Assembly (NCBI GenBank): GCA_023137595.1
Contig: JAGLOZ010000071.1
Span: 1-39,386, forward strand
Length of the DNA stretch: 39,386 bases
DNA from: Minisyncoccota bacterium
Lineage (GTDB): Bacteria; Patescibacteriota; Minisyncoccia; JAHIHE01; JAGLIN01
Reading direction: 5' to 3'
Made by a program: the position numbers and the translations under genes. The first letter of the stretch is position 1, and the number at the start of each line of letters is the position of its first letter. The notes under the pieces are model-generated. The model saw nothing but the letters and a program-made list of their open reading frames with translations. It did not search any database and was not told where the DNA came from. This document shows, one piece after another, positions 1-39,386 of this stretch.

Positions 1-646
1 TTGAACAGTTGATTTGCTTTTTCAACCTTATCTTTAATTTATTTAGAATATCTTCGCCAGCTTCGTTTTCTCTGATACTATCCAAAATATTAACAAATTC
101 AAGATCATCTTGCTGGCGGTGTTTCTTGTTAAGATAACATACCTTTACATCTGCCTGCTCCCATGCCAACGACTTGTAGGCAAACTCTACTCCTTCTCTT
201 CCTCCCGCGTTAACTGGCGGAAGCTGGAAAAAATCTCCGCACATTATGATCTGCAATCCGCCAAAGGACAAAAATGGCTCTTTCGCCGCCTTGCAAATTT
301 GATCCAATAGATCAAGACGAGCCGCGTCTAGCATCGAAATCTCGTCAATAATCAAAATTTCAGCCTCTTTAATTCTCTTGCGCAATTCTTCTTTTCTAAG
401 CAAACTCTTAATTTGCTTATCAGTTAATTTGCTTGCAATCCCCATTCCGGACCACGAATGGATAGTGATCCCGTCCAAATGTGTCGCGGCAATACCGGTT
501 GAAGCGGTTACGCTAACTTTAATATTTTCTTTTCTCAAATATTCAATAAATTCATTCAACAAAAAAGTCTTCCCGGTTCCAGCCGAACCGGTAAGAAATA
601 TATTCTGTCCAGATTTAAGAATTTTCAAAGCTTGAGATTGGTTCAT
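1..646 (-). CDS. PIF1-like / AAA helicase, C-terminus beyond the window edge (partial)
   Basis: Minus-strand translation from the ATG at 646: MNQSQALKILKSGQNIFLTGSAGTGKTFLLNEFIEYLRKENIKVSVTASTGIAATHLDGITIHSWSG...EILIIDEISMLDAARLDLL...LSFGGLQIIMCGDFFQLPPV. Walker A (GSAGTGKT), Walker B (IIDEISM) and GDFFQLPPV are PIF1/RecD-like. Absent from the ORF track because it runs off the edge. Confidence 0.9.
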   Translation of the reverse strand, partial: MNQSQALKILKSGQNIFLTGSAGTGKTFLLNEFIEYLRKENIKVSVTASTGIAATHLDGITIHSWSGMGIASKLTDKQIKSLLRKEELRKRIKEAEILIIDEISMLDAARLDLLDQICKAAKEPFLSFGGLQIIMCGDFFQLPPVNAGGREGVEFAYKSLAWEQADVKVCYLNKKHRQQDDLEFVNILDSIRENEAGEDILNKLKIRLKKQINCS

Positions 647-953
647 AATTGTAACGATTTATTTTCTAATCAATGTTCTTATTATATCAGTTGGACAAAT
701 TGTGTAAAATAAATAAAATCTGTCCATACTCTGTGTGGAGTCTTTTGTGGTTTGGAAAAACTTTTTGGAATCGCAGAATCTTTTTATCGCTGGCTCCATA
801 GTCCCACTAGGGCTGTGGAGCCTATTTGCGCCATGTAGATTGGTTTCATAGTGGCGATAGTCCCGTGGAACCTAATCGCGATAAAATAAAAAAAATAAAA
901 TCCCAAAACAAAAAGAACTGAATATGAGTCAGTTCTTTTAATGAAATTATTTT

Positions 954-1673
954 TTATTGTGTCAAGCCCAAATCGTAATCATTTACTTTATATCTAATTT
1001 TAAGCATTTCTTCAACTGTTTTTCCATATCTGGGAGCTAAGATTTTTGCAGTTTCTTCATCTGTAACAATATCCTGTGTTTTCATCATTTCATACCATAA
1101 ATCTCTCATGGCGGTATTTATTTCAATTTCTAATTCAGTTGGTTCGTTTGTTCTTTTTTTGTCAATAAATTCTGTAAATTTATAGGTTGTTTTTTGATTT
1201 TGTTTTAGGTTAGCTTCTTCCCATTTTCCATTTGGAGCCCATTCAGCTTGGGCAAGTGTATATGCTCCACTGACTTGACTTCTGTTAAAATAATAAAAAA
1301 TTGATATAGCGTCCGCTTTTTGTTGTTGATAATCTTTTATTATTTTTTCACTTAGAATTTCTATTTGTTTTTTAGTTACTGGATTATTTTTAATTAGAAC
1401 TTTTACATTAAATCTTTTCACTATTCCGTAATTTGGATCGTTGAATGAAATATCTTCAGATTCTACCAATTCATAGTCAATAGTTTTTATGGTCTCCAGA
1501 CTTTCTTCATTATTTTCTCGTAGGTTCTTTTGAGATTCTATTTTGTTTGTGTTCTCAATATTTTTAATTTTTTGAGAATCATCATCACCTCCAAAAATTA
1601 TTACTATTCCTATAACTGCAATCAGAATAATAACCCATCGTTTTTTATACCATTTGTTGTTTTGATTAGACAT
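954..1673 (-). CDS. hypothetical protein with N-terminal transmembrane anchor
   Basis: 239-aa ORF; KKRWVIILIAVIGIVIIFGG membrane segment, then a charged extracellular domain. Confidence 0.75.
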   Translation of the reverse strand: MSNQNNKWYKKRWVIILIAVIGIVIIFGGDDDSQKIKNIENTNKIESQKNLRENNEESLETIKTIDYELVESEDISFNDPNYGIVKRFNVKVLIKNNPVTKKQIEILSEKIIKDYQQQKADAISIFYYFNRSQVSGAYTLAQAEWAPNGKWEEANLKQNQKTTYKFTEFIDKKRTNEPTELEIEINTAMRDLWYEMMKTQDIVTDEETAKILAPRYGKTVEEMLKIRYKVNDYDLGLTQ

Positions 1674-1705
1674 AGTTTTTCCTTTCTACTTTAATTTTTT
1701 AGAAT

Positions 1706-3253
1706 TTAATACGACCATGACGATTCACACGGAACACCATTATTATCGCCATCAAGTTTATGAATATCATTATTGATTCCACCGCAAACATTAAAAATTC
1801 TTTGAGCATCTGCTTGATTTTCAAAATTAGAACAATTATAAAAATCATAAGAACAAATCACATAATTCCCAAAATCCACCTCATTAATCGTATAAACCAA
1901 ATCTAAATCATAGCCATCAGTTGACTCTAATAAAACTTTAGTTCCCACATCGCCATTTGGCACAAGCTGATAAATATCAGTTTGTCCATCAACTCTCACC
2001 AAATCAGAAACGACAAAAGAATCCATTTCACTCTGACTAACTGTCAAAATATCTTCCCATTTCAAATGACCATAACTTTCAAAAACTTGTGGGTTCAAAA
2101 CTAATCTTTTAAATTGCTTTCCGTTTCTATATTTCACAATATAAACATCCGGATTATTGGCAGTTTTTACTATTGCTCCTTCTAAAATTGAACTGCTGTA
2201 GTTACTCTCATTTGTTTCAGGCTTTGGTTGTGTTGTATTTTCTGTATCATTTTCATTGTCAGTTTCAATCTGGCATGATTGACTTAAAATAGGATTGCCG
2301 TTGATGCAATTCTCTGGGGAAGATGAAATAATTGTTCTTGTTTGCTGTCCGTCTATGCACTCGCTCCAGTTTGAATAAGTCCAAGAAGTGCAAATAGTAG
2401 AAGTTGGAGTATCAATAATTGATGAACCAATATTAGCTATTTCAAAACTTTTAATTGGATCATAATTAAGAATTTGTAATGATACATCATCGTTACCATC
2501 TTCTATATAGCTGTTAATTACACTTTCATTTACTGTTCCCCACCAATTACTTGAGATTTCAATATTTCCATTTCCATTTTCGGGAGCTTTTATTATAAAA
2601 TTGTTATCTGAAAAGTTGTTATTAAACACTACTGTATAACCAAAATAATATCCATGACTAAAAACACTATTGTTGTCCATAAAAATATTGTTTTCAAACC
2701 TATTATTATCTCCTAATGTTCTTATGCCATAAAAAACTTCATCATTGTTTGAGAATGTATTATTTAAGAATTGCATATTTTGATAACCATTTGTATCTGT
2801 TATTACCCAATCATTGTGTTTAAATAGATTTCCTGTAAAAGAAATTATTGAAACACCTTGTAAATCTATAGCTCTAGTTGCATTTTCAATTATAGAATTA
2901 TTAATTTGGCTATTATCACTATCAATAAACTCAATTCCCCACCATTTATTACTGCTATTTGAGGTAAATTTAATGGGTAAATTTTCAGATCCGTTTACAT
3001 TTAAAGTTCCTGCTACTCTTATCTTTTTTTCTGGATTTATTTTAATAATCACGCCTTGCTCAATTGCTAATGTAACACCTGACGGAATTTGAACTGTATC
3101 AGTTATAATATACGGACTATTAGATGATGTCCAAATAGTATCTGCATTGATAATCCCGCTAACATTTGTATCTGCATATGCTTGTTCAATTGATATAGAA
3201 CAACTAAACATTACAGAAATTAAAGTCAAAAAAAATGTAAATTGTTTTTTCAT
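1706..3253 (-). CDS. secreted beta-helix-like protein with C-terminal Excalibur-like calcium-binding motif
   Basis: Signal peptide; repetitive N/D-rich beta-helix-like segment (NNSIIENATRAIDLQGVSIISFTGNLFKHND...NNTFSNNDEVFYG); Thr/Ser/Cys-rich CTSWTYSNWSEC segment; C-terminus CSNFENQADAQRIFNVCGG...HKLDGDNNGVPCESSW resembles the Excalibur domain. Confidence 0.8.
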   Translation of the reverse strand: MKKQFTFFLTLISVMFSCSISIEQAYADTNVSGIINADTIWTSSNSPYIITDTVQIPSGVTLAIEQGVIIKINPEKKIRVAGTLNVNGSENLPIKFTSNSSNKWWGIEFIDSDNSQINNSIIENATRAIDLQGVSIISFTGNLFKHNDWVITDTNGYQNMQFLNNTFSNNDEVFYGIRTLGDNNRFENNIFMDNNSVFSHGYYFGYTVVFNNNFSDNNFIIKAPENGNGNIEISSNWWGTVNESVINSYIEDGNDDVSLQILNYDPIKSFEIANIGSSIIDTPTSTICTSWTYSNWSECIDGQQTRTIISSSPENCINGNPILSQSCQIETDNENDTENTTQPKPETNESNYSSSILEGAIVKTANNPDVYIVKYRNGKQFKRLVLNPQVFESYGHLKWEDILTVSQSEMDSFVVSDLVRVDGQTDIYQLVPNGDVGTKVLLESTDGYDLDLVYTINEVDFGNYVICSYDFYNCSNFENQADAQRIFNVCGGINNDIHKLDGDNNGVPCESSWSY

Positions 3254-3280
3254 AAATTTATTTATATTATATTTTAAAAA

Positions 3281-4480
3281 TTAATTATTGTTTGATTCTA
3301 GCTGACTTATTATAAAGTTTAATCTTCTAAGTAAATCATCATAAGTCAAAATATCAATAACATTTTTATATTTTCTTCTGATAACTTCAAAATCGCTCTT
3401 TTGATCTGGGCTAAGTCCATTATCTCTTCCCATAATGATTAAACCAGATGGATTGATAATTTTTATGCTAAACCCTTCTGGTAACTTTCTCTTATATCTC
3501 TTTATTAAACAGTCCTCTCCTTTTTTGCCCCATCTGTTTAAATAATATATATATTTTTCAATTTGCATAATTGTTTTCGACAAAGCTAGCGCTGGAGTGT
3601 AATTATTTCTATATTTTGTTGGTCTAACTATACTATCATTAGAAGGTTTTTTTATCTCTATTATATCAATATTTCCTCCAGCATCTACCAGTAAATAATC
3701 TAATCTTTTGCGTTTTTTGCAACCAGCTTCTACAAGAGCTTCATCGAAGACATTTATATATTTCGGATATAAAAGTAAAATTATCTTGTGCATTTCTTTT
3801 TGCCATTCCTTTTCATTAAAGTTAGCTTCATCTTTTAACATTCTTTTCAATTCTTCATAAATAGCCTTGTATTTTACTAATTCGCTTTTTTTGAACATCT
3901 TGTATATATTTTTTCCTTTTATACTAATTTTTTTGTTCATATAATCTTTGTATTTTTCTTCACTGTCCACTGTTGTATTAAAATAATTTATCAAAACTGT
4001 ACTAAGCCGAGCATCAACATACTTTTCAAGTTCACCTTCTTTTGGAAAGTCATCTAGCATTTTGTTAAATTCTTCTTTTGGAATATGGCTATCTTTTTCT
4101 CCTCCAATATAAATATCTTCATTGAGTAGTTTATCAATTTTTCTAAAAATTGACACTCCTCTTGATGCAATAAAAAATTTCCAAGTAATCTTAATATCTT
4201 TGTGAATAAATACATCTTTGCTTATGTCTAACTTATTTCTATTAATTTTATAATAATTGTCTTCTACTAGTTTGCCAAAAATGAATTCAGCTTGTCCGTC
4301 GTAATCTTTCTCTAAATTTTTATCTAAACTTTGTTCAAATAAATCTTTTCTTTTGAATACAAAAGTTTTCTTTATCGGTATTGCTTTTTGTTTTCTTAGT
4401 TTTTTAAAAATCCACTCAGGATTACCGACAGGTTCGTAAATAAGTATCAACAGATTATTTTCTACTCTAAATTCAATCAT
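3281..4480 (-). CDS. sduA: Shedu-like antiphage nuclease SduA (DUF4263 C-terminal domain)
   Basis: C-terminal KKRKRLDYLLVDAGGNIDIIEIKKPSN...LALSKTIMQIEKYIYYLNRW...LIIMGRDNGLSPDQKSDFEVIRRKYKNVIDILTYDDLLRRL matches the Shedu PD-(D/E)xK-like pattern (LDYLL...IIEIKKP...QIEKY...IMGR...ITYDDLL). The track starts at 4585, but those codons are encoded by leader hairpins; the ATG at 4480 (MIEFRVENNLL) is the more likely start. Confidence 0.8.
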   Translation of the reverse strand: MIEFRVENNLLILIYEPVGNPEWIFKKLRKQKAIPIKKTFVFKRKDLFEQSLDKNLEKDYDGQAEFIFGKLVEDNYYKINRNKLDISKDVFIHKDIKITWKFFIASRGVSIFRKIDKLLNEDIYIGGEKDSHIPKEEFNKMLDDFPKEGELEKYVDARLSTVLINYFNTTVDSEEKYKDYMNKKISIKGKNIYKMFKKSELVKYKAIYEELKRMLKDEANFNEKEWQKEMHKIILLLYPKYINVFDEALVEAGCKKRKRLDYLLVDAGGNIDIIEIKKPSNDSIVRPTKYRNNYTPALALSKTIMQIEKYIYYLNRWGKKGEDCLIKRYKRKLPEGFSIKIINPSGLIIMGRDNGLSPDQKSDFEVIRRKYKNVIDILTYDDLLRRLNFIISQLESNNN

Positions 4481-4519
4481 ACTTTTTAAAATTATCTTTA
4501 AAATATTACTCTCACAAAA

Positions 4520-4627
4520 AAAGCCTTCCGCCAGCTGATAGCGCCTTTCGGAGCTATCACTATACTCTTTCGAGTATAGACTCATCCTACAAAGTACTGG
4601 CTAGAAAGCCATTTCTATGTAGGATGA
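4520..4627 (-). promoter_or_regulatory. structured leader RNA upstream of the Shedu-like gene (three consecutive hairpins, two with GAAA loops)
   Basis: On the minus strand: CTCATCCTACA...TGTAGGATGAG (11 bp, enclosing tagaaatggctttcta), then CTATACTC-GAAA-GAGTATAG, then GATAGCtCC-GAAA-GGcGCTATC, followed by ggcggaaggctttttt (T6 run). Confidence 0.6.
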
Positions 4628-4756
4628 GATTTAAACCATACTCCATCCCAAACACTAGGGACAAAGGTTAGGTTACTAAATTGTTACTTAATATCACACC
4701 AAACAAAATAGTCAATCAAAAAATAAAAAATTAAATGATAAAATAGAGAAAAATAG

Positions 4757-4798
4757 CTATAGCCTATTTACATGCGGTCGCACTAAAATAGGCTATAG
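4757..4798. repeat. intergenic hairpin
   Basis: CTATAGCCTATTT...AAATAGGCTATAG, perfect 13-bp inverted repeat with a 16-nt loop. Confidence 0.7.
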
Positions 4799-4908
4799 TT
4801 ATAATTGTAAATTTGTTTACAAAATTAATTAAGCTTAATCTAACCTTATAACAGAATAGACTATTTTACCAACACTTTTTAAGTATTAAACCGTATAAAC
4901 CGCATAGA

Positions 4909-4957
4909 ATTGTTTAGATGAGTTTGACAAAATGCTCCAGCCAAAAGACTGGAGCCA
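4909..4957. repeat. hairpin-containing direct repeat, copy 1 (possible terminator on the minus strand)
   Basis: attgtttagatgagtttgacaaaatgctccagccaaaagactggagccaa; contains GCTCCAG/CTGGAGC; second copy at 6038-6087. Confidence 0.75.
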
Positions 4958-4986
4958 ATAAAAAACCAAATTTCAAAATTCAAAAA

Positions 4987-5154
4987 TCAACCGCGTTTAA
5001 CTGTTTTTATTTTGCCGAATTTCTTGTCATATCTCTTTACCAAATCCAGCTGATCCTTATTTGCCTTAGCGGCAACTCCGCTTATTATATCTTGCTGTTC
5101 TTTAACCGGCAATTTAGAAAAACTATTCAAATCTAATTTTTTATTATTTTTCAT
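4987..5154 (-). CDS. small 55-aa protein overlapping the zeta-toxin-like gene; candidate partner/antitoxin
   Basis: MKNNKKLDLNSFSKLPVKEQQDIISGVAAKANKDQLDLVKRYDKKFGKIKTVKRG*. Its ATG overlaps the TGA of the upstream kinase gene (ATGA at 5151-5154). Below the length cutoff of the supplied track. Confidence 0.65.
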   Translation of the reverse strand: MKNNKKLDLNSFSKLPVKEQQDIISGVAAKANKDQLDLVKRYDKKFGKIKTVKRG

Positions 5155-5855
5155 TTTATATCTTTTAATATTTCATTTAACTTTCTTTCAGAATACTTTA
5201 TTTTTAGATAACTGTCAATGTGAACATCGAGGTAAGATTCTTTGATATTATTGCTATAATCCTTAATTATTAAATAAACTTTTATTTTATCTTTAAAAAT
5301 AGACTTAATTTTTTTGACATTATTTTTAGCGTTGAAAAATGATTCAATAAATACTTTTTTAGGCACCATTCTGCCTTCTAACTTTTCCCGTTTTTTTGTA
5401 AACTCCCAAGCAACTAACGGATCTTGATAAATATAATGTATTGCCACTTCCCTATTTTTATTAATTGATCTTTCAATATTGCGATAAACAATATTAAATT
5501 TTGCAAAAGTGCCGTCTAGCAATAAATTGTATTTATTTTTCAAAGTGTAACTGTAAAGCATATCAACAGCTATAGAAGCGGCACCTTGAACAACATCTGA
5601 ATTAGCGCCATTATATTGCGGTATTATTTCTCTAATTTCATCCGCGTCAATTCTTACTATGTTGCTGTCAAACCTTTCAATAAACCTTTTAGAATATTCC
5701 GTTTTCCCCGCTCCCGGCGAACCTGCCATAAATAATGAAATAGGGTTTTCGTTCGGTTTATAAATTTTGCTGCTAGCAAATTTTTCAAACAATAAATTTT
5801 TATTCTTTTTTATAAATTCTTTAGCATTCTCGCTGTCTTCTAATAATTTACTCAT
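5151..5855 (-). CDS. zeta-toxin-like P-loop kinase
   Basis: PISLFMAGSPGAGKTEYSKRFIERFDSNIVRIDADEIREIIPQYNGANSDVVQGAASIAVDMLYSYTLKNKYNLLLDGTFA...: Walker A plus the zeta-type RIDADEIR and LLLDGTFA motifs. Confidence 0.8.
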   Translation of the reverse strand: MSKLLEDSENAKEFIKKNKNLLFEKFASSKIYKPNENPISLFMAGSPGAGKTEYSKRFIERFDSNIVRIDADEIREIIPQYNGANSDVVQGAASIAVDMLYSYTLKNKYNLLLDGTFAKFNIVYRNIERSINKNREVAIHYIYQDPLVAWEFTKKREKLEGRMVPKKVFIESFFNAKNNVKKIKSIFKDKIKVYLIIKDYSNNIKESYLDVHIDSYLKIKYSERKLNEILKDIK

Positions 5856-6037
5856 TGTTTTATATTTATAATAACGCTTTTATAAATCCTACCTCCACCT
5901 TATCACTCCACACCCGATAAATCAAGGTTAAACAGAGAAAATTAAGACATTCTGTTATTTGCAATCTCACAGAAATATATGATTCAGATCAGGAGACGCT
6001 GAACCAACATAAGATTTCTGTGATTGTCGTAGACAAG

Positions 6038-6087
6038 ATTGTTTAGAGGAGTTTGACAAAAGGCTCCAGTTAGGAGACTGGAGCCAA
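6038..6087. repeat. hairpin-containing direct repeat, copy 2
   Basis: attgtttagaggagtttgacaaaaggctccagttaggagactggagccaa; near-identical to 4909-4957. Confidence 0.75.
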
Positions 6088-6205
6088 CGAAGATTAATGC
6101 AGCAATAAATAAGATAAAACTGTCTCGTATTTCTATTTTCCCAAAAGCTCTATTTTCAACTTCCTTATTTTTTTTAAATCACACCCAATCATAAATATAG
6201 GGGAA

Positions 6206-6259
6206 ATAGAAATATAGTGTATTTTGCAACGGCCGTTGCAAAATACACTATATTTCTAT
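6206..6259. repeat. perfect 54-nt palindrome
   Basis: ATAGAAATATAGTGTATTTTGCAACGG|CCGTTGCAAAATACACTATATTTCTAT equals its own reverse complement. Confidence 0.95.
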
Positions 6260-6386
6260 GCACGTTATGTATTAAGTTATGCTTTTGTATATTTTTTTAT
6301 ATAAAAAAATAAAGCAAAGAAGTTTTGATATTAAAGCAATTATTGATCAACTATTTTGTAATAAGCTGGCGGGGAATATCTTTGAT

Positions 6387-6842
6387 TTAAAGCAAAATAT
6401 CAAAAGTAACGAATGCGACAACTATGTAGCGGAACAGCTTGCCTAAAATAACATAAAAAGTGAATTTTTTAAAATCATATTTCAAAAGCCCCGCGACAAA
6501 AGTTAGGGGATCTCCGATGATCGGAAGCCATGAAAAAAATAACATGATGGGGCCGTATTTTTTGAGCTTTTTGGACGCTTTTTCGGTTTCTTTGTCATCA
6601 AACTTTATAATTTTGTGAAATACAGTATTACTTCCTTTCATGCCGATATAATAATTAGTTACAGCGCCAAGATAATTCCCGGCGGTTGCAACTAAGATAA
6701 TAATAAAAATATTTAATTTTTGGCTTACGAAATATGCCAAAAGTCCTTCGGAGCCGAGAGGAATCAAAGTTGACGCAAGAAAACTGTATGTGAAAAGACT
6801 CAGGTAGGCATTTTCTAGTAATATTTTTAAGATATCTAGCAT
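6387..6842 (-). CDS. YqaA/DedA-family (SNARE-associated-like) membrane protein
   Basis: 151-aa multi-TM protein; LASTLIPLGSEGLLAYFV, AGNYLGAVTNYYIG, FFSWLPIIGDPLTFVAGLL motifs typical of YqaA/DedA proteins. Confidence 0.85.
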   Translation of the reverse strand: MLDILKILLENAYLSLFTYSFLASTLIPLGSEGLLAYFVSQKLNIFIIILVATAGNYLGAVTNYYIGMKGSNTVFHKIIKFDDKETEKASKKLKKYGPIMLFFSWLPIIGDPLTFVAGLLKYDFKKFTFYVILGKLFRYIVVAFVTFDILL

Positions 6843-6911
6843 TGTGAGTATGTTAATTTATTGGTCATACGCAATTTCACATTCTTTCAATTCTCTCGTT
6901 CTTAAGAAATA

Positions 6912-7122
6912 TGTCATTCTGAACTTGGTTCAGAATCTTTCAACTATTACACCAAACAAGTCCATAAAATCATTGAATCTTTCGCTTAGGACGAAAACTC
7001 AATTGCTGTCTTTAGTATAAATAAAAAGATGATTGCATTTGCGTCGTAGACGAAAGGCAATATTAAAATAGGATAAATTGAACCTAAAATATAATAGATT
7101 CTGAAACAAGTTAGAATGACAA
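6912..7122. mobile_element. MITE-like element, family 1 copy A
   Basis: Terminal inverted repeats tgtcattctgaacttggttcagaatct ... agattctgaaacaagttagaatgaca; internal sequence related to 32196-32396. Confidence 0.75.
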
Positions 7123-7308
7123 AAATAAGGAAGTTTTAGCGTTGAATAGTGTTAAGTTACATATGACCTTAATTTATACAATAACTTAATACGACAACTT
7201 AATACTATAACAATCTAACAGTTTATACAATAAAATTTCTTTCTTAAAAAATTTTGAAATAAGAACTGCAAGTGATATAATGAAATTATAATTCATTTTT
7301 TATTTTTT

Positions 7309-9216
7309 ATGCAAAAACGCTGGATTGTGAATAAAAAATATCCTGAAAAATTTGCGAAGGAATTTCCGGAACTTTCTTCAATTATTCTGCAACTTCTTTG
7401 GGACAGAGAAATTAAAGATCAAACTCTTGTTGATGAATTTTTTAATCCGGATTATGAGCAGGATATTCATGATCCGTTTTTAATGAAAGACATGGATAAG
7501 GCTGTCCAAAGAATTTCCAAAGCACTTGAAAATGACGAGAAGATAACAATTTATGGAGATTACGATGTTGACGGAGTTACTTCTTCCGTAGTCATGGTAA
7601 GTGCGCTTATAGAATTAAAATCGGTTATTAGTCAAATAAAAAAAGAAGAAGCGAAAAAATTTATAGATATATATATTCCTGACCGAGAGCTTGAAGGATA
7701 TGGACTTAACGAAAAAGCAATAAAGGAAATCAAAAAGAAAAAAACTGATTTGGTTGTGACTGTTGATTGTGGAATTTCCAGTTTTGAGAGCGTGGAGATC
7801 GTCAAAAGATTAGGGATGGACATTATCATAACTGATCATCATCATGTTCCGGATGAAGTTCCTGAAGCGTTAGCAGTCATAAATCCCAAGCAAGAAGACT
7901 GTTCATATCCCTTCAAAGAGCTGGCAGGAGTTGGCGTCGCGTTCAAGGTCGCGCAGGCGCTCATTGGAAATCTATCAGATAGAAATATAGACCTCCCTCA
8001 TCCCGACCCTCTCCCAAAGGGAGGGGGAGAAAAAGAGCCATTAAGTTTAAATTCTAGAAAGTTACAGCCTAAAAAGCTAAAAAGCTACAATTTAAGCATT
8101 GGTTTTGAAAAATGGCTTCTTGATCTTGTGGCCCTTGGAACAGTTGCGGATTGTGTTAATCTTATCGGAGAAAATAGAACATTGGTAAAATACGGACTTT
8201 TAGTGATCAATAAAACAAAACGAATAGGAATTAAAAAACTTATCAAAGCATCAGGAACAAAAATAAGGGAAAACGGCAATGTTAAAGAGGCGAAAATGAT
8301 TGACACGACTTCCATAAGTTTTATGCTTGCTCCAAGGCTTAATGCCGCGGGAAGAATGGATCACGCCAACACTTCTTACGAGCTGTTGAATTCTGAGGAT
8401 GAGCGCGAGGCGGAAGAACTTGCCGGCAAACTTGAAAAAAACAATCAAAACAGGCAGAGAATTACCGAAAAGGCCATGGTTGAAACGAGACAGAGGATCG
8501 GCAAATATAAAAAGTTGCCGAAAATTATTATTGAATCAGATCCCGACTGGAGAATCGGCATCGTAGGCCTTGTGGCGGGAAAATTAGCTGATGAATATTC
8601 CCGGCCATTTTTAGTTTTACAGGAAAAAGAAAACCAAAGTGCCGGATCAGGAAGGAGTATTCCGGAATTCAATTTGATCGAAGCGATCGAAAAATGCAAA
8701 GATATCCTGATAAGTTTCGGCGGGCATTCTCAGGCGGCGGGACTTAAAATCGAAAATAAGAATTTAAAGAAATTCAGGAAAAAAATTGAAGGAATTGCTA
8801 AGAAAGTTCTAAAGGAAGAAGACCTCATTCCTTCAATTGAAATTGATCGTAAAATAGATCATGAGCAAATAAATTGGCAACTCATTGACGAGATTGAAAA
8901 ATTCAAACCATTCGGACAAGGGAATAAAAAGCCGGTGTTTATGGCAAAAAAGTTTGAAGTGCATGAAGTACGAGCGGTTGGGAATGATAACGCGCATCTC
9001 AAACTTTGTTTTAAAACGATCTTAAAGGATAAAGACGTAAAATATTTTCCGGCAATCGCATTTAGGCTTGGCAAATTGGCGGAAGAAATGCCAAACGAAA
9101 AGCCGGGACTTCGCTGGGGAGATATTGTTGATGTTGTTTTTCAATTGGAAGTGAATGAGTGGAATGGGAATAGGGAGTTGCAGATGAATGTGCTGGATTT
9201 GAAGATGAGTGAATAG
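7309..9216 (+). CDS. recJ: single-stranded-DNA-specific exonuclease RecJ
   Basis: ITIYGDYDVDGVTSSVVM, VTVDCGIS, IITDHHHVP, LDLVALGTVADCV, LAPRLNAAGRMD, SFGGHSQAAGLKI: DHH/DHHA1 RecJ motifs. Confidence 0.95.
   Translation: MQKRWIVNKKYPEKFAKEFPELSSIILQLLWDREIKDQTLVDEFFNPDYEQDIHDPFLMKDMDKAVQRISKALENDEKITIYGDYDVDGVTSSVVMVSALIELKSVISQIKKEEAKKFIDIYIPDRELEGYGLNEKAIKEIKKKKTDLVVTVDCGISSFESVEIVKRLGMDIIITDHHHVPDEVPEALAVINPKQEDCSYPFKELAGVGVAFKVAQALIGNLSDRNIDLPHPDPLPKGGGEKEPLSLNSRKLQPKKLKSYNLSIGFEKWLLDLVALGTVADCVNLIGENRTLVKYGLLVINKTKRIGIKKLIKASGTKIRENGNVKEAKMIDTTSISFMLAPRLNAAGRMDHANTSYELLNSEDEREAEELAGKLEKNNQNRQRITEKAMVETRQRIGKYKKLPKIIIESDPDWRIGIVGLVAGKLADEYSRPFLVLQEKENQSAGSGRSIPEFNLIEAIEKCKDILISFGGHSQAAGLKIENKNLKKFRKKIEGIAKKVLKEEDLIPSIEIDRKIDHEQINWQLIDEIEKFKPFGQGNKKPVFMAKKFEVHEVRAVGNDNAHLKLCFKTILKDKDVKYFPAIAFRLGKLAEEMPNEKPGLRWGDIVDVVFQLEVNEWNGNRELQMNVLDLKMSE
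7990..8034. repeat. REP-like palindromic repeat inserted in frame in recJ
   Basis: gacctccctcatcccgaccctctcccaaagggagggggagaaaaag encodes DLPHPDPLPKGGGEK; core ctctcccaaagggagg inverted repeat. Confidence 0.75.
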
Positions 9217-9224
9217 TGTTGCTT

Positions 9225-9333
9225 CAACACGCCCCGTCTGCTTCGCAGCCCACCTATCTCAAGAGAGGGACTATCGTAAAAGTAAAATTCCCCTCTCGAG
9301 AGGGGTAGTCCGCGTAGCGGGCGGGGTGTGTTA
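9225..9333. repeat. palindromic repeat upstream of the DUF559 gene
   Basis: caacacgccccgtctgcttcgcagcccacctatctcaagagaggg ... cccctctcgagaggggtagtccgcgtagcgggcggggtgtgtta: large imperfect inverted repeat. Confidence 0.8.
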
Positions 9334-9344
9334 AGAGTAAAAAT

Positions 9345-9710
9345 ATGCGTAAAATAATCCCATATAACCCAAAACTAAAACAAATAGCAAAAAATTTAAG
9401 GAACAACAGCACTTTGTCAGAAGTATTATTATGGCAACACCTGAAAGGCAAAAAAATGAAAGGGTATGATTTTCACAGACAAAAACCTATTGGAAATTAT
9501 ATCGTTGACTTTTTCTGTAATGATCTAATGCTGGCAATTGAAATTGATGGTATAAGCCATGATGATAAAATTAATAAAGACATAAAAAGACAAAAGCAAA
9601 TAGAAAGTTTTGGAATAAGCTTTTTGAGATTTAATGATATTGATGTAAAAAAGAATATTGAAGGAGTGATTGTGGCGATTGGGGAGTGGATTGATGAGTA
9701 TAATTCGTAA
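9345..9710 (+). CDS. DUF559 domain (Vsr-like/PD-(D/E)xK endonuclease fold) protein
   Basis: NLRNNSTLSEVLLWQHLKGKKMKGYDFHRQKPIGNYIVDFFCNDLMLAIEIDGISHDD...RQKQIESFGISFLRFNDIDVKKNIEGVI: DUF559 signature. Confidence 0.9.
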   Translation: MRKIIPYNPKLKQIAKNLRNNSTLSEVLLWQHLKGKKMKGYDFHRQKPIGNYIVDFFCNDLMLAIEIDGISHDDKINKDIKRQKQIESFGISFLRFNDIDVKKNIEGVIVAIGEWIDEYNS

Positions 9711-9815
9711 CACACCCCATCTGCTTCGCAGATTTACCCCTCTCAAGAGGGGAATAATTTATTGTAATTGCTTCGCAGATTTACCCCTCTTAAGAAGGGA
9801 ATAATCTATTGTACT
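9710..9815. repeat. palindromic repeat and ~47-nt tandem repeat downstream of the DUF559 gene
   Basis: aacacaccccatctgcttcgcagatttacccctctcaagaggggaataatttattgtaat then tgcttcgcagatttacccctcttaagaagggaataatctattgtac; same repeat family as 9225-9333 but inverted. Confidence 0.8.
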
Positions 9816-9958
9816 GCTTCGCTTTCTGTCTCTCTTCTTGAAAAACGAGGTAGATCGAGAAGAGAATATATTTTAGTTTGTTTATAGGATATAAAAGTGT
9901 TAAAATATAAACATACAAAGCTTAAAAGCATAGGATTAAATTATAAATTATATAATTA

Positions 9959-10684
9959 GTGAAAAGTCTTGAAAAAGAAAAGCAATCTTCCAATGAGAAA
10001 GCAAATATCTTAGTAAATAATTTTGATGATCTTTTGAAGTCTGTCAAAAAGCAAGTTCCGATCTTTTATTTTTTACAAGAAAAATATGATTTCAAAGGAG
10101 AAATTTTGGAACTTGGCGCGGGGAGCTGCTGGTTTAGCGCTCTAGTTTCGAAATTGCCGGAAGTAGAAAAAGTATACGCGCTTGATCTATCAGAAGATCT
10201 GCTTGATAAGATCGGTAAAAAAGTTATCAAACAGTTGGAAGGAAATTGCAAGAAGATCAAATTCGTTGTTTCTGATTTTCATAAAATGTCTTTTAATAAT
10301 AATAAATTTGATATAATAATTTGCGATGCCTCGCTTCATCATACGCAAAATTTACCGGTTTTACTGAAAGAAACAAGCAGAGTTTTGAAAAATGACGGAT
10401 TTTTATTGGCAATTCGCGAGCCAATAAAAACCGTTCCTTATTTTTTGAAATTAAAAAAATTTGGAAAAACAGAAATAAAAAAAGGGTCAACGGAAAATAT
10501 TTATAGCAAAAGTGAGTGGAAAAAACATTTTTCTGAAGCTGGATTTGAACTGGGTTTTTCTGAAGAATTTAATAAAAACGATACGACAACAAGGCTAGCA
10601 AAAATTCCTTTATTTAAGGTTTTTAATGGCATTTTATTTTCAAGATATTATTTATTTGCTAAAAAAGTTAAATCAAAACTATGA
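9959..10684 (+). CDS. class I SAM-dependent methyltransferase
   Basis: GEILELGAGSCWFSALVSKLPEVEKVYALDLSEDLL...FDIIICDASLHHTQNLPVLLKETSRVLKNDGFLLAIREP; GTG start. Confidence 0.85.
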   Translation: MKSLEKEKQSSNEKANILVNNFDDLLKSVKKQVPIFYFLQEKYDFKGEILELGAGSCWFSALVSKLPEVEKVYALDLSEDLLDKIGKKVIKQLEGNCKKIKFVVSDFHKMSFNNNKFDIIICDASLHHTQNLPVLLKETSRVLKNDGFLLAIREPIKTVPYFLKLKKFGKTEIKKGSTENIYSKSEWKKHFSEAGFELGFSEEFNKNDTTTRLAKIPLFKVFNGILFSRYYLFAKKVKSKL

Positions 10685-11955
10685 CAAACGAAAAATTAAG
10701 TTCGTCAATACCGAAACTGATTATATCTGTAACTTTAATCGTGATGATTGGAGGACTTATGGGAACGGTTGGGTATTTAATAACAAAAAAAGATGATTTG
10801 AAAAATATTTCAACAGAAACTGAACAAACAAAAAATATTTCAATTTATGATATTGGCTTTGAAAAAATATTTCTAAAGGATTCAGAACTTAAAGATTTTT
10901 ATAAGCCTTATAGGGAAACAAATACTGCGTCAGGAATTGGAAAAGGACACCCGATTATTTTTGGCGATTTGACTCAAGATGGCATTGACGAAGCCGTTGT
11001 TCCTGTTTCTTCCGGAGGAACTGCCGGGGATACGGCTTATGCTGTTTTTAGTGTTCAAAACAATAAATTAACAAAACTTTTTTACAATTTAAATATCTAT
11101 CAAGTTATTTTGAAAATAGAAGATGGACAACTGATTGAGCAAACGCCATTTTTTTCTGAAAATGACGCGAATTGCTGTCCTTCATTTTATAGATATACAT
11201 ATTATAAATACAACAAAGAAAATAATAAGATGGAAATAGCAAAAGCGATACTAAAGAAGAATGATAATAATTTAGCAGCAAATGAAGATAAAAACGAAGT
11301 TGATATTTCCGATTGGCAGATATACAAAAATGAAGTCCTTGAACTTGAAATAAAACATCCTATAAATTTAAATAAGTATATTAATGAATTTACATTCTTT
11401 ATTACTTCAGAAGAAGATCTTAGAAAATATCAAAAAAAAGAAGAAGCGGATATGTGTCTTCATAATTGTGGATTGTTTAAAGAAAATGAAGATTTGTTTA
11501 ATAAGCAGTTTGAAATAATAAATAAATCTAGCCATTGTCCATATTTAGAAACATATAAAGAAGATATAAAAAACAACTTTGTTCTATTTAGTAAAGGAAT
11601 AAGAACTATTGAAAAAATTGATAGTATCGAAAATGAGAACTTAAATGTTTGCGGATTAAAGCTAATAACTTATGAAGGCTATGAAGCTGGTAATATAACG
11701 CTATATTCTTATATTACAATTTTTCAAAAAGATGACAAAATTATCAAAATTGATCTTCCTTTATTTCCTGTAGAAGTATTTAAAGAAGCTGATGAGATTT
11801 GGAAGGAAATCGGATATAATTTTGAAACAAAACGATGCGAAGGTTGTTATCAAAATGAACTAAACTTTGATATGAACTTTGATGTTAACGAAAAAAGAAT
11901 ACAAAAAATAATAAGACAATATGATGAAATTGTTTCTAGTTTTAAATTAAATTAG
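10681..11955 (+). CDS. membrane-anchored hypothetical protein
   Basis: 424-aa ORF with N-terminal TM; ATGA overlap with the upstream methyltransferase suggests co-transcription. Confidence 0.75.
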   Translation: MTNEKLSSSIPKLIISVTLIVMIGGLMGTVGYLITKKDDLKNISTETEQTKNISIYDIGFEKIFLKDSELKDFYKPYRETNTASGIGKGHPIIFGDLTQDGIDEAVVPVSSGGTAGDTAYAVFSVQNNKLTKLFYNLNIYQVILKIEDGQLIEQTPFFSENDANCCPSFYRYTYYKYNKENNKMEIAKAILKKNDNNLAANEDKNEVDISDWQIYKNEVLELEIKHPINLNKYINEFTFFITSEEDLRKYQKKEEADMCLHNCGLFKENEDLFNKQFEIINKSSHCPYLETYKEDIKNNFVLFSKGIRTIEKIDSIENENLNVCGLKLITYEGYEAGNITLYSYITIFQKDDKIIKIDLPLFPVEVFKEADEIWKEIGYNFETKRCEGCYQNELNFDMNFDVNEKRIQKIIRQYDEIVSSFKLN

Positions 11956-11989
11956 GTTTAACAACACAGACGCAAAGCGTATCATATAG

Positions 11990-12157
11990 TTCTACCCTGT
12001 CTTGACAGGGGTTCCCGCTGTCGCGAGATTTAGCCTCGCGACATGAAGTTTCGCGGAACATGACATAGGAAAACGCGATGAGACTTCTGTCGAAGGGCTA
12101 GGCCCCGTGGCGGCACGGAAAACTATTTTTTCAGTAAACCGCTCTCAAGAGAGCGTA
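11990..12157. other. hairpin-dense GC-rich island; candidate structured RNA or composite palindromic repeat
   Basis: CCCTGTC-TT-GACAGGG; GTTCC(C)GC...GCGGAAC enclosing GTCGCGAG...CTCGCGAC; CCGTG-GCGG-CACGG; CGCTCTC-AA-GAGAGCG, in otherwise AT-rich flanks. Confidence 0.5.
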
Positions 12158-12265
12158 GAATAATGATATTCAAATTCCTATGCTTTTAAATTAAAATTAA
12201 AACATAAATAAATTTTTTTGACTTTCCGACTTTATAAACTTTATAATTTTTAACTTATTTATCCT

Positions 12266-13789
12266 ATGCTTTCAAAAATAAATTCTTGCGCAGTTATCGG
12301 ACTGGATTGTGAGGCGGTGGAAGTTGAGTTGGATATAAGCCCGGGACTTGGGAATATCACTGTTGTTGGTTTGCCGGATACTGCTGTTCAGGAGTCAAAG
12401 GAAAGAGTTCGCGCGGCGATCAAAAATTCCGGTTTCAAATATCCGACAACGCGTATTACGATCAATCTTGCCCCAGCGGATATCAAGAAAGCCGGTCCCG
12501 CTTATGATCTGCCGATTGCGATTGGAATGCTCAAAGCGTCAAAGCAATTGGACGCGAGTATTGATGACAGTCTTTTTGTGGGAGAACTTTCTCTTGATGG
12601 GAAATTAAGGCATACGAATGGAATTCTGCCGATTGCGATTTATGCTCAGGAAAAGAAATATAAAAGATTATATATTCCAAAAGTGAATGAATATGAAGCG
12701 AGCTTGGTTGAAGATGTTGAAATAATCCCGGTTGAAAGTTTGCTCCAACTTTTCCGACATCTTAGCGATATAGAGATCATTGAGCCTGCAAAAACTCATG
12801 GCTTGGATGATATCAAAGAAAGTGAAAATTTTTCAATTGACTTTGCCTATGTGAAGGGGCAGGAACATATCAAAAGAGCGCTTGAAATCGCGGCAAGCGG
12901 AGGACATAATGTTCTTTTGAGTGGTCCTCCCGGAACTGGAAAAACTCTTTTGGCGCGAGCCGTTCCGACCATACTTCCGAAGATGACAAAAGAGGAGGCG
13001 CTGGAGGTTACGAAAATATATAGCATTGCCGGACTTTTGCCTTCTGATGAGCCATTGATAAAAATCAGGCCGTTCAGAACTCCGCATCACAGTGCTACGG
13101 CCCCGTCTCTTGTTGGAGGGGGGCAATTCCCAAAACCCGGGGAAATAAGTTTGGCTCATCGGGGAGTTTTGTTTCTTGACGAACTTCCTGAATTTCCCCG
13201 CGGAATTTTGGAAAATCTTCGCCAGCCTCTTGAGGACGGGATCGTTACAATAGGCAGAGCGCAAGGCACGCTTACTTTTCCCGCCAAATTTTCACTTATT
13301 GCCAGTATGAATCCCTGCCCGTGCGGATACGCAAGCGATCCAGATCGCGATTGCAGCTGTTCGCCGGCGCAAATTATAAAATATCAGAAAAAGATCTCAG
13401 GTCCGCTTCTTGACAGAATTGATCTTCATATTGAAGTTCCGCGTATTAAATTTGAAAAGCTTGCGAATGATGATCTGGCAGAGCCTTCAAAGTCAATAAG
13501 AGCGCGCGTAGAAAAAGCGAGAAAAATCCAGCAAGAAAGGTTTGAAAATAAAAAAGTTCTGACCAACTCAGAAATGAGCTCTCAGGATGTGAAAGAGTTT
13601 TGCAGAACAAACGCGCAGACGATTGAGCTTCTTAAAACAGCCGTCAATCAATTCCAGTTAAGCGCGAGGTCGTTCTATAAAATTCTCAAGCTCGCCAGAA
13701 CGATCGCAGATTTGGAAGAAAAGAAAAACATTGAAAGCGTTCATGTTGCGGAAGCGTTGCAATATCGCCCGAGGAGCAATGTAATTTAG
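12266..13789 (+). CDS. comM: YifB/ComM family Mg chelatase-like AAA ATPase
   Basis: [88 protein letters not shown]; full length. Confidence 0.95.
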   Translation: MLSKINSCAVIGLDCEAVEVELDISPGLGNITVVGLPDTAVQESKERVRAAIKNSGFKYPTTRITINLAPADIKKAGPAYDLPIAIGMLKASKQLDASIDDSLFVGELSLDGKLRHTNGILPIAIYAQEKKYKRLYIPKVNEYEASLVEDVEIIPVESLLQLFRHLSDIEIIEPAKTHGLDDIKESENFSIDFAYVKGQEHIKRALEIAASGGHNVLLSGPPGTGKTLLARAVPTILPKMTKEEALEVTKIYSIAGLLPSDEPLIKIRPFRTPHHSATAPSLVGGGQFPKPGEISLAHRGVLFLDELPEFPRGILENLRQPLEDGIVTIGRAQGTLTFPAKFSLIASMNPCPCGYASDPDRDCSCSPAQIIKYQKKISGPLLDRIDLHIEVPRIKFEKLANDDLAEPSKSIRARVEKARKIQQERFENKKVLTNSEMSSQDVKEFCRTNAQTIELLKTAVNQFQLSARSFYKILKLARTIADLEEKKNIESVHVAEALQYRPRSNVI

Positions 13790-13849
13790 AATCTTGGATT
13801 ATGAATTATGAATCAGGAATTTATCGTATAAATTTGAATACGATTTCCT

Positions 13850-14081
13850 CCCCTGATAAGAGCTTGCTCTGAGCGATAGCTGAATAGGGAAGGAAGGGAG
13901 TATCCCTCTTTGTAAAAGGGGGCAGGGGGATTTAGTGAAATATTGTAGAACTATAAACTAAAAACAAATTTAAAAGTTTCTTCTAGCTTTTATTTTATAA
14001 TTACAATTCTGTCCGCATTCAAAACCCCCTTTAATTTCCCCCCCCATTCGACTTTGCTCAGGGCAGGCTCTTATCAGGGGG
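13850..14081. mobile_element. terminal-inverted-repeat element between comM and a small membrane protein
   Basis: Left cccctgataagagcttgctctgagcgatagctgaataggg; right ccccattcgactttgctcagggcaggctcttatcagggg (inverted). Confidence 0.6.
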
Positions 14082-14122
14082 ACGATATAAAATATGCAAA
14101 ACCTAATTTAATAAAAAACAAT

Positions 14123-14332
14123 ATGGAAAATGAAGAACAAATTTTGGAAATTTTAAAACAAAATCAGGAAATTTTAAAACAGACCCACAGGTCTGCTGAA
14201 AAAACTAGAAAATATATTCTTTATAATATGATCTTTACTGTAGTGGTTTTCCTTTTGCCCGTAATCGGACTTGTAATCGCAATTCCCATCTTTATGAGAA
14301 CATATATGGAATCGCTCAATGGGTTGATATAA
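14123..14332 (+). CDS. small single-TM protein
   Basis: MENEEQILEILKQNQEILKQTHRSAEKTRKYILYNMIFTVVVFLLPVIGLVIAIPIFMRTYMESLNGLI; the upstream codons of the 14054 start lie in a repeat element, so the start at 14123 is preferred. Confidence 0.7.
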   Translation: MENEEQILEILKQNQEILKQTHRSAEKTRKYILYNMIFTVVVFLLPVIGLVIAIPIFMRTYMESLNGLI

Positions 14333-14352
14333 AAAAGAAGGTGAAAAGATGT

Positions 14353-14601
14353 TCACCTATAAAATGAATTTAATATTTTTGTTTTTAACTTTTCAATTAT
14401 TCTAGGGTCTTCATATATAAAAATAAAATAAAGAACCCATAAACAATAGAGAATGCAAACGATTAAAGATTCTATAACATCAGGTAATCTATATTCGGAA
14501 AGAAAAAGTCCAAAAACCGTGAAGTGTGTAATAGAAACAAAAATAGTAAATTTGATTTCTGCTGTATGTTTATTCCAAAGATCTGATATGTTTTTCAACA
14601 T
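14353..14601 (-). CDS. small multi-TM hypothetical protein
   Basis: Start at MLKNISDLWNKHTAEIKF preceded by an AGGAGAG ribosome-binding site; two hydrophobic segments. Confidence 0.65.
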   Translation of the reverse strand: MLKNISDLWNKHTAEIKFTIFVSITHFTVFGLFLSEYRLPDVIESLIVCILYCLWVLYFIFIYEDPRIIEKLKTKILNSFYR

Positions 14602-15024
14602 TTGTATCTCTCCTATAATTTTTCTTTTTTTATAACACACAAATTTAAACTTAGCAATAGTCAAAATTATATTCTTAACATATTTTGAATTCTAAGTATT
14701 TGTGATGAGAAATCCCTTCAATAATATTTTACTGTAATAATTTTTATGCGTTTAATCTAATTAAAAAGATTCCTCAGTCGCGGAGTTTATCTCTTAGGCT
14801 CATTTCGAGACAAAAAGATGTTTTTCTTCACTGACTAGAGATTCGGAATGATTGCGCGCTTTCTCGTCACAGTCTTCTGTGGAGAGACTGCGACGGGGTG
14901 AAAGTGTTTACATATTAAAATGTTTATATGTTTGTATGGTTTGTCCCTCTATACAAAATGAAATTTACATACTATAATAAAAAATATTATAGTTTAATCA
15001 GTATAAAAATAGTAAAATACCTAT

Positions 15025-16887
15025 ATGAAAAAGAAAATTAAGAAAATTACTAAAAATCCCATAAAAAACGATCTAGTAAAAAATTTATTGACCATTATTC
15101 TACTTTTTGTTTTTATGGCGTCTGCTTTCACTCTTTTTGATATTTCAGAAGAAAAACCCGAAGAGATATCAATAAGTAAGCTTGCGAAACAGGTTGATGA
15201 GGAAAAAGTGAAAGAGATAATTGTTAGAAACGAAAAAGTTGAAATAATTTTAAACGATGAAAATAATACAAAAGAAATAGCTCGATTAGGAGGAACTTCT
15301 TCGCTAGAAGATGAGCTAAAAAATGTACATGAAATTTCGAAAGAAAAGGTTGATAAAGCAAATATATTAGAAAAAGACATAACCGGAACTGAAAAATTTC
15401 TTGTCTCTTTCGGCCCGTCTCTTCTATTGTTTATTCTTATCGGTTTTCTTTTATGGATGATGCTTGGGCAAGCCCAAAAGCAGAATGGGCAAGCAATGTC
15501 ATTCGGAAAATCAAAAGCAAGGTTTCTGAAGCCCGGAGAGAAAAAAAAGAAAACAACGTTCAAAGACGTAGCGGGAGTAAAAGAGGCGAAAGAAGAACTG
15601 CTGGAAATTGTTGATTTTTTGAAAAATCCCAAAAAGTTTCTTGAGCTGGGAGCAAGAATTCCAAGAGGCGTTTTGCTTTTAGGTCCTCCCGGAACCGGAA
15701 AAACTTTACTCGCGAAAGCGGTTTCCGGAGAAGCTAATGTTCCGTTTTTTAATATTTCCGGTTCGGAATTCGTGGAAATGTTTGTCGGAGTCGGAGCTTC
15801 AAGGGTTAGAGATCTGTTTAAGAATGCCAAGAAAAACGCGCCGAGCATATTATTTATTGACGAAATTGACGCGGTTGGAAGACATCGCGGAGCGGGTCTT
15901 GGCGGCGGACACGATGAAAGAGAGCAGACTTTGAATCAAATTCTTGTTGAAATGGACGGTTTTGATACTGAAACAAATGTAATTGTAATGGCAGCAACGA
16001 ACAGGCCTGATGTTCTTGATCCGGCGCTGCTCAGACCAGGTAGATTTGACAGGAGGATCATGCTTGATCTTCCGGATATAAATGACAGAGAAGGAATATT
16101 AAAAGTTCATGCCCAGGGAAAGCCGATTGAGAAAAATGTAGATTTGCGCAGAATAGCGGAAAGAACCCCTGGATTTTCCGGGGCGGAGTTGTTCAATTTA
16201 CTCAATGAAGCAGCAATTCTTACGGCAAGAAGGAATAAGAAAATTGTAGGAAAAAATGAGATTTTGGAGTCTATTGAAAAAGTTATGCTTGGTCCTGAAC
16301 GGAAAAGTAATCTACTTCTTAAAGATGAAAAGAAAATTGCCGCTTACCATGAAGCGGGGCATGCTCTTCTGGGACATCTTCTTCCTAAAACAGATCCGAT
16401 TCATAAGATATCAATAATTTCCAGAGGTCGTGCTGCCGGTTATACTTTAAATCTTCCTGAAGAAGACAGGCATTTTCATTCTAAATCGGAATTCATAGAC
16501 AATCTTGCAATGCTTCTGGGAGGATACGCGGCTGAAAAAATAATTTTTGATGATCTTACGACTGGAGCTAGTAGTGATTTAACTAAAGCAAGCGGAATAG
16601 CGCGTGAATTGATTACAAAATATGGAATGAGCGAAAAGATAGGGCCGATCGTTTTTGGCCAGCATTCTGGAACGGTTTTCTTGGGGAAAGAAATTCACGA
16701 ACAGAGAAATTATAGTGAAGAGGTTGCCGCTGACATTGATCATGAAGTTGAGAGGTTTCTTAATGATGCCCTAAAAACCGCGACAGAAACAATAAACAAA
16801 AATAAAGGCAAATTAGATAAAATAGCGAAGAGGCTGATAGAAGTTGAAACGATCGAGAAAGAAGAATTTGAGAAGTTGATGAAATAA
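15025..16887 (+). CDS. ftsH: ATP-dependent zinc metalloprotease FtsH
   Basis: [76 protein letters not shown]. Confidence 0.98.
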
Positions 16888-16938
16888 ATTGTTAGATTGT
16901 TCTCTTGCTGCATTGCTAATATTTTAAAATTACGAAAT

Positions 16939-17109
16939 ATCATTGCGGGGAGCACTGAAATGAATTCATAAACCCTCGCGACTACGAGCGTAAATCGTAA
17001 TATTACATCTAGTGAAACTATTGCGGGATTGCAGGAGCCTGCTCTGAGCGATAGTCGAATGGGTCGGCTTTTCTCTCATTAATATTCGTTCAGCCTTCTC
17101 GCAATGACA
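16939..17109. mobile_element. MITE-like element, family 2 copy A
   Basis: atcattgcgggg ... tctcgcaatgaca terminal inverted repeats; related to 25627-25792. Confidence 0.65.
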
Positions 17110-17186
17110 GTAAGTGTATATTAATGAATTTCTTACCGGCGTTTGCTTAATGCTAAATACTGTAGACTAAATACTATCTAAAAAAT

Positions 17187-17564
17187 ATGAAGAAACTATT
17201 CAGTAAAAATGTGTTCTTTTCACTGTTTTTTGCTTTATTTCTAGTTCAAATCTTATTTCTAGAAACAGGAACAGTTTGCGCGCAGTGCGGACCGACCGTT
17301 GGCATTCCGTGTAATCCTCTTGATGGCACGGTTTCATCTTTTCGTGACGCAATTATTGTTGTTATTAGATACTTATTATATATTATAGGAATTATAACAT
17401 TAACTTTCATAGTAATATCAGGTATCAAATATATAATCTCTTCTGGCAATGAAGAAAAAATGAAATCAGCCAAAGACGCTCTCTTTTCTTCTCTTTTCGG
17501 GCTGGCGCTGGCGCTTATGTCTTATGTCATTTTGGAAGCGATCGTTGATATTTTGAATAAATAA
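17187..17564 (+). CDS. VirB2/TrbC-like T4SS pilin family protein
   Basis: Signal peptide, CNPLDGTV motif, two TM segments, SGIKYIISSGNEEKMKSAKDALFSSLFGLALALMSYVIL. Confidence 0.75.
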   Translation: MKKLFSKNVFFSLFFALFLVQILFLETGTVCAQCGPTVGIPCNPLDGTVSSFRDAIIVVIRYLLYIIGIITLTFIVISGIKYIISSGNEEKMKSAKDALFSSLFGLALALMSYVILEAIVDILNK

Positions 17565-17785
17565 GCTTTTCGTAAAACTAATAAAAATAGTGCTAAACAA
17601 TTGCCTTAACAAGTTTTTCTTCGCGCAATATTTTTAATGCTTTTAATATTCAAATCATAAAGATGCCTGTCGCCCGGAAGCGTTTTGCGTCTGTGATGAA
17701 AACCTAATTTCTTCATACGTAAGTTGGTTTTATTTGAGAAATTGTTGTATAATAAGTTTAAGAGCTTGTAAATATAAATAAAATT

Positions 17786-18175
17786 ATGCTATTTTTGCCT
17801 AAATATTGGAAAAAGAAGATTTTCTTTATAGGAATTTTTTGCTGTTTGTTTTTTATTTCAATCTGTAGCTCGGTGGTATGTTTTTGCGCAGCTTCCTGTG
17901 ATCCGGAAACTTCATTCTTTTGCAATCCTTTGCGGGGGACTGTAGGGACGCTTGTTGAAGGAGGAGAAAAAATGACCGGCTATATCCTGGGTCTAATCGG
18001 ATCCGTAGCGCTGCTTCTCATAATAATATCCGGCATCATGTATATAACTTCTGCCGGAAATGAAGAAAAAATTGCTTCTTCAAAGAAAATACTTACCGGA
18101 TCGGTTGTTGGCCTCGCGATCGCGCTTCTCGCATTTAGTTTGCTTCAAGTTCTTTTGTCGATTCTTAATATGTAG
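17786..18175 (+). CDS. VirB2/TrbC-like T4SS pilin family protein
   Basis: CNPLRGTV motif, SGIMYITSAGNEEKIASSKKILTGSVVGLAIALLAFSLLQ. Confidence 0.75.
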   Translation: MLFLPKYWKKKIFFIGIFCCLFFISICSSVVCFCAASCDPETSFFCNPLRGTVGTLVEGGEKMTGYILGLIGSVALLLIIISGIMYITSAGNEEKIASSKKILTGSVVGLAIALLAFSLLQVLLSILNM

Positions 18176-18185
18176 GATAAAAAAC

Positions 18186-18300
18186 ATCCAATAACCAACG
18201 TCCAACATTCATTCAATATCTAAAATTTAAATAATCAACAAAATTGAATATTGAAAGTTGAGTGTTGAATGAATATTGGGTATTGTCTATTGAATATTAA
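18186..18300. repeat. imperfect inverted-repeat element between pilin-like genes
   Basis: ccaataaccaacgtccaacattcattcaatat ... attgaatattgaaagttgagtgttgaatgaatattgggtattg. Confidence 0.55.
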
Positions 18301-18312
18301 AACATTTTTTCA

Positions 18313-18879
18313 ATGAAATTTATAACAAATAAAATATTTTTAGTTTTATTCGCGGTTTTGTTTGTAGTTTTGCCGTTAATAGGGTTTTCGCATAATGCCA
18401 GCGCTGTGCTTGGCACTCCGACTTGCGCTCCCAATGATGGATGTTTACCTTCCTGTCTTCCTGATTTTGGAGTTCCTGACCCGGACTGTATAGACTTAGG
18501 AGTTCCCGGACTATGTCCAAAGTTGCAAGGCTCTAAAGGCTTGATCCCGTGTGGTAAAAATTATGATGACCCTGATACTGATTGGGATGAATGCGCGTAT
18601 TGCAGTCTGTGTTCCTTTATTTTTATGGGACAGCTTATCGTAGAATTCCTTCTTAAAATTACCGCAGTTGTAGCTGTTTTGGCTATTGCTGCCGGAGGGT
18701 TTCTTTATATGTTCGCTGCCGGAAGTCAAGGCACCATAGATAACGCAAAATCAATTATAAAGTACGCTTTGATCGGTTTTGTAATTGTTTTTATTTCATG
18801 GGCGGTAGTTGGCACAGTTTTGACAATGTTCGGATATATAGATCCAATCGGAGGAGAGTGGTATGCGTTAGACTGCTAA
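18313..18879 (+). CDS. Cys-rich secreted/membrane protein with T4SS pilin-like C-terminus
   Basis: Signal peptide; CAPNDGCLPSCLPDFGVPDPDC; C-terminal AAGGFLYMFAAGSQGTIDNAKSIIKYALIGFVIVFISWAVV. Confidence 0.75.
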   Translation: MKFITNKIFLVLFAVLFVVLPLIGFSHNASAVLGTPTCAPNDGCLPSCLPDFGVPDPDCIDLGVPGLCPKLQGSKGLIPCGKNYDDPDTDWDECAYCSLCSFIFMGQLIVEFLLKITAVVAVLAIAAGGFLYMFAAGSQGTIDNAKSIIKYALIGFVIVFISWAVVGTVLTMFGYIDPIGGEWYALDC

Positions 18880-19492
18880 TCAGTTCCTGCTAAAACACTA
18901 ATTCAATGTATGGAATTTCAATAATTCATAAAAGTAACAGTCATCTTTATGAACATATTGATTTCTATAAAATAGCTTACTACGACTGATAAATCTTGAT
19001 AGCGATTTAATTCTCCGGCGACTGTTACTGAGACTTTATAACTATTTCAACAAGAACCCTAATTATATCGTCCTAACTGATGTATTGTTAAGATGTTTAA
19101 AATTTGAAAGGTTATTTATTTACAAACTCTGGGCGGGTAAGTTATATTTAGTTAAAATTATTGTGTTTATAACACTGCTGATCTTGTTAGTCAGTTTTGT
19201 TTTTTTGTAAAAAAGATAAAAATAATCTGGAATTATTAAAAAGCTAGACAAAAGTTAACGAATAATCGAAAATACAAGAGAACAAGAGAAGAAAGAGGAG
19301 TCCATAGAGAATGATGAGAAAAAAATAATGGCGAAAAATTTTCAAAAACTTATTAGTTGAAATTAAAAATTTAATAGACCTGTCGGTTAGCTGGCAGGAA
19401 TTAAAAATTAAGATTAAGTTTCTACCTTTACATATAATATTTTTATGTTAAAATGTTAAAATGTTAGTATGTTAAAATGATCATATGATTTT

Positions 19493-19566
19493 GGGCCATT
19501 AGCTCAGTTGGTTAGAGCGCGATCCTTATAAGGTCGATGTCCCTGGTTCAAGTCCAGGATGGCCCA
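19493..19566 (+). tRNA. tRNA-Ile, anticodon UAU (decodes AUA); 3' CCA not encoded
   Basis: Full cloverleaf: acceptor GGGCCAT/ATGGCCC, D-stem GCTC/GAGC, anticodon stem CGATC/GGTCG with loop CTTATAA (anticodon 19527-19529 = TAT), T-arm CCTGG-TTCAAGT-CCAGG. Confidence 0.93.
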
Positions 19567-19665
19567 CAGCAAAACAATAGAGCGATAAAATTTCCAAACA
19601 CTTTGCAAGTAGGTTCTACGGCTCTAAATGAACTATGGAGTTATCAGATTCTAGTGCTCAAAACC

Positions 19666-19698
19666 AAAAATAGGCTTCTATTAAAAAGCCTATTTTTT
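19666..19698 (+). terminator. rho-independent terminator downstream of the tRNA
   Basis: aaaaataggcttctattaaaaagcctatttttt. Confidence 0.8.
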
Positions 19699-19746
19699 AT
19701 TGTAAAAGTAAAAGATCCATAATTCTCGCTTCATTATTCTATTTTT

Positions 19747-21099
19747 TTAATCCAGCGATCTGATTTTACTCGCAGCATAATTTGCTGCTTGTTCTATTGT
19801 CTTTTTTTTATTCTCGTCATTTGTTATTATTGAGTCTAGCATTTCTAATAAAACCTTATCAACAGCTTTATCGTCATAGCGAGGCCAGCTTTTTGCAGTA
19901 AGAACTTGGCTTGCGAACACACTTCTCGCGTCATCAGAATCAGAGGCTTGTTCTTGCGCAAGTTGCAAGTTTGCGGATGCCCTATTCGTTGCATCTAGAT
20001 AAAGACCGACATTTTCTTTTTTAGCGGCAAAATTTAGATATTCCCATGCAAGGTCGTAGCAACTAACAGAAGATTTACAGGGTGCTATCTTGGGCACAGC
20101 AGGCACCCAGTAGGTTGCATAATTAACTTTATAGTTTTTGTCAAATTGCGGAACGGGAGCAATTTTAAATTTTAATATACCTCCGGTTTTAGTTGTAACA
20201 TTATCTATGTGATGAGAATAATTGATCATCATTGTTGCTTTTCTTTGCGTGAACGCGTCTATAGAATATATCTGGTCTTCATTCCATGTGTAGAATCTTT
20301 TTGCTGGATCAGTAAAATCCGTATAAAATTTTATAGCGGAAATAGTCTCTGGATTTCTAATAGAAATTTCAGATTCTAAAATACCATTTCTATAATTGTT
20401 TTGCATAGCCAGAAGAAGAATAATGTCTTGGCTTCTATTCACATTGCTTCCTCCTCCAAATGCAGCTCCAGCTTTCTCAATATTTCCGTTTTCATCAAGT
20501 ATAGTAAGTTTTTCAGTATAGTTTTTAAATTCATCCCATGTTTGAGGAGCGTTAAGAAAACCTTCGTTTATAAATCTGTCTTCATTATAATATAATGCTG
20601 GAGTGTCAATGTAAAAAGGAAGCGCGTATATGGTGCCTTCATCAGACATAAGATCATCAACAGTGACTTGAGCAAATGTATTTTTAAATTGAGAAACGTC
20701 CATCATTTTAGCGGGTACAGGTAAAAGTTTTTCTTGATATCTTGGAATCCATGAATTAAATAGCATAAAGATATTAGGTCCTTTCCCTTCAAACTGCATT
20801 TCTCTTATTATATCTTCGTAATTTGCTTGGTCTGATATTTTTTTGTAGTTTATGAGAACATCTAGATAGCCGTTTTCCTGCTTTTTTTTGTATGCGTTAA
20901 ATTTTTCGCTAACATCTTTCCAATCGTTCGCACTGTCCCAAGGACCGACCATGGTCAAAACAACTACTGGAGGCGGCGGGCCTGAAAGCGGTCTGGTTCC
21001 GGGACATTTTTCAAATGGCGGGCATTCAAACATAAACCAAGCTGCGACAAGAATAAATAATATTATAACGCCGATTAAAAGTATTTTTGATTTTGTCAT
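19747..21099 (-). CDS. extracellular solute-binding protein (family 1-like)
   Basis: VVVLTMVGPWDSANDWKDVSEKFNAYKKK; MMDVSQFKNTFAQVTVDDLMSDEGTIYALPFYIDTPALYYNEDRF; paralogous to 30099-31562. Confidence 0.85.
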   Translation of the reverse strand: MTKSKILLIGVIILFILVAAWFMFECPPFEKCPGTRPLSGPPPPVVVLTMVGPWDSANDWKDVSEKFNAYKKKQENGYLDVLINYKKISDQANYEDIIREMQFEGKGPNIFMLFNSWIPRYQEKLLPVPAKMMDVSQFKNTFAQVTVDDLMSDEGTIYALPFYIDTPALYYNEDRFINEGFLNAPQTWDEFKNYTEKLTILDENGNIEKAGAAFGGGSNVNRSQDIILLLAMQNNYRNGILESEISIRNPETISAIKFYTDFTDPAKRFYTWNEDQIYSIDAFTQRKATMMINYSHHIDNVTTKTGGILKFKIAPVPQFDKNYKVNYATYWVPAVPKIAPCKSSVSCYDLAWEYLNFAAKKENVGLYLDATNRASANLQLAQEQASDSDDARSVFASQVLTAKSWPRYDDKAVDKVLLEMLDSIITNDENKKKTIEQAANYAASKIRSLD

Positions 21100-21311
21100 T
21101 TTTGTAAATTTAAAATTTATCGCATAGAAATTTAATAATTTGCTTGAATACGGGAGATGTTCGCGAATGTCGCTTGCAAGTGCGCTTTGTGTATGTGCGT
21201 AAGCCTAATTTAAAACATAGGAATTTCTGCACTACTCTATCTGCATTTAAAATCTCTTCTAATTTTTCTTTATCAGATGGAAAATAGAACGCGCAAAGCT
21301 TAGTTTGCGAT

Positions 21312-21893
21312 CTATCTAATCGCAGAAAAAACCATTCCGTAGTGTTTATTGCCAGTGTTAAGGTTTTTTATGATTTTTAAACCATTTTTAATAGATAGCT
21401 TTTTTATATCTTCTTCGCTAAGGCAATGTTCAAATTTTGGTCCTAACGGGACTTTATCAGGAATCCAGTCAATAATAATGATTTTCCCATTATCTTTTAT
21501 AATTCTTTTTGCCTCGCCTATAACAGAATCATAGTCGTTGCATTGAAATAATATATTTGCCAATACAGCTAAGTCAACAGATCTATCTTTGATATTGGAG
21601 CCGCCGATCGTTTCTATATTTGCTCTTACAGTTTCTATATTTAAAAGTCCATATATTTTTGCTTTACTTAAAACAGATTCAAGCGCGCTGTTTAAAACAT
21701 CTACCGCATAAACCTTGCCGCTGTTTGTTACTAGTTTTGCGATTGGAATCGTAAAATATCCCGCGCCACAGCCAAAATCAGCAATGATCATACCGCTGGT
21801 GATATTCATTTTTTTTATAATATCATCTGGATTCATAAGTCCTCCGCTGCCAACTTCACTTATTATTCCAATATCATTTTTATTTTCCTCCAT
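21312..21893 (-). CDS. class I SAM-dependent methyltransferase
   Basis: GMIIADFGCGAGYFTIPIAKLVTNSGKVYAVDVLNSALESV; KRIIKDNGKIIIIDWIP. Confidence 0.85.
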   Translation of the reverse strand: MEENKNDIGIISEVGSGGLMNPDDIIKKMNITSGMIIADFGCGAGYFTIPIAKLVTNSGKVYAVDVLNSALESVLSKAKIYGLLNIETVRANIETIGGSNIKDRSVDLAVLANILFQCNDYDSVIGEAKRIIKDNGKIIIIDWIPDKVPLGPKFEHCLSEEDIKKLSIKNGLKIIKNLNTGNKHYGMVFSAIR

Positions 21894-22076
21894 TTGTTTT
21901 TTTATTAAATAATTAAATTGTCAAATTGCTAATATTGCCAAATTATCGCACATTTTATTTTCTTCTGACAATTTAACAATAAAAAATATTCGTAAAATGC
22001 AAGAATTTTTTCTTATCGTAGAGATGAGGATGAAGCCCATCTCTACTTCTGTGGGAAACATTATGAAATTGGTTGC

Positions 22077-22111
22077 CTGCCTGTCGGACAGGCAGGCAAA
22101 CCAGTTCCCGC
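22077..22111. repeat. palindromic repeat
   Basis: TGCCTGCCTGTCGGACAGGCAGGCA, perfect stem. Confidence 0.75.
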
Positions 22112-22141
22112 GTCGTTTAAATTTTTATATGTTAAAATGTT

Positions 22142-24613
22142 TTACACGATCGCTATTGAAGACACCTTATCTTCACTGCTAAGCCTCATCACTCGAACGC
22201 CTTGAGTAGCGCGTCCTGATTTTGCGATATTGGAAAAGGGAGTTCTAATCACTTGTCCCTTGCGAGAAATAAGCAATAGATCTTCACTTAATTGATTTTC
22301 GCCTATAACCCTTGAACTGACAAGCGGTCCTGTTTTGGTATTAATTATCGCAGTTTTTATTCCACTGCCTCCTCTGCGCTGAATTTTGTAAAATTTTAAG
22401 TTGCTTATTTTTCCAAAACCATTTTCAGATATAGTAAAGATATATTTTTTTTCTTTTCCAGAATCAAAAACAACATCCATGCTGATAACTTTGCTTGCCG
22501 GTTTTAACTTGATAGCTTTTACTCCAGAAGCGCTTCTGCCCATAGATCTTATGTCTTTTTCTTTGAATCTAATCGATTGTCCTCTCGAAGAAACTATAAT
22601 GACATTATTATTACCATTACTTGACCTGACCCACCTTAACTCATCATCTTTTTTTAGTTTAACCGCGATAAGTCCGGACCTTCTAACATTTGTGAATTCT
22701 TCTATGCCCGTTTTCTTCATTATACCATTTTTTGTCGCCATTACAAGAAACTTTGTATCATCTTTTTTATCAATGGATATAACCGCTGTAACAATTTCTT
22801 CAGTAGAGAGTTGGAGAAAATTAACAATTGCCTGGCCCTTTGCCGTTCTTGAACTAGCTGGAATTTCATAAGCTTTTGTTTGGAAAACTCTGCCAAAGTT
22901 TGTAAAGAATAATAAATTATTATGGGTGTTTGTTACAAACAGATGATCCACAACATCCTCTTCTTTTGTTGTTGCTCCAATGACTCCTTTGCCTCCTCTA
23001 TGCTGAACATGATAGGTCGTGGTATCCATTCTTTTTATATATCCTTCCCTGGTAAGAGTTATTATTACATCTTCGCTTGGAACTAGATCTTCTTGAGAAA
23101 ATTCGTCGATAGCGCTTTTGACAATTTTTGTTCTTCTTCCGTTTCCATATTTTTTTCCAGCTTCAGTCAATTCATTTTTGATAATTTCCATAATCCTTGT
23201 CTTGCTTTTTAGTATTGCCTGGAGTTTCTTGATAAGCTTTTTCTTTTCTTCCAATTCGTCTTTTATTTTTTTTCTTTCCAAACCGGCAAGCGTTTGAAGT
23301 CTCATTTCTAAAATCGCAGTTGATTGTCTATCGCTTAGCTTGAACTTGTCCATTAAATCTATATGAGCTTTTTCTTTTGTAGGAGCTTTCTTGATCGTTT
23401 TAATTATAGCATCAATATTATTAAGAGCAATATTCAATCCTTCCAATATATGCGCTCTTTCTTTTGTTTTATCTAATTCAAATTTAGTTCTTCTTCTGAC
23501 AACTTCTTCACGATGGATAAGATAATACTCAAGAATCATTTTTAAATTTAGAACTCTTGGTTGTATTCCATCAACAAGGGCAAGCATATTAAAGTGGAAT
23601 GCCTTTTGCAGATCAGTAAGTTTGTATAGTCTGTTCAAAATTTTCTTTGGGTAGGCGTCATTTTTCAGGTCCATAACGATCCTGACTCCGTCTCTGTCAG
23701 ATTCATCTCTAATATCTTTTATTCCTTCAATCCTTTTTATCTTAACAAGTTCGGCTATTTTTTCAATTAGATTGGATTTGTTTACCTGATAGATCACCTC
23801 AGAAACAATTATTTGAAAACGACCCTTTTTGTTTTCTACAATTTCAACTTTTGCGCGGATATCTATTTTTCCTCGTCCTGTTGAATAAGCATTTATGATA
23901 TCTTTATGACCGTAAATTATGCCACCAGTCGGAAAATCGGGACCTTTAACGAATTTTAGCAGATCTTCAATTGTAGCGTTCTGATTATCTATGAGATAAA
24001 CAGTTGCCTCTATTATTTCTTCAAGATTGTGCGGAGGTATATTAGTTGCCATTCCGACTGCGATGCCCATTGCGCCGTTCAATAACAATTGAGGAATTCT
24101 GGCAGGCAGAACTGTCGGTTCTTTGCGGCTTTTGTCGTAATTATCAGCGAAATTAACTGTATTTTTTTCTATATCAACAAGCAGTTCTTCCGCAATTGGT
24201 TTTAATTTTGCTTCTGTGTATCTCATGGCAGCAGCACTATCTCCATCCATTGAGCCGAAGTTTCCTTGACCATTGACAAGTGGATAGCGCATTGAAAAGT
24301 CTTGAGCCATTCTAACCATTGAATCATATACCGCCACATCTCCGTGCGGGTGATATTTTCCCAAAACCTCTCCTACAACTGTCGCTGATTTTCTAAATTT
24401 AGCTTGAGGTTTAAGTCCGATGTCATGCATTGCATATAGAATTCTTCGGTGGACAGGCTTAAGTCCATCACGAACATCTGGAAGAGCGCGAGAGACAATG
24501 ACACTCATTGCATAATCAAGATAACATTCCTGCATCTCTTCAACTATCGCTTTGTCTTCAATTTTTCCAACATTTTTTTCTGCTGGTTTATTATCATCTT
24601 TTTCTTTTTTCAT
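22142..24613 (-). CDS. gyrA: DNA gyrase subunit A
   Basis: [82 protein letters not shown], GyrA-box-like QHRGGKG. Confidence 0.95.
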
Positions 24614-24670
24614 AAGGAGTTATTTTAGTGGTGTTTAATTTAAAATACAGGAACTTCAATATCTGTCACG

Positions 24671-24714
24671 GTGACGGGCACCTTAGCATCAAATATATCT
24701 AAGGTGCCCGTCAC
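24671..24714. repeat. palindromic repeat upstream of gyrA
   Basis: GTGACGGGCACCTTAG...CTAAGGTGCCCGTCAC, 16-bp perfect inverted repeat. Confidence 0.85.
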
Positions 24715-24776
24715 TTAGTAATGCTTTATGTCTGCCTTCCGGACTGGCAGTCCTATATGTGTTCATAGGACCTGGT

Positions 24777-25559
24777 CTATTGTAGAGGAGCTAAATATGT
24801 AGAGTCTAGCAGATTATCATAAAATGAAATAACCTCTCCGTTTTGAGCGTCTATAAGGTAAATATAATCACAAATAGGTTGAAGTGAAAAGACATTTATT
24901 TTCCAAGCTAAATAATATTTGACTGGATTACTATCAGTATCTCTATAAACAACTATTTCTGAACTTTTTAAATCTAGACTTTCATTTTTCAAAGCGTCAG
25001 CTATTAAATTAAAAGCCTCATCTTCTGTAATTCTTGGTTCAATGTTGTTAATCTCAATATTTGTATCAAAATTAGAGTCTGAATGAGCTATTTTTTCTTC
25101 TTCATCGCTTATAATAAAAGATACGCTGCTTTTATATACTAAAATGTCTTTATGATACTGCTCATATTCTACATACCAGCTGTTTTTCCATTTCTCAATA
25201 TTTTTTAATTTTAAATCAGATAAATTTGCGTCTTTAAGGTAATTATTCTCTTCAATATAATTTTTTACCGCTTCCTCTATTTCTCTTTCTTCGTTTTTAA
25301 TAGCAGCTTCATTGGTAATAGCATTATAATTTTTGCTTATTTTATTAATATTATCAAGTTCGCTTTTGAAATTAGGAAATGAAGAAAATATTGATTTCTC
25401 GTAATTATACCGCGTACTTTTTTTTGAATTTAAGCTAATGTATAATCCTATGACCACAACAATCATACAAAAAGCAACAAAAATCCATATAATTTTGATT
25501 TTTGTTTCTTCTGGTTCATCCTGTATTTTTTTTAGTTTATTTTTAAATTTGTTTATCAT
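24777..25559 (-). CDS. membrane-anchored protein with PepSY-like C-terminus
   Basis: N-terminal TM; C-terminal TEDEAFNLIADALKNESL...YYLAWKINVFSLQPICDYIYLIDAQNGEVISFYDN. Confidence 0.7.
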   Translation of the reverse strand: MINKFKNKLKKIQDEPEETKIKIIWIFVAFCMIVVVIGLYISLNSKKSTRYNYEKSIFSSFPNFKSELDNINKISKNYNAITNEAAIKNEEREIEEAVKNYIEENNYLKDANLSDLKLKNIEKWKNSWYVEYEQYHKDILVYKSSVSFIISDEEEKIAHSDSNFDTNIEINNIEPRITEDEAFNLIADALKNESLDLKSSEIVVYRDTDSNPVKYYLAWKINVFSLQPICDYIYLIDAQNGEVISFYDNLLDSTYLAPLQ

Positions 25560-25626
25560 AATTTAGTAGATAGTATCGAGTATGTAGTATTTAGCACTGC
25601 ATATTAAACTTTCAAACCCTGTTTGT

Positions 25627-25792
25627 TGTCATTGCAGGGAGCGACAGTGACGAAGCAATCCCGAAACTATACACACAGAGCTGCAATATAACACTACATG
25701 AATCTAAACTCGGGACTACCAGAGCTTGCCCTGAGCGATAGCCGAGGTTGGTCTTTCTCTCATTACATTCGTTCAGCTTCTTCGCAATGACA
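25627..25792. mobile_element. MITE-like element, family 2 copy B
   Basis: tgtcattgcagggagcgacagtgacgaagcaatc ... cttcttcgcaatgaca terminal inverted repeats; internal similarity to 16939-17109. Confidence 0.65.
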
Positions 25793-25844
25793 ATGAGGCG
25801 TATAACAATGAATTTCTCACCAGCGTTCGCTAAATACTAAATAC

Positions 25845-26504
25845 TTACGCAGTTTTCATTAACACAACTTTTGCTTCATTTTGAGGTAGATCTTTTTTCT
25901 TTATGTTAAATTTCTCAACAGCATCTTCTGCGGATATGCCGTGCTCTTTGCAAAAATTATCGGCATTATCTATCTTTGACAAGTCTCCGGACATTCCTGT
26001 AAGTTTATAGTGCATAGGAATAACTATTCTTGGTTCAGTTTGGCTTATTATGACGCTTGCCAGTTTCCAATCTATAGTAAAAATTCCGCCGATAGGAATA
26101 AAAAGGACGTCAATTTGTCCTATTTTTTCCAGCTGACTATTCAAAAATCCTTCTTGTCCGAAATCTCCCAAATGACAGATCCTTATATCTTCCATTTCAA
26201 TAACATAAATAATATTGTCCCCCCTTTCCTTCCCTTTACTGTTGTCATGGAAAGAATCAATGCCTCTTATTGTTATCTTTCTTATTTCGTATTCTCCGGC
26301 ACTATCAACTACGAACGGATCGCCTTTTATAATTTTAAAATTATTATGATCGTAATGATCATGACTGACTGTTACAATATTAGCCGCTCCGTAAGGCGGT
26401 TTTAATCCAATTTTTTTATCAAAAGGATCTGTAATCAAAACAATATCTTTGCTTTGTAATTTAAAACAGCTTTGCCCATACCAGGTAATGTTCATATTTA
26501 ACAT
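25845..26504 (-). CDS. MBL-fold metal-dependent hydrolase
   Basis: MNITWYGQSCFKLQSKDIVLITDPFD; IVTVSHDHYDHNN; HLGDFGQ; IVIPMHYK. Confidence 0.9.
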   Translation of the reverse strand: MLNMNITWYGQSCFKLQSKDIVLITDPFDKKIGLKPPYGAANIVTVSHDHYDHNNFKIIKGDPFVVDSAGEYEIRKITIRGIDSFHDNSKGKERGDNIIYVIEMEDIRICHLGDFGQEGFLNSQLEKIGQIDVLFIPIGGIFTIDWKLASVIISQTEPRIVIPMHYKLTGMSGDLSKIDNADNFCKEHGISAEDAVEKFNIKKKDLPQNEAKVVLMKTA

Positions 26505-26675
26505 TTTAACATTTTAACATGCTAACATCTGTGTGCTTGTTAATATGTTAGCATGTTAATATGTTAACATGAAAAAGACCCTTTGACAATATAAAAATAA
26601 TAGATTATACTATATTTATCATTTGACGCTCCTTTAGAGTGTCAAAAATCTCAAAAAGAAAGGAGAAAATTAAAA

Positions 26676-27950
26676 ATGGCAAGTTCTGTTAAAAAAACGA
26701 GCAAAGCTTCAAAAATGGATGTTTTACTGAATGATAAAGAAGCTCCTAAGCTTCCTAATGTTGGTGATATTATAAAAGGAAGTGTGATAGAAGCAGGCAA
26801 TAATATAATTTATGTAAATCTTGGTCCGATCGGTACCGGAGCTATTTATGGTTATGGAAAATTTGATGGCTTGACTATGATCAAGGAACTAAAGCAGGGA
26901 GATCCACTATCAGCGACTGTTACGGACATTGAAAATGATGATGGTTTTGTAGAAATGTCGTTGAAGCAGACCAGTCTTGAAATGGTTTGGAAAGAACTGG
27001 AAAAAAAGATGGAAGAAAAAGAGGTTATTGTAACCAAAGTCTTGGAAGCAAACAAAGGCGGGCTTATGATAAAGATAAATAATATTATAGGATTTTTGCC
27101 AGCTTCTCAGCTTTCCAGTGAAAATTATCCGAGAGTTGGTGATGGCGATAAGAACAAGATTTTGTCTTTATTGATGCAATTGGTTAGCAAGGATATAAAA
27201 GTTAGAATAATCGGATTGGATAAAGATGAAGGAAAACTGGTTGTGAGTGAAAAAGCTACAAAAACGGAAGAAGAAAAGCAAAAAGTTTCAAAACTGCAAG
27301 AAGGAAATATTGTTGAAGGTGAAATTAGCGGTATTGTAGATTTTGGAGCATTTGTCAAATTCAATGACAACCTTGAAGGTCTGGTGCATATTTCTGAGCT
27401 GGCATGGAAATTGATTGATGATCCGAGAAAATTGTTTAATGTCGGCCAAAAAGTCAAATGTAAGATAATCGGAATTGATGATTCAAGAATTTCGCTGAGC
27501 ATCAAAGCCTTAGAAGGAGATCCATGGCAAGAAGTAAGTGAAAAGTATAAAGTAGGCCAAAAAGTCAAAGGTGAAGTTACAAAGATAAATCCTTTCGGAG
27601 CATTTGTTCAATTAGATAAAGACATTCATGGTCTTGCGCACATATCAAAGCTAGCAGAAGAAAGCGGAATTGAATTGTTGAAAGTTGGAGGAACATATGA
27701 ATTTGATATTATTTCTATTGAACCTTCTGAACATAGGCTTGGGTTAAAACCGAGAATTAATGAAAAACAATCGCAAGAAAAGAAAGAAGATAAGAAAGTA
27801 AAGGCAAAAAATGAAGAAAATGAGAAAGAAGACGAGAATGCAAAAAAAATAAAGAAATCAGAGAAATCAGAGAAATCAGAGAAAAAAGGAAAAAAGAACA
27901 AAGATAAGAAAGAAAAAGAAGAAAAAACGAAAGAAAAATCCAAGAAATAA
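26676..27950 (+). CDS. S1 RNA-binding domain protein (ribosomal protein S1-like) with Lys/Glu-rich tail
   Basis: Four S1-like repeats (GSVIEAGNNIIYVNLG..., GEISGIVDFGAFVKFNDNLEGLVHISELAW, GEVTKINPFGAFVQLDKDIHGLAHISKLA); preceded by AAAGGAG. Confidence 0.92.
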   Translation: MASSVKKTSKASKMDVLLNDKEAPKLPNVGDIIKGSVIEAGNNIIYVNLGPIGTGAIYGYGKFDGLTMIKELKQGDPLSATVTDIENDDGFVEMSLKQTSLEMVWKELEKKMEEKEVIVTKVLEANKGGLMIKINNIIGFLPASQLSSENYPRVGDGDKNKILSLLMQLVSKDIKVRIIGLDKDEGKLVVSEKATKTEEEKQKVSKLQEGNIVEGEISGIVDFGAFVKFNDNLEGLVHISELAWKLIDDPRKLFNVGQKVKCKIIGIDDSRISLSIKALEGDPWQEVSEKYKVGQKVKGEVTKINPFGAFVQLDKDIHGLAHISKLAEESGIELLKVGGTYEFDIISIEPSEHRLGLKPRINEKQSQEKKEDKKVKAKNEENEKEDENAKKIKKSEKSEKSEKKGKKNKDKKEKEEKTKEKSKK

Positions 27951-27987
27951 CAAAATTGTGGATAACTTGTTGACAAGTTTACGATAA

Positions 27988-28025
27988 GCAACCTCGTTAC
28001 TTTATAAAAAGCGAGGTTGTTTTTG
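27988..28025 (+). terminator. rho-independent terminator of the S1-domain gene
   Basis: CAACCTCG...CGAGGTTG followed by tttttg. Confidence 0.8.
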
Positions 28026-28084
28026 TAAGGCAAGTTTCGTTCTTTAGCTTATCTTGGGTAAATAAATAGGGTTTAGCTATATGC

Positions 28085-28113
28085 TTGACCAAGGTATGTT
28101 TTTATGCTATACT
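28085..28113 (+). promoter_or_regulatory. sigma70-type promoter
   Basis: TTGACC-17 nt-TATACT. Confidence 0.7.
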
Positions 28114-28119
28114 GTATGT

Positions 28120-28595
28120 GTAAGTTGGAATTGCACCTTGAAAAAAAGATCTCTAAATTTTTTAAATGTCAGGAGTAAATTGAATATAAATAGCAAGCAA
28201 TAGATTTGTTGTGTAATTAGTTTCACAACAAGCCTAAAAATGGTTTCGTTTGTGTTTAGTTTTCTCTTGCTGTTTTTATCGGTTTTCCATAAAATTTTTA
28301 AAATAAAAATAAATAAAACAAAAAATAAAAATAAAAAATAAAAAAACAAGGAAAAAACGAAAAAATGGTTAGAGATACAAACGATTCTTTAAAAATAAAG
28401 AATTGAAACGATCTTTGTTTGAAATTGTTGTTGCGTCACTTGTGTATATTTGTAACATTAGCGGTTTAGTGTTCAAATACACACAAGTGAACATTTTGTT
28501 CTTCCACCCTAGAATAAGAAGGCAACACAAATAGAGATTGTAAAAAGGCCATGAGCCATATAAATCTATATTTGGGCGATAAGGGCCTTTTTAAG
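28120..28595 (+). ncRNA. candidate ~475-nt noncoding or small-ORF transcript
   Basis: Consensus promoter directly upstream, hairpins TTGTTGTG...CACAACAA, ATTCTTTA...TAAAGAAT, CACTTGTGTAT...ACACACAAGTG, terminator AAAAAGGCC...GGCCTTTTT at the end; no long plus-strand ORF. Confidence 0.5.
28542..28593 (+). terminator. rho-independent terminator
   Basis: taaaaaggccatgagcc...gggcgataagggccttttt. Confidence 0.75.
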
Positions 28596-28706
28596 CATCT
28601 AATTTTTTTAGTTGTTGTATAAATTTGTTGTTTGTGAAGTTAAAAGGTGTTGAAAAACTAGCAAATTTCTATTTTTTAATTTATAGCATAGGAATTTCAA
28701 TATTTC

Positions 28707-28844
28707 GGAGTCGTGACGAGAGTTGGGAAGTAATTCTAAGGCTCATCAGCCTTTAGGCTGAAAATATCACAATTCTTTTGAAACTCACTAATTTTTTCTA
28801 TGAGTGTAAAATCTTGTGTTCTTACTCACTCTCGTGGGGACTCC
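28707..28844. repeat. inverted-repeat element
   Basis: ggagtcgtgacgagagt ... actctcgtggggactcc. Confidence 0.55.
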
Positions 28845-28980
28845 AATTTACACTTCGCGCATGTGCTCAGAGAACCTAATTTTTTTTATTTTTTATTGCC
28901 CAAAAAATCAAATAATGTTATTATATAAATACAGTCAAGCTGTATTTTTTATGTGGATTTATCAGATTAACAATAAATAT

Positions 28981-29352
28981 ATGAACAACAAAAATAGCGA
29001 AAAATTAAAAAAAATTAAAAATAAATTAATTGCCAAAAAGAAATTGATAATTTCTCAGTTACAAAAATTTGCGAAAAAGAATAAAAAAATAAAGGATGAT
29101 TTTAGGACGGAGTTTCCTGATATCGGAGATCATCAAGATGAGAACGCGGATGAAGTTTCTGAATATGAAAACAAACTTTCCGTAGAGCATGAATTGGAGA
29201 ATGAACTCAAGAACATTGAAGGCGCTTTGAAAAAAACTTCAGAAAACACTTATGACATTTGTTCGGCTTGCGGAGAAAAAATAAATCCAAAAAGACTGGA
29301 AGTTATGCCTGAAGCAACATTATGCGTTAAATGCAGTGAAAGGAAAAAGTAA
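28981..29352 (+). CDS. DksA/TraR C4-type zinc finger family protein
   Basis: DFRTEFPDIGDHQDENADEVSEYENKLSVEHELENELKNIEGALKKTSENTYDICSACGEKINPKRLEVMPEATLCVKCS; the ATG at 28981 is more plausible than the track start. Confidence 0.85.
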   Translation: MNNKNSEKLKKIKNKLIAKKKLIISQLQKFAKKNKKIKDDFRTEFPDIGDHQDENADEVSEYENKLSVEHELENELKNIEGALKKTSENTYDICSACGEKINPKRLEVMPEATLCVKCSERKK

Positions 29353-29356
29353 AATA

Positions 29357-29773
29357 ATGGATTTTTTTATGTGTAAAAAACAGCAAAGCGTAAGAATTTT
29401 TGTAGTTGTTTTTGTTGTTTTATTTCTAGATCAAATTTGTAAATTAATTGTTTTAGAAAGGTTTGCTGACGTATATTTGAAAAAGAATTACAGCTCTCTG
29501 TTGGGATTATCCGCTAATTTGTATTTATTTTTTTTATTTCTTCTGGCAGTTTTTATATGTTTAAGGAAAGATATTTTTTTAAAAAGTAGCAATGGCTCGA
29601 TGTTTGCTTCTGCTTTGTTGTTTGGAGGAGTTATAAGTAATTCTGTTGATATGTTTTTTCGTGGATATATAATTGATTACATTATTCTTCCAGAATTATT
29701 TTCTTTCAATATTGCTGATTTGGCGATTTGCGCGGGGTCTTTATTGTTGGGGTGGAAGATTTTAAAGAAATAA
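29357..29773 (+). CDS. lspA: signal peptidase II (lipoprotein signal peptidase)
   Basis: FLDQICKLIV; LLFGGVISNSVDMFFRGYIIDYI...FNIADLAICAG: both catalytic-Asp motifs; four TM segments. Confidence 0.8.
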   Translation: MDFFMCKKQQSVRIFVVVFVVLFLDQICKLIVLERFADVYLKKNYSSLLGLSANLYLFFLFLLAVFICLRKDIFLKSSNGSMFASALLFGGVISNSVDMFFRGYIIDYIILPELFSFNIADLAICAGSLLLGWKILKK

Positions 29774-29861
29774 TAAATAAATTATTACATTGTTATTCTA
29801 GTAACTAATTCTATTGTTGCTGAAAAATTGTCATGGTGAGTTTGTCGAACCAATAATTAAT

Positions 29862-30022
29862 TGTCATTCTTAAACTTGTTTCAGAATCTTTAAGCTGTTA
29901 AATTGAAACAAGTCTATAAATTACCAATATAGAGTTTATTGCGTTGAATATGACTAGATATAGCAGTTAAAAGATTCTGAACTAAGCTTGTCCTGAGCTT
30001 GTCGAATGGATTCAGGATGACA
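29862..30022. mobile_element. MITE-like element, family 1 copy C (divergent/composite)
   Basis: tgtcattcttaaacttgtttcagaatctt ... aagattctgaactaagcttgtcctgagcttgtcgaatggattcaggatgaca. Confidence 0.55.
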
Positions 30023-30098
30023 TCTTTTGACAAACCTATCTGTTTGATGGGCAGGCTCAAGACGATTTAGCAATACAATAATTTAACAATTTAATCTG

Positions 30099-31562
30099 AT
30101 GCCAAAAAAAACACTAACAGTCACATCTTTTATATTCCTGATAATAATTATTTTTAGTGTCGGCTATATTTTGGTAAAAGCCTATCCTAGCTTTAAAACG
30201 CCTTACGTGCAAACAGAAAGTGATAAGCCGATTGAAGTAACTTTGGAGTTTTGGGGGCTTTGGGATAATTCTGATAATTGGGAAGAAATTATAAGAAAGT
30301 TCGAAAATAGAACTTATAATTTTAACGGACGCAAAGTGAATGTTTCCATAAATTATACTAAAAAAGATTTTGGTTCTTATGAAGAGGACATTGCGAAAGC
30401 GAAAGAAAAAAACAATATCCCGAGTATTTTTATGATCAATAATAATTGGTTTGAGAGTTATATTGATCTTCTTGAGCCGTTAGCCGGTAATGACGCTTAT
30501 ACTCAGGAGTATGATCTTATTAGTCATAACGATCTGCTAGACATATTTTCAGCAAGAACACTATTTGACGCGGTTCGTAAAGATCAGCTATATGGAATGC
30601 CTTTGTATTCTGATTCTCTTGCTTTATATTATAATAAAGATCTATTTGAAAAAGCGGGAATAAAAGAGCCGCCAAAGTCGTGGCAAGAATTTAATAAAGT
30701 TGTGAAAAAATTGACCATTCTTGATAATAAAGATGAAATAATCCAAGCTGGCGCGGCGCTTGGAACCGGAGAAAATGTAAGTCGGTCCTCTGATATTTTG
30801 TCTCTTTTGATAATGCAGGGAGGAGGAAGCGTGATAGACAGTGATAGCAAGGTAGACATAAACAAAGAAATAGAGGTGAATATGATCAATGGAACAGAAA
30901 AGAGAACTCCTGGGAAAAGAGGTATAGAATTCTATACGGAGTTTGCAAATTCCAAGAAAGAAATATATTCCTGGAATTCCGATCAGGAGAATTCTATTAA
31001 AGCTTTCGCGGAGGGCAAAGTAGCAATGATGATCGGATATAGCTATCATGTGAAAAATCTATCGGCTATTAACTCTGGTTTAAATTATGGAATATCGCAA
31101 ATGCCTCAGCTTGAGAATTCTACCCCGATAAATTTTTCGAATGTGACGATCCCCGTAGTTTCTAATCTTGGTAATTGCAAGGTTGAGCCGGTTGAATTAT
31201 CTCATGAAGTGGACTGCGCGAAAATTTCCTGGAGCTTTTTGAGCTTTGCTGTTGAAAAAGAGAACTCAAAACAATATCTTGATCTAACAGGCAAAGTCGC
31301 GGCGAGAAAAGATTTGATTCAGGAACAGATTGAAGCAGATGGAGCAGCAAGTATTTTTGCGTCCCAAGCTGAAAGCTCGCAGAGCTATAACAAATTTGAC
31401 GACAAAATTGATAATATTTTAGTTGAGATGATTGATGAAATTAATTTGGAGAGAGAAGAAACAGATAAGATCGTTAATGAAGCGGTTCTGAAAATTGAAA
31501 ATCTCAATCAAGATACAAGAATACAAGAAACAAGGACACAAACAAATTCCAATAATCAATAA
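30099..31562 (+). CDS. extracellular solute-binding protein (family 1-like)
   Basis: VTLEFWGLWDNSDNWEEIIRKFE; QLYGMPLYSDSLALYYNKDLFEKAGIKEPPKSWQEF; paralog of 19747-21099. Confidence 0.88.
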   Translation: MPKKTLTVTSFIFLIIIIFSVGYILVKAYPSFKTPYVQTESDKPIEVTLEFWGLWDNSDNWEEIIRKFENRTYNFNGRKVNVSINYTKKDFGSYEEDIAKAKEKNNIPSIFMINNNWFESYIDLLEPLAGNDAYTQEYDLISHNDLLDIFSARTLFDAVRKDQLYGMPLYSDSLALYYNKDLFEKAGIKEPPKSWQEFNKVVKKLTILDNKDEIIQAGAALGTGENVSRSSDILSLLIMQGGGSVIDSDSKVDINKEIEVNMINGTEKRTPGKRGIEFYTEFANSKKEIYSWNSDQENSIKAFAEGKVAMMIGYSYHVKNLSAINSGLNYGISQMPQLENSTPINFSNVTIPVVSNLGNCKVEPVELSHEVDCAKISWSFLSFAVEKENSKQYLDLTGKVAARKDLIQEQIEADGAASIFASQAESSQSYNKFDDKIDNILVEMIDEINLEREETDKIVNEAVLKIENLNQDTRIQETRTQTNSNNQ

Positions 31563-31645
31563 TCAAATTCCGAATTGTTTGATTATTGAAATTTGGTTGT
31601 TGATTATTTTTTGATTATTGTTTCTTGTATCCTTGTATCTTGATT
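31506..31645. mobile_element. terminal-inverted-repeat element overlapping the solute-binding protein C-terminus
   Basis: 25-nt TIRs aatcaagatacaagaatacaagaaa / tttcttgtatccttgtatcttgatt (24/25 matching). Confidence 0.7.
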
Positions 31646-31701
31646 TTTTATTATTCGAAGTATTCTAGCAATATATTCCTTTAATTTATATAAATAATTC
31701 T

Positions 31702-32142
31702 ATGTCCAAATTACTGATCTTCACCGACGGCGGTTCTCGCGGAAATCCTGGTCCTTCCGCGGCAGGTGTTGTTATAAAAAACGATAAAAATGAAATAATT
31801 CTAAAGGTTTCAAAATATATTGGCGAAACCACAAATAATCAAGCGGAATACGAAGCGCTGGTTTTAGCTCTTCAAAAAGCAAAAGGTATTTTTAAGTCGC
31901 ATAAAGTCAAAAAGGGTAATCTGGAATGCTATCTTGACAGTGAGCTGGTGGTCAGACACTTAAATCACGAATATAAAATAAAAGATGAGGGATTACAGCC
32001 GCTTTTTATAAAAGTTTGGAATTTAACACTCGATTTTGATTCTGTGAAATTTTTTCATATCCCGCGAGAGAAAAATAAACTGGCGGATGAAATGGTGAAT
32101 AGGGAATTAGATAGGCAGGAGAGGAATGAAAGTTTGTTTTAA
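31702..32142 (+). CDS. rnhA: ribonuclease HI
   Basis: LLIFTDGGSRGNPGPSAAGVVI...GETTNNQAEYEALVLAL...CYLDSELVVRHLN...HIPREKNKLADEMVN. Confidence 0.93.
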   Translation: MSKLLIFTDGGSRGNPGPSAAGVVIKNDKNEIILKVSKYIGETTNNQAEYEALVLALQKAKGIFKSHKVKKGNLECYLDSELVVRHLNHEYKIKDEGLQPLFIKVWNLTLDFDSVKFFHIPREKNKLADEMVNRELDRQERNESLF

Positions 32143-32195
32143 ATTTTTAGGGCTTACGAGTATTTTCGGTTTATATATAATTCAACTCTATGAAT

Positions 32196-32396
32196 TGTCA
32201 TTCTGAACTTGTTTCAGAATCTATTTTCTCTTACGATTAGCCAGGCCCATAAATCACAAAACTTTTAAATGAAGTTGAAAACACAATAGCTGTCATAGAA
32301 AGATAATTGTATTTGCGTTGTAGATGAAAGTATAGTGTTAAATGGCGTAAATTTAACCTAAAACAACAAAGATTCTGAAACAAGTTCAGAATGACA
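32196..32396. mobile_element. MITE-like element, family 1 copy B
   Basis: Perfect 27-bp TIR tgtcattctgaacttgtttcagaatct. Confidence 0.8.
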
Positions 32397-32428
32397 GTTT
32401 AGTGAACTCAGAATAGCGCCGCTGCAAA

Positions 32429-32457
32429 TAAAAACTCCCCAATGAAAGGGAGTTTTT
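32429..32457. terminator. bidirectional terminator-like hairpin
   Basis: AAAAACTCCCcaatgaaaGGGAGTTTTT. Confidence 0.8.
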
Positions 32458-32498
32458 GAAAATAAACTATATTGTAAATTCAAATTTAGGCAGATTAA

Positions 32499-32657
32499 AA
32501 GAGATGGGGTTTTTTGTTAAGTGAGCGTTAGCTGGTTTGAAGGGTGACCTCCTATTGTATTGTTATTTGATGTGTGATTGGTATTTTTCAAGTTTTTATT
32601 TTTAACAACCTGAAAAATACCAATCATCTACAATCAAACCGCTCTTCCCATCTCTTA
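32499..32657 (-). ncRNA. candidate long-stem structured RNA (6S-like topology, family unassigned)
   Basis: Minus-strand: closing stem AAGAGATGGG/CCCATCTCTT, middle stem AGC-GGTTTGA/TCAAACC-a-GCT, terminal 17-bp hairpin GATTGGTATTTTTCAGG/CTTGAAAAATACCAATC; consensus promoter upstream. Confidence 0.6.
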
Positions 32658-32663
32658 ATTACA

Positions 32664-32692
32664 AATATAGCATGTATTTATAATCTTGTCAA
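32664..32692 (-). promoter_or_regulatory. sigma70-type promoter for the minus-strand RNA candidate
   Basis: On the minus strand TTGACA-17 nt-TATATT. Confidence 0.7.
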
Positions 32693-32901
32693 GGGCAGTT
32701 ATCCATAGTACGTGATATGATTTATTATATTGCATAGTGAGTTTAAATTTACACTTTGAAAAAAGTGAACTCCATTTCCGGAGTTCGGGTTTTAATCTGT
32801 AATAATGCGTTGTAAATCTAATTTAAATTATCATATTTCAAAAACCAAACAAAAATTCTTGTTAAAATGTTAGTATGTTAAAATGTTTATATGATTTGGT
32901 C

Positions 32902-32929
32902 TTGACAAATCGGCGATTTTGTATATACT
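32902..32929 (+). promoter_or_regulatory. sigma70-type promoter, probable rnpB promoter
   Basis: TTGACA-16 nt-TATACT. Confidence 0.65.
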
Positions 32930-32937
32930 TAAAAAAG

Positions 32938-33098
32938 TTTAGGGTCTGTCCATAAATAATCTCCACAATTTCATCTCATCTTCACGCCATCTTGGTGTGA
33001 TATGACTCTCAATATATATCAATATCTTTCAATTTTTTTCAAACCAATCTGACATATCTAAGTGAACTTGAGGATATTATTTATGGACGTACTCTAAA
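32938..33098. mobile_element. MITE-like element between promoter and rnpB
   Basis: TIRs TTTAGGGTCTGTCCATAAATAAT / ATTATTTATGGACGTACTCTAAA (20/23 matching when inverted). Confidence 0.65.
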
Positions 33099-33736
33099 AC
33101 GCTTAAGTTTTAAGGTGATAAGCTAGATAATCGCCCAGCACCAAGTTTTACAAGATAATTTGTATCAATAAGTTAAACTTAGTTTTACTAAAATAAATTA
33201 TTGAGTAATATTGTAATGTAAAACTTGGTGCGGGGAGGAAAGTCCGAACACCCATCCCGAGTTTTCGGGATGAAGTAGGCAGTTGTTAACGGCAACCGTT
33301 CCGATTACTCGGGATAGGGAAAGTGCCACAGAGACTATACTACCCAGTACCAAGTTTGTGTATTAGTCAGATATTTTATGCAATAATAAACTTATCTTTA
33401 TAATTGCAATCGTGACCATATTAGTATATAGACTTGGTGCTGGGAAAAGGTGAAAAGTTGAATAATGTTCTAAATCGTTTAACGATTTAGGGCTATATTC
33501 TTTCCTTGTCGGTGACGGCAAGTGATGGTAAACCCTGCCTGGTGCAAGAACAAATCCCTTATTTGGGAAAAAAGTGGTTCGCATGACTTTGTCAGCAATG
33601 ACAAAGCTAGATAGATGATTATCACCCCAATTTCTTTCAGAAGCTGAGCTTCCAATTGGAAGCTCAGCTTCTGAAAGAAATTGGGGAACAGAATTCGGCT
33701 TATTGCTTGTTGCCTTTGAACTCAAGCGTTTTTTTT
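33096..33736 (+). ncRNA. rnpB: RNase P RNA (bacterial type A-like, enlarged)
   Basis: P1 pairing AAAACGCTT.../...CAAGCGTTTT; CR-I GAGGAAAGTCCGAAC; GGGAAAGTGCCACAGAGA; GATGGTAAACCC; TGGTGCAAG; TAGATAGATGAT; CR-V ACAGAATTCGGCTTAT; T-run at the end. Confidence 0.93.
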
Positions 33737-33859
33737 GTTGTATAATTTAAATATACTATTGCTCTATCGCTATATTGTTGTTATCATTATTTAATGAATC
33801 TTTGTAATAATGTGATAATTTAGCAACATAACAATGCAACGGTATAATCTTATAATTTT

Positions 33860-35269
33860 ATGAAAAAGTCAGAATTAGTTTTTAACGCGCTTTTAGTCCC
33901 AATAGATTTTTTGATGATAGTTCTTGCGGGAGTGCTTGCGTATTCTTTGAGATTTAGCGTTGAATTTTCAAGTCTTCGGCCGATTGTTTTTGATCTGCCA
34001 TTTAAGAATTTTATGGAGATAGTTTTTGCAATATCTCCTATTTTTATTATATCTTTCGCGCTGATCGGACTTTATAATATGAAGAGTGTCCGAAAATTGT
34101 GGAAAGAAATATTTCAGATTATGATCGGGGTTTCGGCCGGTTTTATGTTTATAATTTTTGCGTCTTTTATGCAGCGGGAAATGTTTTCATCTCGTTTTAT
34201 ATTTTTTGCGGGCTGGTTTTTTGCGATTATAACCGTTGTGATTGGCAGGATCGTTGTTAGAATTATACAGGGCTGGATGGCAAATAAATTTAAATTCGGA
34301 TTTCATAGGCTGGTTTTACTCGGAGAGAACGGAGCCGTAAAAACTATTCAAAAAGAAATTAAACGTAATAAAGTTTTGGGCTACAAAATTGTCAGGAAGC
34401 TCCGAGATTTTAAAGTTGAAGATCTAGAGAGAATATACAAAGATCCCGGCATTGATGAGATAATTTTGTGTTCTACTAATATTAAGGAAGACAGAATTCA
34501 GGAGCTTCTGGATTTTTGTCAGGAAAAAAATATTGATTTTAAATTTGTTCCTGATATGTTTCAGGCGCAAGCGGCTCTATTTGAAATGCAGACTATATCT
34601 GACATAACTTTGATCGAAGTAAAGCGAACTCCTCTTGATGGCTGGGGAAAAATTTTTAAAAGAAGCATAGACATTATCGGATCTCTTTTGGGGCTTATTA
34701 TACTTTCTCCATTTTTTGTTTTTATGGCGATTATCATAAAAATGGACAGTGCTGGACCGGTTTTAGCAAGACTTGAGAGAGTTGCCAGGGGCAAGAAATT
34801 TAAGCTTTACAAGTTTCGTTCTATGATAGAAAATGCTCACGAGATGAAATATGACAAAGACGGAAATCTTAGGTCTGAATTTGCGAGACTTAATGAAAGA
34901 GGTGAGGGTCCTCTTTTCAAGATGAAGAATGATCCTCGTATAACAAAAGTAGGAAGATTTATCAGAAAGACTCGTCTAGATGAATTTCCTCAGCTTATTA
35001 ATGTTCTAAAAGGAGAAATAAGTTTGATTGGTCCTCGTCCGCACGAGCCTGAAGAGGTTGCGAAATATGAGAAGCATCACAAAAAATTATTAACCATCAA
35101 ACCAGGATGCACCGGGATGGCTCAAGTTAGTGGCAGTTCGGGTTTAGATTTTGAAAGAGAAGTAAAACTGGACATTTATTATATTGAAAATTGGTCTTTA
35201 TTTTTAGATCTCATAATTATTATAAAAACCTTGCTTATGTATTTAAGGGGGGATAAGTCGGCGTGCTAG
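33860..35269 (+). CDS. exopolysaccharide biosynthesis polyprenyl glycosylphosphotransferase
   Basis: N-terminal multi-TM; KRSIDIIGSLLGLIILSPFFVFMAIIIKMDSAGPVLARLERVARGKKFKLYKFRSM...FIRKTRLDEFPQLINVLKGEISLIGPRPHEPEEV. Confidence 0.93.
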   Translation: MKKSELVFNALLVPIDFLMIVLAGVLAYSLRFSVEFSSLRPIVFDLPFKNFMEIVFAISPIFIISFALIGLYNMKSVRKLWKEIFQIMIGVSAGFMFIIFASFMQREMFSSRFIFFAGWFFAIITVVIGRIVVRIIQGWMANKFKFGFHRLVLLGENGAVKTIQKEIKRNKVLGYKIVRKLRDFKVEDLERIYKDPGIDEIILCSTNIKEDRIQELLDFCQEKNIDFKFVPDMFQAQAALFEMQTISDITLIEVKRTPLDGWGKIFKRSIDIIGSLLGLIILSPFFVFMAIIIKMDSAGPVLARLERVARGKKFKLYKFRSMIENAHEMKYDKDGNLRSEFARLNERGEGPLFKMKNDPRITKVGRFIRKTRLDEFPQLINVLKGEISLIGPRPHEPEEVAKYEKHHKKLLTIKPGCTGMAQVSGSSGLDFEREVKLDIYYIENWSLFLDLIIIIKTLLMYLRGDKSAC

Positions 35270-35504
35270 TAACTTATAACTTGTAACATATAACGCATAA
35301 CGCAATTTAAAGCATTCAGTTTTTATGCTGTTAACTCTAATTTTCTAGCGTCGTTGGCTCCATACTCTCGTGCGGAGCCGTGTCAAATCATTTAACCATG
35401 ACACTGAAATTCTCTAGAACGTGCTGGACTAATACAAAGAATTTATTAATTTTCATTTTTGTGGTATAATATAAATAAATGTAAATTACCCGTTATTCAC
35501 GACC

Positions 35505-35879
35505 ATGAGATTTGAGCCTTACTCTTCGAAAAAACTTTGTCGTTTTATACCAAGCAGACAAAAGTTATTTTGTTTAATTTCAATTTGTTTAATTTCAATT
35601 TTTGCTTTTCCTGCCTATGCCGTAGGATCTTTCTCATTTCTTGGCAAGCCGGTTGTTGAAATAGTCAATGATATCATAAAATTAATTTTGACATTTGTCG
35701 GAAGAATTTCCTTGTTGGTTCTTATTCTGGGAGGAGTGTTTTATGTAATTTCCGGTTCAAATCCCGAAAGCCAGGAAAAGGCAAAAAAGACTATCGTTTT
35801 CGCGCTTTTGGGCGTTATGCTTGTTTTAGCCTCATATGCAATTCTAATTATAATAGATAAAATAGCTGTTCAGCCGTAA
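35505..35879 (+). CDS. VirB2/TrbC-like T4SS pilin family protein
   Basis: IVNDIIKLILTFVGRISLLVLILGGVFYVISGSNPESQEKAKKTIVFALLGVMLVLASYAILIII. Confidence 0.75.
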   Translation: MRFEPYSSKKLCRFIPSRQKLFCLISICLISIFAFPAYAVGSFSFLGKPVVEIVNDIIKLILTFVGRISLLVLILGGVFYVISGSNPESQEKAKKTIVFALLGVMLVLASYAILIIIDKIAVQP

Positions 35880-35909
35880 ATTTGCGCTTTGCGCCCGCTT
35901 GTCTGATAT

Positions 35910-36027
35910 AGACTGTCTAAAAACTCTTTTGGGTAGGTTGAAGCCATCGCTTCAACCTGTTAAATAAGCCACTTTTAATTTGAGCGAGGGCTCAAATCTA
36001 CCCGAACGCGAACTTTTTTAACAGTCT
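35910..36027. mobile_element. MITE-like element with two internal hairpins
   Basis: agactgtctaaaaactcttttgggtag ... ctacccgaacgcgaacttttttaacagtct; internal AGGTTGAAGC-catc-GCTTCAACCT and ATTTGAGC-gagg-GCTCAAAT. Confidence 0.65.
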
Positions 36028-36070
36028 GGATAGGTAGGTATATGTTTCTGATGTCTTAATTCATAGCACT

Positions 36071-36400
36071 ATGAATATAAAATATATAAAATATTATAGT
36101 AGTTTTGCCGTTTTAGCGCTTTTGGTCTCTGCTCCGGCAAAAGCAATGGAACTGCATTATTTTACCAAAGATATCGCGGAAGTTTTTAATGATTCCACAA
36201 AAATTCTTTTGATATATGCTGGCAGATTAGTTCTTCTTTTCCTCATAATTGGAGGTGTGTATTATGTAATTTCCGGTTCTGATCCTCAAAAGCAGGAGAA
36301 CGCAAAAAAGGTAATTACATACGCGATATTTGGACTTGTGGTTATTCTGATCTCATATGCTGTTATTGTTTCTGTTGGTAAAATTGGCACAACGCCATAA
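36071..36400 (+). CDS. VirB2/TrbC-like T4SS pilin family protein
   Basis: VFNDSTKILLIYAGRLVLLFLIIGGVYYVISGSDPQKQENAKKVITYAIFGLVVILISYAVIV; tandem paralog of 35505-35879. Confidence 0.75.
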   Translation: MNIKYIKYYSSFAVLALLVSAPAKAMELHYFTKDIAEVFNDSTKILLIYAGRLVLLFLIIGGVYYVISGSDPQKQENAKKVITYAIFGLVVILISYAVIVSVGKIGTTP

Positions 36401-36437
36401 ATATTAATAGGTCTAATTTAATGAAACTAATAAAATT

Positions 36438-37286
36438 ATGAAAATTTTAATTTTAGGACATAAAGGAATGCTGGGCCATGAACTGGCAGATGAACTTGAA
36501 GGAGATCATGAGCTTATTTTATGGGACAGGGATCAGATTGATATTTCTAATAGGGAAGATGTGATGAAAAAAATCGGTGAGCTAGAGCCTGATGTTGTTG
36601 TTAATGCTGCTGCATACACCGCTGTTGATAAAGCTGAATCAGAAAAAGACCTAGCTTACAAAGTGAATGGTTGCGCGGTAGGATTTTTATCTACGATCTG
36701 CAAAGAGATAAATGCTCTTTTTGTCCATTTTAGCACTGATTATGTTTTTGATGGTGAAAATCATCTTGGATACAAAGAAGATCATCCTTATAAGCCGATA
36801 AATATATATGGAAAATCAAAAGCTCTTGGAGAGAAAATGATACTGGATATTGAACCTAGATATTATATAATAAGAACATCATGGCTTTTCGGTAAATATG
36901 GAAAAAATTTTGTGGAAACGATGTTGCGAATCGCTAACGAAGGAAAAGACCTAAAAGTAGTTAATGATCAATTCGGAAGTCCTACCTATGCCAAAGATTT
37001 TGCAAAAAAAGTCAGTGAATTAATTGAATCTCATAAGCCGTTTGGAATTTATCACATTACAAATTCTGAAAGTTGTAACTGGTATGAGTTCGCTTTGAAG
37101 ATCTTTGAATTTTCCGGATTAAACCCAAATGTTCAGCCAGTAACATCCGAGTCCCGAGCACTCGGGACAACTTCTTCTGAAAGGCCGACATATTCAATGC
37201 TTATCAATACAAAACTTTCACTGATGAGGCCGTGGGAAGAAGCATTAAAAGATTATTTAATAGAAACTGGAAAAATAGTTAAATAA
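36438..37286 (+). CDS. rfbD: dTDP-4-dehydrorhamnose reductase
   Basis: MKILILGHKGMLGHELADEL; DVVVNAAAYTAVDKAESE; FSTDYVFDG; YGKSKALGE; IIRTSWLFG; FGSPTYAKDFA. Confidence 0.93.
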   Translation: MKILILGHKGMLGHELADELEGDHELILWDRDQIDISNREDVMKKIGELEPDVVVNAAAYTAVDKAESEKDLAYKVNGCAVGFLSTICKEINALFVHFSTDYVFDGENHLGYKEDHPYKPINIYGKSKALGEKMILDIEPRYYIIRTSWLFGKYGKNFVETMLRIANEGKDLKVVNDQFGSPTYAKDFAKKVSELIESHKPFGIYHITNSESCNWYEFALKIFEFSGLNPNVQPVTSESRALGTTSSERPTYSMLINTKLSLMRPWEEALKDYLIETGKIVK

Positions 37287-37384
37287 AAATAAAACAGCTT
37301 GAGAACGAAATAAAAGAAATAAAAAAAGACGATCAGTAGAAATATATATCCAAATTATAAAATAATTTTTAATAAATAAAAAAA

Positions 37385-37492
37385 ATGGACAAGAAAAACA
37401 AAAAACAAGATGTTGTTCCCGCGATGCTTTTCGTAAGTTTTTTAGGAGTTGTTATTCTGGCTCTTGTTTTGATAGGCATGCCGGGGTTTTAA
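37385..37492 (+). CDS. small single-TM protein (35 aa)
   Basis: MDKKNKKQDVVPAMLFVSFLGVVILALVLIGMPGF*; basic N-terminus then TM helix; below the track length cutoff. Confidence 0.5.
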   Translation: MDKKNKKQDVVPAMLFVSFLGVVILALVLIGMPGF

Positions 37493-37607
37493 TGTTTGGA
37501 AAAACAAAGTTCTGTTTCGCTGCAGTCTCTAACAAAGATTGCAGCGAAGAGAATATTCACAAATGAAAAATTAACAATTTAACAATATAATTCATTAATC
37601 TAAGTAT

Positions 37608-39386
37608 ATGAAAGATAATTTTAAATTGGATTCGGATCGTTATTATAATATTAATGATTCAAAAAAGAAAAAAGATTTAAGTAAAACAAAAACAAAGGAT
37701 CTTTCTCTGTTATTTGTTGCGCTATTTCTTTTTATTTTTATTGGTCTTGGCGGAGTGTTGCTTGTTTCTAAAATTAACAACGGCAAAATAGGAATTCCAT
37801 TTTTTCCAGGCAAGCCTCCGACAATAGAAGAAGAAAGTAATGGAGTTGTAAAAAAGTTTAAAGATTATACGGAGCTGAAAGAATTTATGGAAGATGGTAC
37901 TGCCGTTACGAGCAGTTACGGCTATGGCGATTATCTCGGCGGAGTCAATGCTTTTGAAGAAAGAATGGAAATAAGTAAATCTAATGGAGACATGGAGGGA
38001 TGGGGATCAGAAAGCGCGCCGTCTGGCGTTCCAATTGATCAAGCCATTGGAGGCGGTAATGATTATTCCACAACAAATATTCAAGTCGGAGGAGTTGACG
38101 AAGGAGATATAGTAAAGACAGACGGAAAATATATTTATACAGTTGCCGGAAATGAAGTTGTGATAGTTGAAGCATATCCGGTTCCAAATGCCAAGGAAAT
38201 TTCGAGAATAAAACTTGATTCAAGCCCAAGCGGGATCTATATAAATAGCAACAAGCTTGCGGTTTATGGACAAAATTATAATATTCGGACATCTAAAGAA
38301 TATAGAGATATTTTGCCTGGAAGGAGTAACAGCTATACTTTTCTGAAGATCTTTGACGTGAGCGATAAAAGTAGGCCTGTTTTGAAAAGGAGTTTTGACC
38401 TTGAAGGGAATCTTGCTAATTCTCGGATGATCGGAGATTATATTTATTCTGTAACTTCCAGCTATAATTATTATTATGACGATGAATTTCCAGTTCCGAT
38501 AGTTCTTGAAAATGGAAAAGTTTTGAGTAGCAACAAGAACGCCGCGAATTATTATTCTCCCGATGTTTATTACTTTGACATTCCATACCATTCTTACAAT
38601 TTCACGACGGTAACGGCTTTAAATATAAATAATGATTCAGAAAAAATAAGCAGTGAGGTTTATCTTCTGGATGGACAGCAGAACAATATGTTTGTGTCAA
38701 AGAGTAATATTTATGTAACATTTAACAAACAGATAAGCGAAATAGAGCTGGCAATGGAAATTATGCAAGAAATGATTGTTCCAAGATTGGACAAAAGAGA
38801 TCAAGAACGGATTGCGGAAATACAAGCAACAAAGAATTACATTTTATCGCCTGAAGAGAAATTGGAAAAGATTGGATTGATGTTTGAAAGATATGCTGAA
38901 TCACTGACTGACGAAGAAGAAAAAAATCTTGAGAGTGAGATGGAAAACAGAATGAAGCAAAAATATGAAGATATCTCCAAAGAGCTTGAGAAAACTGTGA
39001 TCCACAAGATCGAGATCAATGATGGCAAACTAAAATATAAAACTTCGGGAGAGGTGACGGGAGTAGTGTTGAATCAATTTTCAATGGATGAAAGCGGGGG
39101 GTATTTCAGGATCGCAACTACTAAGAATAGGAGCTGGTCAAGATTTGGGAATGAAGACACGCGAGAATCATATAGCAATTTATATGTTCTTGATGAAGAT
39201 ATGAAAGTTGTTGGAAAAGTTGAGGGACTGGCGAAAGGAGAAAGAATTTATTCCGTGCGGTTTATGCAAAGCAGGGCGTATCTGGTTACTTTCAGGCAAA
39301 CTGATCCGCTGTTTGTGATCGGTCTTGAAGATCCGACAAACCCAAAGGTGTTGGGAGAATTAAAGGTTCCCGGATTTTCCAGCTAT
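37608..39386 (+). CDS. secreted protein with C-terminal beta-propeller domain (Beta_propel-like), 3' end beyond window
   Basis: Open frame from ATG 37608 to the window end; MKDNFKLDSDRYYN...LSLLFVALFLFIFIGLGGVLLV...STTNIQVGGVDEGDIVKTDGKYIYTVAGNEVVIVEAYP...FLKIFDVSDKSRPVLKRSFDLEGNLANSRMIGDYIYSVTS. Confidence 0.88.
   Translation, partial: MKDNFKLDSDRYYNINDSKKKKDLSKTKTKDLSLLFVALFLFIFIGLGGVLLVSKINNGKIGIPFFPGKPPTIEEESNGVVKKFKDYTELKEFMEDGTAVTSSYGYGDYLGGVNAFEERMEISKSNGDMEGWGSESAPSGVPIDQAIGGGNDYSTTNIQVGGVDEGDIVKTDGKYIYTVAGNEVVIVEAYPVPNAKEISRIKLDSSPSGIYINSNKLAVYGQNYNIRTSKEYRDILPGRSNSYTFLKIFDVSDKSRPVLKRSFDLEGNLANSRMIGDYIYSVTSSYNYYYDDEFPVPIVLENGKVLSSNKNAANYYSPDVYYFDIPYHSYNFTTVTALNINNDSEKISSEVYLLDGQQNNMFVSKSNIYVTFNKQISEIELAMEIMQEMIVPRLDKRDQERIAEIQATKNYILSPEEKLEKIGLMFERYAESLTDEEEKNLESEMENRMKQKYEDISKELEKTVIHKIEINDGKLKYKTSGEVTGVVLNQFSMDESGGYFRIATTKNRSWSRFGNEDTRESYSNLYVLDEDMKVVGKVEGLAKGERIYSVRFMQSRAYLVTFRQTDPLFVIGLEDPTNPKVLGELKVPGFSSY

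Follow-up and report, generated by a model that had tools for sequence, protein, structure and literature searches.

Rickettsia palindromic elements (RPEs) are dispersed palindromes found in frame within conserved genes, in intergenic DNA and in the genes for tmRNA and M1 RNA; Wolbachia has comparable protein-coding palindromes (PMC2229807; PMC10969869). REP elements are likewise short dispersed palindromes, of 20–40 bp (PMC3733652), and are seldom found in coding regions (PMC12306157). CPR bacteria have been reported to carry rnpB genes that have unusually long helices and score poorly with Rfam models (PMC8172020). Among the helices of RNase P RNA, P19 is variable in length and has been lost repeatedly (PMC12974513).

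Here we analyse a palindrome in the rnpB gene of a Minisyncoccota bacterium. The window – the whole stretch of DNA analysed, 39,386 nt – belongs to a metagenome-type draft genome of 1.1 Mb in 104 contigs.

The rnpB gene and its enlarged helices

The gene and its two 102-nt hairpins are placed as follows:

33107–33721, plus strand: rnpB, class A RNase P RNA, from P1 to P1 (RF00010, 114 bits; P1/P2 read from the sequence; fold)
33134–33235, plus strand: enlarged P3, a 102-nt hairpin, matching the P19 insert of a related genome (G001) at 74% identity over 103 nt
33343–33444, plus strand: enlarged P12, a 102-nt hairpin, 75% identical over 103 nt to the hairpin of a P9-like helix in the rnpB of G001

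The match to RF00010 (33198–33717) scores 114.4 bits against a gathering threshold of 100, as expected of a class A RNA, and the conserved regions are present. Because P3 is enlarged, the Rfam alignment sets the 5′ end in the wrong place: its match begins too late, and the true end lies near 33107, as indicated by P1 (33107–33123 paired with 33705–33721), P2 (33126–33132 paired with 33617–33623), both read from the sequence, and the long P3. Unconstrained folding of 33105–33733 gives P1, the long P3, a long P12 and a P19 hairpin of 31 bp.

The P19 hairpin is the palindrome, the parts of which are distinguished below (no strand is assigned to any of them):

33625–33686: enlarged P19, a perfect 62-nt palindrome forming a 31-bp helix (reverse-complement check, folding energy)
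33625–33638: left outer arm, site-specific (comparison with relatives; flank symmetry test)
33639–33672: 34-nt core of a dispersed palindromic element, AGAAGCTGAGCTTCCAATTGGAAGCTCAGCTTCT (match to model R1, E=1.1e-16; copies elsewhere in its own and related genomes)
33673–33686: right outer arm, mirroring the left one (comparison with relatives; flank symmetry test)

All 62 nt equal their own reverse complement: the 31-nt arms are 100% complementary and spacer-free, and the perfect helix has a predicted folding energy of −55.3 kcal/mol. Chance alone, at the composition of the window, would give ∼2e-13 such palindromes. The sequence lies inside the RF00010 match with TAGATAGATGATTATC and ACAGAATTCGGCTTA on either side, that is, with the 3′ strand of P2 on one side and the ACAGAA/P4 strand on the other; the initial annotation, which had reported a perfect palindrome inside rnpB between two conserved blocks, was correct on both counts. 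A transcription terminator is ruled out by the lack of a T-run 3′ of the palindrome and by its position upstream of P4.

The P3 and P12 hairpins have relatives that occupy other rnpB helices in other species, and in G001 the insert in P19 has an inverted counterpart, 88% identical, in a different helix of the same rnpB. Outside rnpB, the window's genome holds no hairpin of this type except one weak partial match. The ∼102-nt hairpins apparently move between helices and, since related ones sit at different helices in different species, peripheral helices seem to act as hairpin landing pads in this rnpB family. Hairpins of ∼102 nt with arms CCC[CA]GCACCAAGTTT were also seen at differing helix tips in the rnpB genes L049 (G001), L029 (G012) and L050 (G007).

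The P19 helix in related genomes

The initial annotation took the palindrome to be inserted where only a few nucleotides separate the two blocks in E. coli M1 RNA, and named an equivalent covarying helix in relatives as evidence against an insertion. Insertion into a mere linker is not supported: close relatives do have a covarying helix at that position, and the palindrome occupies the optional helix P19 between P2 and P4, as judged by RF00010 and by covariation in 14 genomes. In most close relatives P19 is a short hairpin of ∼5–8 bp, for example TTTTGAC-ttcg-GTCAAAA in G003 and CCTTG-gatttatt-CAAGG in G013. It is present in all 14 aligned genomes (the window and 13 relatives); 98.8% of cells in its six outer pairs are paired and 6/6 pairs show double changes, figures biased towards pairing by hand-trimming of the rows to six pairs. 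No shuffle reached either the observed pairing or the observed covariation score. Given this covariation P19 is ancestral: the novelty in the window's rnpB is its enlargement to 31 bp.

Set against relatives, the first 5–6 nt of the left outer arm (CCCCAA) answer to the stem of the ancestral P19 and the remainder of that arm to its loop, while the final 6 nt of the right arm (TTGGGG) correspond to the ancestral 3′ strand. This yields an approximate outline of CCCCAA-loop-TTGGGG, reconstructed for the window's species from the rnpB of other genera; the mirror sequence at the site is GAAAGAAA. The palindrome is therefore read here as both things at once: an ancestral stem, and the probable enlargement of that stem by a mobile palindrome.

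Long P19 inserts of other kinds occur in G001 (a 101-nt hairpin), G008, G012 and G017; among the rnpB genes compared, the 34-nt core is found in P19 only in that of the window. In the G017 rnpB (L036), P19 is occupied by a dispersed repeat of another kind, which has many copies in G017 and also occurs in the window's genome; because a second dispersed repeat sits there, the P19 site can be said to tolerate inserts.

A dispersed 34-nt element

The inner 34 nt of the rnpB palindrome differ little or not at all from copies in tsaD (contig C33), in a murF-like ORF (C94) and in intergenic DNA (C50) of the same genome (E=1e-16); a degenerate copy lies in an ORF on C10, and there are others. Searches with R1, a covariance model built on the 34-nt hairpin and an approach that favours well-paired copies, gave matches at ∼12 places in the window's genome and ∼26 in G004, with fewer in G001, G008, G009, G003 and G007. 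Across the class, 46 of 286 genomes have matches at E≤1e-5, with E-values that rest on a short calibration; G178 and G228, like G004, are rich in copies.

Scanning for exact 18-nt matches, with one genome for each of 85,462 species, gave arm-bearing copies in Niyogibacteria, Kaiserbacteria, Falkowbacteria, C14-28 and G004; no Rickettsia record is among its listed matches. Most core matches outside Patescibacteria (Flavobacteria and others) were discarded as chance: they are without outer arms, and many are T-flanked and terminator-like.

Both the term "inserted" and the suggestion of mobility in the initial annotation thus find support: the core recurs at unrelated loci in its own and related genomes, and same-genus genomes show empty sites. 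On the strength of these sequence comparisons, the rnpB palindrome counts as a single copy of a small palindromic repeat that many Patescibacteria carry and that has spread through their essential genes.

The window contains other repeats and one further RNA. A second perfect palindrome of 54 nt (6206–6259, core TTTTGCAACGGCCGTTGCAAAA) has related copies on contigs C82, C50, C26, C102 and C17. At 32193–32399, 29872–29989 and 6922–7112 lie inverted repeats based on CTTGTTTCAGAATCT, which apparently form a further dispersed family. A LOOT RNA (RF03000, 69.6 bits) lies on the minus strand at 4537–4674.

Copies within protein-coding genes

Of 71 copies examined, 53 lie inside ORFs of at least 120 aa, and 45 of these are read in the same frame (A), encoding (L/K)EAxLPxGSxAS; the other two frames account for four each. 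In copies with both A and B open, the frame read is A in 22 cases and B in three (p=1.6e-4, related copies being non-independent). By NCBIfam name the hosts include TsaD, ValS, a MurF-like ligase, PolA, LspA, RsmA, TopA, PEP synthase, DusB, CysS, RecO, RecJ, ArgS, glutamate dehydrogenase and MnmA. Many of the host genes are essential (tsaD, valS, murF, polA, topA, recO, mnmA, cysS).

Empty sites are evident within a genus: G009 and G011 are without the insert at several sites occupied in G004, including topA and pps. At topA, G004 reads LGIKTKEV-LEAGLPIGSPAS-KTFAKNYKRI where a same-genus relative has LGSNPYKRI. The tsaD site is less clear, its exact pre-insertion sequence being ambiguous because relatives have variable loops there. 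In a loop of ValS (L104, L188–L197) different relatives hold different repeat insertions, which suggests that tolerant loops are hot spots. A shared ancestral valS insertion, considered for G000 and G004 with copies in this same loop, was set aside on that ground: the pattern fits a tolerant hot spot better than clear descent.

Mirror-symmetric flanks

Symmetry often extends past the core: for 14 nt in rnpB, 11 in tsaD, and 16 and 11 in two copies from G008. Each site has long outer arms of its own sequence, but a short outer extension, TTTT/AAAA, is met repeatedly. Perfect flank symmetry of at least 5 nt is found in 16 of 72 copies against 0.8 expected when flanks of different copies are paired, and of at least 10 nt in four of 72 against 0.03 by the same null; 39 of the 72 have none. 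Roughly one copy in four, that in rnpB among them, carries mirror-symmetric flanks of site-specific sequence. That the outer arms are part of a longer element is ruled out, as the longest arms vary between sites. Direct repeats, the target site duplications by which MITEs are recognised, were not apparent in the flanks inspected; the flanks show inverted symmetry instead.

Changes within the core follow the same pattern: they affect both sides in 92 cells and one side in eight, with few G·U intermediates, from which it follows that intermediates are rare. Symmetric flanks, together with symmetric core changes that lack intermediates, would fit mirror copying at the level of DNA, by hairpin-templated repair or by template switching, with the reservation that a hairpin-based search is biased towards paired copies.

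Origin and fate of the rnpB hairpin

The reading we favour, with a probability of about 0.83, is that a copy of the dispersed Patescibacteria element entered P19, a helix already present, at its tip and has been retained, unspliced, as a tolerated protruding helix. The element would spread as a DNA hairpin, either pasted into a site or copied there through template switching; when the hairpin is repaired or replicated, the bases beside it would be mirrored, giving rise to site-specific outer arms (14 nt in rnpB) and symmetric core substitutions. The rnpB RNA would remain unspliced, with the 31-bp P19 protruding beside P2, and the encoded peptide would be tolerated in protein loops in the same way.

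The order of events could be reversed: the element may prefer existing hairpin loops, so that the outer arms would be inverted repeats older than the insertion, target rather than product, the target in rnpB being the P19 hairpin. The outer 5–6 bp in rnpB do match the ancestral stem. However, the P19 loops of relatives are not self-complementary in the manner of the full 14-nt arms, tsaD relatives have no inverted repeat at the insertion point, and flank symmetry is absent from more than half of the copies; we consider this order improbable. That P19 simply grew long by mutation, its likeness to other palindromes being coincidental, is scarcely credible: the helix is indeed ancestral and variable in length (PMC12974513), but the core would then match copies in tsaD, murF and intergenic DNA (E=1e-16) by accident. 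Much the same holds for a false fold-back joined during assembly of a short-read contig. A metagenome-type draft in 104 contigs invites such suspicion, yet genuine rnpB continues on both sides of the palindrome and the same core palindrome occurs at other loci in independent genomes, leaving an artefact very unlikely.

As to what becomes of the hairpin in the RNA, the initial annotation had offered excision, protrusion and fragmentation. Excision, or an intron, was set aside, as no sign of it and no supporting feature was seen. RNase III is established in other bacteria as an enzyme that cuts long insertion helices of rRNA, and cleavage within P19 is conceivable here because the window's genome encodes RNase III (rnc, above cut-off); the ribozyme would then consist of two pieces held together by P1, P2 and P4. 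A perfect 31-bp helix of −55 kcal/mol would be a suitable substrate, but the sequence gives no indication of fragmentation, which we rate as unlikely, if worth keeping in mind. Retention as a protruding P19 is most likely: P19 is naturally variable in length and some relatives have other long inserts in it, which favours protrusion, and these inserts together with the intact flanking conserved blocks make a tolerated helix the simplest reading.

More tentatively, at somewhat short of even odds, we suggest a wider picture in which minimal DNA hairpins propagate across a class of Patescibacteria by hairpin-templated copying, their flanks rewritten as mirrors by insertion and later repair, the palindrome thereby lengthened with site-specific sequence and both arms kept matched, with no transposase of their own; such hairpins would enter both essential proteins, in frame, and the RNA of RNase P, with its peripheral helices as landing pads.

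Comparison with known systems

In the literature on palindromes in Patescibacteria/Parcubacteria and on CPR RNase P, judged mostly by titles and abstracts, we found no description of the element. Dispersed repeats inside rnpB have a reported precedent in cyanobacteria, where Vioque is said to have described STRR repeats in 1997 (cited in PMC2858038). The likeness ends there: STRR are tandem short repeats, not a palindrome. With REPs the element shares the form of a short dispersed palindrome, but its copies lie mostly in ORFs (53/71) and not in extragenic DNA. With regard to the extended helices of CPR RNase P RNAs, for which the available part of PMC8172020 states no origin, one extension can here be traced to a dispersed element, and the present case thereby gives an origin for one of them.

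A mechanistic clue comes from mirror flanks that are specific to each site and from the rarity of G·U intermediates, which make the spread of the palindromes testable by same-species comparison.

The closest parallel is with RPEs. Both are dispersed and palindromic, both sit within conserved protein genes, in frame and with one reading frame preferred, and both have entered the RNase P RNA (M1 RNA) gene. They differ in that RPEs are 105–146 bp long, have 12-bp terminal inverted repeats and belong to Alphaproteobacteria, whereas the element described here has a near-perfect 34-nt core, reaches up to 62 nt with its site-specific mirror arms and belongs to Patescibacteria. Because it falls outside the RPE length range we do not file it as an RPE; it appears to work like one, a likeness seen at the level of features. 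It suggests that palindromes of the Rickettsia style, invading both proteins and a ribozyme, arose in another phylum of reduced genomes.

Follow-up and report, generated by a model that had tools for sequence, protein, structure and literature searches.

Rickettsia palindromic elements, as Ogata 2002 is relayed in PMC2229807, are dispersed palindromes of 105 to 146 bp that form long stem-loops and are found in tmRNA and M1 RNA. Intervening sequences of 23S rRNA are known to be excised by RNase III (PMC4990558), and the rRNA genes of the Candidate Phyla Radiation (CPR) hold many insertion sequences, either on top of stem-loops or at their base, over half of them group-I-like and often with homing endonucleases; RNase P and tRNA are not mentioned in that account (PMC11270868). 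Our literature search found no paper joining rnpB, the CPR, and insertion, and none on nested tRNAs in Patescibacteria. Here we describe an rnpB gene in which P3 and P12 have very probably been extended by two non-autonomous MITE-like palindromes, as part of a repeated entry into rnpB, the inserts being tolerated as helix extensions. As far as sequence comparison can tell, the repeated multicopy invasion of one ribozyme in Patescibacteria would be new.

The window, that is, the whole stretch of 39,386 nt that was analyzed, lies on the contig labeled C74 of a 1.1-Mb assembly (G000; 104 contigs, ~95% complete), and an RNase P RNA search of this genome identified the gene in Table 1 as its sole rnpB. 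RF00010 scores the gene at 114.4 bits over 33198-33717, above the cutoff of 100 for class A; the match begins within the P3 insert because P1-P3 are displaced by it, and rnpB covariance searches call for caution, as they put P1-P3 wrongly in insert-bearing genomes. The predicted promoter is conserved in the nearest relative, G001 (neighboring protein 92% identical), which is without the 161-bp element at the corresponding site upstream from rnpB; an interior homolog of that element adjoins a MITE at G001:C24. With the element lying between promoter and P1, the rnpB precursor would have a leader hairpin of ~160 nt. The P19 palindrome comes from a dispersed family unrelated to the P3 and P12 inserts, with related 33- to 42-nt palindromes on contigs C50, C94, C33, and C10; P19 measures ~20 nt in G003 to G007, G009, G010, and G013, with some exceptions. 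Separately, an element with inverted TGTCATTCTGAACTTGTTTCAGAATC ends is repeated in the window (32193-32399, 6912-6976, 7085-7112, and 29873-29989).

Table 1. Features of the rnpB locus in the window
Feature	Position	Strand	Description	Basis
Predicted rnpB promoter	32902-32929	+	TTGACA 32902-32907, 16-nt spacer, TATACT 32924-32929	Sequence reading
161-bp inverted-repeat element	32938-33098	none	Separates rnpB promoter from P1 and covers first P1 bases	
rnpB	33096-33732	+	Class A RNase P RNA; 3' end is a T run	Sequence reading and relatives
P1	33096-33123 paired with 33705-33732			Sequence reading and comparison with relatives
P2, 5' strand	33126-33132	+		Sequence reading and comparison with relatives
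P3 insert	33134-33235	+	102-nt palindrome, A type; CCCAGCACCAAGTTTTAC...GTAAAACTTGGTGCGGGG	
P3 5' shared tip	33134-33148	+	CCCAGCACCAAGTTT; partner strand 33221-33235	
P12 insert	33343-33444	+	102-nt palindrome, B type; CCCAGTACCAAGTTT...AGACTTGGTGCTGGG	
P12 5' shared tip	33343-33357	+	CCCAGTACCAAGTTT; partner strand 33430-33444	
P19	33625-33686	+	62-nt perfect palindrome; third palindromic insert in the window's rnpB	

The near-identical arms that the original prediction reported for P3 and P12 were confirmed in position and in sequence, at 14/15 nucleotides in the 5' arms and 13/15 in the 3' arms. The likeness is limited to the outer ~15 nt, since ungapped comparison over the whole length gives just 45/102 identical positions, and the interiors show no relation beyond these tips (interior z = 1.7). 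Unrelated interiors speak for a chance likeness between two helices lengthened independently, but a composition-matched null reached an arm match of at least 14/15 once in 2,000,000 trials, both inserts are 102 nt long, and the phenomenon recurs independently in G009, G001, G017, and G053, so that chance is barely credible. Constrained convergence, in which a protein, a tertiary contact, or P3/P12 pairing demands similar tips, is likewise highly improbable. The arms are complementary across the two helices, and the isolated duplex of P3 5' with P12 3' has 15 bp at -26.9 kcal/mol, but forcing it makes the fold 10 to 13 kcal/mol worse than the helices' own pairing, and its ensemble probability is 1.5e-8, against 0.999 for P3 and P12 as such; the alternative pairing raised by the original prediction was dropped on these grounds. 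P3 could, moreover, fold shut before P12 is transcribed, and the likeness is missing in relatives, among which G009 shares another sequence.

Fifteen rnpB genes from the same family and order were compared, aligned by conserved anchors, with G014 read separately; relatives were gathered via the sugar-transferase gene beside rnpB, carry the labels Parcubacteria, Paceibacterota, or Patescibacteria, and, like all genomes compared, are metagenome-derived or similar assemblies. The comparison with sister genomes that had been proposed gave a divided answer: most have a short or otherwise filled P3 and P12 (P3 is 16 to 42 nt in G002 to G008, G010, G012, G013, and G016; P12 is 16 to 19 nt in G002 to G006, G008, G010, G013, and G016), and G009 has a P3/P12 likeness of its own with a different arm, CCCCGTTCTAAATTTTACAAGAGAATA in both helices; its P3 and P12 have a 27-nt arm in common. 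The P3 insert of G001 is orthologous to that of the window (88%), and the G001 rnpB has four GCAC-tipped inserts (P3, the P5-P7 junction J5/7, P9, and P19), with an unrelated element at P12. Between its J5/7 and P19 inserts, identity reaches 86% when they are compared in opposite orientation and 62% in the same orientation, so simple helix growth is no explanation. G007 has inserts at J5/7, P9, and P12, of which the latter two are 71% alike and have no clear placement in the A or B type; G012 has inserts at P12 and P19. Homologous inserts are thus found at P3 (G000, G001, and G009), J5/7 (G001 and G007), P9 (G001 and G007), P12 (G000, G007, G009, and G012), and P19 (G001 and G012). The A type comprises the P3 inserts of G000, G001, and G009, the J5/7 and P19 inserts of G001, and the P12 insert of G009; the B type comprises the P12 inserts of G000 and G012, the P9 insert of G001, and the J5/7 insert of G007. 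Other palindrome families behave likewise: in G017, elements related to each other occupy P3 and P12, with many dispersed matches, and in G053 (L059, G053:C60) one hairpin element supplies three 84 to 94% identical rnpB copies, at P3, P9, and the P15-17 region, with further copies dispersed in that genome. The base of insert-bearing helices looks replaced, not merely interrupted, and no clear 4-bp target duplication was seen among the rnpB copies compared. The suggestion that the same palindromic element sits in two permissive stem-loops holds insofar as the same kind occupies other helices and orientations in sisters, but the unrelated interiors argue against P3 and P12 being copies of one element.

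The P3 insert is a member of a dispersed, ~103-bp palindromic, MITE-like family. Outside rnpB, the short palindromic matches given by blastn with the rnpB inserts are ~103-bp palindromes with CCCCGTTCTAAATTTTACA ends. Copies of ~100 to 104 bp are dispersed in G000, G001, G004, G009, G015, G016, and G017; the covariance model R2 matched G000 (C10, C51, and C50), G001 (five matches), G004, G009, G016, G017, and G015 (about twenty). Because R2 had rnpB copies in it, model R3 was restricted to 23 dispersed copies and zero rnpB copies. With E-values taken from a short calibration, R3 matched the full length of the window P3 insert (58.9 bits; E = 2.9e-8 when searched against G000), the P3, J5/7, and P19 inserts of G001 (7e-10 to 2e-8), and the P3 (1e-16) and P12 (5e-9) inserts of G009; it matched G001 P9 weakly (2.7e-4), gave no match to the window P12 insert, and reached at best E = 0.87 on the other palindromes in the window. 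A sequence-only profile recovered the window P3 insert (E = 8.6e-5) and matched no B-type insert, the window P12 insert included. Exact 4-bp target duplications flank 14 of 25 dispersed copies (0 to 1 of 25 in shifted controls), and the 19-bp terminal arms of the dispersed copies are 92.9% paired with 37 double changes, a level reached in 0 of 500 shuffles; duplications and covarying arms together constitute a MITE signature. The family combines terminal inverted repeats, several dispersed copies of similar size, and target-site duplication. When terminal sequences were used to search for an autonomous element, mostly ~100-bp pairs were returned.

The window P12 insert is homologous to the P9 insert of G001 (75%, z = 9.2), the P12 insert of G012, and the J5/7 insert of G007, and clustering places its type beside the G001 P9 insert and apart from the window P3 insert. 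R1, a model of the B type, matches rnpB sites of four genomes; its cross-match to the window P3 insert (E = 4.6e-5) is helped by the common tips. Among the family genomes R1 found no dispersed copy outside rnpB, one weak match in G007 (E = 0.008) aside, and in the class genomes it gave weak matches only. Of the marks of a MITE, dispersed copies outside rnpB were hence not found for the window P12 insert within the family, and for this reason it is judged mobile by the varying helix positions in sister genomes.

Searched with up to one mismatch across the 1.1-Mb assembly, CCCMGYACCAAGT hit the four rnpB arms and one 1-mismatch site on the same contig; except for the latter, the genome has no occurrence of the exact arm motif outside rnpB. 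The original prediction had taken absence of the repeat elsewhere to count against an inserted element, a test that proves misleading, as the exact tip is absent outside rnpB while the family of the P3 element is present. Restriction of the GCACCAAG tip to rnpB in G000, and the lack of any exact copy of the GCACCAAG palindrome pattern outside rnpB in G001, fit a history in which one founding insertion into rnpB was followed by copying or gene conversion among stem-loops, keeping the arms alike in each genome. The rnpB copies of G000 and G001, which form a clade apart from the dispersed copies (97/94), are also in line with it, as are the long arm common to P3 and P12 of G009 and the likeness of J5/7 and P19 in G001. 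However, the G009 copies cluster with dispersed ones, and a single rnpB clade is neither rejected nor preferred (p-AU 0.29); the unrelated P3 and P12 interiors of the window would confine conversion to ~15 nt, the opposite orientations require inversion, and GCACCA tips occur on unrelated palindromes throughout the class. We consider a founding insertion possible but doubtful. Of 384 class genomes, 46 contain the pattern CCMGCACCA-(66-96)-TGGTGCKGG; the reversed control gave none among the matches listed, and CCC[AC]GCACCA tips sit on palindromes with quite different interiors. Because palindromes whose interiors are unrelated often carry such tips, copying within rnpB is unnecessary for the tip match, and two elements with one terminal sequence are preferred; gene conversion between P3 and P12, which had also been suggested, is possible in view of the G000/G001 clade and is not needed to account for the tips.

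Among the 73 GCACCA palindromes of the class for which DNA was retrieved, which are not a random sample, 25 lie in or around RNA genes: 6 in rnpB (G000, three in G001, G012, and G344), 2 in 23S rRNA, and 17 around a tRNA. In G344 (L223, G344:C11, 1500-1606), the rnpB is from another family; its P12 region contains the GCACCA palindrome, and its P19 another one, CCCTCACCACTTTTGC.... The two 23S palindromes (L203, G022:C40; L264, G276:C10) share one peripheral helix, at Rfam LSU positions ~275-285, and a weak R1 match (L284, G148:C64) is also within 23S rRNA. The 17 palindromes CCCGCACCA...TGGTGCGGG (L222, G099:C1; L228-L244) each surround a complete tRNA gene; most have tRNA-like flanks, their position being the anticodon loop, and for five of them (L232, L234, L237, L240, and L241) ARAGORN predicts a tRNA that spans the flanks once these are joined. 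Three tRNAs are nested within each other in G099:C1. Another group of ~105- to 110-bp GCACCA palindromes (L207-L209, L218-L221, and L226) has a common core like AGCCGCAGGCGATTCCG, is without a matching Rfam family, and in some cases has a stem extended by its flanks (GAGCGT...ACGCTC); it may represent an unknown RNA or element.

The presence of hairpins with CCC[AC]GCACCA tips in 23S rRNA and in tRNA-like anticodon loops, class-wide, would also be new if the sequence-based assignments hold, and hints that same-tipped hairpins have invaded 23S rRNA and tRNA genes more broadly. We tentatively speculate that these palindromes are one system residing in hairpin loops of essential RNAs (rnpB, 23S rRNA, and tRNA), sometimes carrying a tRNA, with the host RNA kept working; its sites would be P3, J5/7, P9, P12, and P19 of rnpB, a 23S rRNA helix, and tRNA anticodon loops. 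Were this so, carried tRNAs would make tRNA genes nested, and the host RNA would be saved by tolerance, fragmentation, or insert removal.

For the window's rnpB itself, our preferred explanation is that ~102-bp elements with a common terminal sequence and different interiors enter rnpB repeatedly in the family, presumably transposed by an unseen transposase, and would persist only where the element stem replaces or lengthens a peripheral RNase P helix. As the stem would stand in for or extend such a helix, the catalytic core would be left intact and the inserts tolerated as long hairpins, with a probably near-neutral effect on the RNase P RNA. Target duplications flanking the rnpB copies may have been trimmed by selection for helix continuity, and later copying between stem-loops inside rnpB is possible. 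Inserts could also act as 23S intervening sequences do, with RNase III cutting the stems and the RNase P RNA working from fragments. This idea, which agrees with the main explanation, draws on the near-perfect stems of 15 to 20 bp, on the GCACCA-tipped hairpins within 23S rRNA of other genomes, and on the documented excision of intervening sequences (PMC4990558); we think it conceivable, though on balance unlikely. Since relatives of the inserts occupy other rnpB arms in sisters and one type is also dispersed in the genome, the ribozyme appears to have been colonized by small mobile palindromes. An essential ribozyme of a streamlined genome would then be a repeated target of selfish-looking palindromes, one GCAC-tipped kind reaching up to four sites in a single rnpB (G001), and sister genomes with short, filled, and differently filled sites amount to a natural experiment on insertions into RNase P RNA.

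The elements are like bacterial MITEs (Correia/NEMIS, ERIC, and RUP) in their size of ~100 to 200 bp, terminal inverted repeats, and target duplications without a transposase, and unlike them in the 4-bp length of the duplication, in arms that are nearly all complementary, and in their site in an essential ribozyme. Tandem repeats (STRR), which Vioque is said to have described in 1997, reportedly enlarge P12 of cyanobacterial rnpB; there, too, P12 is expanded by a repeat family, but STRR are tandem heptamers and not a mobile palindrome, with no multihelix spread. The rnpB inserts resemble 23S rRNA intervening sequences in being tolerated hairpins in a peripheral RNA helix (PMC4990558), although the latter belong to rRNA, and they differ from the CPR rRNA insertions (PMC11270868) in being ~100-nt palindromes. 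The closest parallel, likened by the description available in PMC2229807, is offered by the Rickettsia palindromic elements, which are dispersed palindromes in both protein and RNA genes, RNase P RNA included; the elements described here differ from them in occurring in another phylum, in filling several helices with several copies per rnpB and recurring in sister genomes, and in the 4-bp duplications of the P3-type family.
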